A stretch of DNA of 64,000 nucleotides from Sulfoacidibacillus thermotolerans (GTDB lineage Bacteria; Bacillota; Bacilli; Alicyclobacillales; SLC66): positions 1-64,000 of the forward strand of contig NZ_MPDK01000004.1 in NCBI RefSeq assembly GCF_003144315.1, in the 5' to 3' direction. The notes beneath the pieces were generated by a model. It was not told the origin of the DNA, did no database searches, and was given only the letters and a program-made list of their open reading frames with translations. This document shows positions 1 through 64,000 of the stretch, in pieces. The stretch's first letter is position 1, and every line of letters begins with the position of its first letter. Both the position numbers and the translations under genes were made by a program.

Positions 1-14
1 AAAAAGGGGGGCAC

Positions 15-1199
15 GTGGTGTTCTATTCAAGGTTTTTGGCCATGAGTTCACAGGGAAGGATGAGGCATTTTGATTCACACCCGTTTGCTCGGGAATTTCA
101 TCCGGTGGAACGTGCGCGTCCAGATCGGGGAATCCGTCAAGTTGAGCCTGAACGCGGGGTCGTTGCTTCTCATGAGAGGGGGGACCGCGTAGAAATCAGC
201 GCAGCGAGTCGCGCCTTGGCAGATGCGCATAAATTCTCGCGCTTGCGCATGGTTCGTACCACTACGTTGGATTCCTCGCGCCCGGTGTATTCCCGTCCTC
301 GTGCGCATTTCTCCCCTGCGCATGGTTCGGAGAGCGTGCATCGTGCGCCTTTTGCTTTCCTCTCCAATCTGACTCGTGACCTGACTCATGTCCTTGCGTC
401 TGTGGACCATGGCGTAGACCATGCATTCCATGCGGTGGAACGAGTGGAACACGCGATGAAACACGCAGTGATCCATGAAGCAGTTGTGATTGAAAAAGCG
501 TTCAAAGCGCAAGAGACTCACGTGTTTGCGGCCGTGCATACGGTACAGCAAACTGGAGAGAGCGTTGTGCAACGGTTCGAACAGGCGATGATTTACGAGG
601 GAGAGCAGATCAAACAGGGGATGCAAATGGACGCAGTGCACGTGCGAAGCGTCGCGGCACACGCATACCAACAGGCGATGAGAATGGGTGCGCTTGTCAA
701 GCAAGAAGAGGAGCGTCGTCTACGATACGCTACAGAATCTTTTGCACATCAAGGTCGTGAATTTGCAACGGGCATCCACAATGTAGTTGCACACCCGCGA
801 CAAACGGCAGAAGCTGTGATGAGGCTTGTAGGGAATGGGATGCAAACGGGCGTGGGGGCCGTACTTGCCTTTGGAACAGCGGAAACGGGGGTTGGAATAG
901 GCATTGGCGTAGCGATTAGCGCGGATGGAGCAGCGAAAACCGTGGCCAGTGCCGAAGATGTAGCGAGTATATGGAACGGACATGAAAATCAAGTGGGCAC
1001 TCACAATGTATTAGAACAAATCGCACAAAAGGTAGGAGGGAGAGGGGGGAAGGATCTATACGAGAGTATCTCGTTTAGCCTAAGCCTTGTAACGCCAGAG
1101 AGTGCAGGGGTACACGTGCTAGAAGAGAGTGCACAGACGTGGCAAAAGGAGACATCCTTAGCACGTGGGCTTGATCCAGCGCAGGGATCGGAGGGATGA
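15..1199 (+). CDS. N-terminal/pretoxin part of a polymorphic toxin (hypothetical)
   Basis: 394 aa, no enzyme domain recognised. Residues 1-120 are Arg/His-rich and of low complexity. Residues 120-250 are Ala/His/Gln/Glu-rich and look helical or coiled-coil. Residues 275-310 form a Gly/Ala/Val-rich hydrophobic stretch (TGVGAVLAFGTAETGVGIGI) of the kind that precedes the toxin domain in secreted polymorphic toxins. There is no Sec signal peptide. The GTG at 15 (or 18) follows a purine-rich AAAGGGGGG; an in-frame ATG at 42 is an alternative, and the true start could lie before the window. Its stop overlaps the start of the next gene (ATGA at 1196), which carries the likely toxic domain, so the two probably act together or are a frameshifted single gene. 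Role in toxin delivery is inferred from context only. Confidence 0.6.
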   Translation: MVFYSRFLAMSSQGRMRHFDSHPFAREFHPVERARPDRGIRQVEPERGVVASHERGDRVEISAASRALADAHKFSRLRMVRTTTLDSSRPVYSRPRAHFSPAHGSESVHRAPFAFLSNLTRDLTHVLASVDHGVDHAFHAVERVEHAMKHAVIHEAVVIEKAFKAQETHVFAAVHTVQQTGESVVQRFEQAMIYEGEQIKQGMQMDAVHVRSVAAHAYQQAMRMGALVKQEEERRLRYATESFAHQGREFATGIHNVVAHPRQTAEAVMRLVGNGMQTGVGAVLAFGTAETGVGIGIGVAISADGAAKTVASAEDVASIWNGHENQVGTHNVLEQIAQKVGGRGGKDLYESISFSLSLVTPESAGVHVLEESAQTWQKETSLARGLDPAQGSEG

Positions 1200-1687
1200 A
1201 TCGATTCGGAAGAGACGTCCAACGATATGTTCACATGGACTTATTTGCAAAAGAATCCAATGAGCTAGACGCTTTGCGTGAAATGAATCAAGAGAGCAAG
1301 GTTACGGTGCTCAATACGCGAGAAGCATCGACAGCGGAGAATGTGACAAGCAAGGCAGAGGTTGTTGGTGGGGCGAGTGTTGGGGGTACGGGGGAAACTG
1401 AAACGGTGACCTCAAATCAAGGACGGACTTATGATGTTACACGTTCTGGCAATCATACAAGCACGACGTCTGTACCACATCCTGCTAAGGGACAACCCAA
1501 TTCGTCCGTTGATATTTTGGATAAACAAACGGGCGGCATAAAAATGAGAAGGTGGTTTGGACCTGATGGCAGGGCAATCCGTGATGTTGACTTTACTAAT
1601 CACGGAAATCCCTCAATGCACCCAGAGTGGCCACATGAACATATATTCGAATGGTTCGAAGATGGGAGCTTTAATAGAATACCGTAA
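1196..1687 (+). CDS. polymorphic toxin C-terminal domain protein
   Basis: 163 aa. The first 95 residues are a Thr/Ser/Gly/Glu-rich linker. Residues 103-163 form a compact domain with the pattern SVDILDK...RRWFGPDGRAIRDVDF followed by TNHGNP...HP..PHEH. I know this pattern from C-terminal domains of polymorphic toxins (from memory possibly the family called bacterial toxin 24; not verified). The conserved His/Asn/Asp residues suggest a nuclease-like active site, but no activity can be assigned. The ATG at 1196 overlaps the previous stop by 4 bases, and its GGAGGG touches the start codon, so re-initiation or a -1 frameshift from the upstream gene is as likely as independent initiation. A small gene typical of the partner immunity proteins follows after 16 bases. 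Confidence 0.65.
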   Translation: MNRFGRDVQRYVHMDLFAKESNELDALREMNQESKVTVLNTREASTAENVTSKAEVVGGASVGGTGETETVTSNQGRTYDVTRSGNHTSTTSVPHPAKGQPNSSVDILDKQTGGIKMRRWFGPDGRAIRDVDFTNHGNPSMHPEWPHEHIFEWFEDGSFNRIP

Positions 1688-1703
1688 CTCAGGGAGGATT
1701 TAA

Positions 1704-1925
1704 ATGGATTTTGAAGATGTAAGTGAGAGAGTAAAGATGGGGGAAGAATTCAAGTTTTACTACAAAGGAGAAGGTTTTTGGATTAGCAGAAACAGCGCGG
1801 GATACTATTTAACAAGGGAGTCTGATTCGTGTACTCAGGCCTTCGCATCATCGGAAGAGCTCTTCGAGGCTGGAACTATTGATGGTAAACGATTAAAAGA
1901 GCTTTGGCATCAGTTCGAGTTCTGA
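1704..1925 (+). CDS. probable immunity protein for the upstream toxin
   Basis: 73 aa, acidic, cytoplasmic, no membrane segment. It reads as a small immunity protein: MDFEDVSERVKMGEEFKFYY, then WISRN, YYLTRE, and a C-terminal helix SSEELFEAGTIDGKRLKELW. Small acidic proteins of this form are commonly found directly after toxin genes with the HGNP/PHEH domain, so the neighbour supports the call more than the sequence does. The start has a good GGGAGG ribosome binding site at 1692-1697 and lies 16 bases after the toxin stop, so the two genes are surely co-transcribed. Binding to the toxin is inferred. Confidence 0.6.
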   Translation: MDFEDVSERVKMGEEFKFYYKGEGFWISRNSAGYYLTRESDSCTQAFASSEELFEAGTIDGKRLKELWHQFEF

Positions 1926-2032
1926 TTATCAAGGTTCTGTACATTCCCAGAAGGGTAGAGCAGAGCTCACACAACTGCGAAAGAAAGATTATCCTTTGTG
2001 GAAATAACATGAATTTCAAGTGCTGTTACCGA

Positions 2033-2076
2033 AGGGAGTCGGCCTCGTTAAATCGGGGTCTGGCTCCCTTTTCTAT
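2033..2076 (+). terminator. candidate terminator after the toxin/immunity genes
   Basis: AAGGGAG (2033-2039) pairs with CTCCCTT (2065-2071), and a TTTTCTATTTTC run follows. The inner part of the stem is imperfect, so this is a probable rather than a strong terminator. Confidence 0.45.
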
Positions 2077-2126
2077 TTTCACTCAGTCATTCGGTCATCT
2101 TAGTATAGCCACGAGGTGAATCAGGA

Positions 2127-2549
2127 ATGACCAAAGCAGTCGGATACATACGAGTTTCAACGCAAGGACAAGTCCGTGACGGATACAGTCTCGCGTATCA
2201 GCGGCGCGAAGGTCGACGAGGATGGCCTAGCCGTTGAACGTGAAGGTTTACAATCAAAGCTTGCCGACCTTGTATCTGTCGCCGTCGATTGTGTTGTCGT
2301 CCTGAACACCTCACGTCTATGGCGTAGCGATATGGCGAAGGTCTTGATACAACGAGAACTCAAACGCTATCATGTCGATGTTCGCGCCATTGAACAGCAA
2401 ACGTACAGCATATACAACGATGACCCCAATGATTTTCTCGTCAACGGCATGCTTGAACTGCTCGATCAATATCAGCGTCTTGAAATTGCACTGAAATTGA
2501 GTCGGGGGCCGATGTAAGAAAGTTGAACAAGGCGGATATGCAGGCGGTT
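2127..2549 (+). pseudogene. serine recombinase (large resolvase family), decayed
   Basis: The ATG at 2127 opens with the classical serine-recombinase start MTKAVGYIRVSTQGQVRDGY, where the catalytic Ser sits in RVST. The frame then fails at about 2182. The family's expected stretch before ISGAKVDEDG is missing (an internal deletion of about 25-30 codons by comparison with the usual pattern). The protein resumes in another frame with ISGAKVDEDGLAVEREGLQ, VVLNTSRLWRSD, and NDPFLVNGMLELLDQ-like text up to LSRG. An extra G in the G-run near 2504-2508 causes a second frameshift; in the corrected frame it continues ..KKVEQGGYAGG to about 2549, where an IS21-type end begins. It has at least three lesions and is not functional. 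Such recombinases mobilise phages and integrative elements, so this is probably the last trace of one. Confidence 0.8.
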
Positions 2550-2896
2550 GTGTTTTGCAAGCGAAAAGTGCATAGTTTTGCAATGAATTTTTGCATAGGG
2601 CACTACCAACACAGAATATTAGGACTTCATGCTAGATAGTGCATGTTTCAATCTGTAACTTTCACCTGTGAAGGCTAAGATGTGTGCATGGTGCACCAAT
2701 CTGTCGACGAGTGCGGCAGTGAGTCGGTTGTCCCCAAATATGGTTCCCCATTGACCGAACTCCAGATTAGACGTCACAATAACGCTTCGACTCTCGTAAA
2801 AATGTGAGACCACGTGGAATAGCAGTTGTGCACCCGTTTGGTGGAACGGTGTGAATCCCATTTCATCTAAGATGAGTAATTCGCAGTCTTGTCATT
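2549..2896 (-). mobile_element. IS21-family insertion sequence remnant (one end plus part of istB)
   Basis: From 2549 the sequence changes from recombinase coding to TGTGTTTTGCAA. It carries three copies of TTTTGCA (about 2554, 2577 and 2589), resembling the repeated motifs at IS21 ends. A minus-strand istB fragment follows. No istA gene and no second IS end are present: the right side is taken over by a group II intron at 2897 and ordinary chromosome follows that intron. The element is therefore dead. That the IS inserted into the recombinase gene is inferred from the abrupt junction. Confidence 0.65.
2619..2896 (-). pseudogene. istB, IS21 helper ATPase, C-terminal fragment
   Basis: Read on the minus strand, the fragment begins near DCELLILDEMGFTPF. 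This is the Walker B region of IstB. It continues through SRSVIVTSNLEFGQW, GDNRLTAALVDRLVHHA and HILAFTGESYRLKHAL, which are the well-conserved IstB C-terminal blocks (sensor 1 and the AAA+ lid). The Walker A half is missing. A TGA lies just upstream of the fragment in frame, next to the group II intron insertion point at 2896/2897. IstB normally helps the IstA transposase select targets; with no istA and no P-loop this copy cannot work. Confidence 0.8.
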
Positions 2897-3289
2897 GTAC
2901 GCCCGGCATGGGCGGAATCTTTAGGGTGTAAGTCCCGAACGGGGGTTGGCGACAAACCTACCGTTAGCCAAGAGCAAGGGTGTGCACCGTGAGGTGGAAT
3001 CTGAAGGAAGCTGGAGGCAAACCCTCGACCTGAGGTACACGAATCGCATTTGAGGCTGTCATAGTTGGACGAGTTGCCAATACACAACGAAGTCCAAAGT
3101 CGCCAAGGGCTATGGCAGTAGACTGCGGCAGGTGCATGAGGGGAAAGAGTCCGTTCTTATCCGGGGAGACCTGTCCGAAACGCTAGTAAAGCTAGTAACC
3201 GTCGATGTAAGTCGACGCTGAACGGGCAGGAGTCAGCAGACGCCATAGTACACAAGTGTGTACACACTTGTGGAAGGGCTGAACATGAA

Positions 3290-4708
3290 GTGAGGTTGGA
3301 CTGTATGCGTTCGTATGACGAGCAACGACAGCAGAAAACTCCGCATGGAGCCTCTAGTCAGGAAGTAGCGGTGAAGCCGCAAGGGACTAACACACGAGGG
3401 CTTAGTTCGTCGTCGGCACAAATAGAGACCCCAACCTGCGAAGGCACGACCTTGCTGTTGGAGAGAGTGCTTGAACGTGGAAACATGCTACAAGCGCTTG
3501 ACCGGGTCGAGTCAAACAAGGGAGCGCCAGGAGTAGACGGTGTCGACGTAAAATCCTTACGAAAGTACGTCGTCGAACACTGGGCTGGCATTCGCCAGCA
3601 GTTGCTTGCGGGAACCTACAAACCACAACCGGTTAGACGGGTCGAAATCCCGAAACCCGGAGGCGGGAAGCGGGGACTGGGTATCCCAACCGTAATGGAC
3701 CGACTCATCCAACAAGCAGTACTCCAAGTACTGACACCCATCTTTGACCCGACATTCAGCGAATACAGCTACGGGTTTCGACCCGGGCGCAAAGCCCACG
3801 ATGCCGTCCTCCAAGCACAGAGCTATATTCAAGCGGGAAACCGATGGACAGTAGATATGGACTTGGAGAAGTTCTTTGACCGCGTGAACCACGACATCTT
3901 GATGTCAAGGGTGGCACGCAAGGTAGAAGACAAACGCGTGTTAAAGCTGATTCGAGGATACTTAAATGCGGGTGTCATGGTGGATGGGGTGGCAACAAGG
4001 ACAGAACTTGGAACACCCCAAGGTGGACCGTTAAGTCCTTTGCTTGCGAATATCCTGCTCGATGACTTTGATAAGGAACTGGTCCGACGCGGACATAAAT
4101 TTGTCCGTTACGCGGACGATTGCAACATCTATGTCAAGAGTCGGCGAGCGGGAGAACGAGTGAAGGCGTCCCTAACGAAGTACTTGGAGAACAGCCTGAG
4201 ACTCAAAGTGAATGTGGACAAAAGTGCGGTGGATAGACCATGGAAACGAAAGTTTCTAGGGTATAGTTTTCTGTCACGGAAACGTGCACCGATACGACTT
4301 GCCGACAAGACCATTGAACGGTTCAAAGACCGCGTGAGAGAAATCACGAATCGAACACGAAGCATATCCGTGCAGGAGAGAATACGACAACTCAATGCCT
4401 ATCTGATGGGATGGGTTGCGTATTTCCGACTTGCGGAGATGAAAGGACACTGCGACCGCTTTGATGAGTGGATACGACGACGCCTTCGTATGTGTATCTG
4501 GAAACAGTGGAAGAGGGTACGGACGCGGATACGCGAATTGCGTGCGCTCAAACAGCCCGACTGGATAGCATTTATGATGGCAAACTCACGGCGTGGATAT
4601 TGGGAAATGGCGAAGAATCTAAACAACGCCATGAGCAAAACGTACTTTGGACAACTGGGTCTCAGGAGTTTACAGGAAAGGTACTTGCAGCTTCGTAGTA
4701 CTTCATGA
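3290..4708 (+). CDS. ltrA: group II intron reverse transcriptase/maturase
   Basis: 472 aa from the GTG at 3290; an ATG at 3305 is an alternative. The reverse transcriptase fingers and palm span about residues 60-320: GAPGVDGVD, IPKPGGGKRGLGIPTVMDR, YGFRPGRKAHDA, VDMDLEKFFDRVNHD and GTPQGGPLSPLLANI. The catalytic YADD lies in FVRYADDCNIYV, and KFLGYSF follows. The maturase (GIIM) domain at about residues 360-440 includes YLMGWVAYFRLA. The end YFGQLGLRSLQERYLQL is typical. No C-terminal HNH endonuclease domain is present, so target entry would have to use replication-fork primers or other nicks. It helps its own intron fold and splice and copies it during retrohoming. The frame is intact. The stop codon falls at the start of domain V. 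Confidence 0.95.
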   Translation: MRLDCMRSYDEQRQQKTPHGASSQEVAVKPQGTNTRGLSSSSAQIETPTCEGTTLLLERVLERGNMLQALDRVESNKGAPGVDGVDVKSLRKYVVEHWAGIRQQLLAGTYKPQPVRRVEIPKPGGGKRGLGIPTVMDRLIQQAVLQVLTPIFDPTFSEYSYGFRPGRKAHDAVLQAQSYIQAGNRWTVDMDLEKFFDRVNHDILMSRVARKVEDKRVLKLIRGYLNAGVMVDGVATRTELGTPQGGPLSPLLANILLDDFDKELVRRGHKFVRYADDCNIYVKSRRAGERVKASLTKYLENSLRLKVNVDKSAVDRPWKRKFLGYSFLSRKRAPIRLADKTIERFKDRVREITNRTRSISVQERIRQLNAYLMGWVAYFRLAEMKGHCDRFDEWIRRRLRMCIWKQWKRVRTRIRELRALKQPDWIAFMMANSRRGYWEMAKNLNNAMSKTYFGQLGLRSLQERYLQLRSTS

Positions 4709-4778
4709 ACCGCCGTATGCGGACCCGCATGTACGGTGGTGTGAGAGGTCGGGGGCTAGCCGCCCCCTCCTACTCGAT
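4707..4778 (+). ncRNA. group II intron domains V and VI
   Basis: Domain V is the hairpin from GAACCGCCGTATGCGG to CGCATGTACGGTGGTG (4707-4741). It contains the conserved catalytic strand and a short loop. Domain VI (about 4749-4778) pairs GGGGGC with GCCCCC and ends CTCCTACTCGAT; the unpaired A in CTAC is the expected branch-point nucleotide. The 3' splice site is inferred at 4778/4779. Confidence 0.8.
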
Positions 4779-4848
4779 CACGAGCATGTCTCTTCACTTA
4801 CAACTTTTGCCCATGTGTGTTATCATTCGAAGGGAAAAACAGTTCACA

Positions 4849-4882
4849 AACCCCGCACCTCCTCTTTAGGTACGGGGTTTTC
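4849..4882 (+). terminator. intrinsic terminator between the intron and the MFS gene
   Basis: AACCCCGCACCT pairs with AGGTACGGGGTT around a short loop (one C/A mismatch), followed by TTTC. It isolates the MFS gene from transcription coming out of the intron; the MFS start codon lies only 17 bases downstream. Confidence 0.75.
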
Positions 4883-4898
4883 ATTGGAGAGGAAGCTC

Positions 4899-6098
4899 AT
4901 GAACTGGAAGCGGACCTTATGGATTTTATGGGCGGCAAACTTCATTGTGATGGCGGGAACGAGCCTTGTGGTTCCATTTCTCCCGCTTTATATCGAGACA
5001 TTGGGCGTGCACCAACTCGCTGCCATGGAACGGTGGTCGGGTTGGATTTTTTCTGCGCAATTTGTCACTTCTTTTATCTTTCAGCCGATCTGGGGAAGCC
5101 TTGCCGATCGTTATGGCAGAAAGGTGATGTTGTTGCGCGCGGGGATTGGCATGGGGATTGTAACAGCGCTCATGGGGCTCGTGGTTGCTCCCTGGCAACT
5201 CTTGCTGTTGCGCTTTATCAATGGCATTTTTGCAGGATTTATTTCAATGGCTGTGTCTCTGCAGGCGTCGGTTACTCCAAATGAATATGCGGGCCGCGCA
5301 CTTGGTACTTTGCAGACTGGAGGGATCGCAGGATCGCTCATTGGGCCTGTGGCTGGGGGAATTCTCGCAGATGAATTTGGCTTTCAAGGGGTCTTTTATT
5401 TAACAGGTATGCTTCTCATTCTTGCGAGTGTCGTCGTTATGGTATTTGTCAAGGAGACGCGAGTTCATTCGGGGAAAGGAAAGCAAAATAGCAAACGCGA
5501 GTGGCAGGCATTGTGGCCGCTGCTTCCTGTTTTTATCGCCTCGGTGGTGACGCAAGCGGGCATGATGAGCATCGAACCTATCGTTACGTTGTATGCCAAG
5601 ACGATTTACCTGGGGCGCCATTTGGCAGTCATTGCAGGGTTAGTTGTGGCGACTTCAGGAATTGCGAATCTGATTGGTGCTCCGACACTTGGACGACTTG
5701 GTGATCGCATCGGCCAGCGCAGGGTTTTAATCATCGCGCTGATTATGGCGGCAATTACCTATTTACCACAGGCGCTTGCAACGAATATCACGATCTTATT
5801 AGTTGGACGTTTTTTGCTTGGTCTCTTTATCGGCGGGATGATTCCGTCGTTAAATGCTCTTGTTAAGAAAATGGCGCCGCAAACTATGCAAGCTACCGCG
5901 TTTGGCTTAAATTCCTCCGCACTTTTTCTCGGTAATTTGATTGGACCGTTGATTGGGAGTTCCATTGCGGCAGCTTACTCAATTCGCGATGTGTTTTATG
6001 TGACGATGGCGATTCTCGTGGGAAATGCGGTGATCCTCATTTGGAATCGTAGTCTAGATAAAGCAGACCATCCAGATCCAACGGATGAAATCGTCTAA
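4899..6098 (+). CDS. MFS-family drug/metabolite exporter
   Basis: 399 aa from the ATG at 4899, chosen because GGAGAGG lies at 4887-4893; the open frame runs further upstream through a terminator and is not coding there. Twelve hydrophobic segments in two six-helix halves. Motif A is GSLADRYGRKVMLL at about residues 66-79, and its repeat GRLGDRIGQRRVL is at the start of the second half. A central cytoplasmic loop (RVHSGKGKQNSKREW) is basic. These are marks of the 12-TM proton antiporters that expel drugs or sugars (relatives of TetA/NorA-like and YttB-like proteins). Substrate cannot be told from sequence. Single-gene unit; it meets lgt tail-to-tail with a 4-base overlap. Confidence 0.85.
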   Translation: MNWKRTLWILWAANFIVMAGTSLVVPFLPLYIETLGVHQLAAMERWSGWIFSAQFVTSFIFQPIWGSLADRYGRKVMLLRAGIGMGIVTALMGLVVAPWQLLLLRFINGIFAGFISMAVSLQASVTPNEYAGRALGTLQTGGIAGSLIGPVAGGILADEFGFQGVFYLTGMLLILASVVVMVFVKETRVHSGKGKQNSKREWQALWPLLPVFIASVVTQAGMMSIEPIVTLYAKTIYLGRHLAVIAGLVVATSGIANLIGAPTLGRLGDRIGQRRVLIIALIMAAITYLPQALATNITILLVGRFLLGLFIGGMIPSLNALVKKMAPQTMQATAFGLNSSALFLGNLIGPLIGSSIAAAYSIRDVFYVTMAILVGNAVILIWNRSLDKADHPDPTDEIV

Positions 6099-6910
6099 TC
6101 TGTCGCTGTGATGGAGTCTTTCGCAGTGGCCGCTTTACGTCGATATTCGTCCCACCAGAGCCAAATGCCAGCGAGGACGCCTGCAACGACCATAGGAATA
6201 GCGGTCCACTGAGCTGCGTCCCAGTGAAAGAGAAACCGTGGACTATCCCCGCGCAGCATTTCGAGGAAAAACCGCACGAGATTATAGCTAATCATATAAT
6301 AGACAAAGAGCCAACCGGTTGGCCACTTTTTTAATTTTAGGATCATGAGAATTGCAAATAATAGAATGTCCGCTTGTCCTTCCCATAGCATGGCAGGCCA
6401 TAAGGGGTGATTTCCATATTGTTCGCGCGCTAGTGTTCCTACTGGATAGAGGATACCAAAATCACTGCCAGTGGGTGATCCATAAGCGCTACCGTTCATA
6501 AAGTCAGCATCTCTGCCAATACTTTGTCCAAGAAGGAGCCCTGGTGCGGCCATATCAGCAAGCTCCCAAAAGGGAATTTTTTTTATTTTTGCGAAGATCC
6601 AGCCTGTGATGATCGCACCAACAATTCCTCCTTGGATCGAGAGACCGCCATGCCACACAGCAATGATTTGATCTGGATGTTTTGAATAAAAGGACCAGTC
6701 GAAAAAAAAGACTTGCCAGATGCGGGCACCGATCACGCCGCCAAAAAATAAAAGGGGGCCAAGGTCGAGCCACGCAGGGATATAGCGCTCTTTTTTCTCT
6801 ACTTTCATCAAATAGATGGTAAATCCTAGCCCGAGAATGAAGGCGAGAAGAAAGAGGGTACTGTATGATCGAATCGGAAACCAACCAATATAAAACCAGT
6901 ACTTATGCAA
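6095..6910 (-). CDS. lgt: prolipoprotein diacylglyceryl transferase
   Basis: 271 aa integral membrane enzyme that moves a diacylglyceryl group from phosphatidylglycerol to the lipobox Cys of prelipoproteins. It starts at a TTG (6910) with GGGAGG eight bases before it. About seven membrane helices. The signature blocks are recognisable but altered: HGGLSIQGG at residues 87-95 has Gln where the E. coli enzyme has an essential His (Gram-positive enzymes also vary here). The normally near-invariant GRxGNFxN motif reads GRDADFMNGSAYG at 132-144, keeping the Arg and the second Asn. The C-terminal Arg in FFLEMLRGD is present. Length and topology are normal, so it is probably active. It is monocistronic, downstream of a terminator for the redox genes to its right. 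Confidence 0.88.
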   Translation of the reverse strand: MHKYWFYIGWFPIRSYSTLFLLAFILGLGFTIYLMKVEKKERYIPAWLDLGPLLFFGGVIGARIWQVFFFDWSFYSKHPDQIIAVWHGGLSIQGGIVGAIITGWIFAKIKKIPFWELADMAAPGLLLGQSIGRDADFMNGSAYGSPTGSDFGILYPVGTLAREQYGNHPLWPAMLWEGQADILLFAILMILKLKKWPTGWLFVYYMISYNLVRFFLEMLRGDSPRFLFHWDAAQWTAIPMVVAGVLAGIWLWWDEYRRKAATAKDSITATD

Positions 6911-6987
6911 AAGGCAACCTCCCTAGTAATTGTGATTACATTTTATATTGGCATAGGAGAGAGTTTGTCGCAAGTCACGAAACAATT

Positions 6988-7024
6988 ACACCCCCCGCCA
7001 AAAGATGCTCTTGGCGGGGGGTGT
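6988..7024 (-). terminator. strong terminator of the peroxiredoxin/thioredoxin operon
   Basis: A perfect 14-bp inverted repeat, ACACCCCCCGCCAA / TTGGCGGGGGGTGT, with a 9-nt loop. On the minus strand it is followed by AATTGTTTCG, modestly U-rich. It lies 16 bases after the stop of the thioredoxin-like gene. Confidence 0.8.
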
Positions 7025-7040
7025 ACGCGCTATGCCGCGA

Positions 7041-7484
7041 TTATGCGAATAGTTCCTGCAGCTTTTTTCCAACGTTTTGGAGGCCTTTGTCGCCCGCCGC
7101 GCGAAACTTCAAATTGCCTTCGCGATCGAAGAGAAAATAAGCAGGGACATATTCATTCTGATACAATTCAGCGATCGCATGTAAATTGTCAACGCCGATC
7201 GGTTGCGTCATTCCATAGGTCGCGATGTCTTCAAACACTTTTTGAATTTCCGTATCTGATTCGTAGCGAGGCATATGAATTGAAACGAGTTGCAGTCCTT
7301 TTGGCACGTACAAGTCGCGATATTCTGTGACTTGTGGCATCGTTTCATGGCAAATGTGACAAGAAACGGCCCAAAAGTGAACAAGAATAGGTTGTCCAAC
7401 TGCAAGCTCGGGTGCGGCATCGACGCCGATCCACTGAGTTGCGCCATCCAAGCCTGGAAATGGGGTTCCTACTCGCATCGGCAT
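7041..7484 (-). CDS. thioredoxin-like (TlpA/redoxin family) protein
   Basis: 147 aa with one redoxin domain. The active site is Cys42-His-Ile-Cys45 in FWAVSCHICHETMP, and the cis-Pro loop YVPAYFLFDREG lies near residues 112-123. There is no signal peptide or membrane anchor, so it should act in the cytoplasm, unlike most TlpA/ResA proteins. It follows the 2-Cys peroxiredoxin by 13 bases with AAGGTGG before its ATG, so it is the second gene of a two-gene operon. A role in re-reducing that peroxiredoxin is an inference from the pairing. Confidence 0.8.
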   Translation of the reverse strand: MPMRVGTPFPGLDGATQWIGVDAAPELAVGQPILVHFWAVSCHICHETMPQVTEYRDLYVPKGLQLVSIHMPRYESDTEIQKVFEDIATYGMTQPIGVDNLHAIAELYQNEYVPAYFLFDREGNLKFRAAGDKGLQNVGKKLQELFA

Positions 7485-7497
7485 CCGTCATTCCACC

Positions 7498-8031
7498 TTA
7501 CAATGTCTTTTGGCCTGGCTTCCAGTTCGCAGGGCACAATCCGCCTGTTTGCAGCGCTTCGAGTACGCGTAAAGTTTCATCTACACTTCGGCCGATGTTG
7601 AGATCATGGACAACTTGATATTTCAAAATGCCTTCTGGATCAATGATGAATAAACCGCGTAGAGCAACGCCGTCTTTTTCAATCAAGACGTCGTAGTCGC
7701 GACTTACTTGTTTTGTCATATCCGCAGCAAGTGGGAATTTAATCTCGCCGATCCCGTTTTTATCGCGCGGCGTGTTAATCCACGCTTTGTGGCTGTGCAC
7801 ACTGTCTGTGCTAACACCGAGAATTTCCGCGTCTAGATCAAAGAATTCTTGTGCGCGGTCGCTCATCGCCGTAATTTCTGTCGGGCAAACGAAAGTGAAG
7901 TCGAGTGGATAGAAAAACATGACTAACCATTTTCCGCGATAGTCGTCTAACTTGACGCGGCTCGACAACGTGGCTAAGTCTTTTGTGGATGGCATGTCAA
8001 AGTCAGGCGCTTTTTGTCCTACGAGTGGCAT
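7498..8031 (-). CDS. 2-Cys peroxiredoxin (AhpC/TSA family)
   Basis: 177 aa thiol peroxidase that reduces H2O2, organic peroxides or peroxynitrite. The peroxidatic Cys49 is in FYPLDFTFVCPTEI and the resolving Cys166 in GGLCPANW near the C-terminus, so it is a typical 2-Cys enzyme. The C-terminal tail is short (KPGQKTL). The ATG at 8031 is chosen because AAGGAGG sits eight bases upstream. First gene of a two-gene operon with the thioredoxin-like protein; no ahpF is nearby, which supports that protein as the electron donor (inference). I see no convincing PerR box in the region upstream. Confidence 0.93.
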   Translation of the reverse strand: MPLVGQKAPDFDMPSTKDLATLSSRVKLDDYRGKWLVMFFYPLDFTFVCPTEITAMSDRAQEFFDLDAEILGVSTDSVHSHKAWINTPRDKNGIGEIKFPLAADMTKQVSRDYDVLIEKDGVALRGLFIIDPEGILKYQVVHDLNIGRSVDETLRVLEALQTGGLCPANWKPGQKTL

Positions 8032-8073
8032 ATGTACAACCTCCTTGGCGCAATGTTCCAAGCACATATCAAG

Positions 8074-8093
8074 GCGGCGTCAAAAGACGCCGC
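8074..8093 (-). terminator. short perfect hairpin between the symporter and the peroxiredoxin
   Basis: GCGGCGTC-AAAA-GACGCCGC, an 8-bp perfect stem with a tetraloop. It could end the upstream symporter transcript, but the U-run after it on the minus strand is poor (CTTGATATG), so it may be a leader hairpin of the peroxiredoxin mRNA instead. Confidence 0.5.
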
Positions 8094-8176
8094 GGCACTT
8101 GGCAGTTCTTACACTTTTATGATAGCATCACGCAGGAGGGGAATCAATACGACACATAGAAAGTTGCGTGACACCG

Positions 8177-9604
8177 TTACACGGTTTCTTCGTGCAGGAC
8201 AGTTCCGCCACCAGATAGCGAAGAGATCAATAAGACCGTGAGAAAGTTCGCGAGAAAGGCGACAAATCCACTGTTTAGATGCCAGATGATAGGGACGCTG
8301 TTTTGTGCGAATGCAATGACAAGAGCGACGCCGACTAAAATTCCAGAAAATGCACCATATTTGTTTACGACGCGTGGCCAGAAAAGCGACAAGACAACAC
8401 TTGGGAAAAACTGCGTGACAAAATTATAGCCCATGAGTAAGAGAGCTACAATTGTCGCATTGCTGTGAAGCGAAAAATATAAAGTGACGGCTCCAAGTAC
8501 CCACACCATGATTCGCGCAACCGTCTGCACTTGACTGTCCATTGCTTTTGTCAGTGGACGGTAAATATTTTCAGCGATGAGTGTGGAAGCTGCCATGAGT
8601 AAGAGCGATCCTGGAACAAGTGCGGTAAGGATACCCGCACCGCCGATCACCCCAACAAACCAGGCAGGGAAGACTTTTTGTACAGCAGCTAAAAGGGCAA
8701 GGTTTGTGTTCTTTAAACCAGGGACGATGAGCAGTGCAGCAAATCCAGCAAAAAAGACGAAGAGTAAGATCAACTGATACAAGGGAAGAAAGGTCGCATT
8801 GCGGCGAAAGACGCGTTCATTTTTCGCAGTGTACACAGCGCCAAAACTGTGTGGCCACATATAGAAACCAAGACTAGTCAATAGTACAGTAGAAATAAAC
8901 CAGGGGACACCCATTCCGTTCGTTTGCAGGGTTAAAAAGTGTGGGTGTAACGTGTTGATTTTCTCAAACATTGCTTGAAATCCTCCGACGTGCAGTGGCA
9001 ACGCAATGCCGACGATGAGCACGATTGCAAGTACAGCAATATCTTTAATGACTGCAGTCCAAGCAGTTCCGTAAACCCCGCTGATCGTCACATAAATGGC
9101 TAAGACGATGACACCGATGATCATAGCTGTCGCTTGGTTGATTGCCCCATAAGAGGTTGTCTGCATGATGAGCCCAAGACCTGTAATTTGTAGTTGCAAG
9201 TAAGGGATCATAGCAATCACTCCGACGATTGCCACAAAAATGCTTAGCCCTTTGCTGTTGAATCTGCGCCAAAAGTAGTCTGGCTGTGAGATCAACTGAT
9301 GTCGTTTTCCATAACGCCAGATCGGAGGCAGGAGGAAATAGGAAAGAATATAAGCAATCGCGCCGTACGCTAAGATATATACGGTGGGGCCGCCAACTCC
9401 ATACGCCCAACTGCTTCCTCCTAAAAAGGTAAAAGTCGTATAAATCTCTCCGGCTAGTAAGAGAAATACAAACAGAATGCCAAAACCTCGCCCACCGACT
9501 GTCCACTGTTCGAGATTTAACGAGCGTTTGCGCCGCGCCGCAAGCCCGAGTGCGAGGGCGAGCAGCATGGTGCCAAAAGTAATCAGCAAGGCGCTAGCTT
9601 GCAT
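8177..9604 (-). CDS. sodium:solute symporter (SSS family)
   Basis: 475 aa with about 13 membrane helices, characteristic of the SSS/LeuT-fold symporters. Recognisable family text includes the N-terminal WTVGGRGFG, then LAGEIYTTFTFLGGSSWAYG, the Gly-rich ISGVYGTAWTAVIKD in TM5-6, and MWPHSFGAVYTAKNERVFRR. Close to the PutP/PanF-like branch; the substrate (an organic acid, amino acid or pantothenate) cannot be decided. It overlaps the upstream DUF3311 gene by one base (TGATG), with GGAGGTGATC before its ATG, so the two are translationally coupled. SSS proteins of this branch are regularly paired with a DUF3311 protein. Confidence 0.88.
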   Translation of the reverse strand: MQASALLITFGTMLLALALGLAARRKRSLNLEQWTVGGRGFGILFVFLLLAGEIYTTFTFLGGSSWAYGVGGPTVYILAYGAIAYILSYFLLPPIWRYGKRHQLISQPDYFWRRFNSKGLSIFVAIVGVIAMIPYLQLQITGLGLIMQTTSYGAINQATAMIIGVIVLAIYVTISGVYGTAWTAVIKDIAVLAIVLIVGIALPLHVGGFQAMFEKINTLHPHFLTLQTNGMGVPWFISTVLLTSLGFYMWPHSFGAVYTAKNERVFRRNATFLPLYQLILLFVFFAGFAALLIVPGLKNTNLALLAAVQKVFPAWFVGVIGGAGILTALVPGSLLLMAASTLIAENIYRPLTKAMDSQVQTVARIMVWVLGAVTLYFSLHSNATIVALLLMGYNFVTQFFPSVVLSLFWPRVVNKYGAFSGILVGVALVIAFAQNSVPIIWHLNSGFVAFLANFLTVLLISSLSGGGTVLHEETV

Positions 9605-9804
9605 CAGCGATCACCTCCGCGGCTTTGGTTCTGGGGGTCCCATTTGTAAATGACAGCCATACTAAGAGCGGAGAGAATGACCCATAAAACGATATAAAAA
9701 AATAAAAAAGGCATGCCGAGCACATAGGGAGTGACGTGATTGGCAAAACTCACACCAATTAGGATGCCAAGCACAGGAACGAGTGCCAACCAGCGAATGG
9801 ACAA
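9604..9804 (-). CDS. DUF3311 small membrane protein, symporter partner
   Basis: 66 aa with two membrane helices (residues 5-20 and 28-53) and the motif PYVLGMPFLFFYIVLWVILS followed by IYKWDP, typical of DUF3311. It starts at a TTG (9804) preceded by AAAGGAG. It is the first gene of the two-gene operon with the SSS symporter and probably an accessory subunit or assembly factor, by analogy with other paired systems. Confidence 0.8.
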   Translation of the reverse strand: MSIRWLALVPVLGILIGVSFANHVTPYVLGMPFLFFYIVLWVILSALSMAVIYKWDPQNQSRGGDR

Positions 9805-9912
9805 TTCAAACCGCTCCTTTCAAATTTTGATAATGCGGATGAAGGCTAGTAGTGTAAGAGAGATAAAGCCACATACGAAAAGATATGAAAGAAGGAAGAA
9901 CAAATAGAACAG

Positions 9913-9937
9913 GCCCCAGACGCAAAGCGCATGGGGC
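9913..9937 (-). terminator. terminator of panD
   Basis: On the minus strand GCCCCA...TGGGGC closes a small hairpin with an inner GC/GC pair, then CCTGTTCTATTTGTTC follows. It lies 37 bases after the panD stop. Confidence 0.65.
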
Positions 9938-9974
9938 TAACAAGAGGATGGTGCATGGAGTTTTACTTATACGT

Positions 9975-10367
9975 TTAGAAGCTTAATTCTGCATTATATG
10001 CGGCCTCATTGGCTACATGGGAAAGTGGCTCATTCTGTTCATTTACTTGTACAACAATTGGCTGATGCATTTTTAACTCTTGTTCATTATATTGCCCATA
10101 AGACATGATAATGACGATATCGCCAGGTTCTGCAAGGCGGGCTGCAGCGCCATTTAATCCAATTTGTCCGGAATTTCTAGCACCTTGTATCACATAGGTG
10201 TCAAATCGTGCGCCTGTATTTACATTCACAATCTGTACGAGTTCATTTTCAAGTAGGTCAGCTTCTTCCATCAATCGTTGATCGATCGTGATACTGCCCA
10301 TGTAGTGTAGATTGGTCTGTGTCACAGTGGCACGGTGGATCTTTGATTTTAAAAGCGTTCGCAACAT
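9975..10367 (-). CDS. panD: aspartate 1-decarboxylase
   Basis: 130 aa pyruvoyl enzyme making beta-alanine from L-aspartate for pantothenate and CoA. It starts [20 protein letters not shown]; the self-cleavage site is Gly24-Ser25 in HYMGSITID, which gives the pyruvoyl group. Lys9 and Tyr58 ([10 protein letters not shown]) and the [12 protein letters not shown] loop are all present and the length is normal. panB and panC are not adjacent, so the gene is an orphan here. Start ATG at 10367 with AAGGCTGGA upstream; own terminator downstream. Confidence 0.96.
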
Positions 10368-10478
10368 CCATTCCAGCCTTCTTTCTCCTACTCAGTTCAA
10401 ACGCAAACAAGTATATCATATAGGCGTGCGTAATGCGGCAGGGTCAGGCAAGTGCACAATTCTCTGCCGCGCATTTTC

Positions 10479-10907
10479 CTATAGATTAGGCTTTCCCTTT
10501 ACAAAGAGACTGTGCATCACCATGATGCAACGATCCATGATGATGGTTTTACCTGCTTTTTTTGCCATATCAGCAGCCTCTTCATGATAGATGCCCTGTT
10601 GCGCCCAAATGACTGGACAAGGGGTTGCAATTGCTTCTGTGACGACGGCAGGGAGTGCTTCACTACGCCGAAAGACGTTGATGATGTCATATGAGATCGG
10701 AATTTCACTGAGGTTTTTGTATGCTTTTTCACCTAAAGATGAACTGATGTTGGGGTTCACTGGAATGATGCGATATCCACGATGTTGCATTTCTTGTGCG
10801 ACGGCGTAACTCTCACGGTCTGGTTGATCAGAAAGTCCTACGACAGCAATGGTTTTGGCCGCCCTTAAAATTGCGGCCATCTCTTCTGGGCTCGGATTTT
10901 CAAACAT
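10479..10907 (-). CDS. CoA-binding protein (YccU-like)
   Basis: 142 aa single Rossmann-fold CoA-binding domain. Visible motifs are TIAVVGLSDQPDRESY (nucleotide-binding loop, about residues 19-34), GYRIIPVNPNISSSLGEKAY and VIWAQQGIYHEEAADMAKKAG. These match the YccU/YneT group. No enzymatic function is established for the family. Strong AAAGGAGG before the ATG. Single gene; panD follows about 110 bases downstream. Confidence 0.85.
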   Translation of the reverse strand: MFENPSPEEMAAILRAAKTIAVVGLSDQPDRESYAVAQEMQHRGYRIIPVNPNISSSLGEKAYKNLSEIPISYDIINVFRRSEALPAVVTEAIATPCPVIWAQQGIYHEEAADMAKKAGKTIIMDRCIMVMHSLFVKGKPNL

Positions 10908-10964
10908 GTAAACAACCTCCTTTCCCCGAGTATATCATGTGCTTTTGCGTTTCGTCCGTGCTGC

Positions 10965-11264
10965 CTATACAGTTCGATTGTCCGATGCAATCTCTGATTC
11001 TGAGGTTGTCATGACAGTTGAGAGTTGTGCTTTTGCTATGGCAAGTTGATCTGCGCGATCTTTTACAGCTAGTCTATTTTCATCGTCTTGTACTTCTGTG
11101 AGAGCTCGTTCTGCCTTTTTGATTGCGTGTTGTGCTTGTTCAATCAGGATCGGGGAGGGATGACTGTCTGCTTGAGCTACCGCGTTTTGTACTTTTTTTA
11201 TCGCATTTTTTGCTTCTGCGAGTGAATTATGTGGGTGCATCGTGGATTGGTTTTTGTGCATCAT
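10965..11264 (-). CDS. small hypothetical helical protein
   Basis: 99 aa from the ATG at 11264, with GGAGGG five to seven bases before it; the open frame upstream of this has no ribosome binding site and is non-coding in character. It contains Ala/Lys/Gln-rich helices with two similar segments (LAEAKNAIKKVQNAVAQAD and IEQAQHAIKKAERALTEVQD), so it may be a short helical hairpin arising from an internal duplication. No known domain recognised, no signal peptide. Confidence 0.6.
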   Translation of the reverse strand: MMHKNQSTMHPHNSLAEAKNAIKKVQNAVAQADSHPSPILIEQAQHAIKKAERALTEVQDDENRLAVKDRADQLAIAKAQLSTVMTTSESEIASDNRTV

Positions 11265-11408
11265 TGAATCCCTCCGAGTGAGTGGGAAAATCTGCGTTAC
11301 AGGTCCCGCTGATTTTCCCTTGATTGTGTCTGTAGTATGCACTTCAATCGTCTGGACATGCGTGATACGGTGTTGGCCAGAAAAAGGAATGTGTGATGTG
11401 AAGGCTAT

Positions 11409-11430
11409 TCTATCTGTTATAATAGATAGA
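11409..11430 (+). promoter_or_regulatory. possible -10 box inside an operator-like inverted repeat, thiolase operon
   Basis: A perfect TATAAT (11418-11423) is framed by the inverted repeat TCTATC (11409-11414) / GATAGA (11425-11430). The -35 region 17 bases upstream is weak, so an activator or repressor acting here is plausible. It lies 36 bases before the thiolase start. No regulator is named. Confidence 0.4.
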
Positions 11431-11458
11431 AACTTATGAAAACCAGTGAGGTGATTTT

Positions 11459-12622
11459 GTGTTTGAGGCTGTGATTGTCGATGTTGCACGCACGCCGATT
11501 GGTAAACGAAATGGAGCACTCAAGGACACGCATCCAGTAGACTTACTTTCACATGTATTGCGCTCACTTCTCGAGCGGCATTCTTTTGCACCAGAGCGAA
11601 TTGATGATGTGATTGTCGGGTGTGTTGATCAGATTGATGAGCAAGCCATTAACATTGGTCGTAATGCGTGGTTGTCCGCAGGATTACCTGAATCCGTACC
11701 TGCAGTAACGCTCGATCGCCAATGTGGGTCGAGCTTGCAAGCGCTTCACTTTGCTGCTCAAGGAGTGATGGCAGGCGCTTATGATCTTGTCATAGCAGCG
11801 GGTGTAGAATCGATGACGCGCGTTCCCATGCTACAGACGTTTTCAGAAAGTCGCTCACCGCTTACTAGAGACCTTAGCAAACGCTACAGCATGCAAAGCG
11901 GTTGGTTCAATCAAGCAGTGGGGGCTGAGCTGATTGCTCGGCAATATGGCTTGAGTCGCTTGGAATTAGATGAATTCGGATATCGCAGTCACCAGCTCGC
12001 TTTTGCAGCACAAAAAGAAGGGAAGTTCAATGAGGAAATCATTCCTGTGCCGATTATGAAAGAAGGCCAGCCGGTTTTATTTACACAAGATGAAGGAATT
12101 CGCCACGAGACCTCAGTTGCAAAGATGGCAACTTTAAAACCTGCATTCCCGGATCTCGAATTAATCACTGCGGGCAATGCAAGTCAGATTTCAGATGGAG
12201 CGAGCGCTGTACTTATCGCCTCGAAAGAGACGGCAAAACAACTCGGGTTAAAACCACTCGCTCGTTTTGTCTCGTTTGCAGTGGTGGGTGTAGATCCTAT
12301 CACCATGTTGACAGGTCCCATTCCTGCTACGCAGAAAGTTTTGCAGCGCGCATCACTTACTGTAGATGACATCGACTTGTTTGAAGTCAATGAGGCGTTT
12401 GCGTCCGTTGTTCTAGCGTGGCAAAAGGAGACGGGGGCACCGCTAGAGCGTGTCAACGTAAGCGGTGGGGCAATTGCGCTCGGCCATCCACTGGGGGCGA
12501 CTGGGACGAGGATCGCTGCTACATTGGTAAGTGCTTTACAGCGCGAAAAAAAACGTTATGGACTGATTGCAATTTGTGAGGGGGGCGGAATGGCAAACGC
12601 GACGATTCTTGAGCGTTTGTAA
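11459..12622 (+). CDS. thiolase (acetyl-CoA C-acyltransferase)
   Basis: 387 aa. Condenses or cleaves beta-ketoacyl-CoA. Nucleophilic Cys89 in TLDRQCGSSLQAL; the EAFA block (VNEAFASVVLAW), the catalytic His in GGAIALGHPLGATG and the C-terminal Cys in AICEGGGMANA are all intact. Starts at the GTG at 11459 with GAGGTGAT upstream. Full length for the family. The next gene, 30 bases on, is a CoA-transferase of the CaiB/BaiF group, so the pair probably works on a CoA-bound carboxylic acid. Degradative versus biosynthetic direction (FadA-like or PhaA-like) is not decidable. Confidence 0.92.
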   Translation: MFEAVIVDVARTPIGKRNGALKDTHPVDLLSHVLRSLLERHSFAPERIDDVIVGCVDQIDEQAINIGRNAWLSAGLPESVPAVTLDRQCGSSLQALHFAAQGVMAGAYDLVIAAGVESMTRVPMLQTFSESRSPLTRDLSKRYSMQSGWFNQAVGAELIARQYGLSRLELDEFGYRSHQLAFAAQKEGKFNEEIIPVPIMKEGQPVLFTQDEGIRHETSVAKMATLKPAFPDLELITAGNASQISDGASAVLIASKETAKQLGLKPLARFVSFAVVGVDPITMLTGPIPATQKVLQRASLTVDDIDLFEVNEAFASVVLAWQKETGAPLERVNVSGGAIALGHPLGATGTRIAATLVSALQREKKRYGLIAICEGGGMANATILERL

Positions 12623-12652
12623 TGGGATAAAAAGCGAAAAGGAGGCGCTATC

Positions 12653-13822
12653 ATGTGGCTTAAAGATCTCTTGGTAGTCGATTTTACACGCTTATTGCCT
12701 GGACCTTACGCGACATTGCGCCTCGCCGATCTAGGTGCACGCGTGATTAAAGTGGAGCCTCCTGGCGGCGATCCTGCCCGCACCTTGGGGGCTGAGGATC
12801 GTCCTGCAGGTGCCGTTTTTTTGGCGAATAACCGCAGTAAAGAAAGTGTCATGCTTGATTTAACACGTATAGAAGACCGTTTGACAGCTCAGGAGTTGAT
12901 GGCACGGGCTGATGTGATCATAGAAAGTTTCCGTCCCGATGTAGCGAAGCGTCTTGGGATGAGTTATGACGAGGCGAAGCGCTTAAATTCGCGTGTCGTC
13001 TATTGCTCCTTGACAGGATATGGGCAGACAGGAGCGTTGCGGAAACTCGCAGGACATGATTTGAATTACATGGCGATGAGTGGGATGTTGTCGCAGTTGA
13101 CAGATCGTGAGGGGAGGCCGATCGTTCCGCATTTTCAATTTGCTGATCATTTAGGGGCATTTGGAGCAGTAGAGGCGATCTTGGCTGCACTTTACCGACG
13201 GGAGCAAACAGGAGAAGGTTGTTATCTTGATGTAAGTATGATGGATGTATTGCTCGGAATGTGGACAACACATGCGTTAACTACACAATTCTCTGAGGAT
13301 GAAAATGGATTAGAAGTTCTTTCTGGCAATGTGATTTGCTATCGCTTGTATGAGACGAGCGATCATCGGTTCGTGAGTTTGGGAGCGTTAGAGCGAAAAT
13401 TCTGGGAAAATTTTTGTGTGGCAGTGGATCATCCAGAATGGATACCTGCTCACATGACGCGTGCGACAGATGAAAATCCTGTATACTGCGCGTTGCGGGA
13501 CTTATTTTTGGCGCGAGATCTCATCTACTGGACTACGTTTGGCACCTCGAATGACTGTTGCCTACAACCTGTGTTAACCGTTTCAGAAGCATTATCTAGT
13601 TCCTATGCCACAGCAAAGCAGATTTCCTATGTCCTAGCGACTGAGGCTTGGGGAGATCTGCAACAGGTTTGCACGATGGCTGGTGGCGCTACTGTTTTGC
13701 CAATGCATCGGTCTGTTGCCGCCCCGCCTCGCTTAGATGAAAACAGGCTACATTCTGATATGGAATTCAAGCCATTGATGCAGGAGAGGCACGCCAAGGG
13801 GAGCGAGTACAAGCGTGAATAA
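12653..13822 (+). CDS. CaiB/BaiF family (class III) CoA-transferase
   Basis: 389 aa. Family N-terminus VVDFTRLLPGPYATLRLADLGARVIKVEPP...DPAR; NNRSKESV; the catalytic Asp136 in AGHDLNYMAMSG; GAVEAILAALYRREQTGEG; and DVSMMDVLLG. The enzyme transfers CoA between carboxylic acids or isomerises 2-methylacyl-CoAs (racemase branch); which one is open. The last 40 residues are divergent, and the final 75 bases overlap the 3' end of the convergent lrgB gene. A GGAGGC ribosome binding site precedes the ATG. Operon with the thiolase. Confidence 0.88.
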   Translation: MWLKDLLVVDFTRLLPGPYATLRLADLGARVIKVEPPGGDPARTLGAEDRPAGAVFLANNRSKESVMLDLTRIEDRLTAQELMARADVIIESFRPDVAKRLGMSYDEAKRLNSRVVYCSLTGYGQTGALRKLAGHDLNYMAMSGMLSQLTDREGRPIVPHFQFADHLGAFGAVEAILAALYRREQTGEGCYLDVSMMDVLLGMWTTHALTTQFSEDENGLEVLSGNVICYRLYETSDHRFVSLGALERKFWENFCVAVDHPEWIPAHMTRATDENPVYCALRDLFLARDLIYWTTFGTSNDCCLQPVLTVSEALSSSYATAKQISYVLATEAWGDLQQVCTMAGGATVLPMHRSVAAPPRLDENRLHSDMEFKPLMQERHAKGSEYKRE

Positions 13823-14446
13823 GGCCGCTAAGATCATCGAGAGACTTGAGATTGTCCCCTCTAGCCCCCCGATTTCAAACGCGCGTGACGTTCCAATTCC
13901 GTGAGCGCCTGTCCCGTAAAGTGTTCCCTGCGCGAGTGGGGAGCGAATGTGCAAAAGGCGTATGACGACAGGGGCTGCAAGTAGTCCAATAAGTGCTGTT
14001 AAGATAACGAAAACAGCGGTCATAACAGGAACTCCCCCCACTTCGCGCGCGACGTCCATTGCAATGGGCGTTGTGATGGAGCGGGGGGCGAGGCTATTGA
14101 CGACCGAAGCTTGCAAGTGCATGGAAGTTGCTAATAGCACGGAAGAGGAAATGGCTGTAACAACGCCCGCGGCGATACCAGAGACAATCTCAGCAGCATG
14201 TTTGCGCAGGATGTGAAAGTGTTTATAAAGTGGAATAGCAAATGCAACGGTTGCTGGTTTTAGCAAATCAGTAAGCCAACTGGCACTTTGATTGTATGTG
14301 CGATAAGACAAGTGAAAGCTTGCGAGAATGAAAACAAGCAAAAGAAGGCTCGTCAAAATCGGCGAGAATAGGACAAAATGGAGGGTTCGATACATTCGTT
14401 TTGTGACTGCATAAACGAGTACCGTTAGGATGAAGCCAGATATCAT
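13748..14446 (-). CDS. lrgB: LrgB/CidB-family membrane protein
   Basis: 232 aa from the ATG at 14446, which overlaps the lrgA stop as ATGA; a longer frame to 14506 exists but would overlap lrgA by 64 bases. Family features: LSPILTSLLLLV, LLKPATVAFAIPLYKH, the conserved LAPRSITTPIAMDVAREVGG, and YGTGAHGIGTSRAFEIGG near residues 185-205. Six to eight membrane helices. With LrgA it forms the holin/antiholin-like pair linked to murein hydrolase control and, in other bacilli, to pyruvate transport. Its 3' end overlaps the convergent CoA-transferase gene by 75 bases. Confidence 0.88.
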   Translation of the reverse strand: MISGFILTVLVYAVTKRMYRTLHFVLFSPILTSLLLLVFILASFHLSYRTYNQSASWLTDLLKPATVAFAIPLYKHFHILRKHAAEIVSGIAAGVVTAISSSVLLATSMHLQASVVNSLAPRSITTPIAMDVAREVGGVPVMTAVFVILTALIGLLAAPVVIRLLHIRSPLAQGTLYGTGAHGIGTSRAFEIGGLEGTISSLSMILAALFTLVLAPLGVPLLHQWLEFHIRM

Positions 14447-14829
14447 GACCATAAACGCAACCCCTGCTTTTGTTCTCTTTTGCGCGATAACCGTTCCGTT
14501 GTCCATCCAGTGATGGTCATGACGAGCACGGTGCTAATGGCAATAACGAGGAATATACGTACCCCCTCGGCTTCCATTAAATGTTGATATTGAATGATAC
14601 CTACCGCAGAGGGCACAAAGAGTAATAACAGGTTAGCGAGTAGAAAGGAAGCTCCTGTTTCTAGCCACTCCAGCCGAATCACTTTTAAAAAAAGCAGTGT
14701 AAATACGAGTAGTAATCCGAAAATGCTCCCAGGGATCGGTGTGTGCAAAATTCGCTTGATGAGGTCTCCGAGTGCAGAAAAAAGAATGAGCAAAAGTACT
14801 TGATAAGCGCCTTGAACCCATTTTAACAA
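14443..14829 (-). CDS. lrgA: LrgA/CidA-family holin-like protein
   Basis: 128 aa, four membrane helices. Family text: LGDLIKRILHTPIPGSIFGLLLVFTLLFLK (helix 2 with the conserved PIPGS-GLL), then GASFLLANLLLLFVPSAVGIIQY with the FVPxxVGI motif. Charged C-terminal tail. Starts with TTG at 14829 with GGCGGTGAT just before. First gene of the lrgAB operon. No LytSR-type regulator is adjacent. Confidence 0.88.
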   Translation of the reverse strand: MLKWVQGAYQVLLLILFSALGDLIKRILHTPIPGSIFGLLLVFTLLFLKVIRLEWLETGASFLLANLLLLFVPSAVGIIQYQHLMEAEGVRIFLVIAISTVLVMTITGWTTERLSRKREQKQGLRLWS

Positions 14830-14982
14830 ATCACCGCCCCCTTTCCGTATTATAGAACAGTGTTCTGATTATCCTATCTCTTTGCTCATTATATCGCTTC
14901 ACTCATTAAAGTGAAACGCAGTTATGATACAATTCAACTAATCGATCACAAATTAGATTTTATTTCCAGGAGACGATGTGAC

Positions 14983-15351
14983 ATGTCAAGTTCATTCCTT
15001 ATATTAGGCGCAGTGTTCGCCTTTCTAGCTGTGGCATTTGGTGCTTTTGGGGCACATGCGTTGCGCTCGCGCTTATCTGACGAGCGTTTAGCCGTATATC
15101 AGACGGGTGTGCAGTATCAAATGTACCATGCGCTTGCGTTACTCGCGCTGAGTGTCATCATTCCGCGTGTGGCAGATCCAAATCTCGGGATTTTTGCAGG
15201 ACGCTTGTTTGTTCTAGGCATTTTCCTTTTTTCAGGCAGTTTGTACGTACTCACTTTGAGTGGGAAAAGGTCATTCGGGGCAATTACGCCCTTTGGTGGG
15301 GTGGCGTTTTTACTTGGGTGGGTACTTTTGGTGCTTAGTGCTTTACACTAA
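14983..15351 (+). CDS. DUF423 membrane protein (YwdK-like)
   Basis: 122 aa from the ATG at 14983 with AGGAG ten bases upstream. Four membrane helices. Conserved FGAFGAHALRSRLSDERLAVYQTGVQYQMYHALALLAL, and the C-terminal FSGSLYVLTLSGKRSFGAITPFGGVAFLLGW. These are the hallmarks of DUF423, a family without a known function. It is a single gene preceding the rhodanese fusion gene by about 115 bases. Confidence 0.9.
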   Translation: MSSSFLILGAVFAFLAVAFGAFGAHALRSRLSDERLAVYQTGVQYQMYHALALLALSVIIPRVADPNLGIFAGRLFVLGIFLFSGSLYVLTLSGKRSFGAITPFGGVAFLLGWVLLVLSALH

Positions 15352-15467
15352 TCTGTTGTCCGTGACATCGTGACAAGGTTGCTGTTTTTGTATACCTTCC
15401 TGTCTGCTTGTGCAAAATATGGAGGGCGCGTGGCGCCAACGTGGCAATTGGACAGGGGGACCAAGCA

Positions 15468-16574
15468 ATGAATCTGGAAGCGGTGACAGTTCAATCGATG
15501 CTGCAGCGAATGGCGCGCGGAGAATCATTTACTGTACTTGATATTCGATCGAAAACGGACTTTCAAAATTGGCAGTTAAAAGGGATGTCACTACAAGCAG
15601 TGAATGTTCCTTATTTTGATTTTAAGGAAAATGAAGTGAATGATCGGCTGTTACCCGAATGGAGCCACATCGTTTTAGTGTCCATGTATGATCCCGCGGC
15701 CGAACGAGTTGCTGCAGTTTTGCAGGACAAAGGGTATAAAGTGTCTTATCTAGAGGGTGGTCCTTTTGAATGGGATGATTTTTATGTGGAATCTGTGATA
15801 CTTGTTCATCCAAAGATGAAGCTCATTCAGGTGCATCGATTAGCTACGGGGTGCTTATCCTATGTGCTCATTACGGCTAAACAGGCGATTGTCGTAGATC
15901 CGTCACGGCACATCGAACAATATTTAGCAATTGCAGAGCGCGAGCATTCCCAAATTACACATGTAATTGATACACATGTGCATACGGATCATGTTTCAGG
16001 AGCTTTGTCGCTACTTTCCCGCACCCATGCGAAGTACCTGGTTGCACATGGAGAGGTAAGACAATCTGACCTTCCTGTCGAGTTATTAAAAAGGGGAACA
16101 ATGCATGTGGGTTCCTTAGATATTCATGTGATGATTCTCGATACAGAGGGTGAAGTGGGGGGGAGTACACTCCTTGTCGTAGAAAATACGTTTATGTTGT
16201 CTGGGGATACAGTGATTGTCGGTGAAGTGGGGATTGCTGATCTTCAGGGGAGCGCCCAAGAGTGGGCGGAGAAAATTTTTAATGTTGTCTTGCGTGAAGT
16301 GAAATACTTATCAGACGATGTTCTGGTTTTACCGGCCCATTTTGCGGATGTTCAGGCTGTGAATGCGGGTGGCTATATTGGAGCTGTATTAGGTGATGTG
16401 CGATTAGGGGCAGAGGCGATGGGGCATTCTAGGGTGCTTAATTTTACGCATCGCCCGAAAGGTTTTGTGGCTGCGTTACATCCATTTTCCCAAGAAATTC
16501 GCGATCTTAACTTAGGAGTAATAGCTGCCGATGTGACACGTCAAGAATACCTCGAACGAGATTTACGCTTATGA
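15468..16574 (+). CDS. rhodanese-like domain fused to a metallo-beta-lactamase fold hydrolase
   Basis: 368 aa from the ATG at 15468, preceded by AGGGGGA. Residues 1-110 are a rhodanese-like fold (VLDIRSKTDFQNW ... YLEGGPFEWDD). The expected active-site Cys position falls at IVLVSMYDPAAER, which has no Cys, so this domain is probably a non-catalytic binding module. Residues 115-340 are a metallo-beta-lactamase fold with the metal motif THVHTDH at 169-175, LSGDTV and LPAHFAD. The MBL part resembles persulfide dioxygenases (ETHE1/BlhA group), but the domain order (rhodanese first) is reversed from the usual order. A role in sulfur or persulfide metabolism is inferred. Confidence 0.8.
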   Translation: MNLEAVTVQSMLQRMARGESFTVLDIRSKTDFQNWQLKGMSLQAVNVPYFDFKENEVNDRLLPEWSHIVLVSMYDPAAERVAAVLQDKGYKVSYLEGGPFEWDDFYVESVILVHPKMKLIQVHRLATGCLSYVLITAKQAIVVDPSRHIEQYLAIAEREHSQITHVIDTHVHTDHVSGALSLLSRTHAKYLVAHGEVRQSDLPVELLKRGTMHVGSLDIHVMILDTEGEVGGSTLLVVENTFMLSGDTVIVGEVGIADLQGSAQEWAEKIFNVVLREVKYLSDDVLVLPAHFADVQAVNAGGYIGAVLGDVRLGAEAMGHSRVLNFTHRPKGFVAALHPFSQEIRDLNLGVIAADVTRQEYLERDLRL

Positions 16575-16620
16575 TACAATGACTCTTGAATCAGTTTGAC
16601 ACTGGAAGAGGGTTCGCGAT

Positions 16621-17454
16621 TTGTTATCAGAGCGAGAAACATTGAAAAAGGAGTTATTGATTTCAGAGGCGCAGCCAATCTATCAGGCGAGCGCCCTTTT
16701 GCCATTGTTGGAGCAAGAGGCCATCGCACTTTTTAGTCGTACGCTCTGTCTCCCTGTCTTGCATTTTTGGCGGCACCGTCACAGTTTACTCCTAGGGTCA
16801 CGCGATGCTGCATTGCCTTTTATGGAGGAGGCTGCACAGGCGTTTTCGGAAAATGGAATCGCTGTTGCAGTTCGTCCCTTTGGGGGGCTCGCTGTTCTAC
16901 TTGATCCGGGCGTTTTGAATGTATCTTTGATTCTGCCACAGCCGCCGTCATTGGATGATACGTTTTTGTTATTCGCTCATTGGTTGCAACAAAGTTTGCG
17001 CGATTTCGGTGAAGTGGTGATTGGCCAAGTGGAGGGGGCATATTGCAATGGCCGATTTGATCTGGCGATCGAGGGATTAAAATTTGCAGGTATTGCGCAG
17101 CGCCGCATTCAAGATGTGGCGATCGTAAGCGCATTTGTCAATGTGGTAGACACAGATGCATTTGAAAAGCGGGAACCGCTCGTACATGCGTTTTATCGCC
17201 AAGCTGGAAGAATGGATCCTGCTTTTGCCCATCTGATTCCCCCCCTGCGCAAGGGAACAGTTGGTAATCTATACAAGGAAGCATCGCTTCCAGTTGAACA
17301 GGCCGTTGCTTCTGTGACAGAGAAGTTAAAACAACATGCTGCGTTGCTTAGCAATCGTGCGATGCCTTGCCCAACTCTTTCATCAGATTATTATCGTCAA
17401 GCGTTACAACGCTTTATGCAACGACAGCAGCTTAAGGAGTGGATTGCGCGGTGA
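16621..17454 (+). CDS. lipL: octanoyl-[GcvH]:protein N-octanoyltransferase
   Basis: 277 aa. In Bacillus-type lipoate synthesis LipL moves octanoate from GcvH to the E2 subunits. Motifs: VRPFGGLAVLLDPGVLNVSL (residues 84-103), EGAYCNGRFDLAIEGLKFAGIAQRR with Cys142, the expected acyl-thioester nucleophile, and Lys154. The RPFGG in place of RDSGG is a small change from the usual LipL. Starts at TTG 16621 with GGAAGAGGG before it. lipM, lipA and gcvH are not nearby. LplA and LipM are the alternatives, but the GAYC-G pattern favours LipL. Confidence 0.85.
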   Translation: MLSERETLKKELLISEAQPIYQASALLPLLEQEAIALFSRTLCLPVLHFWRHRHSLLLGSRDAALPFMEEAAQAFSENGIAVAVRPFGGLAVLLDPGVLNVSLILPQPPSLDDTFLLFAHWLQQSLRDFGEVVIGQVEGAYCNGRFDLAIEGLKFAGIAQRRIQDVAIVSAFVNVVDTDAFEKREPLVHAFYRQAGRMDPAFAHLIPPLRKGTVGNLYKEASLPVEQAVASVTEKLKQHAALLSNRAMPCPTLSSDYYRQALQRFMQRQQLKEWIAR

Positions 17455-17509
17455 CTTGTTTTTATAGGTGTGAGTAATCGACTGCTCACGAACCGCGAGG
17501 TATCCTTTT

Positions 17510-17926
17510 CTAGTCTATAATCCGCAGTCCCTTCCCTGCCTTTATTTCTTCTACTCCTTGTTCACAATAACCATAAGAGCGCCATGGACAGGTACTGCAT
17601 AAAGTTGGAATGTCGTGGGGGACTATGTTTTGTGCGATGCGGTGTTGAATTTCTTGCCATGGCAATACTTGTCCAATTTGAAGGCCCAATTTTTCGAGAA
17701 CAGCGGCATCACGTGCATGAATATTTGCGTCCTCACAGTGATAGGTTTGCGAATCAGGAAAATTTTTGCACAGATCATCTGGTCCAAGTACAAGGAGGAT
17801 TTTTGTCTCTGGTGCAGTGCGCAACGTTTGGTGCAAGTTTGTCATAGTTGCTACATATGCTGGTGAGTAGCCCATCCCTCGATAACCGAGTAGACAGAGC
17901 AGGTGATGGCCTCGTAAACGAAACAT
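17510..17926 (-). CDS. DUF1284 cysteine-rich protein
   Basis: 138 aa from the ATG at 17926 (MFRLRGHHLLCLLGYRGMGY), with GGAGG ten bases upstream. Conserved cysteines lie in HHLLCL, DDLCKNF, YHCEDANIHARD and the C-terminal LCSTCPWRSYGYCEQG; the spacing suggests a bound metal or Fe-S cluster, which the family is thought to hold but has not been proven here. Function unknown. Single gene, convergent with lipL. Confidence 0.8.
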   Translation of the reverse strand: MFRLRGHHLLCLLGYRGMGYSPAYVATMTNLHQTLRTAPETKILLVLGPDDLCKNFPDSQTYHCEDANIHARDAAVLEKLGLQIGQVLPWQEIQHRIAQNIVPHDIPTLCSTCPWRSYGYCEQGVEEIKAGKGLRIID

Positions 17927-18219
17927 GTCAGATAAGCCTCCTGTATGACGCAATATGCATCGCATTTATTCTACAAGGCATGATTTGGTGATGCAATCAC
18001 TTTGTTGAATTTGTGGCGGCAGGAACAACTGTAAAAACGCAGATTACAGCTTGACGCCGCATGCTGTGTTCATGGTATATTTGCACTATACAATATGGTT
18101 TCTATTCATTATTTAGTAGTCTGAATGAACTAGACGGTGTACAATGACATCGTGGTGATCCATTTAGGAAGCGAGTGATTGATCATACACGATGAATGAG
18201 GCGTGTTGGGAGGTGAACG

Positions 18220-19152
18220 TTGTTGGAACAACCACTTAGTTTGATCGGCGAACCGTCGGCAAATTCGCAGCTGACGTTGACGCGGGCACCTTTTCGCGAG
18301 GTGTTGCGCGACTATGTGAACGTTGTAAAACCAGGAATTACGATGTCAAATATGATGACAACTTTTACTGGGTTGTGGTTGGCGGCGCATGGTCGTCCAA
18401 CTCTAGAATTGACAATCGTCACACTGGTTGGAAGTGGACTTGTCGTCATGTCAGGATGTTCCTTTAATAATTACATGGACCGGGATATCGATCAATATAT
18501 GGCACGCACACAAGATCGTCCCTTGCCAAATTCACGAATTCCGGCATGGAGCGTTCTTTTGCTTGGGACTGTACTTGGAATTTTAGGTGTTTCTATGCTT
18601 GGCGTGTTAGCGAATACATTGTCTGCAATCATGGCACTCATTGGATTGTTTTTCTACGTAATCATTTATACGGGCTTGACTAAACGCACAACAACGCTCA
18701 GTACAGTGATTGGCGGAGTGTCTGGTGCGATGCCTCCTTTGATCGGATGGACGGCGGTTACTGGATCGCTTGGCATGGCAGGTTGGCTGCTTTTTATCTT
18801 TATGTTTTTATGGCAACCGCCGCATTTTCTAGCACTCGCGATGCGTCGCGTGAAGGATTATGCATCTGCTGGAATTCCATTATTGCCTGTATTGTATGGT
18901 TTTGCACCGACTAAGCGGCAAATTGTAGTCTGGACAGCAGCATTAGTCCCAGCTTCGCTTTTATTGACAGCAATTCACGCGGAGGGATTGGTATACTTTT
19001 TCACAGCTCTCGTATTTGGCGGGATTTGGCTGGCAAAAGGCGTGAAGGGATTTTGGGCGAAAGATGATATTGCTTGGGCGACAGATATGTTCCGCTTCTC
19101 TCTCATTTATTTGATGGTTTTATCGATTGTTATGATTATTAATGTTCAGTAG
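18220..19152 (+). CDS. ctaB: protoheme IX farnesyltransferase (heme O synthase)
   Basis: 310 aa UbiA-family membrane prenyltransferase that farnesylates heme B for cytochrome oxidases. First Asp-rich motif NNYMDRDIDQYMARTQDRPLP (about residues 84-104), then GLTKRTTTLSTVIGGVSGAMPPLIGW and the second motif in WQPPHFLALAMRRVKDYASAGIPLLPV. Nine helices. Starts with TTG at 18220 or 18223 after GGGAGGTGA. It stands alone here, away from ctaA and the oxidase genes, and is followed by a strong terminator. Shows the cell makes heme O or heme A, so it is aerobic. Confidence 0.95.
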   Translation: MLEQPLSLIGEPSANSQLTLTRAPFREVLRDYVNVVKPGITMSNMMTTFTGLWLAAHGRPTLELTIVTLVGSGLVVMSGCSFNNYMDRDIDQYMARTQDRPLPNSRIPAWSVLLLGTVLGILGVSMLGVLANTLSAIMALIGLFFYVIIYTGLTKRTTTLSTVIGGVSGAMPPLIGWTAVTGSLGMAGWLLFIFMFLWQPPHFLALAMRRVKDYASAGIPLLPVLYGFAPTKRQIVVWTAALVPASLLLTAIHAEGLVYFFTALVFGGIWLAKGVKGFWAKDDIAWATDMFRFSLIYLMVLSIVMIINVQ

Positions 19153-19171
19153 ATGAATAACGAATAAGAGC

Positions 19172-19207
19172 AAGAGCCGTTTACACATCACTGTGCAAAC
19201 GGCTCTT
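19172..19207 (+). terminator. terminator of ctaB
   Basis: AAGAGCCGTTT pairs with AAACGGCTCTT around a 13-16 nt loop, followed by TTAGG. It lies 20 bases after the stop. The group II intron remnant starts 5 bases beyond it. Confidence 0.85.
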
Positions 19208-19212
19208 TAGGT

Positions 19213-19283
19213 GTACGCCCGGCATGGGCGGAATCTTTAGGGTACAAGTCCCGAACGGGGGTAGCCGTCTCCTCCTCCTTGAT
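19213..19283 (+). mobile_element. group II intron remnant: 5' end joined directly to 3' end (71 nt)
   Basis: The first 50 nt repeat the 5' end of the full intron at 2897 (48 of 50 identical; the first 31 are exact). At CGGGGGT the sequence switches to match the last ~30 nt of that intron: CGGGGGTAGCCGTCTCCTCC TTGAT versus CGGGGGCTAGCCGCCCCCTCC TACTCGAT. So domain I beyond its first 50 nt, the maturase, domain V and most linkers are deleted, apparently by recombination between the CGGGGG copies near both ends. It cannot splice. It proves an earlier insertion at this site. Confidence 0.75.
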
Positions 19284-19309
19284 TTAAAAAGGGAATCGAT
19301 TCACATCGA

Positions 19310-20680
19310 CTAAACAGTTTCGAGGTGTTCATAGTAATACGTCAGTGTGCGTAGACCTTTATCAAAATTTTCGAGGGAAAAATGTTCATTGGGTGCATGA
19401 AAGTTTTCATCTGGTAAACCAAATCCCATTAAAACAATCGGCACGTGCAAAATGCGGTCAAACACTTCGACGATCGGAATGGAGCCGCCCATTCGCATGT
19501 AGTAGGGTTTCACTCCATAACCAGCTTCATAGGCGACTGCAGCGCTTTGAATCGCTGGGGCGTCAAAGCGTGTGACAAACGGCCGACCGGTATCAAAGCG
19601 GGTAACTTGTATCGTGACTCCTTCTGGTGTGTGTGTCCGCACATGTTCTTCAATTAAATCTAAAATGTGTTGCGGATCTTGATGATTGACAAGTCGACAG
19701 GTAATTTTTGCGTGGGCTTGCGCTGGAATCACAGTCTTTGTCCCTTCCCCTTGAAATCCTCCGTAAACGCCGTTAATTTCAAGGGTTGGACGAGCCATGA
19801 AACGTTCGACTGTGGAGTAGCCAGGCTCACCAAAAAGGGCAGACAGGCCGAGTTGTTTGCGGTAAGTTTCATCGTCGTGTGGTAATGCAGCAAGCGCTTC
19901 GCGCTCCTCTGTGGTCAGCGGCTCCACATCATCGTAAAATCCTGCAACAGCAACTTTTCCATCTTTCGTATGTAAGCCAGCGAGCAATTCGACAAGTGCA
20001 TGCAAAGCGTTTGGAACAGCTCCACCGTACAGACCAGAGTGCAAATCAGACTTTGCAGCCTGCACGTCAATTTGCAATGCACATAGCCCGCGTAAACCAT
20101 AGCAGATGGCGGGGGCATTGGGGCCGAGCATCGTGGTGTCAGAGATGAGTAAAACGTCTGCCGATAGTAAATCTTTGTATTCTGAAACGAATTCAGGAAG
20201 GTGTGGACTCCCAATTTCCTCCTCTCCTTCGATGCAAAACTTCACATTGACGGAGAGTTCCTTTTTTGTTTTTAAAATGGCTTCGAGAGCTTTAATGTGC
20301 ATAAAAACTTGCCCTTTGTCGTCTGAAGCGCCACGTGCATAAATCTTCCCTTCACGAATTGTTGGATCGAATGGGTCATTCTCCCATAGTTCTACTGGGT
20401 CAACAGGCTGCACATCATAGTGTCCGTAGATCAACACAGTCGGTTTGTCTTTGGCGTGTAGAAAGTCAGCATAAACGACAGGATTTCCTTTGGTTGGCAT
20501 GACTTTGACGTGTTCAAGTCCAGCTTCTCGTAGACTTTCGGCAATCCAGTTGGCCGCTTGCACCATATCTGATTTATGCGTAGATAATGCGCTGATGCTA
20601 GGGATGCGTAACAAAGCGCTCAATTGTTCAAGATGATGAATTCGCTCTTTTATAAAGTGTTGCTCGATGCGATCTTCCAA
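19310..20680 (-). CDS. M20 family dipeptidase
   Basis: 456 aa from a TTG at 20680, chosen because AAGGAGG lies eight bases upstream; a longer frame to 20725 has no such site. Zinc ligands: His87 and Asp89 in LIYGHYDVQP, Asp120 in ARGASDDKGQV, catalytic Glu153 and Glu154 in CIEGEEEIGS, and later the dimerisation-domain LHSGLYGGAVPNAL and C-terminal HAPNEHF with the last His ligand. This matches the carnosinase/DUG1-like dipeptidases of the M20 family. It hydrolyses dipeptides in the cytoplasm. Single gene, convergent with ctaB. Confidence 0.9.
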   Translation of the reverse strand: MEDRIEQHFIKERIHHLEQLSALLRIPSISALSTHKSDMVQAANWIAESLREAGLEHVKVMPTKGNPVVYADFLHAKDKPTVLIYGHYDVQPVDPVELWENDPFDPTIREGKIYARGASDDKGQVFMHIKALEAILKTKKELSVNVKFCIEGEEEIGSPHLPEFVSEYKDLLSADVLLISDTTMLGPNAPAICYGLRGLCALQIDVQAAKSDLHSGLYGGAVPNALHALVELLAGLHTKDGKVAVAGFYDDVEPLTTEEREALAALPHDDETYRKQLGLSALFGEPGYSTVERFMARPTLEINGVYGGFQGEGTKTVIPAQAHAKITCRLVNHQDPQHILDLIEEHVRTHTPEGVTIQVTRFDTGRPFVTRFDAPAIQSAAVAYEAGYGVKPYYMRMGGSIPIVEVFDRILHVPIVLMGFGLPDENFHAPNEHFSLENFDKGLRTLTYYYEHLETV

Positions 20681-20904
20681 GTGTACATCCTCCTTTTTTC
20701 CTGCAAGCGTGAGAATTTGACGCAAACTGTCAACGGATTCCCTCTCTAGTTATACCACGTAATAAGCCTCCAAAGCATGCTATACTTTTGATATCCAGTA
20801 AAAGCAGAGTGCAGCTTGAACGATGGTTCAGTGGATACCGTGTAAAGCATCTCTATGGTTATGTGTGAAAAAACTAAAAATGCGAACTGGAGAGGGTGAT
20901 TCGC

Positions 20905-21798
20905 GTGCAGGAAGTCTTTGTGACTGCACAGTGGCTGAAAGAACATCTTGATGATGAACATCTCGTAATCATTGACTGCAGATTTACCTTAGGGAAACCG
21001 AACGCCGGATGGGAAGCGTTTCAATCTGGTCACATTCCAAATGCTCAGTATGCTCATTTGGAGCGGGATCTCTCTTCACCCGTACAAGAACATGGAGGGC
21101 GTCACCCACTTCCAGATGCGGATTCCTTTATTCGCTGGTTGGCGCATTTGGGGATCACACCGCAAACACTCGTTGTTGCATACGATGAAAAAGGAGATAT
21201 GGCGCCCCATCTGTGGTGGTTGCTCCGCTATTTTGGCCATGAAAAAGTGCGCGTTCTGGCGGGAGGAATCAATGCCTGGTGGGAAGCTGCTTATCCCATT
21301 TCACAAATCAATGATTCGAATAAAAGCAGTGGGGAAGAGGCTGCGAAACGATTCGATCTCGTATTACAAAAAGTGGAACAGGTGTATCGTCCTCATCCCG
21401 AAATCACCGTCACGCGTTCAGATCTTTTGCAGCGTATCACTGTAGAACCGAATGCTTTCCATTTGATCGATGCGCGCGCTTTGCCTCGATATCTGGGTGA
21501 CGTGGAACCGATTGATCCGGTTGCAGGCCATATTCCAACAGCGATATGCTATCCTTGGGAGGAGACGGCTTCTTTGTTTGTTTCTCCTGATCCTCAAGCT
21601 GCTTTGGCGAAGCGATTTTCGAAGGTACATGACGGAAAAGAAGTTATCGTTTACTGTGGTTCGGGGGTAAGTGCCTGTGTCGATATTTTAGGTTTGCAGG
21701 TGGCCGGGATAGAGGCAAAATTATACCGTGGTAGTTGGAGTGACTGGTGTTCTTACAAAGAAAGTCCAATTGCGCGCGGACCGGAAAGCATGCGGTAA
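20905..21798 (+). CDS. two-domain sulfurtransferase (thiosulfate/3-mercaptopyruvate type)
   Basis: 297 aa from the GTG at 20905 (GAGAGGGTGAT eight bases before); an earlier GTG at 20896 overlaps that site. The N-terminal rhodanese domain has LVIIDCRFTLGKPNAGWEAFQSGHIPNAQ and no catalytic Cys. The C-terminal domain has LIDARALPRYLG...AGHIPTAICYPWEE and the active Cys at about residue 251 in VIVYCGSGVSAC. The CGSGV loop is closer to 3-mercaptopyruvate sulfurtransferases. It moves sulfane sulfur to cyanide, thiols or proteins. Monocistronic with a shared terminator. Confidence 0.9.
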   Translation: MQEVFVTAQWLKEHLDDEHLVIIDCRFTLGKPNAGWEAFQSGHIPNAQYAHLERDLSSPVQEHGGRHPLPDADSFIRWLAHLGITPQTLVVAYDEKGDMAPHLWWLLRYFGHEKVRVLAGGINAWWEAAYPISQINDSNKSSGEEAAKRFDLVLQKVEQVYRPHPEITVTRSDLLQRITVEPNAFHLIDARALPRYLGDVEPIDPVAGHIPTAICYPWEETASLFVSPDPQAALAKRFSKVHDGKEVIVYCGSGVSACVDILGLQVAGIEAKLYRGSWSDWCSYKESPIARGPESMR

Positions 21799-21825
21799 GT
21801 GGAATTTTCCGCAAATATTTATAGA

Positions 21826-21857
21826 GCGGCCACCTGGAGATGGCCGCATTTGCTTTT
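21826..21857. terminator. bidirectional terminator, sulfurtransferase / cyclophilin
   Basis: GCGGCCA (21826-21832) pairs with TGGCCGC (21841-21847). TTTGCTTTT follows on the plus side and AAATATTTATA precedes, so it can end both convergent genes. Confidence 0.8.
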
Positions 21858-21862
21858 GTAGA

Positions 21863-22309
21863 TTATGCTTCAGTCTCTTCGACGCGGATCGATTTCATTC
21901 GATCACCTTGGCGAATCTGATCGATGTACGTGTCTCCAGAGAGCAATTGACCAAAAACTGTATGAACTCCATCTAAGTGTGCTGTGCTTTTGCGATCATG
22001 GACAATAAAAAACTGTGATCCTCCTGTGTCGCGTCCTGCATGTGCCATGGAGAGTGCACCTCGTTGATGTTTTAACGGATTTCCTTGTGTTTCACATTTA
22101 ATGGTATAGCCTGGTCCGCCTGTACCATTTCCTACTGGGCAACCGCCCTGGCTTACAAAACCAGGAATGACGCGATGGAATGTCAATCCATCATAAAATC
22201 CTGAATTTGCCAGTTTCTCGAAATTCGCTACGGTTCCAGGTGCGTATTGGGGAAACAATTCAAATTCTAAGAGGTTGCCATTTTCCATTGTTAAAGTGGC
22301 TTTTTTCAT
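21863..22309 (-). CDS. ppiB: peptidyl-prolyl cis-trans isomerase, cyclophilin type
   Basis: 148 aa from the ATG at 22309 (GGGAGAAT upstream). Cytoplasmic cyclophilin that speeds X-Pro isomerisation. Active-site text [13 protein letters not shown], then [32 protein letters not shown]; the Arg and Phe of the active site and the SMA segment are intact. No signal peptide. Normal size for Bacillus PpiB. Single gene. Confidence 0.93.
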
Positions 22310-22571
22310 GTCTTCATTCTCCCTTTGCCAAATTAGCATTCTTGCTAAGTATACCGAGAAGTTTGTCCTCGTGCATCTCTAATCATAAGGAAAACATATG
22401 AGTGGTTTGTGTCACTTGTATCTTCACGCTCGTATGATGCAACTTCGTGTCTTATAATAAGAAAAGCGCGTCTTTGCGAGCGCGCATGCATGATTCGATT
22501 TGAGTTTCTTGGCAGATCGCCATGAGCGTTTAGGATAGGAAATGCATTTGCAACGTAAAGGGGCTTGGTGT

Positions 22572-23657
22572 ATGTACAAGCGCAGAGATACTCGTCCAGT
22601 GCGAGTGGGTGACCTCACGATTGGCGGTAGTGATAAAGTTGTCGTACAGAGCATGACGACAACCAAAACAGCTGATGTAAAAGCTACTGTAGCGGAAATT
22701 TTGCGTTTAGAAGAGGCAGGGTGTGAACTCGTCCGCGTCACAGTAAATTCACAAGAAGCTGCTGAAGCAATTCGTGCAATTAAATCGCAGATCCATATTC
22801 CTTTAGTTGCAGATATTCATTTTGATTATCGATTGGCACTCTCTGCCATTGCAAATGGGATTGATAAAGTACGCATTAATCCTGGAAATATTGGGCAGAG
22901 GGATCGCGTAGAAGCAGTTGTAAAAGCATGTAAAGAGCGCGGGATCCCGATACGCATTGGAGTGAACACGGGCTCGATTGAACGTCATATTCTTGAGAAA
23001 TATGGTTATCCTACTGCACAAGGGATGCTTGAAAGTGCCTTATACCATATTTCGATTCTTGAAGAACTGGATTTTCACGATATTATCGTTTCTATGAAAG
23101 CTTCAGATGTTCCGCTCGCGATTGAAGCGTATAAGTTGGCGGCTGAATCGTTCAATTATCCTTTGCATCTTGGCATTACAGAAGCGGGTACGCTTTTTAG
23201 TGGGACGATTAAAAGCGCGGCAGGGCTAGGCGCTTTGCTTGCGATGGGCATTGGTGACACAGTGCGTGTATCTTTGTCTGCTGATCCGGTAGAAGAGGTG
23301 AAAGTTGCACGTGAATTGCTAAAGGCGTTTGGAATCATTTCAAATGCGGTTACATTGGTTTCCTGTCCTACATGCGGTCGAATTGACATTGATTTGATTC
23401 GTATTGCAAATGAAATCGAGGCATATGTACAAAATATTAAAGCCCCGATTAAAGTTTCTGTCTTAGGATGTGCAGTAAATGGCCCAGGTGAAGCGCGCGA
23501 AGCCGATATTGGGATTGCAGGGGCTAAAGGGGAAGGGTTGTTGTTTCGTTATGGAGAAGTAGTCCGTAAGATTCCCGAACAAGACCTTGTATCTGAATTA
23601 AAAAAGGAAATCGACATTCTAGCAAAACGTTATGCTGAAACAGGGTCGATTCGCTGA
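22572..23657 (+). CDS. ispG: (E)-4-hydroxy-3-methylbut-2-enyl-diphosphate synthase
   Basis: 361 aa from the ATG at 22572 with AAAGGGG nine bases before. The 4Fe-4S enzyme of the penultimate MEP step: converts MEcPP to HMBPP. TIM-barrel N-terminal part with [14 protein letters not shown] and [12 protein letters not shown]-terminal cluster domain with SCPTCGR (two Cys) and [11 protein letters not shown] (third Cys), plus the Glu after them. Length fits bacterial IspG without the plant insert. A perfect TATAAT lies about 115 bases upstream, but its -35 is weak. Shows isoprenoids come from the MEP pathway. Confidence 0.96.
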
Positions 23658-23680
23658 TTGCTTTTGACAGTCTTGTAAGT

Positions 23681-23717
23681 GGCGGCGCCGTTTCTATGTA
23701 GAAGCGCCGCCTTTATC
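23681..23717 (+). terminator. terminator of ispG
   Basis: GGCGGCGC pairs with GCGCCGCC around a TTTCTATG loop, followed by TTTATCT. It lies 24 bases after the stop. Confidence 0.85.
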
Positions 23718-23734
23718 TAGTGGGAATTTGTGAG

Positions 23735-23917
23735 TCAATTTTTCTTATGAGTCCATTTGCGGTCTTTGTTTTTTGTTTCTGGAAAGCGTTCTCCGCGTTG
23801 CAAGTGAATCACAACAGTATCTTTTACCGATCCGGCGTGGCGAGCCTCACTAACTTCCACATACATTCCGTCGTTTGGCGCGCGTTCCCCAGGATTAAAC
23901 TGCGTACGTTCCCCCAT
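23735..23917 (-). CDS. YjzC-like small protein
   Basis: 60 aa from the ATG at 23917; GGAGGAG stands eight bases before it, so the longer upstream frame is not used. It begins MGERTQFNPGERAPNDGMYVEV and ends in a basic tail. This is the pattern of the YjzC family, small proteins of spore formers with no known function. Single gene, convergent with ispG. Confidence 0.8.
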   Translation of the reverse strand: MGERTQFNPGERAPNDGMYVEVSEARHAGSVKDTVVIHLQRGERFPETKNKDRKWTHKKN

Positions 23918-24102
23918 GATGAACTCCTCCTGCTGTTTGACGCTAACCGTTTCAATTGTATCGTGCGTCATTGGGTAAGCGGATATGCAGAGTATTTTCA
24001 TAAGGAAGATGATGCCGCACTAAATTTGGTGGTTCTACCCGATTCATGCTAAAGTAATGAAGGCAGACGAAGAAAAGTAAGTAATGCAGGAGGGATACAT
24101 AC

Positions 24103-25269
24103 GTGAATCCATTTGTTTTCTGGAATCCGACGGTTTTATACTATGGGCAAAATCAAATTGAACAGCATTTAGTCAGCGAAGTCAAAAAGTATGGCTCCAA
24201 GGTGTTGCTTGTCTATGGCGGAGGGAGCATTAAAACGTTTGGACTTTATGACAAGGTAGTAAATCTGCTTAAATCTGCAGATATTACGGTCTTTGAATTT
24301 TCTGGAGTCGAACCCAATCCACGTCTGACGACAGTGCATCGGGCGATTGAATTGTGTCGTCAAGAAGAGATAGACCTATTGTTGGCTGTTGGAGGAGGTT
24401 CTGTCTTAGACGCGACAAAAGCGATTGCGGCAGGAGTTCCATACGAAGGCGACGTCTGGGATTTTTATCAGACACAAAAGCGGCCTAATGAGGCTCTTCC
24501 ATTTGGAACGATTTTGACGTTGGCGGCAACGGGTTCTGAAATGAATTCTGGCGGAGTGATTACAAATTGGGAGACAAAAGAGAAGATTGGTTCTAGTTCT
24601 CCGCTTACATTCCCAAAATTTTCATTTTGCGATGCAGAAAATACTTTTACAGTTTCTCGTGAGCAGACGATGTATGGAATCGTCGACATGTTTAGTCACG
24701 TTTTAGAAGCGTATTTTTCACATACGCCAAACACGTTTTTACAAGAACGGCTTATGGAGTCGGTGATGCAGACAATCATCGAAAATGCACAAAAGGTGCT
24801 GGATCATCCACATGATTTTGCTGCGCGTGAAACGATAATGTATTGTGGTACCATGGCGTTAAATGGAATGATCTCGATGGGCGTGCAAGGAGATTGGGCT
24901 ACCCATGCGATCGAACATGAAGTCAGTGCAATCTATGACATCCCACATGGTGGTGGATTGGCGATTCTTTTTCCGAACTGGATGAACTACGTGCTGGATG
25001 CCGGAATTGATCGTTTTTATCAATTAGCAACGCGTGTTTTTCATATCGATTCGGCTGGCAAATCACAACGAGAAGTTGCGCAAGAAGGCATTTTGGCAGT
25101 ACGCCGCTTTTTCACTTCACTCGGAGCACCTCGTGCACTTTCCGATTATCAGATTGGCGCGCAAGAAATCGAACGCATGGCAGAACATGCGGTGCGCATC
25201 GGGCCAATTGGCCATTATAAAAAGTTGGAACGCGAAGATGTAGCTGCCATTTTACGTGCGGCACTCTGA
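24103..25269 (+). CDS. iron-containing alcohol dehydrogenase (butanol dehydrogenase-like)
   Basis: 388 aa, class III metal-dependent alcohol dehydrogenase. The N-terminal Rossmann part has [15 protein letters not shown] and the Gly-rich [18 protein letters not shown]. The metal site lies in [13 protein letters not shown] and [25 protein letters not shown], with the His residues in place. [14 protein letters not shown] is typical of the BdhA/YugJ branch, which uses NAD(P)H with long-chain or butyl aldehydes. Starts GTG at 24103 after AGGAGGG. Single gene. Confidence 0.92.
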
Positions 25270-25314
25270 TGGTTTTTAGATCAATAAAAAAGAACGGGGG
25301 TTTGAAAAAAACCC

Positions 25315-25343
25315 TAGACATTTGACACGGACTGTGCCATAAT
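25315..25343 (+). promoter_or_regulatory. promoter of the cold-shock gene
   Basis: TAGACA (25315-25320), a 17-base spacer, then CATAAT (25338-25343). It predicts a start near 25350 and so an untranslated leader of about 205 nt. Confidence 0.6.
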
Positions 25344-25349
25344 GTGAAA

Positions 25350-25554
25350 GACGAACACAGCAAGTGAACGCTTAAGAATCCTGTTGTTTGGAATGGAAGA
25401 GCCGTATGAGTGCGCTGTTCCTGAATACAGTTGGACTTTTGTGCGTATAGTAGTAACTGTCCCAGTCGAATTTGAGAACGTTGGGATGGTTGCGACTTCT
25501 GTGGACGCATACCTGAAGGTGCCACTATATGAGTGGCGTAGGAGGAACAGCAGC
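25350..25554 (+). promoter_or_regulatory. long 5' leader of the cold-shock mRNA
   Basis: About 205 nt lie between the predicted start and the ATG, ending in GGAGG at 25540. Long structured leaders that fold differently in the cold are a known feature of csp mRNAs; this one is inferred from position and length only. No other gene fits here. Confidence 0.5.
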
Positions 25555-25755
25555 ATGCAAGAAGGTACTGTTAAGTGGTTTAACGCAGAAAAAGGCTTTG
25601 GATTTATCGAGGTTCCGGGTGGAGACGATGTATTCGTTCATTACAGCGCCATTCTGGGAGACGGTTATAAGTCGTTGGAAGAAGGACAACGTGTAAGCTT
25701 CGAAATCGTTCGCGGCAACCGTGGTCTTCAAGCGGCCAACGTGTCTAAACTCTAA
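25555..25755 (+). CDS. cold-shock domain protein
   Basis: 66 aa single cold-shock domain that binds single-stranded RNA/DNA as a chaperone. RNP1 is KGFGFIEV and RNP2 is [22 protein letters not shown] is the classic start. Starts at the ATG at 25555 with GGAGG eleven bases before. The residues are those of CspB/CspD-type proteins. A perfect 25-bp hairpin follows. Confidence 0.95.
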
Positions 25756-25763
25756 GCGATACG

Positions 25764-25817
25764 AAAAGTCAAAAGAAAGAGGACTGAGAAATCTCAGTCC
25801 TCTTTCTTTTGACTTTT
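25764..25817. terminator. perfect 25-bp hairpin, bidirectional terminator
   Basis: The arms 25764-25788 and 25793-25817 are exact reverse complements with a 4-nt loop (AAAT). The A-rich left arm starts AAAAGTC and the right arm ends GACTTTT, giving a U-tract in both directions. It serves the cold-shock gene on the plus strand and the hypothetical gene on the minus strand. Confidence 0.9.
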
Positions 25818-25832
25818 GAGTCGTTGACAGGA

Positions 25833-26153
25833 TTAATCATTTATTGGTTCGTCGATTTCACTGTCGGGTTGCATTCGATATAAAATATTCAGGTCATTGA
25901 TGCGGCTCGCGTAATCGCTAATTTCATTCATGAGTTGAAGAGAGACATCCCATTCTTCTTCTTTTTGAAGTTGTTCGTGCAATTCTTGAATATGCGCTTC
26001 ATAGTCTCCGATAACTCCAGGAATTTTTCCACGCATCGGTTCCCAGTACTCGAGGATTTCTCGTCTTTCTTGTACGCTATAAACTTCCCACGGTTGTTCT
26101 AATGTGGGCACCTCTATTTGTAAGCGTTCATCATAGTGAAAAACGTGTTTCAT
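25833..26153 (-). CDS. hypothetical acidic protein, 106 aa
   Basis: No domain recognised. Begins MKHVFHYDERLQIEVPTLEQPW, then a long charged helical region (residues 28-90, with EAHIQELHEQLQKEEEWDV) that could form a helical hairpin. Soluble. Start ATG at 26153 preceded by a GAGAGGGG. The codon periodicity and the terminator right after its stop support it as a real gene. No family-level function can be given. Confidence 0.7.
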   Translation of the reverse strand: MKHVFHYDERLQIEVPTLEQPWEVYSVQERREILEYWEPMRGKIPGVIGDYEAHIQELHEQLQKEEEWDVSLQLMNEISDYASRINDLNILYRMQPDSEIDEPIND

Positions 26154-26373
26154 TTGCGGTGCTGACCCCTCTCCTATCTACTTCCTGATCTTTATTATGA
26201 CGTAAAAACAATCGTGATGAAAGGACTCCAGAAACTTTCTCAATTTGATTGTCGCTATCTAAAGAAATGAGCATGAAGTGTGGGACGATGTATAGAATCA
26301 GAAGTTATGTGCATCCTATACTCGGATCGCCCAATGCGGGTGAATTCCGAAGTTTGCAGAAGGAGGATCTCAC

Positions 26374-26580
26374 GTGCAGGCACTAACATCCAAGGAACTA
26401 GCGTATATCAATGACATGCTAGGTGGGGAAGATTTATTGCAAAAGGTGTGTGTCGCTGCGATGACTACAGCGAATCAATCGGAAGTTCAACAGTTTTTGC
26501 ACCATGCAGTCAGTGAACATCAACGTAGGCATTCCGATTTATTGCGCTTACTAGAACAACACGAATCGGTAGCTCACTAA
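26374..26580 (+). CDS. small protein upstream of the CotF-like gene (probable coat-associated)
   Basis: 68 aa from the GTG at 26374 (AGGAGG seven bases upstream). Pattern MQALTSKELAYINDMLGGEDLLQKVCVAAMTTA...HHAVSEHQRRHSDLLRLLEQH, i.e. an N-terminal half of the ferritin-like CotF fold, with His/Glu-rich helix end. It lies 23 bases before the CotF-like gene and is probably co-transcribed in the sporulating mother cell (inference). Confidence 0.7.
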   Translation: MQALTSKELAYINDMLGGEDLLQKVCVAAMTTANQSEVQQFLHHAVSEHQRRHSDLLRLLEQHESVAH

Positions 26581-26603
26581 AATAGCTGAAAGGAACGACA
26601 CAC

Positions 26604-27143
26604 ATGCAACCACAGGCAATGGGCGCACAATTGCAAGAGCAGGACTATATGAATGAGATTTTACTGTTTTTAAAGCATCAAGTTCTTGAATATGCGACAG
26701 CCGTTATGGAGGCAAGTTCTATTCAGGTTCGCCAAACGATGCAACGGTTATTAAACGAAACGTTAACTGAACAGGCGGATTGTTATCAATTGATGGCGCG
26801 TCAAGGTTGGTATCCTCCAGCACCTACTGCAAATCGGCAGGATCTCTTAAAATCCATCCAACAACATCGCCAAGATGCCCAGAAAAATATGCAGATTGCC
26901 CGAAATGTTGGGATTGGTATGCAAAATCAAACTCAGATCGGGTCTTGGCAACAACAAGTACCAGCTTGGCAAACGGGGCAGATGCGGCAACAACAGGGCA
27001 ATCAGCAGAGTCAACAAAATGTACAGCAAATGCAACAGCCCTGGCAAGCTGCTCAACCTTGGCAATATACACAAAATTGGCAAGATCCATCGCAACAGTT
27101 CAATTGGCAACAACAAAATCAATCTCGTCAACCGTGGCAGTAA
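26604..27143 (+). CDS. CotF-like spore coat protein with a Gln/Trp-rich tail
   Basis: 179 aa. Residues 1-90 match the CotF family: LQEQDYMNEILLFLKHQVLEYATAVMEASSIQVRQTMQRLLN...HQ-type segment and MARQGWYPP. Residues 110-179 are extremely Gln-rich with repeated aromatic units such as SWQQQ, AWQT, PWQAAQPWQ, NWQDP and NWQQQ, which may promote coat self-assembly. Starts ATG at 26604 after AAAGGAACG. No signal peptide. A terminator-like repeat follows. Function in the coat is family-based. Confidence 0.8.
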   Translation: MQPQAMGAQLQEQDYMNEILLFLKHQVLEYATAVMEASSIQVRQTMQRLLNETLTEQADCYQLMARQGWYPPAPTANRQDLLKSIQQHRQDAQKNMQIARNVGIGMQNQTQIGSWQQQVPAWQTGQMRQQQGNQQSQQNVQQMQQPWQAAQPWQYTQNWQDPSQQFNWQQQNQSRQPWQ

Positions 27144-27150
27144 GTTGTAC

Positions 27151-27200
27151 AAAAGAGGAGTCCTTTTTCGCATCCTGCGAGAGGGGACTTCTTTTTATTT
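27151..27200 (+). terminator. terminator of the coat genes
   Basis: AAGAGGAGTCC can pair with GGGGACTTCTTT (imperfect) around a loop holding a small GCATCCTGC hairpin; TTTTTATTT follows. Confidence 0.6.
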
Positions 27201-27256
27201 GTGAGTATCACTAGGTTTGTCAATCGCATGAATCCTCGGTACACTAGATATAATTC

Positions 27257-28912
27257 ATGAGAAATATGGATCAAGCGCGTTGTGAGAGGATGGTTCGACG
27301 AGTGCCAACAGATGTCATGACAGAAAAACAGGATCTTACGAGGTTATTGCCGATCGTTCACCGTTTGCGCGCAAGTTTTGCTGCTCGGAAAGATGAGCAG
27401 CGTGTTGAGCGCAGTGAGCTGATGGCGCAAAAATGGATGAATCGACAAGTGGTATTGGCTTTTGCTGGGCATTTCTCTGCAGGCAAGTCAACTTTGATTA
27501 ACACACTTTTAGGGAGAGAGTTGCTGCCTAGCAGTCCTTTGCCGACAAGTGCCAACGTTGTACGAATGGAGTTCGGTTATCCGCATGCAGAAGCATTTAC
27601 TGCAAGTGGTGAGGTCATTACATTGACGAATCTTTCTGAGGAAGTAGCTAATTTATGCCGAGATGGGGAGCACATTGACGAGGTGCGAATTTATTCGGAT
27701 ACTTCCTACTTACAGGATGGTTATGTATTGATTGATACACCAGGCGTTGATTCGACAGATCCACGGCACGCGGAGCATACACAAAAAATTTTATATCTAG
27801 CCAATCTTGTTGTTTATGTCGCTGATTATAATCATGTGTTATCGGATATGAACTTAACTTTTATGCGAAGTCAGACCGATTCAGGGAAACAACTTGTACT
27901 TGTGGTGAATCAAATAGACAAACATAACGATTTTGAATTGCCTTTTGAAGAGTTTGTCGCGGGAATTGAGCAAGCTCTTGCGCAGTGGCGTATACATTGT
28001 CAAGGCGTGTATTATGTATCGGCGTTGGATCACGATTTTCCTGGGAATCAATTGGAGCTTCTGCAAAACGATCTGCCCAAACTTTCGCGAGCGGCTCAAA
28101 CCGTTGTGCAGGCGCAATCTGATCTTCTCACCTTAATTCATGAACATGATGCCTGGCTTTCACAAACTCATACGACTTCAGAAGAGGAAATGTCTGTGCA
28201 AGTAGCAGACGAGTTGCTTTCTAGCTATACCAAGTTATCTGACCAAATTGAACAAGAGCAAATGCGAATCAAACAACAGATCGAAGAGTTTTCCAAGCAA
28301 CTTACCGCGATTCCTGCACAGGCGATCATTATGCCATATGACACGACGGAACTTGCAGTGGCATACATCGAGTCTCTATCGGAACATTTCCGAGTAGGAT
28401 TTTTTACAACAGCAGCAAAAGTGGCGGCAGAGCGCGAACGACGCTTAGAAAATTTTGTAAAAGACTTAACAGTGCGAGTGGAGGCGGGCATCACCTTACA
28501 TCTTCAGCAAGTAGGTATGCAAACGGCGCGAGATACGGGATTGTTAAATGATTATGCGGCAAATCGCTTTTCTGTTTTTCATACTTTTGGTGGGGTGGAG
28601 TTTGTCCAATCCTGCGTGGCTGATGGAGCTAGGCGTGATCGAGATTACGGATATCAGTTTGCAAAACGGGTAGAAGAGGCGATTCGAGATGGCTTTTTAG
28701 GGAGAGTACGTGAAGTGACAGAGCGTTTTGCGGCAGAATTACAGGCGCAGGCACGTCCATTGCTCGAAGAGTTACTCGTGCGTCGCGCTCAACTTGAACA
28801 AAAACGACAACAAGCGTCAGCAGTTGTAGCGATCGCACGTGAACAGGAACAATGGATCAATTCACTGCGCGCACTGGTTAAGTCAGCAGAGGAGATGGAG
28901 GGATTGGAGTGA
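27257..28912 (+). CDS. bacterial dynamin-like GTPase, first half of a DynA-type pair
   Basis: 551 aa (if ATG 27257). P-loop GHFSAGKST at about 71-79, switch text SSPLPTSANVVRM, G3 DTPGVDS near 159, G4 NQID near 217. The rest is helical (long coiled stalk, LEQKRQQASAVV at the end). Dynamin family: GTP-driven membrane binding and remodelling. The start is uncertain: a TATAAT at 27249-27254 would put transcription start after the first ATG, so GTG 27302 or ATG 27317 (MTEKQDL) may be used. Overlaps the next dynamin gene by 4 bases (GTGA). Together they match the size of fused DynA (551+649 = 1200 aa). Confidence 0.88.
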   Translation: MRNMDQARCERMVRRVPTDVMTEKQDLTRLLPIVHRLRASFAARKDEQRVERSELMAQKWMNRQVVLAFAGHFSAGKSTLINTLLGRELLPSSPLPTSANVVRMEFGYPHAEAFTASGEVITLTNLSEEVANLCRDGEHIDEVRIYSDTSYLQDGYVLIDTPGVDSTDPRHAEHTQKILYLANLVVYVADYNHVLSDMNLTFMRSQTDSGKQLVLVVNQIDKHNDFELPFEEFVAGIEQALAQWRIHCQGVYYVSALDHDFPGNQLELLQNDLPKLSRAAQTVVQAQSDLLTLIHEHDAWLSQTHTTSEEEMSVQVADELLSSYTKLSDQIEQEQMRIKQQIEEFSKQLTAIPAQAIIMPYDTTELAVAYIESLSEHFRVGFFTTAAKVAAERERRLENFVKDLTVRVEAGITLHLQQVGMQTARDTGLLNDYAANRFSVFHTFGGVEFVQSCVADGARRDRDYGYQFAKRVEEAIRDGFLGRVREVTERFAAELQAQARPLLEELLVRRAQLEQKRQQASAVVAIAREQEQWINSLRALVKSAEEMEGLE

Positions 28913-30858
28913 ATATCACGGAACAGGACGTCATCAAAACGATTGAAGCCTTACAAACCGCAGCAGCGGCATGCGTGCATCCACTCGTACAACCTTATGC
29001 GAAAAGTTTGCAAGAACGTGCAGAGCGGTTGCGTTCTCAACAGTTTACGGTTGCTTTTTTTGGCGCGTTTTCAGCGGGTAAATCTTCTTTGATCAACGCC
29101 TTACTTGGCGAACAAGTGCTTCCTGTTTCACCTAATCCTACGACAGCCGCGATTAATCGTATCTTGCCACCTACTGAACAAGACTCTGAAGGAACTATTC
29201 GCGTCATTTTAAAGGATCGCGAGACAATCATGCAAGAAGTTGCCCGTTCTGCAGAGATGCTTCAGCTACCGTCTTCTTTTCAGGAGTTAGCGAGTCGCTT
29301 GGAAGCAGTTGATGTTGCAACACTTACTGAACGTCTCAAACCACATTACAGTTATTTGCGCGGGGTTTTGCGTGGATATGCGGATATAGAACAGCACTTG
29401 GGGCAAACAATCACGATCTTAGCATCGGAGTTGCGCCAAATGGTAGCCAATGAAGAGCAAGCGGCGTTTGTTTCACGTGTCGATTTGTATCGTACGTCGG
29501 AATTGTCAAAAGCGGGTGTCATCTTAGTGGATACACCAGGGGTTGATTCATTGCATGCGCGGCATACGGACGTCGCTTTTCGCTATATGCGCGATGCAGA
29601 TGCGATTGTGTTTGTGACCTATTACAATCACGCTTTCTCACAATCTGATCGGGAGTTTCTCATGCAACTTGGTCGTGTGAAAGAAGCGCTTGCAACGGAC
29701 GCGTTGTTTTTCGTCATCAATGCAGCAGATCTCAGTGCAAATTCCGAGGAATTGGAATCCGTAAAAAAGCATGTAGACAGTAATCTCGCAAAACTCGGGG
29801 TTCGGCTAAATAAACTGTACACAGTATCGAGTCAGCTTGGATTAGCTGCCAGTCTCTTGGCACAGCAAGAGCAAGTGTCGCCAAGCATTGAACGGATGGT
29901 ACGTCAACGCTTGCGCCTTAGCAGTGATTCGCCATTTCCCAGAGTGGAAGATTTGCGGCAAAGGGCGGGAGTTGAAGATCTACGGCAAGAGATTACACAA
30001 TGTACCCGCGGTCGCTTGGTTGCGGCTTCAATAGAGGCAGCAAATCAGGAGCTTGCAAGTGTCTTTGAAAGTATTGAGGGATATGTACGTACACTGCGGG
30101 GCGATCGAGTAACTGGTTTGCAAGAATTTGCAAACCAAAAGCAGCAGGCAGACCAACTCCAGCAAGTATTTTCTCAAGATATTGAGCTCGATGAAGTTGC
30201 GCTTGAGCAAGAGATCCGAGAGTTGCTTTATCATGTGAAGCAACGAATTCGCTTTTCTCATTTTGACCTGATTGTTCAGGCCTTTCATCCTTCTTTTTTC
30301 ACTCGTGGTGATGACCGTGAAATTCAGTCGGCATTAGAGGAATGGGTACGCTTATTAGCGCTTATTGTTGAACAAGAAGTGCGTGCGACAGGCATTCGTA
30401 TCGTACGATCAGCCAAAAGGATCGTTTTAGAGCGCAGCAAACGAGTCACAGTGGCTGCAAAGGCACCGCCGCTTGGCATTGTCTTGCATCTAGATGAACT
30501 CCCTGCTGTTCCCGATGATTTCCCTTTGCAAGCGCAATTTGAAGTACCTACGCAAGTCCAAAAGCTCGCGCAAAAGGAATGTAAAAATGTCCAGCAGTTT
30601 TTCGAACAAGGGGGACGCAAACGGCTCTCAGATCAACTCGAACCTTTTGCAACCATATGGGTAGATCAGTATCTCGAACAAATACAGCAGTGGTTTGTGC
30701 ATCGTCAGCAGATGTGGATACGCGAAGCACAACGAGCGCTAAGAGTATCACTAGAAAAGGAAGTAACCTCCTTTCTTGCGTTAAAGCGACAAGCGATCGA
30801 CGATGAGAGTGCGCTCTTAAGCTTAACAGAAACACTTCGTGTATGGCCAAAAAATTAA
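28909..30858 (+). CDS. bacterial dynamin-like GTPase, second half of a DynA-type pair
   Basis: 649 aa from the GTG at 28909, overlapping the upstream stop as GTGA; GGAGG sits at 28898-28902. P-loop FGAFSAGKSS at 51-60, NPTTAAINRI switch, G3 DTPGVDSLHARHT near 208, and a variable G4 in VINAADL. A long helical region follows with LPAVPDDFPLQAQFEVP. Translationally coupled to the first dynamin, so a 1:1 complex is likely. In Bacillus the corresponding protein DynA is one polypeptide with two dynamin units linked to membrane fusion and phage resistance; that role is family knowledge, not shown here. Confidence 0.88.
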   Translation: MNITEQDVIKTIEALQTAAAACVHPLVQPYAKSLQERAERLRSQQFTVAFFGAFSAGKSSLINALLGEQVLPVSPNPTTAAINRILPPTEQDSEGTIRVILKDRETIMQEVARSAEMLQLPSSFQELASRLEAVDVATLTERLKPHYSYLRGVLRGYADIEQHLGQTITILASELRQMVANEEQAAFVSRVDLYRTSELSKAGVILVDTPGVDSLHARHTDVAFRYMRDADAIVFVTYYNHAFSQSDREFLMQLGRVKEALATDALFFVINAADLSANSEELESVKKHVDSNLAKLGVRLNKLYTVSSQLGLAASLLAQQEQVSPSIERMVRQRLRLSSDSPFPRVEDLRQRAGVEDLRQEITQCTRGRLVAASIEAANQELASVFESIEGYVRTLRGDRVTGLQEFANQKQQADQLQQVFSQDIELDEVALEQEIRELLYHVKQRIRFSHFDLIVQAFHPSFFTRGDDREIQSALEEWVRLLALIVEQEVRATGIRIVRSAKRIVLERSKRVTVAAKAPPLGIVLHLDELPAVPDDFPLQAQFEVPTQVQKLAQKECKNVQQFFEQGGRKRLSDQLEPFATIWVDQYLEQIQQWFVHRQQMWIREAQRALRVSLEKEVTSFLALKRQAIDDESALLSLTETLRVWPKN

Positions 30859-30861
30859 CAA

Positions 30862-31284
30862 CTACACGAACAACGGGTCTGGGCCTTCATCGGTTTGGTT
30901 GATCATATGCTGAGCGGTGAGTGCAAGTCGAGAAAACATAAAGTCGCGAATTTCCCCTGAGAGTCCCACTTCATCCATCGCTTGCTGCATGCAAGATAAC
31001 CATGCTTGTGCGCGTTTTGGTGTAATCGGATGAGGAAGATGGCGCGCACGCAACATCGGGTGGCCGTGTTGCTCAGTATAGAGAGGCGGGCCACCAAAAA
31101 ATTGTGTCAGAAATAAATACTGTTTATCGCGAACGGGTCCAATATCTTTAGGGAAAATCGGCGCTAGATCAGGGTGGGCAAGAACGCGCGGATAAAACGC
31201 GTCAACTAAACGCGCAATCGTGTCTGCACCGCCGATCATCTCATACGGGGTTTGTTTTATTGTCTGATTGTGACTAGAGTCCAT
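30862..31284 (-). CDS. truncated hemoglobin, group II (YjbI-like)
   Basis: 140 aa. 2/2 globin fold: YEMIGGADTIARLVDAFYPRVLAHPDLAPIFP, then QYLFLTQFFGGPPLYTEQHGHPMLRARHLPHPITPKRAQAWL. The proximal His is in ARHLPHPIT, and Tyr in AFYPRV fits the B10 position. Group II globins handle O2 or NO/peroxide. Stop lies only 3 bases from that of the convergent dynamin gene, with no terminator between. It is the last gene of the run thioesterase-murG-globin, 27 bases after murG. Confidence 0.88.
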   Translation of the reverse strand: MDSSHNQTIKQTPYEMIGGADTIARLVDAFYPRVLAHPDLAPIFPKDIGPVRDKQYLFLTQFFGGPPLYTEQHGHPMLRARHLPHPITPKRAQAWLSCMQQAMDEVGLSGEIRDFMFSRLALTAQHMINQTDEGPDPLFV

Positions 31285-31311
31285 CTTCCTTCTCCTTTTG
31301 CTGAGCGGTCT

Positions 31312-32385
31312 TTATTCTCGGCGTGCCGTTGTCTCGATCAAATGAATCATTGTTTGAAGTGGATCTTGTATTCTTGCTAGTTGCATCTTCTCTATATAGT
31401 GAAGTCGCTGTTCATAGACATGATTGACAACTTGTAACAGCCGTTCTGCAGAAAGTTCCTCATCAGGGATGACTTCGCAATAACCGCGTTCCTGAAATGA
31501 TTTTGCATTGATGATCTGATCGCCGCGGCTGGAGGATTTTGGCAAAGGGATAAGAACCATAGGCTTTTGTAAGCTGAGAAATTCAAAGATCGCATTGGCT
31601 CCAGCGCGGGAAATGACTAAACTCGCTACTGCTAACAGATCAGGCAATTCCTTGGTAACGTATTCGAATTGACGATAACCTGGCCGATTTAGAGACGGGT
31701 CTACTTGGCCCTTTCCGCAAATATGAATGACTTGATAACTTTTTAAGAGTGTGTGAAGGGTAGCGTGGATCACCTCATTGATTCGCTTTGATCCAAGACT
31801 TCCACCCATCGCAAGGATTGTTGGCTTGTTTCTCGAGAACCCAAGGAATGTAAGTCCTGCTGTCGCACTGCCGCGTGCCAATTCCTCGCGCACGACGGCA
31901 CCTACATATTGCGCTTTTGTAGGAGGCAAATGTTCACTTGTCTCTTGAAAAGTCGTGCAAACTTTTGTTGCAAAGGGGATGGCAATGCGATTTGCGAGTC
32001 CAGGAGTCACATCTGATTCATGAATGATAATGGGTGTGCGATTTAACCAACCGCCAATCACAACAGGTACCGAGACAAAACCGCCTTTAGAAAAAATCAC
32101 TCGCGGACGTTCTTTACGGATAATTTCGTAAGCCTGATAGGCGCCAGTTAAGACGTTAAAAGGATCTTTGAAGTTTTTCCAATCGAAGTATCGCCGCAGT
32201 TTACCTGTTTTGATGGCATAGTAGCGAACTCCTGCACATTTTACAATCAGTTCGCGTTCGATCCCTTCTTCAGATCCAATATAAATCACTTCAAAGCCGT
32301 CCTGTTGGAGTTTGGGAAGTAAAGCGAGATTGACAGTCACATGTCCCGCTGATCCGCCACCGGTTAAGATGATCTTGTTTGTCAC
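31312..32385 (-). CDS. murG: UDP-GlcNAc--lipid I N-acetylglucosaminyltransferase
   Basis: 357 aa. Makes lipid II from lipid I at the inner face of the membrane. Starts at the GTG 32385 after GGAGGGAG. Motifs: [16 protein letters not shown] (first G-loop), [29 protein letters not shown], and [14 protein letters not shown]...[15 protein letters not shown] for the UDP-GlcNAc site. The HVTVNLAL text differs from the common HVxPALAL of the dcw-cluster MurG, as in the paralogue found in some bacilli. It lies outside a dcw cluster, so a second murG elsewhere is possible. Confidence 0.9.
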
Positions 32386-32425
32386 GTGCTCCCTCCTGAT
32401 GGCGATGAATGTAGCTTAGTTTCTT

Positions 32426-32836
32426 TTAAAACCATTTGCGCAATTGCTCGGGAACGAGGACGGGTTTACGTGTTGCAGCGTCTACAGTTACAATCGTGAC
32501 AGATGCATCAGCAATCAATAGGTCTTTGGCGCCAAGAATGATTGTCTGTTCAAGGGTAAAACTCGTATTTCCCAATAGTCCAGGGCGCGTGATGACGGTT
32601 AGTACATCATTTTGTTTTGCTTCTTTGCGATAGTTAATATTAATGTTCGCGGTTACGGTAACATATCCCAAACGATACAAGACGTCATAAGGCAGTTTTG
32701 CTTGTTCATAGAAATCTTCTCGCCCCCATTCAAGGTATTCTAGATATTTGGCATTGTTGACATGGCCATTTACGTCGATCTCTGTAGATCGCACCACGAT
32801 GTCGAGGCGAGATTCAATCCAAGTTTTATGATTCAT
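32426..32836 (-). CDS. hot-dog acyl-CoA thioesterase (4HBT/YbgC-like)
   Basis: 136 aa from the ATG at 32836, chosen as AAAGGAG lies eight bases upstream; earlier in-frame ATGs touch that site. Hot-dog core: VRSTEIDVNGHVNNAKYLEYLEWGRE with the conserved Asp, and TVTANININYRKEAKQNDVL. Hydrolyses acyl-CoA thioesters; chain length unknown. Leads the run thioesterase-murG-globin (gap of 40 bases to murG). Confidence 0.85.
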   Translation of the reverse strand: MNHKTWIESRLDIVVRSTEIDVNGHVNNAKYLEYLEWGREDFYEQAKLPYDVLYRLGYVTVTANININYRKEAKQNDVLTVITRPGLLGNTSFTLEQTIILGAKDLLIADASVTIVTVDAATRKPVLVPEQLRKWF

Positions 32837-32995
32837 GCACATCACTCCTTTTTGAACTCTATTGTAATGGAACGCGGAGAAGATCACAAAATTTGTTGCG
32901 CGTGACATGAATCACAGCCATCGTGACAAATCGCTAGATATGCAAGGGGGCAGAAGGGATGTGGTGGAACACTAAAAATGTAAAAATTCAAATTT

Positions 32996-33046
32996 ACCTT
33001 GCGCCATAATGTACTCTCCTAAAAATGAAGGGGTTTGGCGCAAGGT
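32996..33046. repeat. 11-bp perfect inverted repeat in an intergenic region
   Basis: ACCTTGCGCCA (32996-33006) and TGGCGCAAGGT (33036-33046) enclose 29 bases. It lies between the thioesterase and the aldo-keto reductase. It lacks a clear U-tract, so it may be an operator, a small RNA hairpin or a terminator of the reductase gene to its right. Confidence 0.5.
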
Positions 33047-33117
33047 CAGAAAAGTTAGCAATTAGTTAGCGTGACTCCATTTTTCTGTGCAGGTGAGGAT
33101 TTTTCTAGCGTTTGCAG

Positions 33118-34065
33118 TTAGACGAGAATGGCTTCGATCTGTTCTATATCTGCGGGAGATAAAACAATTTCTGAGGCTTTTGCATTCTCCTCGACTTGTT
33201 CTTTGCGACTTGCGCCAATAATGGCAGAGGAAACGTTTTTTTGCCGCAAAATCCATGCGAGTGCGAGTTGTGCGAGAGTAATTTCATGTTGGTCAGCCAC
33301 TCTTTGCAATTGTTCGACCTTGCTGAAATTCTCTTCGGTCAGGAAGCGGGATATGCTTTGTGCTGTAGTTGGAGTAGCAGCGCGGCTGCCTTCAGGTGCT
33401 GCTTGTCCTCGCTTATATTTGCCTGTGAGCATACCTTGTGCAAGCGGGGACCAGACGATTTGTCCTACGCCTTCACGCTCACAAAGTGGAATGATGTCCT
33501 TTTCAATATAGCGCTCCAGCATGCTGTATTGTGGTTGGTTTGAAACGATGCGATCAAATCCGCGCTTGTCAGCAAGATGTAGTGCATCGTCGATTTGGAC
33601 AGCCGACCACTCGCTCACGCCTGCATAAAGAACCTTTCCTTGACGAATTAAATCATCAAGGGCGCGCAGGGTTTCTTCTAAAGGAGTCTCAGGATCATAA
33701 CGATGACACTGAAATAAATCTACATACTCTACGCCTAGTCGCTGTAAGCTTTGGTTACATTGTTCAATGATATGTTTTCGCGAGAGTCCGCGATCGTTTG
33801 GACCATCCCCCATGGGCCAAAAGGCTTTGGTTGCCAATACATAGGAAGTCCGAGGTAATCCCTTTAACGCTTCACCAAGTATTGTTTCGGCAGCTCCACG
33901 GTGGTAAACATTCGCCGTGTCAAAAAAATTTATTCCTAGATCATATGCGCGATGAATACAGGAAATTGCGGTTTCACGTCCCACAGTTCCCCCGTAAGTA
34001 AGCCAAGATCCAAGACTGATCTCACTGACCTTGACACCTGAACGCCCAAGACGGCGATATTTCAC
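33118..34065 (-). CDS. aldo/keto reductase (Kv-beta-like branch)
   Basis: 315 aa TIM-barrel NADPH-dependent oxidoreductase. MKYRRLGRSGVKVSEISLG; catalytic Asp and Tyr in NFFDTANVYHRG, Lys in VLATKAFWPM, His in DLFQCHRYD, so the tetrad is complete. NADPH-binding SPLAQGMLTGKY and IIGASRKEQVEEN. Close to YghZ/potassium-channel beta-subunit type reductases. Substrate unknown. Single gene, ATG at 34065. Confidence 0.92.
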   Translation of the reverse strand: MKYRRLGRSGVKVSEISLGSWLTYGGTVGRETAISCIHRAYDLGINFFDTANVYHRGAAETILGEALKGLPRTSYVLATKAFWPMGDGPNDRGLSRKHIIEQCNQSLQRLGVEYVDLFQCHRYDPETPLEETLRALDDLIRQGKVLYAGVSEWSAVQIDDALHLADKRGFDRIVSNQPQYSMLERYIEKDIIPLCEREGVGQIVWSPLAQGMLTGKYKRGQAAPEGSRAATPTTAQSISRFLTEENFSKVEQLQRVADQHEITLAQLALAWILRQKNVSSAIIGASRKEQVEENAKASEIVLSPADIEQIEAILV

Positions 34066-34195
34066 TTAAACCACTCCGATCTGAAGAAAGCGAGATTAGA
34101 TAAGAATCTCACTTTATGATAGTCAAAAACGGCTGGCTGTACAAGGGAGCGGGGGGAAACAAATATAAGAAAAGGAAATTGAGACAGGTGCACAT

Positions 34196-35071
34196 CTATA
34201 CTTGTACCTCTTCATCTAATAATGCGCCTAATTCTTCGGCTCTTTGTGTTGCGCGAATGACCGCTTGACGTACAGCTGTCTCAAAACCATGTTGTTTTAG
34301 TGTCGCGATTCCAGCAAACGTAGTTCCCCCAGGTGACGTCACTCGTTTACGCAATGTGGCTGGAGTTTCATTAGAAGCTCGGAGCATATGGGCAGCACCA
34401 TAAAGTGTTTGTAGGACAAGCGCGTAGGCTGTGGCTTCATCCAATCCGACATCAACTCCAGCTCGTGTGAGCGCTTCGACGAAATAATACACATAGGCAG
34501 GACCACTTCCTGCTAAACCCGTGACGGCATTTAATAGGTCTTCTGTGAGCTCATAGGTTCTTCCCACAGCGTGTAAAATTGCTTCAACGCGACTCTGATC
34601 GCGAGTTGTGCAGGATTTTGACATGGTGTATGCGGTTGCCGATTCTCGTACAGCACAAGAGGTATTGGGCATAGTGCGAACAATATGAGGATCACCAGAA
34701 TCGGTTCTAACAGAGGTGATCATCTGTCGCATACTTTCGATTGAACAACCTGCCACGACCGAAAGATAAAGTGCATCGGCGCGAGCATGGCGCGCGACGA
34801 GCGGCAAAACAGAGTGTACGTCTTTTGGTTTTACACAGAGTATCAGGATGTCTGCTTGCAATACAGCATCACGTAGGTCGCTATGTGCAATGATCGGGTA
34901 TGTTGCTTTTAAATCATTGAGGCGCTCGTGGTTACTACGGTTTGTAACATGTAAGTAAGCAGTCTTACTCATGCCCGTTTCACTAAGTCCTTTGATGAGC
35001 GCTTCGGCAATTGATCCAGCACCTATAAAAGTGATGTGTAGTCCGTTTAATACATTTTGATCAGCGCTCAC
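34196..35071 (-). CDS. proC: pyrroline-5-carboxylate reductase
   Basis: 291 aa, last step of proline synthesis: reduces P5C to L-proline with NAD(P)H. ITFIGAGSIAEALIKGL is the nucleotide loop; ILILCVKPKDV; VRTMPNTSCAVRESATAY; the C-terminal LAGSGPAYVYYFVEAL and TSPGGTTFAGIATL match the family signature. Start set at the GTG 35071 (MSADQNV), as GAGGAG lies eight bases before it; GTG 35080 overlaps that site. It has its own T-box leader, so it is switched on when uncharged tRNA (predicted tRNA-Pro) builds up. Confidence 0.93.
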   Translation of the reverse strand: MSADQNVLNGLHITFIGAGSIAEALIKGLSETGMSKTAYLHVTNRSNHERLNDLKATYPIIAHSDLRDAVLQADILILCVKPKDVHSVLPLVARHARADALYLSVVAGCSIESMRQMITSVRTDSGDPHIVRTMPNTSCAVRESATAYTMSKSCTTRDQSRVEAILHAVGRTYELTEDLLNAVTGLAGSGPAYVYYFVEALTRAGVDVGLDEATAYALVLQTLYGAAHMLRASNETPATLRKRVTSPGGTTFAGIATLKQHGFETAVRQAVIRATQRAEELGALLDEEVQV

Positions 35072-35097
35072 AAGATTCACTCCTCATTGTAGAAAAA

Positions 35098-35325
35098 TAA
35101 AAAAATGCGCCTCTGTCCGACAAGGACGAAAGTGCGCACTTCCGCGGTACCACCTTGATTGATCCACATGTGGATCCTCTCTGAGCTATAACGGGCCTAC
35201 CCGTACTTCCTTCTTAGGGAGTCCGCTCCGGAGTCGGTCAATCGAACGGGCTAAGATGAAGTTCTCAACGATCTTCACTCTCTGTGCTTAGCGAATCGTT
35301 CGTTTTCTCCTTCACTGCGTGTATC
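35098..35325 (-). promoter_or_regulatory. T-box leader of proC (predicted tRNA-Pro responsive)
   Basis: On the minus strand the T-box sequence AAGGTGGTACCGCGGAAG (35139-35156) is followed by the terminator TGCGC...GTCC TTGTC GGAC...GCGCA and a U-run (35091-35107). Stem I lies upstream, closed by GGAG/CTCC. In its 3' bulge, next to the CTCC strand, reads GA-CCG-A; CCG (35235-35237 on the plus strand) would be a Pro specifier codon, fitting proC. An ACC reading (Thr) overlaps it by two bases and is the main alternative. Uncharged tRNA pairs with the specifier and with UGGN, so the antiterminator forms. Confidence 0.9.
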
Positions 35326-35343
35326 AGAATGCTTCTTACTTGA

Positions 35344-35372
35344 TATTTACAAAGTCAAGACCTCATCGTCAA
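35344..35372 (-). promoter_or_regulatory. promoter of the T-box/proC transcript
   Basis: On the minus strand TTGACG (35372-35367), a 17-base spacer, then TAAATA (35349-35344). It sits about 20 bases before the start of T-box stem I. Confidence 0.65.
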
Positions 35373-35429
35373 AATTATTAAAGAAATCATACGACCTTAC
35401 TTTAGCACTGTCAAGTGGGAAAATGCGCG

Positions 35430-36350
35430 TTACTTTTTGACATTCATTTTCATGTGCGTATAAGCTCCAATCTGGGCAGGAGCTAAAATTTGCGCTGTTG
35501 CGTGAATCCCTTCTTGTGCAAAAGCAGTAGTCATTGCATGTGCTACAGGAGTTGCGCGCATTGGATCATCTACAATCGAGAGTAAGGTAGGACCGGCACC
35601 GCTTAAGACGGTGCCAACGGCTCCTGAAGCTTTGGCGGCGGCTGTCACTCGATCGAATCCAGGAATGAGGTGTTTGCGCGCTTCTTGATGCAAACGATCT
35701 GCAAGTGCGCGACGCAGCAGTTGCGTGTTGCCTGTCGTCAACGCAGCTGTTAAAAAACCGGCGTGGGCGATGTTGAAAATGGCGTCTTGGCGCGTTACCG
35801 TAGGGGACAATACATTTCTCGCCTGCTCCGTTAAAAGTGGAAAATCGGGTGTTACAGCTATAAATGTGAAATTGTCGCGCAATGGCAGATTGACATGCGT
35901 GACACCGTCTTCGTGTAAATACGCGAGGACTGCTCCACCTAAAAAAGCAGGGGCGACATTATCTGGGTGGCCTTCTTCAAGTACGGCAAAACGTAGAATT
36001 TGCGCGCGCGACAACGGAGAATCTAGCAAATTATTGGCAATCAATAACCCGCCTACGAGTGCAGCGGCACTGGAGCCAAGTCCAGCTGCGATCGGGATGC
36101 GATTGACCATGCGCAGGTGCAGAGGTGGGAGGGTCAATTGATAGCGATCATAGACAAGCCGCATGGATTGAAGTACGAGATTCGATTCATCGCGAGGCAA
36201 AAATTCGGCGCCAAATCCTTCGATGTCAATTGTTGTTTGATCTGCAGGTTCTACATGCAGTTCATTCCACAAGTCTAGTGCAATCCCCATACAATCAAAT
36301 CCAGGTCCGAGATTAGCGCTTGTCGCTGGTACATATACACTAATTTTCAC
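35430..36350 (-). CDS. thrB: homoserine kinase
   Basis: 306 aa from the GTG 36350 (GGGAGGATT before it; overlaps the thrC stop as GTGA). GHMP kinase: [20 protein letters not shown] at the N-terminus and the ATP loop [18 protein letters not shown]. Later [10 protein letters not shown] is the third motif. Phosphorylates homoserine on the way to threonine. Third gene of the operon ACT-hom-thrC-thrB. Full length. Confidence 0.95.
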
Positions 36351-37417
36351 TGTAATCCTCCCACGATTGCGCGCCATACTGCGTCACGTTCTGCAGAGAC
36401 CACGTTTGGCTCTACGGTTTGCGCACGCAGTGCGGTATCAGGATCTTTTAGCCCATTTCCTGTTAAAATGCACACGACCGTCTTGCCTCCTGCTAATTGT
36501 CCTGCTTTGGCGCGCTTCATCAGGCCTGCAACAGAAGCGCAAGAAGCAGGTTCAGCAAACACGCCTTCAAGGCGTGCGAGCAGTTGATAGGCAGAGAGAA
36601 TTTCTTCATCAGAGACAGCGTCAATTGCCCCCAAGGATTCGTTGATGGCAGTTTGCGCAAGTTCCCAACTCGCGGGATTGCCAATGCGAATAGCTGTCGC
36701 GATCGTCTGTGGATGTTCGATGGGGTGGCCGTGTACAAGCGGTGCAGCACCTGCCGCCTGAAAACCCAACAATTGCGGGATCGCTGTCTGATGCACACTC
36801 GAGAATTCGCGAAATCCTTTAAAGTATGCAGAGATATTGCCTGCGTTGCCGACGGGAATAGCGAGGTAGTCAGGAGCTCGCTCTAATTGTTCACAAATTT
36901 CGAAGGCCCCTGTTTTTTGTCCTTCCAAACGAAATGGGTTGACGGAATTGACCAATGTGATCGGTTCAGAGTCTGCGATGTCGCGCACAACGTGTAATGC
37001 CTGATCAAAATTGCCGTCGACGGCAATGATCTCAGCGCCATACATGGTCGCTTGTGCCAATTTACCTAGAGCTACGTAGCCGTGCGGAATTACAACGATC
37101 GCGCGCATGCCAGCTCTTGCTGCGTAGGCTGCCGCAGATGCAGAAGTATTCCCCGTTGAAGCACAAATCACTGCTTCGCTGCCGGCTTCCTTGGCTTTCG
37201 CAACGGCGAGTACCATCCCTCTGTCCTTGAATGAGCCGGTGGGATTTGCACCTTCGTATTTGAGATAGACATGCATCTTTAATTGTTCAGAAAGTCGCTC
37301 AGCATAGATGAGGGGTGTATTGCCTTCATTGAGCGACAAGCGTGGTGTTTTATCAGTAAGTGGGAGGTATGCTTCATAACGTGTTAAGAGTCCTTTGTGC
37401 ATGGGAAAATGGTTCAC
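36347..37417 (-). CDS. thrC: threonine synthase
   Basis: 356 aa PLP enzyme converting O-phosphohomoserine to threonine. [15 protein letters not shown], the PLP Lys in [16 protein letters not shown], the phosphate-binding [14 protein letters not shown] and [25 protein letters not shown] near the end. Overlaps hom (4 bases) and thrB (4 bases), so the operon is tightly coupled. Short bacterial form of about 350 aa. Confidence 0.95.
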
Positions 37418-38703
37418 TGTGCACCTCCGATAACCGGCATCACATTGTGTATGGTTTGCACATCGTTCACAGCAGATAAAGCGTTAAGTGCTTTTGTGAC
37501 TTGTTCTTGGCCTACTTCATGAGTTACGATGACGATTTCTGCACTATTTTGACGGGAGCGTTTTTGTAAGACGGTTTCCATGCTTACTTCTGCCTGGCCA
37601 AATATGGCGGCTATCTGCGCGAATACGCCCGGTTGATCATTTACGGCAAGTCGCACGTAGTATCGAGCGGGCTCGCCTTGCCCGCGGCGAACACGCTTGT
37701 GCGGGAGTAATAATTGGCGCACTCGTAATGCAGTATCCATTCTGAGATTGCGCAGCACTTCAATCATATCGCCGACAATAGCGCTTGCCGTAGGCAGTGA
37801 TCCGGCACCACGTCCAAAAAACATCAAGTCTCCGGCGGCATCTCCACGCACGTATAATGCATTAAACGCATCACTGACATGCGCAAGAGGGTGGTCTTTA
37901 ACAACGAGTGTGGGGCGCACTTGCAGCGTCAGATTGCCGTCGCGATCTGTTCCTTCGGCGACTAGTTTGATCACAGCGCCTAGTTCGTGGGCATATGCGA
38001 CGTCGGCTGCAGTGATCGTGCGAATTCCAGTTACTTCGACGTCATCAAGTGTCACTTTTGCGTGAAAAGCGATCGAAGCGAGGATGGCGAGTTTCCGTCC
38101 TGCATCTAAACCGTCGACATCGCTTGCTGGATTGCTCTCTGCATAGCCAAGTTCTTGAGCCTCTTTGAGTACATCTGCAAAATCAGCGCCTGTTTCAGTC
38201 ATTTTTGATAGGATGTAGTTTGTAGTCCCGTTGATGATGCCTTTTAGGTCGGTAATTTCATTGGCAGTGAGAGATTCTTTTAAAGGTCGAATCAGCGGAA
38301 TTGCACCGCCGACGGCCGCTTCATAATAGACATCAACGCCTGCGTGTTCAGCTGTTTCGAGAATTTCCGTCCCGTGTTCGGCGATGAGATCTTTATTGGC
38401 TGTAATGACGTGCTTGCCTGCTTGTAATGCGCGCAAGATGTAGCTGCGTGCGGGCTCGATGCCGCCAATTGTCTCAATGACCATGCGTATCTCGGAATCT
38501 TCTAAAATATCGTCCGCATTTGTCGTTAATTGTTCATCGATAAAAGAAACTTGTCGCGGTTTTTGCGGATCACGCACAAGTACATGAGTGATCTTTGGCT
38601 GTAAACCGGTAAGACGAGAGATCATGTCTTGACGTTTTTGCACTAGTTCGATGACGCCGGAACCTACGGTGCCACAACCTAGTAAGCCAATCTTCACTTC
38701 CAT
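37414..38703 (-). CDS. hom: homoserine dehydrogenase
   Basis: 429 aa. N-terminal NAD(P) loop [19 protein letters not shown]; catalytic domain with [46 protein letters not shown] and the FHAKV...EV-GI segment; C-terminal ACT domain (residues 350-425, [17 protein letters not shown]) for threonine feedback. First reaction of the threonine branch from aspartate semialdehyde. Its stop overlaps thrC; 23 bases follow the upstream ACT protein gene. Confidence 0.96.
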
Positions 38704-38726
38704 TTTTAAGCACCTCGTTCCGTTTT

Positions 38727-39167
38727 TTATCCTTGCCCAACTAGGAGAACTTGGAGTACGCCGTTTACACTGCGCAATAATTGGAGGGTCTCCTCGAGTT
38801 CTCCGCGCAGGTTCCTCGTCTCAAGCGATAAAATGACTGTTGCGTTGCCCTGAAGCGGGAGGGATTGATTAATCGTCAAAATGTTTGCCTTTTGCGTGGC
38901 CAGTGTATTTAGCACTTCAGACAAGATGCCTGGTTGGTGTTGCAGCGTGAGTGCAAGGGTGACAATCTGTCCTTGCATAGCTGCATGAAAAGGTTTGGCC
39001 GCGTCTTTGTACTTGTAATATGCGCTGCGCGAAATTCCTACCTTGCGCACAGCATCAGAAACACTAAAGCGTGGTTCGCGCTTTAATAGTTCAACAACTT
39101 GAATCGTTCGCTTAATCACATCAGGAAGATGCGAGTATCGAATTAGGTAAAACGGATCGTCCGACAT
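38727..39167 (-). CDS. ACT-domain protein (UPF0735/PheB-like)
   Basis: 146 aa from the ATG at 39167 (GGTGAGGTGC just before). Residues 1-60 form a helix-turn-helix-like region (VIKRTIQVVELLKREPRFSVSDAVRKVGISRSAYYKYKD) that looks DNA-binding, and residues 70-146 an ACT domain (TLALTLQHQPGILSEVLNTLA). The family is common just before hom in bacilli. Binding an amino acid and regulating the thr operon is a reasonable guess, not established. First gene of the ACT-hom-thrC-thrB operon. Confidence 0.9.
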   Translation of the reverse strand: MSDDPFYLIRYSHLPDVIKRTIQVVELLKREPRFSVSDAVRKVGISRSAYYKYKDAAKPFHAAMQGQIVTLALTLQHQPGILSEVLNTLATQKANILTINQSLPLQGNATVILSLETRNLRGELEETLQLLRSVNGVLQVLLVGQG

Positions 39168-39219
39168 GCACCTCACCCTATGTCTCTGTGATAAAAACAA
39201 TTGTTCTTTATTAACGGAC

Positions 39220-39248
39220 ATTATATATTTATTTTACGTAGAGTGCAA
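39220..39248 (-). promoter_or_regulatory. promoter of the ACT-hom-thrC-thrB operon
   Basis: On the minus strand TTGCAC (39248-39243), a 17-base spacer, TATAAT (39225-39220). Its -35 lies 7 bases from the -35 of the opposite ilv promoter. Confidence 0.8.
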
Positions 39249-39255
39249 TAAATTC

Positions 39256-39285
39256 TTGACCATATGCAGAGATAGAAGATATAAT
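39256..39285 (+). promoter_or_regulatory. promoter of the ilv-leu operon
   Basis: TTGACC (39256-39261), an 18-base spacer, and a perfect TATAAT (39280-39285). Transcription would begin near 39292, directly before the riboswitch. Confidence 0.85.
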
Positions 39286-39309
39286 AAATGAAAATTTCGC
39301 ACAATCATC

Positions 39310-39475
39310 CGTCAGGAGGATGTCTAGGGTTCCGCCATTTTTGGGTCTGGTCCAAGCGACATCGCACTTAAAGATTTAAGTGTACACCTTAGGGATAAAA
39401 GCCCTGCGGCAGGTTCTGGCCAGCTTCCAAAGCTCACGTCCGATCCCTGCAGTAGGGCTCGTTTATTTCTTGGGA
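39310..39475 (+). promoter_or_regulatory. ykkC-type riboswitch (subtype 2, predicted ppGpp class) with terminator
   Basis: Conserved ykkC blocks in order: TCTAGGGTTCCG (39323-39334), GGTCTGGTCC (39344-39353) and GGGATAAAAGCCC (39392-39404). An expression platform follows: AGCCCT (39400-39405) can pair with AGGGCT (39454-39459), and CAGG with CCTG inside, then GTTTATTTCTT. The ends of aptamer and terminator overlap at AAAAGCCCT, so ligand binding should prevent the terminator and turn genes on. Guanidine, PRPP and ppGpp share this scaffold; ppGpp is preferred here because this subtype is known before branched-chain amino acid genes, especially ilvE. Class call is by context. Confidence 0.85.
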
Positions 39476-39479
39476 CGGA

Positions 39480-40406
39480 GTGCAAATAGAAAATGCTGGG
39501 GTGGAACATTTGCAAAATTCAGTAGAGCAGTCAGCAGATCGCAAGATTTATTTAAATGGGCAACTCGTCCCCAAATCGCAAGCAGTCGTATCCGTTTTTG
39601 ACCATGGTTTTTTGTATGGCGATGGTATTTTTGAAGGCATTCGCATTTATGACGGCGTTATTTTTCGTCTTGATGAGCATTTGGTGCGTCTCTATGAATC
39701 TGCCAAGTCGATTTTATTAACGATTCCCCTTACTTTTGATGAGATGGCAGATGCCATTGTGGAAACAGTCCGCGCCAATCATTTGCAAAGTGGCTATATC
39801 CGCGTCGTCGTGTCGCGCGGGGAAGGGGACTTGGGGCTTGATCCACGCAGTTGTCCGCGAGCAAATGTCGTTGTGATTGCGGATACAGTGCGCCTTTTCC
39901 CGCAAGAGCTCTACGATCATGGATTGCGTATCGTCACTGTGCCAACGCAACGCAACAGTCCCGCAGCGTTAAATCCGCAAATTAAATCGCTCAATTATCT
40001 CAATAGCGTACTGGTGAAAATGGAAGCAGCCAATTCTGGCGTGCTTGAAGCACTTACTGTAAATGCGCAGGGCTATGTGTGCGAAGGTTCAGGCGATAAC
40101 GTTTTTATCGTAAAACGCAGGAAAGTTTACACACCTCCGATCTATCTTGGGGCGCTTGATGGGATTACGCGGCGCGCGATTATGGATGTTTGCGAGAAGC
40201 TTGAACTGCCTCTTTCTGAGACACCGTTTACGCGTCATGATGTTTATGTGGCTGATGAGTGTTTCTTGACGGGAACAGCAGCTGAGGTCATTCCGGTCAT
40301 CGAAGTTGACGGACGTGAAATCGGGAATGGCAAACCAGGTCCGATCACACAGCAACTGTTAAAAGAGTTTCGCAAGATTGTGCGTGAGCAAGGCCGTCGC
40401 GTGTAA
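39480..40406 (+). CDS. ilvE: branched-chain-amino-acid aminotransferase
   Basis: 308 aa (if GTG 39480) class IV PLP aminotransferase that makes Leu, Ile and Val from the 2-oxo acids. KIYLNGQLVPKSQAVVSVFDHGFLYGDGIFEGIR at the N-terminus; PLP Lys in NPQIKSLNYLNSVL; GYVCEGSGDNVFIVK; and GTAAEVIPVIEVDGREIG. The start is uncertain: GTG 39480 overlaps its GGACGGAG, while TTG 39510 has GGGGTGG five bases before it. Short form of about 300 aa, as in archaea and many bacilli. First gene of ilvE-ilvB-ilvN-ilvC-leuA-leuB under the riboswitch. Confidence 0.94.
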   Translation: MQIENAGVEHLQNSVEQSADRKIYLNGQLVPKSQAVVSVFDHGFLYGDGIFEGIRIYDGVIFRLDEHLVRLYESAKSILLTIPLTFDEMADAIVETVRANHLQSGYIRVVVSRGEGDLGLDPRSCPRANVVVIADTVRLFPQELYDHGLRIVTVPTQRNSPAALNPQIKSLNYLNSVLVKMEAANSGVLEALTVNAQGYVCEGSGDNVFIVKRRKVYTPPIYLGALDGITRRAIMDVCEKLELPLSETPFTRHDVYVADECFLTGTAAEVIPVIEVDGREIGNGKPGPITQQLLKEFRKIVREQGRRV

Positions 40407-40468
40407 GCGCAAAACAAACTGGCGGTGTAGACGTCTGATGTCAGCGAGTTCTCTGATCATCCTACAGA

Positions 40469-40498
40469 TTGACATCTGGTCATAGGAGTTTGTCATAA
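40469..40498 (+). promoter_or_regulatory. possible internal promoter before ilvB
   Basis: TTGACA (40469-40474), an 18-base spacer, then TCATAA (40493-40498). The -10 is weak. If used, ilvB onward would escape the riboswitch. The gap between ilvE and ilvB (153 bases) is the longest in the operon. Confidence 0.35.
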
Positions 40499-40559
40499 GA
40501 TTTGCATAAAGAGAATGAATTCTGCGAGAGAGCAAGAGGAATGAGAGGAGGAACTGAAT

Positions 40560-42323
40560 ATGAGTGGTGGCAGTGAAGTGGCGGCCATTTTGCCAATGCA
40601 AGAGCCGGTGGAAAGACCTGTGGTGAAACAAGACGTTAACCCAAGGCGAGAAGTGCGTACAGGAGCTGAACTTTTGTGCTCATTGCTGGAGCAGGCTGGT
40701 GTAGATACAATTTTTGGATATCCCGGCGGGGCGGTATTACCGATCTATGACGCGCTCTATTCATCTCCTATTCGCCATATTTTGACGCGTCACGAGCAAG
40801 GTGCCATTCATGCGGCACAGGGGTTTGCGCGCGTGACGGGAAAACCGGGAATTGTGCTTGCAACGTCCGGGCCTGGAGCGACGAACCTCGTGACAGGGAT
40901 TGCGGATGCGTACATGGATTCGACACCGCTTGTCATTTTAACAGGGCAAGTTCCGATCGAAAGTATTGGGCGCGATGCATTTCAGGAGGCGGACATTGTC
41001 GGGATCACGATGCCGGTTACTAAGCACAATTACCAGGTGCGCGATATTCACGATTTGCCGCAAGTAATCGCTGATGCGTTTTACATCGCGACGACAGGAC
41101 GACCAGGTCCTGTGCTGATTGATCTTCCTAAGAATATTACGGCAGGCCCTGCAAGTGCTGCTGTTTTGCCACAGGCTCATGTACGCGGTTACAGGTTGCC
41201 TGGGTTACCGCAAGCGGCTGATGTGGAGGCAATCATCGAAGCGATTCGCCAAGCGAAGAAACCGCTTTTGTACATCGGCGGTGGAATTGTGAGCAGTGGT
41301 GCGTCTTCTTACTTGCGTGAATTTGCGCATCGCACAAAGATCCCTGTCGTTTCTACCTTGATGGGGCTTGGCGCTTTTCCTGCACATGATCCGCTTTTTG
41401 TGGGAATGCTTGGCATGCATGGTACGTATGCGGCCAATCGCGCTGTGACAGAGTGTGATTTGTTGATCGCGCTTGGAGTGCGTTTTGATGATCGCGTCAC
41501 GGGAAAACTGCAGCGATTTTCTCCGCATTCAACTAAGATTCATGTCGATATTGATGCAGCGGAGATCGGCAAGAATGTACCTGTGCACATCTCGGCAGTA
41601 GCTGATGTTGGCTTGATGTTGCAAGCGTTGTTAACGCGCGAAGTGCACATAGACACGGCTGCGTGGCATGAACAGATCTTGTTGTGGAATGAAGAGTGGC
41701 CTTTGCAGTATCACGCAAGTGAAGGAGATTTAAAGCCGCAGCAAGTGGTGGAGTTGATTGCACAGTACACACATGAAGAAGCCATCATTACGACAGAAGT
41801 CGGACAACATCAGATGTGGGCGGCGTTATTTTATCCTTTCTCGCGACCGCGTCAATTTGTTACTTCAGGTGGACTTGGTACGATGGGGTTTGGGTTTCCG
41901 GCGGCTCTCGGTGCGCAGGTGGCTCGTCCGGATTCGACTGTCATCTGTATTGCAGGCGATGCGAGTTTCCAAATGAACATCCAGGAACTTCAAACTATTG
42001 TGGAAAATCAATTGCCTGTCAAAGTGGCAATTATCAATAATCGCTATCTTGGCATGGTGCGCCAATGGCAACAGTTTTTCTATGAGAGCAGATATGCAGA
42101 AAGTCGCATTGGGTCACCCGACTTTGCGAAAGTCGCGCAAGCGTATGGCGCTCTTGGGTTGCGTGCTCAAACGCTTGCAGAAGCGAAAACAGCACTTGAG
42201 ACAGCGTTTGCGTATAACGGGCCAGTCATTATTGATTTTATCGTAAAAGAAGAAGAAAACGTGTTTCCTATGGTGCCCCCTGGAAAAGGGACCGATGAGA
42301 TGACGCTCGAGTGGGAGGAATAG
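40560..42323 (+). CDS. ilvB: acetolactate synthase, large subunit
   Basis: 587 aa ThDP enzyme; first common step of Val/Leu and Ile. Start ATG 40560 with GAGGAGG. TIFGYPGGAVLPIYDAL, RHEQGAIHAAQGFARVTGKPG with the catalytic Glu, GPGATNLVTGIADAYMDS, FAD region FQEADIVGITMPVTKHN, and ThDP motif GDASFQMNIQELQTIVENQLPVKVAIINN. Normal length for AHAS catalytic subunits, with no sign of the FAD-free catabolic type. Its stop is 3 bases from ilvN. Confidence 0.97.
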   Translation: MSGGSEVAAILPMQEPVERPVVKQDVNPRREVRTGAELLCSLLEQAGVDTIFGYPGGAVLPIYDALYSSPIRHILTRHEQGAIHAAQGFARVTGKPGIVLATSGPGATNLVTGIADAYMDSTPLVILTGQVPIESIGRDAFQEADIVGITMPVTKHNYQVRDIHDLPQVIADAFYIATTGRPGPVLIDLPKNITAGPASAAVLPQAHVRGYRLPGLPQAADVEAIIEAIRQAKKPLLYIGGGIVSSGASSYLREFAHRTKIPVVSTLMGLGAFPAHDPLFVGMLGMHGTYAANRAVTECDLLIALGVRFDDRVTGKLQRFSPHSTKIHVDIDAAEIGKNVPVHISAVADVGLMLQALLTREVHIDTAAWHEQILLWNEEWPLQYHASEGDLKPQQVVELIAQYTHEEAIITTEVGQHQMWAALFYPFSRPRQFVTSGGLGTMGFGFPAALGAQVARPDSTVICIAGDASFQMNIQELQTIVENQLPVKVAIINNRYLGMVRQWQQFFYESRYAESRIGSPDFAKVAQAYGALGLRAQTLAEAKTALETAFAYNGPVIIDFIVKEEENVFPMVPPGKGTDEMTLEWEE

Positions 42324-42326
42324 GCC

Positions 42327-42842
42327 GTGGAACGAACATTCTCTGTGCTCGTGAACGATCGGCCAGGAGTTCTTGCTCGTGTCGCTGGCTTATTCTCGCG
42401 GCGGGACTTTAATATTGCGAGCATCACGGTGGGAACGGCCGAAGAAGCTGGGCTCAGTCGAATGACGATTGTGAGCAGTGGCGATGATGCGATGGCGTTG
42501 CAGATTATGCGCCAACTTGAGAAACTGGTCGAAGTGATCGAAGTGGCCGACATTTCTAAAGACCCTGTTGTAAAACGCGAACTCGCGTTAATTAAAGTAG
42601 AGGCGGATAAAAATTCGCGACCTGAGATTTCGCATATTCTTGAACCCTTTCGGGTGGCGATTGTTGATGTGGGGCATTCCTCATTGACCGTGCAGGTGAC
42701 AGGCGGAGTCGAGAAAATTGATGCGTTGATCGGTTTGCTGCGCCCCTATGGGATCTTAGAGATCGCCCGCACGGGTGTAACGGCGCTTTTGCGAGCGGCC
42801 GCGAAAGAAGTAGAGGAGAGCGGAGAAGAAGTAGGATCGTGA
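42327..42842 (+). CDS. ilvN: acetolactate synthase, small (regulatory) subunit
   Basis: 171 aa. N-terminal ACT domain (FSVLVNDRPGVLARVAGLFSRRDFNIASITVG) binds valine for feedback; C-terminal dimer domain with ELALIKVEADKNSRPEI and LRPYGILEIARTGVTALLRA. GTG start with GGAGGAATAGG. It activates IlvB. Length of the usual Bacillus IlvH/N. Confidence 0.95.
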   Translation: MERTFSVLVNDRPGVLARVAGLFSRRDFNIASITVGTAEEAGLSRMTIVSSGDDAMALQIMRQLEKLVEVIEVADISKDPVVKRELALIKVEADKNSRPEISHILEPFRVAIVDVGHSSLTVQVTGGVEKIDALIGLLRPYGILEIARTGVTALLRAAAKEVEESGEEVGS

Positions 42843-42961
42843 GGGTATGAAAAAGTTCCTGCGATTCGAAAAATGTAAATGCGAGACAAGAGAGAGCACT
42901 TTGAGAGATGAGAGAAACAAGAGACAATGTACGGAAACGGACTAGGGGAGTGTAGACATTC

Positions 42962-43948
42962 GTGAAAATGTACTATGAAAATGATGCGGATCTGAAATAT
43001 TTGCAAGGGAAGACAGTGGCAGTGCTTGGGTACGGCAGTCAAGGGCATGCTCAAGCGCAGAATCTTCGTGATAGTGGTGTAAAAGTGGTAATCGGGCAGC
43101 GCCCAGGGAAATCTGCGGAGAAGGCACAAGAAGATGGTTTTACAGTTCTGTCGGTGGAAGAGGCTGCGCAGACAGCTGATGTTTTACAAATCCTGTTGCC
43201 CGATGAACGTCAGGCGAAGGTATATCAGGAAGAGATCTTGCCTTACCTGCGCAAGGGGCAAACGTTAATGTTTTCGCACGGGTTTAATATTCATTTTAAA
43301 CAAATCATCCCCCCTGCTGACGTTGATGTTGTACTTGTCGCACCGAAGGGGCCAGGACATTTAGTCCGTCGCGTGTACGAGTCCGGTGGTGGAGTTCCGT
43401 CGCTCATTGCAGTTCATCAAGACGCAAGCGGACATGCGTTTGACACGGCACTCGCCTATACGAAGGGGATTGGCAGTACGAAGGCAGGCGTTCTTGTTAC
43501 TACATTTAAGGAAGAAACAGAAACAGATCTGTTTGGTGAACAGGCTGTACTCTGTGGTGGAATCGCAGATTTGATCAAATCTGGATACGATACGCTCGTT
43601 GGTGCGGGATACCAGCCGGAAATCGCTTTCTTTGAGTGTTGTCACGAAGTCAAGCTTATTGTGGACTTGATTTATGAGGGTGGGCTGTCGCGTATGAATT
43701 ACTCGATCAGCGATACGGCTGAATTTGGCGGATACAACGCAGGTCCGAAAATCGTGACGGACGAAACGCGTAAGGCAATGAAAGGATTGCTCGATGACAT
43801 TCAAAAGGGAGTCTTTGCACGCAACTGGATCTTAGAAAACCAAGCGGGACGTCCGTCATTTTCTGCGATGAGAGAGCAAAATGCCAACCATCCGATTGAA
43901 GAAGTTGGGAAAAAGTTGCGATCAATGATGGGCTTTATTAGCAAATAA
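42962..43948 (+). CDS. ilvC: ketol-acid reductoisomerase
   Basis: 328 aa, class [21 protein letters not shown] is the NADPH loop; [16 protein letters not shown]; the metal-binding [36 protein letters not shown] is intact. Start GTG 42962 or the ATG at 42968 (MYYENDADL), both after GGGGAG. Acts on acetolactate and acetohydroxybutyrate. 119 bases from ilvN. Confidence 0.97.
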
Positions 43949-44001
43949 ACGTAAAAGTTGTACAGAGAGAGACATTCTAAAGGGAGAGGGAGGAAGTACC
44001 G

Positions 44002-45534
44002 GTGAGGCACATTCAAATCTTTGACACCACGTTGCGAGATGGGGAGCAATCCCCTGGAGTAAGTCTAACCACAGGTGAGAAATTGGAGATTGCGCGACAA
44101 CTTGCACGGTTGCGGGTCGATGTCATCGAAGCTGGGTACGCGGCTGCGTCACCGGGTGATTTTGCTGCAGTACAGACGATTGCACGAGAAGTAAAAGGAG
44201 TTTCGATCTGCTCTCTAGCGCGTGCAACAGAGAACGACATTATGCGTGCATATGAAGCGTGCCAACCGTCTGATGCACCGCGCATTCACTTGTTCTTGGC
44301 GACTTCTGACGTGCATATGCAGCACAAACTGCGCATGACGCGAGATCAAGTTTTACAACAGGTGGATTCCGCCGTGCGTTTTGCACGAGCAAAAGTGCCT
44401 TATGTGGAGTTTTCAGCGGAAGACTCGGGTCGTACAGACTTTGACTTCCTAGTGGAAGTCGTCAAAGTCGCAGTGGCTGCTGGCGCATCTGTGATCAATT
44501 TGCCAGATACCGTCGGGTATCTCTTGCCTCATGAGTATGCGCAGCGTTTTGTGCGCTTGCGCGAACGAGTGGATCTTGGCAATGTGTTGCTGAGTGCACA
44601 CTGTCATGATGATTTGGGTCTTGCGGTCGCAAATACGCTTGCAGCGATTGAGGCGTCAGTCGATCAGGTGGAAGTGACGATGAATGGCATTGGTGAGCGA
44701 GCCGGCAACGCCTCACTAGAAGAGGTTGCTGTTGCGCTGAAGTTGCGTCAAGAGCAATACAAAGTTGAAACGCGTCTTGATCTCAGCCAAATTGCCCGCA
44801 CATCCAAACTTGTGAGTCGTCTGACAGGAATGGTGGTTCCGGCAAATAAAGCAGTGGTTGGCGCCAATGCATTTGCTCACGAGTCAGGGATTCATCAAGA
44901 TGGTGTCCTCAAAGAGCGAACAACTTACGAAATTATCAATCCAGAACTTGTCGGCATCACAGAAAACAAACAACTTGTACTTGGAAAACACTCAGGGCGA
45001 CATGCATTTTTCAAGCACGTGGAGGAACTCGGATATACTTTGTCTGATCAAGACATGCAGGATCTGTTTAAGCGCTTTAAAGACTTGTGTGACAAGAAGA
45101 AGCAAGTGACAGATGAGGACATCTTGGCACTGATAGATGAGCGATTGTATGGAGAGGGACAGCATGCGTTTGCGCTCGATTATTTGCACGTGTCATGTGG
45201 CAATCAACCGCTCGCGACGGCCACAGTGCGGGTCACAGGGCCAAATGGAGTGTTCGAAGAGGCTGCCGTGGGCAATGGTCCGATCGAAGCGATTTATCGT
45301 GCAATCGATCGAGCGACTGGTGAGGAAGTCGAATTAACCTCCTATCAGATCAGTTCTGTCACACCAGGACAGGATGCTCTTGGTGAGGTGCGCGTGCAAG
45401 TTCGAGCAAATGATCGTCTGGTCACAGGCAGACATGTAGCAAGCGATGTCATGGAGGCTTCGGCGCGGGCTTATGTCGATGCGATCAACCGGGTGATGAT
45501 TTTGCGGGGCACGCCTGCAGCATTAGTAAAGTGA
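44002..45534 (+). CDS. leuA: 2-isopropylmalate synthase
   Basis: 510 aa. Catalytic TIM barrel: RHIQIFDTTLRDGEQSPGV, SAHCHDDLGLAVANTLAAIEA with metal ligands, VEVTMNGIGERAGNASLEEV, NAFAHESGIHQDGVLKER. C-terminal LeuA regulatory domain (residues 385-505) senses leucine. GTG start after GGGAGGAAG. First committed step of leucine synthesis. Confidence 0.96.
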   Translation: MRHIQIFDTTLRDGEQSPGVSLTTGEKLEIARQLARLRVDVIEAGYAAASPGDFAAVQTIAREVKGVSICSLARATENDIMRAYEACQPSDAPRIHLFLATSDVHMQHKLRMTRDQVLQQVDSAVRFARAKVPYVEFSAEDSGRTDFDFLVEVVKVAVAAGASVINLPDTVGYLLPHEYAQRFVRLRERVDLGNVLLSAHCHDDLGLAVANTLAAIEASVDQVEVTMNGIGERAGNASLEEVAVALKLRQEQYKVETRLDLSQIARTSKLVSRLTGMVVPANKAVVGANAFAHESGIHQDGVLKERTTYEIINPELVGITENKQLVLGKHSGRHAFFKHVEELGYTLSDQDMQDLFKRFKDLCDKKKQVTDEDILALIDERLYGEGQHAFALDYLHVSCGNQPLATATVRVTGPNGVFEEAAVGNGPIEAIYRAIDRATGEEVELTSYQISSVTPGQDALGEVRVQVRANDRLVTGRHVASDVMEASARAYVDAINRVMILRGTPAALVK

Positions 45535-45544
45535 GGGGAAGATT

Positions 45545-46612
45545 TTGACGTATCGAGTTGTGTTACTTCCTGGAGATGGGATTGGACCGGATGTGACTGC
45601 AGCTGCGGTCAAAGTGTTAGAGCGAGCCATTACCGGGCAGGGGATAGAAATAAAGATCGAATCCCATCTGCTTGGTGGTTGTGCAATCGATGAAACGGGG
45701 ACGCCTTTTCCTGAAAAGACGCAAGAGGCGGTGCAAACAGCGGATGCGGTAATTCTTGGTGCGGTTGGAGGGCCAAAATGGGATGTAGGACCAGGGCACT
45801 TACGCCCAGAGGCGGGATTGCTCGCACTTCGCCGATTGCTTGGTGTATATGCGAATATTCGACCTGTGAAAGCTTTTCCGGAGTTGATCGATGCTTCTCC
45901 GTTGCGTAAAGAAATTGCTCAAGCGGTTGACATTGTCATTGTTCGCGAACTGACAGGGGGCGCGTACTTTGGGAAGCGTGAACGTGGCAGAGATGAAGCG
46001 GGGGCACGATTTGCATATGACACGATGTACTATTCAGAAGAGGAGATCCGACGCGTTTTGCAAACGGCTTTTGAAACTGCGCGACTGCGTCGGAAGAAAT
46101 TAACTTCTGTCGACAAGGCGAATGTGCTTGATAGTTCACGTCTTTGGCGAGAAATCGTACAGGAGATGAGCGCACAGTATCCGGATGTTACAGTCGAGCA
46201 CTTGCTCGTAGACGCTTGTGCAATGCACTTAGTAACACATCCTCAAGTATTTGATGTGCTCGTTACTGAAAATTTATTTGGCGATATTTTAAGTGATGAA
46301 TCTGCTGTTTTAACTGGATCGATTGGCATGTTGCCGTCTGCGAGTCTTGGACAGGGAATTGGTTTGTATGAACCAATTCATGGCTCTGCTCCAGATATTG
46401 CAGGGCTAGGGATCGCCAATCCGCTTGGTGCAATTCTCTCTGTAGCTCTTTTATTACGCTATTCGTTGCACTTGGAGGCAGCAGCTTTGCGCGTAGAGCA
46501 AGCAGTTGCTTCGGCAGTGCGCGATGGAGCACGAACGAAGGATCTTGCGCGTCAAGGGGAGAATGTTCTTACGACAGAGCAAATGACAGAACGTGTTCTT
46601 TCCTATTTATAA
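45545..46612 (+). CDS. leuB: 3-isopropylmalate dehydrogenase
   Basis: 355 aa. Starts TTG at 45545 with GAGGGGAAG before it. YRVVLLPGDGIGPDVTAAA; VRELTGGAYFGKRERG (typical of LeuB); NLFGDILSDESAVLTGSIGMLPSASLG; YEPIHGSAPDIAGLGIANP. NAD-dependent oxidative decarboxylase. Last gene of this operon; leuC and leuD do not follow it. Confidence 0.96.
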   Translation: MTYRVVLLPGDGIGPDVTAAAVKVLERAITGQGIEIKIESHLLGGCAIDETGTPFPEKTQEAVQTADAVILGAVGGPKWDVGPGHLRPEAGLLALRRLLGVYANIRPVKAFPELIDASPLRKEIAQAVDIVIVRELTGGAYFGKRERGRDEAGARFAYDTMYYSEEEIRRVLQTAFETARLRRKKLTSVDKANVLDSSRLWREIVQEMSAQYPDVTVEHLLVDACAMHLVTHPQVFDVLVTENLFGDILSDESAVLTGSIGMLPSASLGQGIGLYEPIHGSAPDIAGLGIANPLGAILSVALLLRYSLHLEAAALRVEQAVASAVRDGARTKDLARQGENVLTTEQMTERVLSYL

Positions 46613-46647
46613 AGTGTGTTTTACCATTAAATAAAGCACAAGGTTTA

Positions 46648-46732
46648 GGACAGCGTGTTCACTGCAAGCGCAAATAGGGCGAGATCATTGCCAAGAGCGC
46701 TAGTGTTGTTGACGCACTGTCCTTTTTTCTAT
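46648..46732 (+). terminator. terminator of the ilv-leu operon
   Basis: GGACAG (46648-46653) pairs with CTGTCC (46717-46722), followed by TTTTTTCT. The interior is long and may hold smaller hairpins. Confidence 0.55.
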
Positions 46733-46889
46733 GGAATGCACAGAGTCGGCCGCGGGCGTTCATGGTTAGGAGTTAGCAAAGAATGCTATACTAGATCTAT
46801 GTAGACTCGGACAAACCCTGCTAGAAGCTTGAGATTAAGGGAAAGCGGCTTTCTAAAGTTATGAGGTATAGGAAATTGAAATAAGGAGC

Positions 46890-48602
46890 GTGGTGGAACA
46901 AGTGGATGTTGTTATGCGCCCAGTGATCGTACAAATGGACGGTTCCATTTTACTCGATGTGCACCATCCGCAGGTCGAAGCGGCGCGCCAAGTTCTCGCC
47001 AAATTTGCAGAGTTAGAAAAAAGTCCAGATCACTTTCACACTTATCGGGTGACGGCATTATCTCTATGGAATGCGGCAGCAGCGGGACATCGTGCAGCTG
47101 AACTGATAGAACAGCTAAAGACGCTTAGCCGCTATGAACTCCCACTCCCGATTGTGCGTTTTATTACGGAAACGATGGATCGCTATGGCATCTTGGAATT
47201 AAGAAAAGGCCAACATGGATTGATTCTCGCTTCCTCCGATCCGCTTGTCCTTACAGAAATTACACATCATAAAACTATACAGGGACTTGTGCGTAAAGTT
47301 CTTTCTGACTCGGCAATCGAAGTTCCGCTGTTGTCACGAGGAGCAATTAAAGTTGCCCTAACTAAGATGGGATATCCAGTAAAGGATTTGGCTGGTTACA
47401 CAGAAGGGCAACCACTGTCTTTTGCTTTAAAGAGACATTTATCGGATGGACGGTCCTTTTTTTTGAGGGACTATCAGGAGCGCGCGGCCAATGCATTCCA
47501 TGAGGGAGGCGCTTTGACTGGAGGCTCAGGTGTTTTGACATTGCCTTGCGGAGCTGGAAAAACAGTCATTGGGTTGCGCGCGATGGAATTGCTACAAACT
47601 TCAACGTTAATTCTCGCGGCAAATGTGACGGCTGCAAGACAATGGATACGCGAGTGTTTAGACAAAACTACGCTCACAGAAGAAGAAGTTGCCGAGTATA
47701 GCGGGGAATCAAAGCGAACAGCGCCTGTCACGGTAGCAACTTACCAAATTCTTAGTTATCGGCCGCGCGGTCAAGAGGACTTTCCACATTTGACATTGCT
47801 TTCAGAACACAATTGGGGATTAATTATCTATGACGAAGTTCACTTGTTGCCAGCTCCAGTGTTTCGTGTGACAGCAGAAATTCAGGCACGTCGAAGACTC
47901 GGATTGACTGCAACACTTGTGCGAGAAGACGGTCGTGAAGATGAAGTTTTTTCACTGATTGGACCGAAGAAATTTGATGCCCCTTGGAAGGAACTCGAGG
48001 CGGAGGGGTGGATTGCGACGGCCATTTGTACGGAAGTTCGTGTCACGTTAACGGATATAGAACGTCGTCTCTATGCACAAGCAGAGTTGCGTGAGAAGGC
48101 ACGAATTGCTGCTGAGGCGCAGAGAAAAGACGATGCAGTTGTCGAATTGGTCACGCGCCATAAAGATGAATCTGTACTCGTGATTGGACAATACGTAGAT
48201 CAATTGCAGCGAATTGCCGCGAGGTTAAACGCACCCCTTATCACAGGCTCTTTACGTCAAAAAGAACGTGAACGGTTGTACTCTGCCTTTCGGACTGGGG
48301 AGATACATGTGCTTGTCGTCTCGAAAGTTGCTAACTTCTCGATTGATTTGCCTGACGCGAGTGTGGCGATTCAGGTGTCGGGAGCATTTGGTTCACGTCA
48401 AGAAGAAGCGCAACGTTTAGGTCGTATCATGCGTCCGAAAGCGGAAGGAATGCTTGCACATTTTTATACACTTGTGGCAAAAGAAACGAAAGATCAAGAA
48501 TTTGCTCTGAGTCGCCAACGGTTTTTAACGGAACAAGGATATGAATATCAAATTTTAGATCAAGAAGAACTTGTTCTGCAGGAGGTGACGCAGCGTCAAT
48601 GA
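46890..48602 (+). CDS. XPB-type DNA repair/transcription helicase
   Basis: 570 aa SF2 helicase. The N-terminal 190 residues include a damage-recognition-like region (LRKGQHGLILASSDPLVL). Walker A GAGKT at 221-225, DEVH box at 315-318, the RED motif VREDGRE at 344-350 that is peculiar to XPB, then motif VI QRLGRIMRPK near the end. Unwinds DNA 3'-5'. Bacterial XPBs exist but are uneven in Firmicutes. Start GTG 46890 touches its AAGGAG; GTG 46893 or 46902 may be used. It overlaps the partner gene by 4 bases. Confidence 0.9.
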   Translation: MVEQVDVVMRPVIVQMDGSILLDVHHPQVEAARQVLAKFAELEKSPDHFHTYRVTALSLWNAAAAGHRAAELIEQLKTLSRYELPLPIVRFITETMDRYGILELRKGQHGLILASSDPLVLTEITHHKTIQGLVRKVLSDSAIEVPLLSRGAIKVALTKMGYPVKDLAGYTEGQPLSFALKRHLSDGRSFFLRDYQERAANAFHEGGALTGGSGVLTLPCGAGKTVIGLRAMELLQTSTLILAANVTAARQWIRECLDKTTLTEEEVAEYSGESKRTAPVTVATYQILSYRPRGQEDFPHLTLLSEHNWGLIIYDEVHLLPAPVFRVTAEIQARRRLGLTATLVREDGREDEVFSLIGPKKFDAPWKELEAEGWIATAICTEVRVTLTDIERRLYAQAELREKARIAAEAQRKDDAVVELVTRHKDESVLVIGQYVDQLQRIAARLNAPLITGSLRQKERERLYSAFRTGEIHVLVVSKVANFSIDLPDASVAIQVSGAFGSRQEEAQRLGRIMRPKAEGMLAHFYTLVAKETKDQEFALSRQRFLTEQGYEYQILDQEELVLQEVTQRQ

Positions 48603-50293
48603 GTCTCCCCTATGTTCTTATGTCACTAAATGCTAAACAGCTACAAACGTTACAAGAATTGCTCCAATTACCGCCCTTGCCTAAGGACCGCAGTCATGCT
48701 GCGCTCGCATTGGCTGATCATTTGCAGTCAGAAGAAGGCTTTCAATTGGTATGGCGTGCTCTTTCTGCACTCGAGTTGCGGGTGTATATGGCTACTTTGT
48801 TTGAGATGCAAGTGGATGGATATGCTGCAGCTATTCCAACTGTGCGTTTATTGCCTGCACTCAAAGAATATTTTGTGGAAGATCGCAGTGTTTTGCAAAT
48901 TGCGTTAGAACGCTTGGTGAGTCTTGCACTGTTGACGCGTCAAGAAACTTGGTATGTTGGCGAGGCATATAGCATACCAGAGGAACTGCGCGAGCAAGTA
49001 TTTTCTCATTTCGTTGAGGATGTTCTTTTCGCTCAGCAAGAGAATGAGGCGTTTGCAATTGCCGATATAGACGTAGCTGTGTTTGAGCGCTCTGGGCGAA
49101 TGTTAATCAGAGATTTAGTGAGATTTGCGACTTACGTGACAAAATACCCCCTACAACTTACAAAATCTTCAATTCCATATAAACGCGAACTACCAAAGTT
49201 AAAAAATTATCTTCGTTCCATGCAAGTAGAAGGGATTCATGGCTCTGGTGCTTGGGATTCTATGCCGTTTGCTGTGGTGGCTTGTATTTTTATCTTGGAA
49301 GACCTTGGAGTGATCGATCGATCGCTTGATGTGGTACGAGTACATGGAAAAGCACTACAGAAATTTATTTTTACTTCCGATGAAATGTTGCGTGAACAGA
49401 TCTTTCGTACCTTGCCACGCTTAGTGAGTGGACTTCATCCCTATTTAGTCGCGACGTTGTCTCGCTGGTTAAAAAAATTGCCGCTTGGCCAATGGATTGG
49501 GGTTCATCGCTTGCTACAAGTGACGCTCAATCTACAAGTAGGAAGATATGCGCCGGTATGGTTCCAGACGCTGGATTCTTTTCTTCGTATCGCTGCAGCT
49601 TGTGGATTGGTTGAACTTGGTTCTCATCCGAATATGGGAGTCGTGATGCGCGTCACAGATTGGGCAAAATCAGCGAGTCAGAAATTTGTCATTCAACCCA
49701 ATCTTGATGTGTTGGTTCCTGAAGATGCGCCGACATGGGTGCATTTTTTGGTGGGAACACTTGCTGAGTTAAAACGGGCAGATGAAATGTCGCTGTATCA
49801 CATCAACAGGGATTCAGTGCTTTTGCTGTGTGATCGTGGCTGGAGTTTTACGGATATTGAGCGAGTGCTTCGCACATTTAGTGAGTCGGACCCAGCGCAG
49901 GCTGTCTTGCGCTCGATTTCCGATTGGGTTGGGGCGTATGATCGTGCAGTATTATGGGATGTCTTACTCGTGCGGTTTGCTTCTGCAGAAGTGTTTCATG
50001 CGTTTGTTTCTGATCAACGTGCAAAAAACTGTATTGTCGAGTCAATTGGTGAAGAGGCTGTCATTCTTAGGCGTTCTGAAGAAGTGCTCGTGCGTCAGAT
50101 CTTATCAGAGCTCGGTGCACCTGCTCCTCAACAAGTGCGCTTGGCACCAGGAGATGAAGCGCATTTGCGCACTCGTGTAGGCGCTAAACAGGGAGGCATG
50201 CGCAGTAAGGGGACAAAAGAGGATCAGACGGCGCTCGCTAATCTGCTCAGTCCAAAAATCATCGATCTCGCACAAAAAGCAATGCAGTTGTGA
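48599..50293 (+). CDS. XPB-partner protein with helicase-associated (Helicase_C_3-like) domain
   Basis: 564 aa from the ATG 48599 (overlap of 4 with xpb). Mostly helical, winged-helix-like. Residues about 355-470 carry FVIQPNLDVLVPEDAPTWV and the following helices, which match the domain found next to bacterial XPB genes (as with the gene beside mycobacterial ercc3). It lacks helicase motifs. It probably binds XPB and DNA, but that is inferred from the fixed pairing. The C-terminus (residues 515-550) is basic and disordered. Confidence 0.75.
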   Translation: MSLPYVLMSLNAKQLQTLQELLQLPPLPKDRSHAALALADHLQSEEGFQLVWRALSALELRVYMATLFEMQVDGYAAAIPTVRLLPALKEYFVEDRSVLQIALERLVSLALLTRQETWYVGEAYSIPEELREQVFSHFVEDVLFAQQENEAFAIADIDVAVFERSGRMLIRDLVRFATYVTKYPLQLTKSSIPYKRELPKLKNYLRSMQVEGIHGSGAWDSMPFAVVACIFILEDLGVIDRSLDVVRVHGKALQKFIFTSDEMLREQIFRTLPRLVSGLHPYLVATLSRWLKKLPLGQWIGVHRLLQVTLNLQVGRYAPVWFQTLDSFLRIAAACGLVELGSHPNMGVVMRVTDWAKSASQKFVIQPNLDVLVPEDAPTWVHFLVGTLAELKRADEMSLYHINRDSVLLLCDRGWSFTDIERVLRTFSESDPAQAVLRSISDWVGAYDRAVLWDVLLVRFASAEVFHAFVSDQRAKNCIVESIGEEAVILRRSEEVLVRQILSELGAPAPQQVRLAPGDEAHLRTRVGAKQGGMRSKGTKEDQTALANLLSPKIIDLAQKAMQL

Positions 50294-50340
50294 ATGAAAA
50301 AAGGAAAGTTCGCAGATGGTAAACAACAGGTGATGCGAAC

Positions 50341-51132
50341 TTGACGACTTATTTAGAAATCAGGCGAAAAACGAGGTGGCAGATCGCCCTTTGCACATGT
50401 GCATTCAGTTTGGCAATTGCAATCGGGTGGCCTTTTTCAGTAAGTCCCCTTGCATCTGCAAAAACAGAATCAGAATTGGCGCAAACAGCGGTTGCAAAAA
50501 AGGTGATCGTTATTGATCCGGGGCATGGTGGCATTGATGGAGGAGCATCTGGCGGTGGGTTGTTAGAAAAGGATTTAACCCTCGATCTTGCAAAACGCAT
50601 CCGTAGCGATCTCACTCAAGCAGGATATCAGGTTTTGATGACGCGAGAGACGGACACAGACGCCTCTCAACTGTTCCCTTCTAAATTGTCCAGTCGACAT
50701 AAGCGAGATTTGCAAAATCGCTTGGATTTTATTCGCAAAGCGCAAGCGGTTGGTGCTTTGATGATTCATATGAATTCATCGAACAATCCGGGGGATCGGG
50801 GACCTATTGTTTTTTATTTTACTGAGTCAGAAGCAGGGAAGGAACTCGCGCAGCAGATTCAAAACGCTGTCAATCGAGTAGCGGGATCTACGCAACGTCC
50901 TTTGCCGCGCAGAAATTTCTTTGTTTTACGCCACTCGCCCTGTGCGACCGTGCTGATTGAAGTAGGTTTTTTGACGAATCATGACGATGCGTCAAGACTT
51001 CGGACAGTCGTATATCGCGATCGTATGGCCAAAGCTATTGCAGAGTCTGCGGCAAATGCCCTTCGCGAAACCCCAACCCCGCCCCCCTTTGTCAAGCAGA
51101 ATAAAACCAAAGGTGCTCTGGAAAAACAGTGA
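50341..51132 (+). CDS. cwlD: N-acetylmuramoyl-L-alanine amidase, CwlD type
   Basis: 263 aa. N-terminal hydrophobic segment (residues 14-40) as signal or anchor. Amidase_3 fold with zinc residues His62 in IDPGHGGIDGG, Glu76 in LLEKDL, His in LMIHMNSSNN, and the catalytic Glu in VLIEVGFLTNHDDASRL. The MIHMNSS replaces the more usual SIHANA and is typical of CwlD. In sporulation CwlD removes side peptides so that PdaA can form muramic-delta-lactam in the cortex. Start TTG 50341 with GGTGAT. Confidence 0.88.
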   Translation: MTTYLEIRRKTRWQIALCTCAFSLAIAIGWPFSVSPLASAKTESELAQTAVAKKVIVIDPGHGGIDGGASGGGLLEKDLTLDLAKRIRSDLTQAGYQVLMTRETDTDASQLFPSKLSSRHKRDLQNRLDFIRKAQAVGALMIHMNSSNNPGDRGPIVFYFTESEAGKELAQQIQNAVNRVAGSTQRPLPRRNFFVLRHSPCATVLIEVGFLTNHDDASRLRTVVYRDRMAKAIAESAANALRETPTPPPFVKQNKTKGALEKQ

Positions 51133-51144
51133 GTGAATCGCAAG

Positions 51145-51175
51145 GAGAGTCCCGTTTTGGGGACTCTCTCTTTTG
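51145..51175 (+). terminator. terminator of cwlD
   Basis: GAGAGTCCC pairs with GGGACTCTC around GTTTTG, then TCTTTTGG. It lies 12 bases after the stop. Confidence 0.85.
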
Positions 51176-51195
51176 GTGAATGCGAATGCGTCTAC

Positions 51196-51861
51196 TTATG
51201 ATTCGATAAGCCCTAGTAGTTGGTAGTCTTTGCGTCCGACAATCCCGTCAACAGGTAATCCATGTGCTTTTTCAAATGCTTTTAACGCCTGTTCAGTCGT
51301 TTGTTCAAAACGTCCATTGCAGGTGCCATGATAAAATCCGAAGTGGAGCAGACGTAATTGGACGAGTTGAACATCAGCCCCAATATCGCCGACGGCAAGA
51401 TTGCGTGGATGTGCTAAAGGGTTTCCTGGAATGAAAACAGGAACACCCACGTGTACGAAGTTATACAATTCTTCGATGTCGTGATTATGCATGCGAATAC
51501 ATCCGTTACTCGCGTAATTTCCGATAGAAGAGGGGCGATTTGTTCCATGAATCCCATAGATCCCCCATGGTACATTGAGTCCTAGCCAGCGTGTACCAAA
51601 TCCCCCGCCCCAGTCCTTGGATTTATTGGTGATCAACCAGTTTCCAATTGGCGTTGGTGTTTCTGGTTTGCCTAGTGCAACGGGATACGTTTTATACGGA
51701 GTATGATTTACATATACAACTAAGATTCGTTTGGATAATTCAATATGGAGTTCGATTGAAACGCGTTTCGTTGTCTCCGCTATTGCAGGATCTGGACGGG
51801 TGATCATAGGAGTAAGGAGGAAAATGAATAATCCTATGCCTATCAAATCACGTCTCATCAT
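51196..51861 (-). CDS. L,D-transpeptidase (YkuD) with a C-terminal peptidoglycan-binding domain
   Basis: 221 aa. Signal peptide at 1-28 (LIGIGLFIFLLTPMI...AIA). YkuD domain at about 35-150: KRILVVYVN, TPTPIGNWLITNK, the catalytic motif IHGTNRPSSIGNYASNGCIRM with His105 and Cys121. A PG-binding-1 domain from about 155 (GDIGADVQLVQLRLLHFGFY...FEKAHGLPVDGIVG). It forms 3-3 peptide cross-links or attaches proteins outside the cell. Convergent with cwlD. Confidence 0.9.
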   Translation of the reverse strand: MMRRDLIGIGLFIFLLTPMITRPDPAIAETTKRVSIELHIELSKRILVVYVNHTPYKTYPVALGKPETPTPIGNWLITNKSKDWGGGFGTRWLGLNVPWGIYGIHGTNRPSSIGNYASNGCIRMHNHDIEELYNFVHVGVPVFIPGNPLAHPRNLAVGDIGADVQLVQLRLLHFGFYHGTCNGRFEQTTEQALKAFEKAHGLPVDGIVGRKDYQLLGLIES

Positions 51862-52087
51862 TGACTGTTACTCCAGTTTTCCATATAGCCTTCCTCCAAG
51901 AAGATATCCGCTCTTTCATTGTGAGCGAGAAGAATAGATTTTATGTAAGGTACTTTCGCAAGTTGGAGACTCGCTTAGAATATGGATATAAAGGATTCTC
52001 CCACAACATTCGCTATGAGTACTGCAATCATGGTACAATATGTTTATCGTGCGCATGACAGGCTTTATGGTGGGGTGGATCACATTT

Positions 52088-53146
52088 ATGAAGTATTCAA
52101 CAGCTCATGAACCTGGTTTTGATGACGCAGTAGAGATGGCGTTAAGTCATATTTTAAAGTTGGTTTCGATACCGAGCCCAACGGGATTTACAGAGCGCGC
52201 AATTGAATACTGTTATCGTCAGATTGCTCAGATGGGGTATTCTGTCGCACGCACATATAAAGGTGGACTCGTTGTGCATGTGCCTGGAAAGCGTGAACGC
52301 ACGCGTGTTCTTGCAGCACACGTAGATACGCTTGGAGCCATCGTGAAGCAAATTTTGCAAAGCGGACGGCTCAAAATGTCTCCGATAGGCGGTTTTCGCT
52401 TTCATGCCGTCGAAGGTGAGTATTGTCAGGTACATACTTTAGAGGGTGCTGCTTATACAGGAACGATCGTCGCGCACAAAGCGTCTTCTCATGTGTATAA
52501 GGAAGCCGAAGAACGTACGGAAGATACAATGGAAATTCGCTTAGATGAAGTGGTGAAAAATGATCAAGATGTACGTAAGCTAGGGATACGTGTGGGGGAT
52601 ATCGTATCATTTGACGCGCGGGCAGTACTTCTTCCAAGCGGTCACTTAAAATCGCGCCATTTAGATGATAAGGCAAGTGTAGGCATTCTGATTGAACTTT
52701 TGCATCTTATTTTAGAGGAACACATTGAGTTGCCTTATAGTTTGACACTTCTCATTAGTACGGATGAGGAGATCGGATATGGTGGCAATTCGAATATTCC
52801 AGAGACCGCTTTCGAATATGTTGCAGTGGACATGGGGGCTATCGGTGAGGGTCTAGCTACGACTGAACATGTCGTCTCGATTTGTGCAAAAGATTCGAGT
52901 GGCCCTTACAATTATGATTTGCGGCGTTCACTTGTCTACTTAGCAGAACGCAATCATGTCGCGCATGCCATCGATATTTACCCTTACTATGCTTCAGATG
53001 CGAGTGCAGCCCGACGCGCCGGGTACGATCTTGCCACTGCACTCATTGGGCCTGGAATTGATTCTTCACATGCGTATGAACGAACACATCGTGATGCGAT
53101 TGCAGCTACGTTGCGATTGCTTCTTTTGTATGTACAAAGTGAATAG
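52088..53146 (+). CDS. M42 family metallopeptidase (glutamyl aminopeptidase-like)
   Basis: 352 aa from the ATG 52088 after GGGGTGGATC. TACAAT at 52031-52036 is a possible -10. Metal residues: LAAHVDTLGAIV, SRHLDDKASVGILIELL, STDEEIGYGGN (catalytic Glu pair), VAVDMGAIG, and SSHAYERTH near the end. These are M42 features (YsdC/FrvX type), which cut N-terminal residues from peptides and form 12-subunit particles in known members. Leads into fabI after 27 bases, possibly co-transcribed. Confidence 0.88.
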   Translation: MKYSTAHEPGFDDAVEMALSHILKLVSIPSPTGFTERAIEYCYRQIAQMGYSVARTYKGGLVVHVPGKRERTRVLAAHVDTLGAIVKQILQSGRLKMSPIGGFRFHAVEGEYCQVHTLEGAAYTGTIVAHKASSHVYKEAEERTEDTMEIRLDEVVKNDQDVRKLGIRVGDIVSFDARAVLLPSGHLKSRHLDDKASVGILIELLHLILEEHIELPYSLTLLISTDEEIGYGGNSNIPETAFEYVAVDMGAIGEGLATTEHVVSICAKDSSGPYNYDLRRSLVYLAERNHVAHAIDIYPYYASDASAARRAGYDLATALIGPGIDSSHAYERTHRDAIAATLRLLLLYVQSE

Positions 53147-53173
53147 AGAAGTTACTAATTGGAGGGTACATAG

Positions 53174-53941
53174 ATGCTAGTTAAGGATAAAAATATTCTT
53201 GTGATGGGTGTTATCAATAAGCGAAGCATTGCCTGGGCGATTGCTCAAGCACTTCACGCGGCAGGTGCAAATCTGATGTTTACTTATCAAGGGGAGCGCA
53301 TGGAAGAAAGCGTTCGCGAATTGGTCAATGATGCGATGCCAGGCTCTCTCTTGTTGCGTTGTGATGTCACGAATGACGCGGAAATTGACGCGGTGTTTCA
53401 ACATCTAGAGGAAAAAGTCGGCGTTTTGCACGGTATTGTGCACAGTATCGCATTTGCTAAAGCGGAAGATCTAAATGGTATGTTTGTTGAAACCTCTCGT
53501 GACGGATATCTTCTCGCACAGAATATCTCTGCTTATTCCCTTGTAGCTGTGGCAAATCGCGCGCGTAAGATAATGACAGAAGGCGGTAGCATCATGACGA
53601 TGACATATCTTGGCGGAGAGCGCGTCGTGGAAAATTATAATGTGATGGGAGTAGCTAAAGCAGCGCTCGATATGAGTATGCGATATTTGGCCAACGAGCT
53701 TGGGCCACAAAATATTCGGGTCAATGCAGTTTCTGCAGGGCCGATTCGGACACTTGCGGCAAAAGGGGTAAAGGATTTCAATAAAATTTTGCACACGATC
53801 GAAGAAAAGGCTCCTTTGCGTAGAACAACAGATGCTTCAGAAGTAGCGGATACTGCTTTGTATTTGATGAGTAATTTATCTCGTGGTGTAACAGGTGAAG
53901 TGATCCATGTAGACAGTGGGTACCATATTCTCGGATTTTAA
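53174..53941 (+). CDS. fabI: enoyl-[acyl-carrier-protein] reductase (NADH)
   Basis: 255 aa SDR enzyme of the last step of fatty acid elongation. Starts ATG 53174 after GGAGGG. ILVMGVINKRSIAWAIAQAL is the FabI variant of the NAD loop; HSIAFAKAEDLNG; the active pair Tyr and Lys in YNVMGVAKAAL; SAGPIRTLAAKGVKDF. This is the triclosan-binding class (not FabK/FabV). Terminator directly after. Confidence 0.96.
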   Translation: MLVKDKNILVMGVINKRSIAWAIAQALHAAGANLMFTYQGERMEESVRELVNDAMPGSLLLRCDVTNDAEIDAVFQHLEEKVGVLHGIVHSIAFAKAEDLNGMFVETSRDGYLLAQNISAYSLVAVANRARKIMTEGGSIMTMTYLGGERVVENYNVMGVAKAALDMSMRYLANELGPQNIRVNAVSAGPIRTLAAKGVKDFNKILHTIEEKAPLRRTTDASEVADTALYLMSNLSRGVTGEVIHVDSGYHILGF

Positions 53942-53954
53942 CCTATACGACAAG

Positions 53955-53986
53955 AAAGAAGAAGGCCGACTACGGCCTTCTTCTTT
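53955..53986. terminator. terminator of fabI, works in both directions
   Basis: GAAGAAGGCCG pairs with CGGCCTTCTTC around a 4-nt loop, then TTTTGAC on the plus side; the minus side reads TTCTTTCTTGTCG. It can end both fabI and a possible leftward transcript from 54053. Confidence 0.9.
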
Positions 53987-54059
53987 TGACTATTCAGCGC
54001 ACATCATAATCCCGAGAAAAATAAGGGCGGACATCATAGGAGCACTCATAACCGAGTTC

Positions 54060-54089
54060 ATAATAAACTCAGTCGACGTAGTCTGTCAA
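54060..54089 (-). promoter_or_regulatory. candidate leftward promoter with no gene behind it
   Basis: On the minus strand a perfect TTGACA (54089-54084), an 18-base spacer and TATTAT (54065-54060). It points at the fabI terminator about 70-100 bases away. Possible small RNA of about 100 nt; see findings. Confidence 0.45.
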
Positions 54090-54197
54090 GATTCGACGCG
54101 CTGATTTTTATGCACAGATTGATTTGGCGAAAATGGATACGCCTTCATAACAACAGTTTTTTTACCGACCATAACACCGACACTGTGATGAGTTCCT

Positions 54198-55133
54198 TTA
54201 GAAATTCGTAGGGATCTGTTCACGTGTTACATCAACATCTGTGTTTAAGACGATGTTTTTATGTGTCCCATATTCATTTGTGCGCAGTTCTTCGCGAATA
54301 TAGTTCCCTCGATGCAAGAGATCAATCACTTGACTCGCTGTGTTACTTGGAATTGCCAAATAGTCTGCAAGTCCGTCACGCAACCACTTAGGACCCAAGT
54401 TTTTTGTTTTGTTGGCAGGTTGAGCATGCCATTCGGCGATGTAATCAATCGCTTCTTCTAAGAAATCTGAGGGATTCTTCGGGCTGACATCCACACGCAA
54501 GAATTCGAGCAAATCATAGCTTTCATGGGCATAATTGCGAATATCCGTATGTTTGGCAATCGCGTCTTCTACATAGAATAGTTCTACGTGTTTGCCTCTA
54601 TACAACATCCGACTCATGATAGGAATCATATCGCTGTCTGCAGTTACGAATACATAGCAAGTGATATTTGGATCAGAATAAGAAGTCTCCATGGCATCGA
54701 TAGACAACTCAATATCGGAAGCATTTTTTGCCTTGTCTTCACTTTTTCCGTTTGCATATACATGTCGAATTTGTATTCGCTTTTTCTGCAGACTGGTTAA
54801 ATTCGCGTCCACTTGTTCAAAATCGGCGTATGCTTTAAACATGCGAATGTTATCCATCCCGTAGAAGGTCCATAATCGTTCAAACAAATTTTTTTCAATA
54901 TCTTCATGGTCTGGATCATGTCGGTATCGATTCATCAACGTCCAATAGACATTATCATAATCTACGAAAATCGCAACGTTATCCTTTGCATTCTTTCGCG
55001 CGGAATGATTCAGTGCCTGCTCAACAGCATTTGCAATGACTTGACTGAATTTGCGCACTGCGAGCTCATCACTGCGCTGATCCCAGTCTTCGCGGGATTT
55101 TCCCCCGGAAGACGTCGCTCGTTCTTCTTTCAT
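54198..55133 (-). CDS. NYN-domain (PIN-like) protein, probable RNase
   Basis: 311 aa. Residues 1-50 are charged and disordered. The NYN domain (about 50-215) has the acidic residues in NVAIFVDYDNVYWTLM, KNASDIELSIDAM and CYVFVTADSDMIPIMSR, which form the metal site in this family. Residues 230-311 read as a winged-helix region (WLRDGLADYLAIPSNTASQVIDLLHRGNYI). LabA/MARF1-type NYN proteins cut RNA; the substrate is unknown. Start ATG 55133 with TAGGAGG. Single gene. Confidence 0.85.
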   Translation of the reverse strand: MKEERATSSGGKSREDWDQRSDELAVRKFSQVIANAVEQALNHSARKNAKDNVAIFVDYDNVYWTLMNRYRHDPDHEDIEKNLFERLWTFYGMDNIRMFKAYADFEQVDANLTSLQKKRIQIRHVYANGKSEDKAKNASDIELSIDAMETSYSDPNITCYVFVTADSDMIPIMSRMLYRGKHVELFYVEDAIAKHTDIRNYAHESYDLLEFLRVDVSPKNPSDFLEEAIDYIAEWHAQPANKTKNLGPKWLRDGLADYLAIPSNTASQVIDLLHRGNYIREELRTNEYGTHKNIVLNTDVDVTREQIPTNF

Positions 55134-55236
55134 GTACAGCCTCCTAATCTATCGCGGAACAATTCCGCATGTATTGATATGTTCTCCAACTTCTCCTATT
55201 TTCCTGCACGTCTTCACAACATTTATATGCATGGAT

Positions 55237-55256
55237 CGCCGTAGAAAGTTACGGCG
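55237..55256 (-). terminator. hairpin overlapping the stop codon of the flippase-like gene
   Basis: CGCCGTA-CTTTC-TACGGCG type stem (7 bp) on the minus strand starting in the TAA stop. U-run is absent, so only a candidate. Confidence 0.4.
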
Positions 55257-56292
55257 CTTGTATGTCTTGCGAGATTTGCTTTGTAAGCCAGGCCTGATAC
55301 AAAAGACCAGCCAAAATCGGCAACCAAAAGGACGGAATTCGATACAAAAGAGTTCCTGCTAACGCGATTGGGAGCGGGACGCCAAACCATCTGAGCGCAG
55401 TGGTCAAAGCGACCTCCACGACCCCTAACGTAGTGGGAGCAAGTGATACCACGGAAAATAAAAGGGTTAACGAATACGTGTAGATCGCAACAGATAAGTC
55501 AATTGGATGATGCAAAGCGAGAAAACAGATCATTAGCATCCCTACGCGCACCGGATATATAGCAAACAGTAATCCAACTACAGTCATCATGCGAAGTGGG
55601 TGGGATTTGATCACTATCCATTCTTTGCGCACCTCATGGTTTGTATACCAGTGTAATTTATTTTGAACTTTACTGATAAATCGCGCAATCGGTCCATCGA
55701 GTCGGGCCTTTTCGGAGATCGTCTCCTGTTTCATGCGCTTCACATAGAACAGCCAAAGTAAACCAAGTAAAGTGAATGCGACGAGAAACCACGCGAAGCC
55801 TTTTTCTGCTTCTAGGATGGCGCTCTGTGGTTCCCCGGGCAATAAAACCAAGACGCGCAAGCAGACAAGCACAAGCGGCAGGAGCGCAAGATAGCTAAGG
55901 AGAGTCATCCAAACACTCACTGCGATCGAATTGCGCAGTCCTAAACCGAATCGTTCGCCCCAAAAGATAAAGCCAGCAGTTCCAGAGGCGCCAGAGGTTG
56001 GCATGACTTCGTTTAGCATTGTAGCGTGCACGAGCATGCCAAGTAATACACTCCAACGAGGGAAGCAATTATAGAGTTGGTACAGTTGTTTTGCCGCGAG
56101 AGCTTGCAGTGCGAAGTAGAGCCACTCACAAACGATCGTCACCATCGCAACCAGCAAGTTCGCGTGGGTCAGATAAGGAAAAGCTGCTTCAATGGTTTTA
56201 TGTTCTTTATAGGCCAGTAGAGCGATCAAAAGCATAATGACGCTGCCCCAGAGCAACGACAAAGTATGGCGCAGGGAAGGAGAGATGTTCAC
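55249..56292 (-). CDS. lysylphosphatidylglycerol synthetase/flippase-like membrane protein (UPF0104)
   Basis: 347 aa with about 8 membrane helices. Conserved MLNEVMPTSGASGTAGFIFWGERFG and the C-terminal SLAPTTLGVVEVALTTALRWFGVPLPIALAGTLLYRI. This is the transmembrane part of MprF-like and AglD-like proteins, without the synthetase domain. Substrate (a lipid) is unknown. Start ATG 56292 preceded by AGGAGCGGG. Confidence 0.82.
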   Translation of the reverse strand: MNISPSLRHTLSLLWGSVIMLLIALLAYKEHKTIEAAFPYLTHANLLVAMVTIVCEWLYFALQALAAKQLYQLYNCFPRWSVLLGMLVHATMLNEVMPTSGASGTAGFIFWGERFGLGLRNSIAVSVWMTLLSYLALLPLVLVCLRVLVLLPGEPQSAILEAEKGFAWFLVAFTLLGLLWLFYVKRMKQETISEKARLDGPIARFISKVQNKLHWYTNHEVRKEWIVIKSHPLRMMTVVGLLFAIYPVRVGMLMICFLALHHPIDLSVAIYTYSLTLLFSVVSLAPTTLGVVEVALTTALRWFGVPLPIALAGTLLYRIPSFWLPILAGLLYQAWLTKQISQDIQAP

Positions 56293-56441
56293 TAGCCCCG
56301 CTCCTTTCTTTCTGTCATATTACCACAGATTGCGCTTTTCGCCATGTCGTGTTTTGCGTAAATGGATGTCATTTCCGCGAATACGTGATTTTGCAGGAGT
56401 GATACTACGAGCATGGCCAAAAGATACGGGATCTGGATAAG

Positions 56442-59400
56442 GTGGCGATGAAAGCTTTGGCGATACAATTGCAGTGTGAATTGGTTCGAGAAATTCCTGG
56501 AAGAATGCGATTGACTGTGGCCCATATGCGACGTGATCGTGCTATGGCGAATTTTGTGCAAAAACATCTGCAGGAGCATTTGTCATGTGACACGATTCGC
56601 GCCGATGCGGCAACCGGGCGTGTCCTCATTTGTTATGAACCTCGTTTAGCAAACTACGCTGGTTTTATCAATGAAGTGCGTGCGCGTGTTGATGAAGCTG
56701 TTGTCGCGTATATTCAGCACAGGCGTAAAGAAAGACACCTACCTTATGAGGGAGAGACTCAGACCCTTCATCAGTCAGAGTTGCTGCAAAGTGCCGCGAG
56801 CAAGAGCAAAGAAGAAAAGCTCCTACCTTTCAAAGCGATTTTAGGTGATGATAAAGAGCATGGCTTAACAAGTGAAGAAGTAAAACAACGTCTTGCGATT
56901 CATGGCTTAAATGTCCTACCTAAGCAGCATAAACCGACGGTTTGGCGAGTTTTGTGGATGCAAATAAGCGATTGGATGTCACTTACGCTTGTTGGGGTGG
57001 CGGTGGTCTCGCTTTTGACAGGACGTGCGTTTGATGCGCTCACAATCACTGCGGTGCTCGCTGTCAATAGTGTCGTGGGCATTTTGCAAGAGCGGCGCGT
57101 CAGTCAAGAAGTTGAGGCATTGAAAAGTATGACTTCTTATGCGGCGACTGTCATTCGCGATGGAATTGCCCAAGTGGTACCTGCTTCTGAAGTCGTAATA
57201 GGTGATTTGGTCTTGCTTGAGGCGGGAGATCGTGTGCCTGCTGATGGGGTTATTTTACAGGCAGTTGGTCTCGAAGTGGATGAATCTCTGCTCACAGGTG
57301 AATCGCAGCCTACGCCAAAGATTGAGCAAGGTGCAGTAGAACTTGACTTGCTCGCGCAGAATTCATTATTTGACGCGACCTATGCGGTATTTATGGGTAC
57401 GGGTGTTACGCGCGGCAAAGGAAAAATGCTGGTAACTGCGACTGGAGCAGCAACGCAAATGGGCAAGTTGGCTGCTTCCTTGTCCACTGTCGAAGTGCAG
57501 CAGACGGTTTTGCAAGAGCGCATTCACAGTTTTGGGCGCATGCTGGTGGCTGGGATTTTGGCCACGGTCGCTGCAGTGATTGTCGTCGGATTGTGGCGTG
57601 GGTTGCCATTGACACATTTGTTATTGACTGCGATGGCGCTTGCGGCTTCGGCGATTCCAGAGGGGCTGCCACTTTTGATTACGATTGGACTTACAGCGGG
57701 GGTGCGGCGGGTTGGAAAAACGAGTTTAGTCATTCGCAAACTATCCTCGCTTGAAACTCTGGGTCGCGTCACAGTGATCTGTTCTGATAAGACAGGTACT
57801 CTTACAAAAAATGAAATGACAGTGCGTCAACTCTGGACGTCGTGTGGACGGTATCGCGTTTCTGGAGATGGGTATGATCCGCGCGGGGAAATTTCTTTCT
57901 TGGGGGCGGATCCGGGTGTTTCTGATCACGGCGTAGTCCAAACACTCGCGCGTTTGGGGGGGCTGTGCAATGATGCGGAACTTTGCTATCGTGGCAAACC
58001 GCTTACATCTTATTCGGGGATGTCAGTAGAAACTACTGACGCGACGCAATTTTCCGTGCGCGGTGATCCGACGGATGGGGCTCTCCTTGTGATGGCATTA
58101 AAAGCGGGTTGTGATCTGTCAGAGATCACACAGGCACAACGCATGCATGAATGGGTCTTTACGCCTGAGCAAAAGCGGATGAGTGTCGTTTATGCAAAAG
58201 AGGGTCAGTTCGAATTTATTGCCAAGGGAGCGGTTGAGGAGATTTTGGTGCGTTCGTCAGCTTTGCTTACAGAAGCAGGAGTTAAACCGCTTACTCTGGC
58301 ACTGCGCACAAAGATTATTGATGAAATGAGCACATTTGCGGCACAAGCGATGCGAGTTATGGCAGTGGCATATCGACCGCTTGCAACTGCTGAACAGGAA
58401 CTTCTTTCTCAGGTTGACCAGGAGGGGAGTGTGCGTGAACGCCTTGAGCGCGATCTGATTTTTGTAGGACTTGTCGGTATGGTCGATCCTTTGCGAGCGC
58501 ATGTAGAAGAGAGTATTCAGCTCTGCCGCGAAGCCAATATTCGCGTCCTGATGATTACTGGTGATCATCCGGTGACTGCGGCTGCCGTGGCGCGCGAGAT
58601 CGGCCTGGTCGCAGGCGAAGAAGAACCGCTAGTCCTTACAGGAGCAGAGGTTGAAAATATGTCGATCCAACAACTCGCGCACGAGGTAGAAAAAGTATCG
58701 ATTTTTGCGCGTATGTCTCCCCAGCATAAATTAGCGATCGTAGATGCATTAAAGCTGCGCAAACAAGTGGTAGCGATGACAGGGGATGGAGTAAATGACG
58801 CGCCAGCTGTTCGTCGTGCTGATGTTGGGATCGCTATGGGCAGACGCAGCACGGAAGTCACGCGGGAAGCAAGTGTCATGACGGTGGCAGATGAGAACTT
58901 CTCTACGATCGTCAGTGGTGTGAAAGAAGGCCGAGATGTTTTAGGGAATATTTTACGCGCACTCGGATACTTGCTATCAGGTAATTTGGGAGAAGTTCTC
59001 TATGCGGCTTTTGCTGTATTTTTAGGAATGCCCTTGCCTTTTGTACCTGTACAAATTCTCTTGATTAATCTATTGACAGATGCGGCCCCAACCATTGGTC
59101 TTGTGACAAGACCCCCACATACTCCGGCTGCTTCGCGGCAAGCGTTAACACAACAACGCGATTTTTTAGACAAGCAGTATGTAAGGCAGATTTTCACACA
59201 CGCAGTCGCGATTGGATTTTCTACTCTCGGTGTATTTGCTCTTGGACTAAAGATTTCTGGGCGCTTGGCGATTGCTCAGACGATGGCCATGGTGACATTG
59301 TCTTTGGCTGAATTACTGCATATCGAAAGCTGGCATCACGATGAAGAACCTGCTCCCTTGCCAGTGCCTTCCGATCGTGTGTTGCGTGTAACTTTTTATG

Positions 59401-59609
59401 GATCACTACTGATGATTGCGGGCTCTCTCTATCTAGCGCCCTTACAACACATCTTTCAAACGACTGCTCTGCCCATTTTTTATCTAACGATTTCAGTTGC
59501 AGGGGCGTTTGGCGCCTATGCAGTGCAAACAGCATTTCGAACAAGGGGGTATGGCCGTGTTGGCAGACGTGCAAAAGCGCTTACAGCAAGCGCAGGAATT
59601 GTTGCATGA
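56442..59609 (+). CDS. P2-type cation-transporting ATPase (Ca2+/Mn2+-like)
   Basis: 1055 aa. Residues 1-100 are a short heavy-metal-domain-like module (ELVREIPGRMRLTVAHMRRD) without the CxxC metal site. Then the cation ATPase N-terminal HGLTSEEVKQRLAIHGLNVLP, the LTGES actuator loop (284-288), TM4 PEGLP (406-410), phosphorylation DKTGTLT with Asp449, KGAVEE nucleotide site, TGDGVNDAPAVRRADVGIAMG hinge, and TM6 NLLTDAAPTIGL. PEGLP with N-x-x-T-D in TM6 fits Ca2+ or Mn2+ pumps. Starts GTG 56442 or ATG 56448. Leads a cation-transport cluster. Confidence 0.9.
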   Translation: MAMKALAIQLQCELVREIPGRMRLTVAHMRRDRAMANFVQKHLQEHLSCDTIRADAATGRVLICYEPRLANYAGFINEVRARVDEAVVAYIQHRRKERHLPYEGETQTLHQSELLQSAASKSKEEKLLPFKAILGDDKEHGLTSEEVKQRLAIHGLNVLPKQHKPTVWRVLWMQISDWMSLTLVGVAVVSLLTGRAFDALTITAVLAVNSVVGILQERRVSQEVEALKSMTSYAATVIRDGIAQVVPASEVVIGDLVLLEAGDRVPADGVILQAVGLEVDESLLTGESQPTPKIEQGAVELDLLAQNSLFDATYAVFMGTGVTRGKGKMLVTATGAATQMGKLAASLSTVEVQQTVLQERIHSFGRMLVAGILATVAAVIVVGLWRGLPLTHLLLTAMALAASAIPEGLPLLITIGLTAGVRRVGKTSLVIRKLSSLETLGRVTVICSDKTGTLTKNEMTVRQLWTSCGRYRVSGDGYDPRGEISFLGADPGVSDHGVVQTLARLGGLCNDAELCYRGKPLTSYSGMSVETTDATQFSVRGDPTDGALLVMALKAGCDLSEITQAQRMHEWVFTPEQKRMSVVYAKEGQFEFIAKGAVEEILVRSSALLTEAGVKPLTLALRTKIIDEMSTFAAQAMRVMAVAYRPLATAEQELLSQVDQEGSVRERLERDLIFVGLVGMVDPLRAHVEESIQLCREANIRVLMITGDHPVTAAAVAREIGLVAGEEEPLVLTGAEVENMSIQQLAHEVEKVSIFARMSPQHKLAIVDALKLRKQVVAMTGDGVNDAPAVRRADVGIAMGRRSTEVTREASVMTVADENFSTIVSGVKEGRDVLGNILRALGYLLSGNLGEVLYAAFAVFLGMPLPFVPVQILLINLLTDAAPTIGLVTRPPHTPAASRQALTQQRDFLDKQYVRQIFTHAVAIGFSTLGVFALGLKISGRLAIAQTMAMVTLSLAELLHIESWHHDEEPAPLPVPSDRVLRVTFYGSLLMIAGSLYLAPLQHIFQTTALPIFYLTISVAGAFGAYAVQTAFRTRGYGRVGRRAKALTASAGIVA

Positions 59610-59775
59610 GGCGATTGATTTAAGTTTGCAGCAATTTATGTCAGGACAAGCAGACAAACAGACGCTGGCGCGTGAGTGGAGTGGATTTGTCGGTGATTTT
59701 TTCGGCTACATTAAAAGCAAGAGCAAGGAGACAAAGCAAAATCTTCTAACCTGGATTCACTTTCCTAATTCCTAG
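59551..59775 (+). CDS. small hypothetical helical protein in the metal cluster
   Basis: 74 aa from the ATG 59551 (an AGGGGG touches it; GTG 59557 has better spacing). It overlaps the end of the ATPase gene by 59 bases in another frame. VQKRLQQAQELLHEAIDLSLQQF is an amphipathic helix; a C-terminal helix KSKSKETKQNLLTWI is basic. No known family. Its coupling to the ATPase suggests an accessory factor, but nothing proves it. Confidence 0.55.
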   Translation: MAVLADVQKRLQQAQELLHEAIDLSLQQFMSGQADKQTLAREWSGFVGDFFGYIKSKSKETKQNLLTWIHFPNS

Positions 59776-59814
59776 TTTTGTGTGTGGGCGCACTTGTGAA
59801 AAAGGGAAGGTATC

Positions 59815-60213
59815 ATGAGGAGAAGGAGTCGACAGAGTATGGCGCAAGGTCCAAATCAGCAAAAGAAGTGGTGGATGGGGATAAGTCTTGTAACGCTTGG
59901 TGCGGTTGCGCACCCGACGGTACAACAATGGCTTCGAAAGGTGCTTGTCAAAACTGCACAAGGCATTCTTGAAGTAAAGGATGAGGCGATCGAAATGTAT
60001 GCATTGACGCGCGAAGAATTAGAAGATATTGTGGCAGAAGTGAAGTATCGTAGACGTTTTGAGAAGATGGCAGTCGCAGGATCTAAGGTTACTGAGACCA
60101 TTCATCAGGAGCCCATTTTGGAGAATGCAAAAAGGTCGCGAGTGCAAACTTCGCCTACTGAGTCTGAAGATCTGCAGGGTGTAGATGTGCTTTTGCAGGT
60201 ACATGAACGGTAG
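59815..60213 (+). CDS. hypothetical membrane-anchored protein in the metal cluster
   Basis: 132 aa from the ATG 59815 (GGGAAGG five bases before; ATG 59839 has AAGGAG). One hydrophobic segment near residues 20-40 (WWMGISLVTLGAVAHPTVQQW) then charged helices (KDEAIEMYALTREELEDIVAEVKYRRR) and a polar tail. No family recognised. Lies between the ATPase and the Ca2+/H+ antiporter, 40 bases from the former small gene and 30 bases from the latter. Confidence 0.6.
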   Translation: MRRRSRQSMAQGPNQQKKWWMGISLVTLGAVAHPTVQQWLRKVLVKTAQGILEVKDEAIEMYALTREELEDIVAEVKYRRRFEKMAVAGSKVTETIHQEPILENAKRSRVQTSPTESEDLQGVDVLLQVHER

Positions 60214-60243
60214 TAGACAAGCAGTACAGGAGTGAAAGCACAA

Positions 60244-61299
60244 ATGATGGGCAAAGGGTGGCAACTTGTCATTACTTTTGCAATCGCGGGGGTTGCGTAT
60301 GCGCTTGATCTTTTGCCATTAAGCCCTATCTTGCGATTTTTGCTTGCTGCCCTTGCAATTATTTTTTTAGCTCGACTCATCGGGCAGGAGACAGAGCGTT
60401 TAGGGGATGTGTTTGGCTCTTCTGTCGGTGCGTTACTTGGGGCGACTTTTGGCAATGCGGTGGAACTCTTGATCTCGATCATTGCTTTGACTCAAGGGCT
60501 CACGACAGTAGTTAAGGCGAGCATTGTCGGAAGTATCCTCGCAAACTTACTGTTGACGCTTGGTCTTTCGATGATTGTAGGGGGCATGCGCAGACGCGTA
60601 CAATCGTTTAATCAAATTAAAGCGGGTGTCAACAGTGTCATGTTGTTTGTTGCGGTGATCGGGCTTACGATCATGAGTATTGAATCGCTCATCGCACCCC
60701 AAGTCATGGGGAAAGAAGCTCTCAGTATTGGGATCGCAATTGTTTTTTTGATTGTCTATTTTTTAGGATTTGTCTTTTCCCTGTTTACGCATCGGACCTA
60801 TCTGGCTGCTGGCGATCACGGGCAGCAGGCGCGTGTTGAAGCACAACGAGTCTGGTTACACATTGGGATATTGTTAACTGCGACAGCCATTGTAGCTGTT
60901 TTGAGTGACCAGATTGTTGCAACGCTTACTCCGCTTGCACGTCAGTTACACTTAACCGATCAGTTTGTCGGATTGATCTTTGTGCCTCTGATTGGAGCTA
61001 CCCCTGAATTTTTCACTGCTTTGTTATTAGCTAAAAACAATCGAATGGATGGCAGTGTGGAGATTGCAGTCGGTTCCAGTTTGCAAGTCGCACTTTTTGT
61101 GGCTCCTGTACTTGTTTTAGTCGGATGGGCATGGGGTCGGCCTCTTACGCTTGTTTTTAGTGCGATTGAAGTCATTGTGGTCTTTTTAGCTACGATTCTA
61201 GTTAGCTTGGTCTCATTAGATGGAGAATCTCATTGGTATGAAGGGATCATGGTTACAGCGACTTATGTTATTTTTGCGTTGCTGTTTTATTTTTCCTAA
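60244..61299 (+). CDS. cax: Ca2+/H+ antiporter (CaCA superfamily, CAX)
   Basis: 351 aa from ATG 60244 (CAGGAG nine bases before). About 11 helices in two inverted halves. First alpha repeat GATFGNAVELLISIIALTQG; acidic linker absent or short; second repeat PLIGATPEFFTALLLAKNN with Glu. Pair of glutamates forms the cation site. Moves Ca2+ (or Mn2+) out against protons. Confidence 0.9.
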   Translation: MMGKGWQLVITFAIAGVAYALDLLPLSPILRFLLAALAIIFLARLIGQETERLGDVFGSSVGALLGATFGNAVELLISIIALTQGLTTVVKASIVGSILANLLLTLGLSMIVGGMRRRVQSFNQIKAGVNSVMLFVAVIGLTIMSIESLIAPQVMGKEALSIGIAIVFLIVYFLGFVFSLFTHRTYLAAGDHGQQARVEAQRVWLHIGILLTATAIVAVLSDQIVATLTPLARQLHLTDQFVGLIFVPLIGATPEFFTALLLAKNNRMDGSVEIAVGSSLQVALFVAPVLVLVGWAWGRPLTLVFSAIEVIVVFLATILVSLVSLDGESHWYEGIMVTATYVIFALLFYFS

Positions 61300-61328
61300 C
61301 GTGGTTAGCTTTCGATATTCCAAGACTC

Positions 61329-62078
61329 ATGGAATTTTATGTGGCGGATAAACTAAGCGTAACGGCAGGAAAAGGACGTGATCCGATCGGAACGCATGTG
61401 CGCATTCGCAAAGTGATTTTCTTTGCAGTTTTGATTGGTGGGGCCGCTTGTTTCTTGTTTTTCTTATATCGGACGGGCATATGGTTTAAAATTCCTGACG
61501 CCTTGAGGCGAGCAGGGGTGTTTGGGGTTGCGATCAGCTTTTTGATGATTGTTTTCCAAACAGTGGTGCCCTTTGCGCCTTTTGCCCTTTTAGCTGGCTT
61601 TAACGTGACGGTGCACGGGTTTATCTTAGGGTATTTGATCACTTTTGCTGGTGCTTTTACAGGTGCTGTACTTCTATATTGGGTAGCAATAAAAGCATGG
61701 GATACTTTTTTACAAAAGCCGTTACATCGTTTTTTACATCGACATCCCAAAATGGATAAGGCACTTCGCCAAGTTTCGCGAGAGCGCAGTGCATCCGTTT
61801 TTTTTGTGATTTTAACGTTGCGGTTACAGCCATGGCTGCCATCTTCAGCGATTGATATTATGGCTGGGGCGGCGCATGTGCGCTTTTGGCCGTTTGTTGC
61901 AGCGACAATCGGTGGACAAGCTCCGATGATTGCTTTGGAATCGTATGTGGGCCATCGAATCTTACATTTTCGTACACATCAGCGTGAAATTTGGATCATT
62001 GGCATTGTGAGTGTTTTGCTGTTGATCATTTATTGGGCCATCCGCTATCGTAGAGCGCGCGCAAAAATGAATGAGTGA
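61329..62078 (+). CDS. TVP38/TMEM64 (DedA-like) membrane protein
   Basis: 249 aa, about 6 helices. The SNARE-associated domain spans about 70-200: VVPFAPFALLAGFNVTVHGFILG, FAGAFTGAVLLYWVAI, LQPWLPSSAIDIMAGAAHVRF. DedA/TVP38 proteins work as lipid scramblases or proton-coupled transporters. The stop overlaps the TerC start by 4 bases (GTGA). Weak ribosome binding site. Confidence 0.85.
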   Translation: MEFYVADKLSVTAGKGRDPIGTHVRIRKVIFFAVLIGGAACFLFFLYRTGIWFKIPDALRRAGVFGVAISFLMIVFQTVVPFAPFALLAGFNVTVHGFILGYLITFAGAFTGAVLLYWVAIKAWDTFLQKPLHRFLHRHPKMDKALRQVSRERSASVFFVILTLRLQPWLPSSAIDIMAGAAHVRFWPFVAATIGGQAPMIALESYVGHRILHFRTHQREIWIIGIVSVLLLIIYWAIRYRRARAKMNE

Positions 62079-62755
62079 AGGGATGGGCACTGCTCGTGTG
62101 GATGGGGATTTTGGCGAAAGTAATAGAAATTTTGTTGGTCAATCTCGTTTTATCAGGGGATAACGCACTCGTGATTGGCGTGACAACGTTGCGCCTTTCT
62201 GCTCATCAAAGACGCTTAGCCGTGCTATTTGGCACTGCAATCTCGATCGTGCTGCGCATTTGGCTCACTCTGTTTGCCGGGGGATTGATGACTCTACCGT
62301 ATCTCCAAGTTGTCGGTGGAATTTTCTTATGCTTTATTGCATGGTCTTTGCTTCGTGCCGAACAGCAAGTGGAATCTGCTCAAGAAGCCGTGAAGTCAAG
62401 GCCGAAAACGTTATTGGGGGCCATTTTTGCAATCGTCTTTGCGGATATTATGATGAGTATTGACAATGTGGTTGCTCTAGCTGGCATTGCTGCGGGCAAT
62501 GAAGGCGTTTTGATCTTAGGGTTGATCATCAGTATTGCACTGATCATGTTTGCTAGCACAATCCTTACAAAACTTATTGCTCGTTACCGTTTTTTTCTAT
62601 ATGCTGGCGCTTTGATGATCGTATGGGTAGCAGGGGGCATGATGGCAAAAGACCCGATGGCTGCACATCTACCGCACCTGCTTTTACCTTTCACCGCACT
62701 GTTTCTTACTAGTTTTCTGTATGGGGTTCAACGGATTTTTAGAGCGAGTGAGTGA
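62075..62755 (+). CDS. TerC-family metal exporter (YkoY/YceF-like)
   Basis: 226 aa from the GTG 62075, overlapping the previous stop. Seven helices. NLVLSGDNALVIGVTTL and the repeat ADIMMSIDNVVALAGIAAG carry the conserved Asp pairs that bind metal. TerC proteins export Mn2+ and help metalate secreted enzymes in Bacillus. Last gene of the metal cluster; no yybP-ykoY Mn riboswitch was seen upstream. The 3' end overlaps the convergent HD gene by 28 bases. Confidence 0.9.
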   Translation: MKGWALLVWMGILAKVIEILLVNLVLSGDNALVIGVTTLRLSAHQRRLAVLFGTAISIVLRIWLTLFAGGLMTLPYLQVVGGIFLCFIAWSLLRAEQQVESAQEAVKSRPKTLLGAIFAIVFADIMMSIDNVVALAGIAAGNEGVLILGLIISIALIMFASTILTKLIARYRFFLYAGALMIVWVAGGMMAKDPMAAHLPHLLLPFTALFLTSFLYGVQRIFRASE

Positions 62756-63354
62756 CCAAACGCCATTTTCCAGGCATCGGCTTTTTTCTCTGCAAGACGT
62801 TTGGCATGAGTGGCTTGTAAACCAGTCACTTCAAGAACATAGCGGTCTTGCTCAAATTGACCGCCTAGGATTCTAACTCCTGCTGCATGTTTGCGATCGA
62901 GGCCATCTGCTACGCGCAAGATGGCAGCGAGCTGAAATAGCTCTTTGCTGCCCTTAAAATGTGTGATTAACCAACTGCGATCGGCCTTTTTTCTGTGAGT
63001 AAAAGCGAGAGCAGCTACATCATCGCGCACTTTTTTCTCCCAGGTTGTCGTTTGCCGCGCCGTCTGAATCAGATAGCGACTATGCTTGTGATGTCCTTTA
63101 TCATTGATAAAATGCCCTATATCGTGCAACAGTGCAGCGAGGGTAAGCCGTAAGAGCAACTGGTGCTCATTTGAATTTTGCCGCAAGGGTTGCTCATGAC
63201 TGAATCCGACGGATTTTGTTAACGTAAAAAGTTGTCTGCTAAAATGCATCACTCGTTCGCAGTGAGCTTGGTCTGTCTGATATAAGGACATGAGTTGAAT
63301 GGTGTCTCTTTGTTGTTCGGGAGATAAGATGGAGACTTCTACAGTCCGCGTCAT
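62728..63354 (-). CDS. HD-domain protein (Ppx/GppA C-terminal-like)
   Basis: 208 aa. The HD motif is ALLHDIGHFINDKGHHKHSRYLI (about residues 75-98) with all metal His/Asp; the downstream RVADGLDRKHA matches the HD domain attached to exopolyphosphatases (Ppx). No N-terminal Ppx ATPase domain. Phosphohydrolase of unknown substrate. Overlaps the TMPK-like gene by 4 bases (ATGA). Confidence 0.8.
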   Translation of the reverse strand: MTRTVEVSILSPEQQRDTIQLMSLYQTDQAHCERVMHFSRQLFTLTKSVGFSHEQPLRQNSNEHQLLLRLTLAALLHDIGHFINDKGHHKHSRYLIQTARQTTTWEKKVRDDVAALAFTHRKKADRSWLITHFKGSKELFQLAAILRVADGLDRKHAAGVRILGGQFEQDRYVLEVTGLQATHAKRLAEKKADAWKMAFGHSLALKIR

Positions 63355-64000
63355 TTCTCTTCACCGAGCAGGCGTGATACATGCAAACGCAGATCAGCTT
63401 GCACGGCTTGGATACTACGCGCGCCTTGTAATGTAACAAAATCAAATTCCTCAGCTAATTCATCAAACTGTTCTTGGCACATGGTTTGATAGCGATGAAA
63501 GCTTTCAAACATGTCGGCCGACAGGGAAAGATCCATTCCAGATTCCCAGTATTCTAAGTACCCACGCTTTTGAAAATGTCGGTGTAATAATACCTCTGGA
63601 GCGAGTTGGAGATAGAAAGTTAAGTCGGGAATCAGTGCAAAGCCAAACAGTTCGTGAAGCCAATCTGGATCGGCTCCGCGCACGAGATCGCGCACCATGA
63701 GCGTAAAGATATAGCGGTCAGCAATCACGATAAAGCCAGCGCGCAGGGCGGGAATGATTTTGTTTTCCAGTTGATCGGCAAAATCTGTGGCATAGAGTAA
63801 ACTCAGAGTCGTCTTGCCTAGCACATTTCCTTTTTTTGCTTGATCGATCACACTACTGACTAAGTCAGAACGCTTGATCCCTGTATCCATGACAGCATGC
63901 CCATTAAATTCCAGCCATTGTTTTAATAACATGGTTTGTGTCGAGCGACCGGAACAATCGGCTCCTTCAATGACAATTAACTTACCACTGTAGTTGGAAT
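63351..64000 (-). CDS. thymidylate-kinase-like protein (5' end off the window)
   Basis: Frame is open to the window edge. Read on the minus strand from 64000: KLIVIEGADCSGRSTQTMLL, a P-loop of TMP-kinase type with Arg where Lys is usual (GxxxSGRS). Later ADRYIFTLMVRDLVRGADP, FYLQLAPEVLLHRHFQKRG and a lid segment. At least 216 aa visible. Methionine at 63932 lies after the P-loop and is not the start. It may be a dTMP kinase paralogue with a different substrate. Coupled by overlap to the HD-domain gene. Confidence 0.75.
   Translation of the reverse strand, partial: SNYSGKLIVIEGADCSGRSTQTMLLKQWLEFNGHAVMDTGIKRSDLVSSVIDQAKKGNVLGKTTLSLLYATDFADQLENKIIPALRAGFIVIADRYIFTLMVRDLVRGADPDWLHELFGFALIPDLTFYLQLAPEVLLHRHFQKRGYLEYWESGMDLSLSADMFESFHRYQTMCQEQFDELAEEFDFVTLQGARSIQAVQADLRLHVSRLLGEEK

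Follow-up and report, generated by a model that had tools for sequence, protein, structure and literature searches.

Riboswitches that sense ppGpp are among the aptamers of the ykkC group (subtype 2a), and their kind, their mechanism with ON logic and their association with branched-chain amino acid genes are known experimentally (PMC12373219, PMC7266159, PMC10687018). The prototype is the leader of Desulfitobacterium hafniense ilvE (PMC12373219, PMC7266159), and the stated targets are branched-chain amino acid and glutamate synthesis. In the published examples, ligand binding favours the helix between the two ends of the aptamer over a terminator (PMC10687018). The classes of ykkC RNA are separated by a few positions: guanidine-I RNAs carry A at the position equivalent to C49, whereas PRPP (subtype 2b) and ppGpp RNAs have a pyrimidine there and an extra P0 helix (PMC6031431). 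Nucleotide G96 is present in more than 97% of PRPP aptamers, whereas ppGpp aptamers either lack nucleotide 96 or have A, C or U there; the single G96A substitution converted a PRPP aptamer to a ppGpp aptamer. In the structure solved for the G96A aptamer, the guanine of ppGpp is paired with C75 (PMC6031431), and G104 contacts the ligand in solved structures.

The window, by which we mean the whole analysed stretch of 64,000 nucleotides from Sulfoacidibacillus thermotolerans, contains a ykkC aptamer at 39311-39420 of the plus strand, P0 helix included. The element is absent from the default Rfam scan because its score of 59.6 bits with RF00442 (Guanidine-I) lies below the gathering score of 63; a permissive-threshold scan of 38700-39700 matched the full model at 39313-39411 on the plus strand (E 7e-10). 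No separate 2a or 2b family was returned by the Rfam scan, in which RF00442 was the only matching ykkC aptamer family, and the name Guanidine-I is thus no evidence of class. The three conserved ykkC blocks, CUAGGGUUCCGCC, GGUCUGGUCCAAGCG and ACACCUUAGGGAUAAAAGCCC, are all visible in the sequence, as the earlier note on this DNA had reported, and the span that it gave, 39310-39475, is correct to within a few bases. The aptamer and its parts are as follows.

39311 to 39420, plus strand: ykkC subtype 2 aptamer, predicted ppGpp class (2a), from the RF00442 match, covariation and the linker and gene-context test
39311 to 39317, plus strand: 5' strand of the P0 helix, GUCAGGA, pairing with UUCUGGC at 39414-39420 (11 leaders)
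39356 to 39357, plus strand: equivalents of G48-C49 (sequence); C rather than A at 49 excludes guanidine-I
39385 to 39387, plus strand: equivalents of C75-A76-C77 (sequence; PMC6031431)
39391 to 39405, plus strand: P3 hairpin AGGG-AUAAAAG-CCCU, with 39391-39394 paired to 39402-39405
39405 to 39406, plus strand: two-nucleotide linker UG between P3 (CCC) and CGG, lacking the third nucleotide of PRPP aptamers

The fold was drawn with P1 as 39319-39324 paired to 39358-39363, P1b at 39327-39353 and P2 at 39364-39383, and its covariation was assessed in 11 distinct leaders from the same bacterial family as the window. In these leaders 95.8% of cells are paired, and compensatory changes on both sides occur at 10 of the 33 pairs, in P1, P1b, P2 and P3. 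The observed paired, double-change or covariation values were matched by none of 500 shuffles, and when the partner was shifted by one to three columns, at most 46% of cells remained paired. The ykkC core with these four helices is therefore present by both the RF00442 match and covariation. Every cell of P3 is paired, with changes on both sides at two pairs. P0 is also paired in 100% of cells, with variation on one side only, so its support comes from conservation and the literature. The window keeps every residue assigned to the pocket in the ppGpp structure (A5, G6, G48, C75, A76, C77, G104 and G105); A5 corresponds to 39317, within the P0 5' strand, and G6 to 39318. In two other collected aptamers (L052 and L054), the 3' end reads CAAGUUC instead of CAGGUUC, which alters the G104 equivalent.

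The pyrimidine at position 49 is C39357 in the window and C in 11/11 family leaders; together with P0, it places the RNA in subtype 2. If the best Rfam name were followed, the element would be a guanidine-I riboswitch, and RF00442 is indeed the sole ykkC family that matches. However, the match stays below the gathering score, the guanidine-contacting position (A46 in the guanidine-I structure) is C rather than A, a P0 helix is present and the downstream genes are unrelated to guanidine. Moreover, a proper guanidine-I RNA of 80.7 bits is found elsewhere in the same genome (L001, contig C45:4872-4980, minus strand), with GAGAG at the region equivalent to G48-C49. It precedes a guanidinase-like gene of the arginase/agmatinase family, a family read from sequence and one to be expected where guanidine is hydrolysed. 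On the grounds of position 49, P0 and gene context, we reject the guanidine-I identity and give it next to no weight. A pair similar to L001 and an agmatinase/guanidinase-like gene was also seen in L041. Another ykkC RNA, in an Alicyclobacillaceae-like genome (L057, match 1501-1614, plus strand), precedes a NUDIX hydrolase gene and is probably of subtype 2c (nucleoside diphosphate). Subtype 2c is unlikely for the ilvE leader, whose position 49 and ACACC block are not shared by this example.

Within subtype 2, the distinction between PRPP and ppGpp depends on position 96 and on the genes controlled. The ykkC RNAs were collected from about 400 genomes of the phylum, from 40 relatives and by two pattern searches, and the following gene was read. 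In 74 aptamers CGG is preceded by the linker N-G-R; of the genes behind them, 62 were recognised by signature, all of them purine-related, and 12 matched no signature; a recognised branched-chain amino acid gene stood behind none of the 74 parsed. Aptamers with position 96 absent or other than G, a set gathered partly by linker and never by gene, precede ilvE, ilvB, leuA, livK, gltB or an amino-acid symporter, and a purine gene was found behind none of those collected. The target of the window's aptamer is of the amino acid type, as in the ppGpp class. Its P3-to-CGG linker has 2 nt (UG), a length shared with some of the clostridial ilvE RNAs, versus 3 nt with a central G in 74/74 G96-type aptamers, and would fit a missing position 96. 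The alignment of the linker is ambiguous, as its single G could instead be aligned to position 96, leaving a gap at 97. In L058, a member of the family, this G is replaced by A, and it is thus unlike the invariant G96. The linker rule is not absolute: the aptamer L181 (1408-1526, plus strand), before the acetolactate synthase gene ilvB, has the linker GACCCAGG-CGG, which may carry a PRPP-type G96, as an exception to the rule, or may require a different alignment.

The whole aptamer was also compared with two covariance models, one made with 16 non-family 2a RNAs and the other with 16 2b RNAs. Neither model includes L114 (67-187, plus strand; before an oligopeptide permease gene) or L130 (1495-1610, minus strand; before an amidohydrolase gene), two RNAs that belong cleanly to neither class; their linkers in front of CGG, UUCGG/CUGG, are not clear cases of the PRPP or the ppGpp pattern. 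The window scores 76.4 bits with the 2a model and 75.4 bits with the 2b model, a near tie, so that the class call rests on diagnostic positions and genes and not on overall similarity. For known PRPP RNAs the 2b model gives the better score, by roughly 13-35 bits, and known 2a RNAs mostly lean at least 12 bits towards 2a, with an incomplete aptamer match (L164) as a misfit; the family ilvE leaders lean between -1 and +13. In a column log-odds test over conserved columns, which leaves some 2a controls unseparated, the window gave -2.6, a value that does not decide between 2a and 2b. The earlier note had proposed that a best score to the guanidine-I or PRPP class would speak against ppGpp; as written, this is unusable, because the sole Rfam match is Guanidine-I and our own 2a and 2b models score the RNA equally.

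The difference of just 1 bit is one of the observations that favour a PRPP riboswitch, in which the linker G would be position 96 and pair with C75, and PRPP would turn the operon on. The G is alignable in this way, and AAAAGCCC lacks the GA of the clostridial 2a RNAs. However, the window's operon belongs to branched-chain amino acid synthesis and is not purine-related, the third linker nucleotide of the G96-type aptamers is missing, the G itself gives way to A in L058, the family leaders lack the strong lean of the PRPP controls towards 2b, and P0 has UUC as in 2a, not UUU. A PRPP ligand is therefore improbable. Similar weight is given to a subtype 2 variant with altered specificity in the window's family (for example pGpp, pppGpp-selective or another nucleotide). 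The linker differing from that of clostridial 2a RNAs, the extension of P3 by the 95th nucleotide and the placement of the RNA between 2a and 2b by the models would agree with such a variant, but all named ppGpp pocket residues are kept and the gene context is standard for ppGpp. It is also conceivable, and scarcely more probable, that the family's ilvE RNAs form a distinct subtype-2 variant, in which the shortened linker would shift the ligand preference, either within the alarmones (for example from ppGpp to pppGpp or pGpp) or towards a different nucleotide.

The reading that we prefer, with a probability of about 0.88, is a ppGpp (ykkC subtype 2a) riboswitch that turns on ilvE-ilvB-ilvN-ilvC-leuA-leuB in the stringent response. 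Its ligand is a predicted one, and from the evidence taken together we infer ppGpp. This was the proposal of the earlier note; sequence, covariation, gene context and the ppGpp riboswitches in the literature all support it, and the association with branched-chain amino acid genes that the note cited is a known one. The aptamer is placed between a promoter-like site and the operon, with the following elements and genes.

39256 to 39285, plus strand: sigma-70-type promoter TTGACC-18-TATAAT upstream of the riboswitch (consensus scan, 11/12 matches)
39400 to 39459, plus strand: intrinsic terminator hairpin (-31.6 kcal/mol, z -4.3; 11/11 leaders)
39460 to 39469, plus strand: U-rich tail of the terminator, CGUUUAUUUC (sequence)
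39480 to 40406, plus strand: ilvE, branched-chain aminotransferase (NCBIfam PRK08320 and TIGR01122 above cut-off; start codon uncertain)
40560 to 42323, plus strand: ilvB, acetolactate synthase large subunit (TIGR00118 above cut-off)
42327 to 42842, plus strand: ilvN/ilvH, acetolactate synthase small subunit (TIGR00119 above cut-off)
42962 to 43948, plus strand: ilvC, ketol-acid reductoisomerase (TIGR00465 above cut-off)
44002 to 45534, plus strand: leuA, 2-isopropylmalate synthase (TIGR00973 above cut-off)
45545 to 46612, plus strand: leuB, 3-isopropylmalate dehydrogenase (TIGR00169 above cut-off)

The promoter element lies at -64 to -82 from CUAGGG in 10/10 family leaders. The 5' arm of the terminator (39400-39413) consists of the aptamer's P3 3' strand, linker and AGG motif and pairs with 39445-39459; a hairpin from the same start, followed by a T-rich stretch, folded in 11/11 leaders. 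Since the hairpin reuses the 3' strands of the aptamer, aptamer and terminator are mutually exclusive and an ON switch is predicted. The earlier note had likewise seen a terminator overlapping the aptamer end and expected the ligand to turn expression on, which agrees with the overlap in all leaders and with the same logic in the published ppGpp riboswitches. It is proposed that transcription starts just upstream of the riboswitch. In the ligand-free RNA, 39445-39459 would be paired by the P3 3' strand, linker and AGG/P0 3' strand, and the resulting terminator would stop RNA polymerase before ilvE. When Rel makes (p)ppGpp (one Rel/SpoT-type gene is present in the genome), the alarmone would occupy the P3-P0 pocket, where its guanine would stand in for the missing G96 and pair with C39385. 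P0 and P3 would then be held, the terminator blocked and the operon transcribed, read-through probably extending from the riboswitch into the whole ilvE-leuB operon.

Genes for an ACT-domain protein, hom, thrC and thrB lie divergently, and the arrangement of promoter, riboswitch, ilvE and divergent ACT-hom is kept in 10/10 family leaders examined; a named public relative is Ferroacidibacillus organovorans SLC66 (L201). The earlier note had suggested that the shared promoter region might also tie in threonine synthesis; this was dropped, because a consensus scan of the minus strand found no promoter-like site. As a cis-acting element, the riboswitch affects its own transcript, and any coupling to threonine synthesis is unsupported speculation. 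The window contains other RNA elements as well: a T-box leader (RF00230, 101 bits; 35119-35324, minus strand) before a proC-like pyrroline-5-carboxylate reductase gene, and group II intron RNA domains (2983-4778, plus strand; three Rfam matches) of an apparently complete intron.

The genome of the window has three ykkC RNAs: the ilvE leader, the guanidine-I RNA L001 and a 34.6-bit RNA (L003/L162, contig C1:9800-9910, plus strand) before the gene for the glutamate synthase large subunit (gltB), identified by its N-terminal motif. The latter is of the non-G96 type, like the ilvE leader, with GGGAUCCGG instead of GGGUUCCGC, and RNAs of the gltB type also occur in relatives and in two further families of the class (L205-L208, L210). 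One genome would thus combine two ppGpp-type switches, for the branched-chain amino acid operon and for glutamate synthase, with a true guanidine-I switch as an internal contrast. Linker length and G96 provide a simple rule by which PRPP and ppGpp aptamers can be told apart in genomes that lack annotation; the Rfam scan gave one family name for all ykkC aptamers there. If the prediction is correct, direct RNA sensing of the stringent-response alarmone extends to a little-studied acidophile family related to Alicyclobacillaceae; our literature search found no mention of riboswitches in Ferroacidibacillus.

The kind, gene association and mechanism of the ilvE leader are already known, and its occurrence in the window's bacterial family is an extension. 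Like the D. hafniense ilvE ppGpp riboswitch, it has the ykkC fold with P0 and C49, lacks the PRPP-type G96 and stands before ilvE and branched-chain amino acid genes, with a terminator overlapping the aptamer and a predicted ON switch. Compared with the collected clostridial 2a RNAs, its loop is AUAAAAG-CCC and not AUAAAAGA-CYC, its P3 is extended by a pair at nucleotide 95, its linker is of the short kind (2 nt) and P0 is GUCAGGA/UUCUGGC. The guanidine-I riboswitch (RF00442) shares the P1-P3 architecture and most conserved letters with it, but has A at 49, lacks P0 and targets guanidine exporters or degraders. The PRPP riboswitch of Thermoanaerobacter mathranii (PMC6031431) resembles it in fold, P0, C49 and AGG motif, whereas PRPP riboswitches differ from it by a 3-nt linker, a near-invariant G96 and purine genes downstream.
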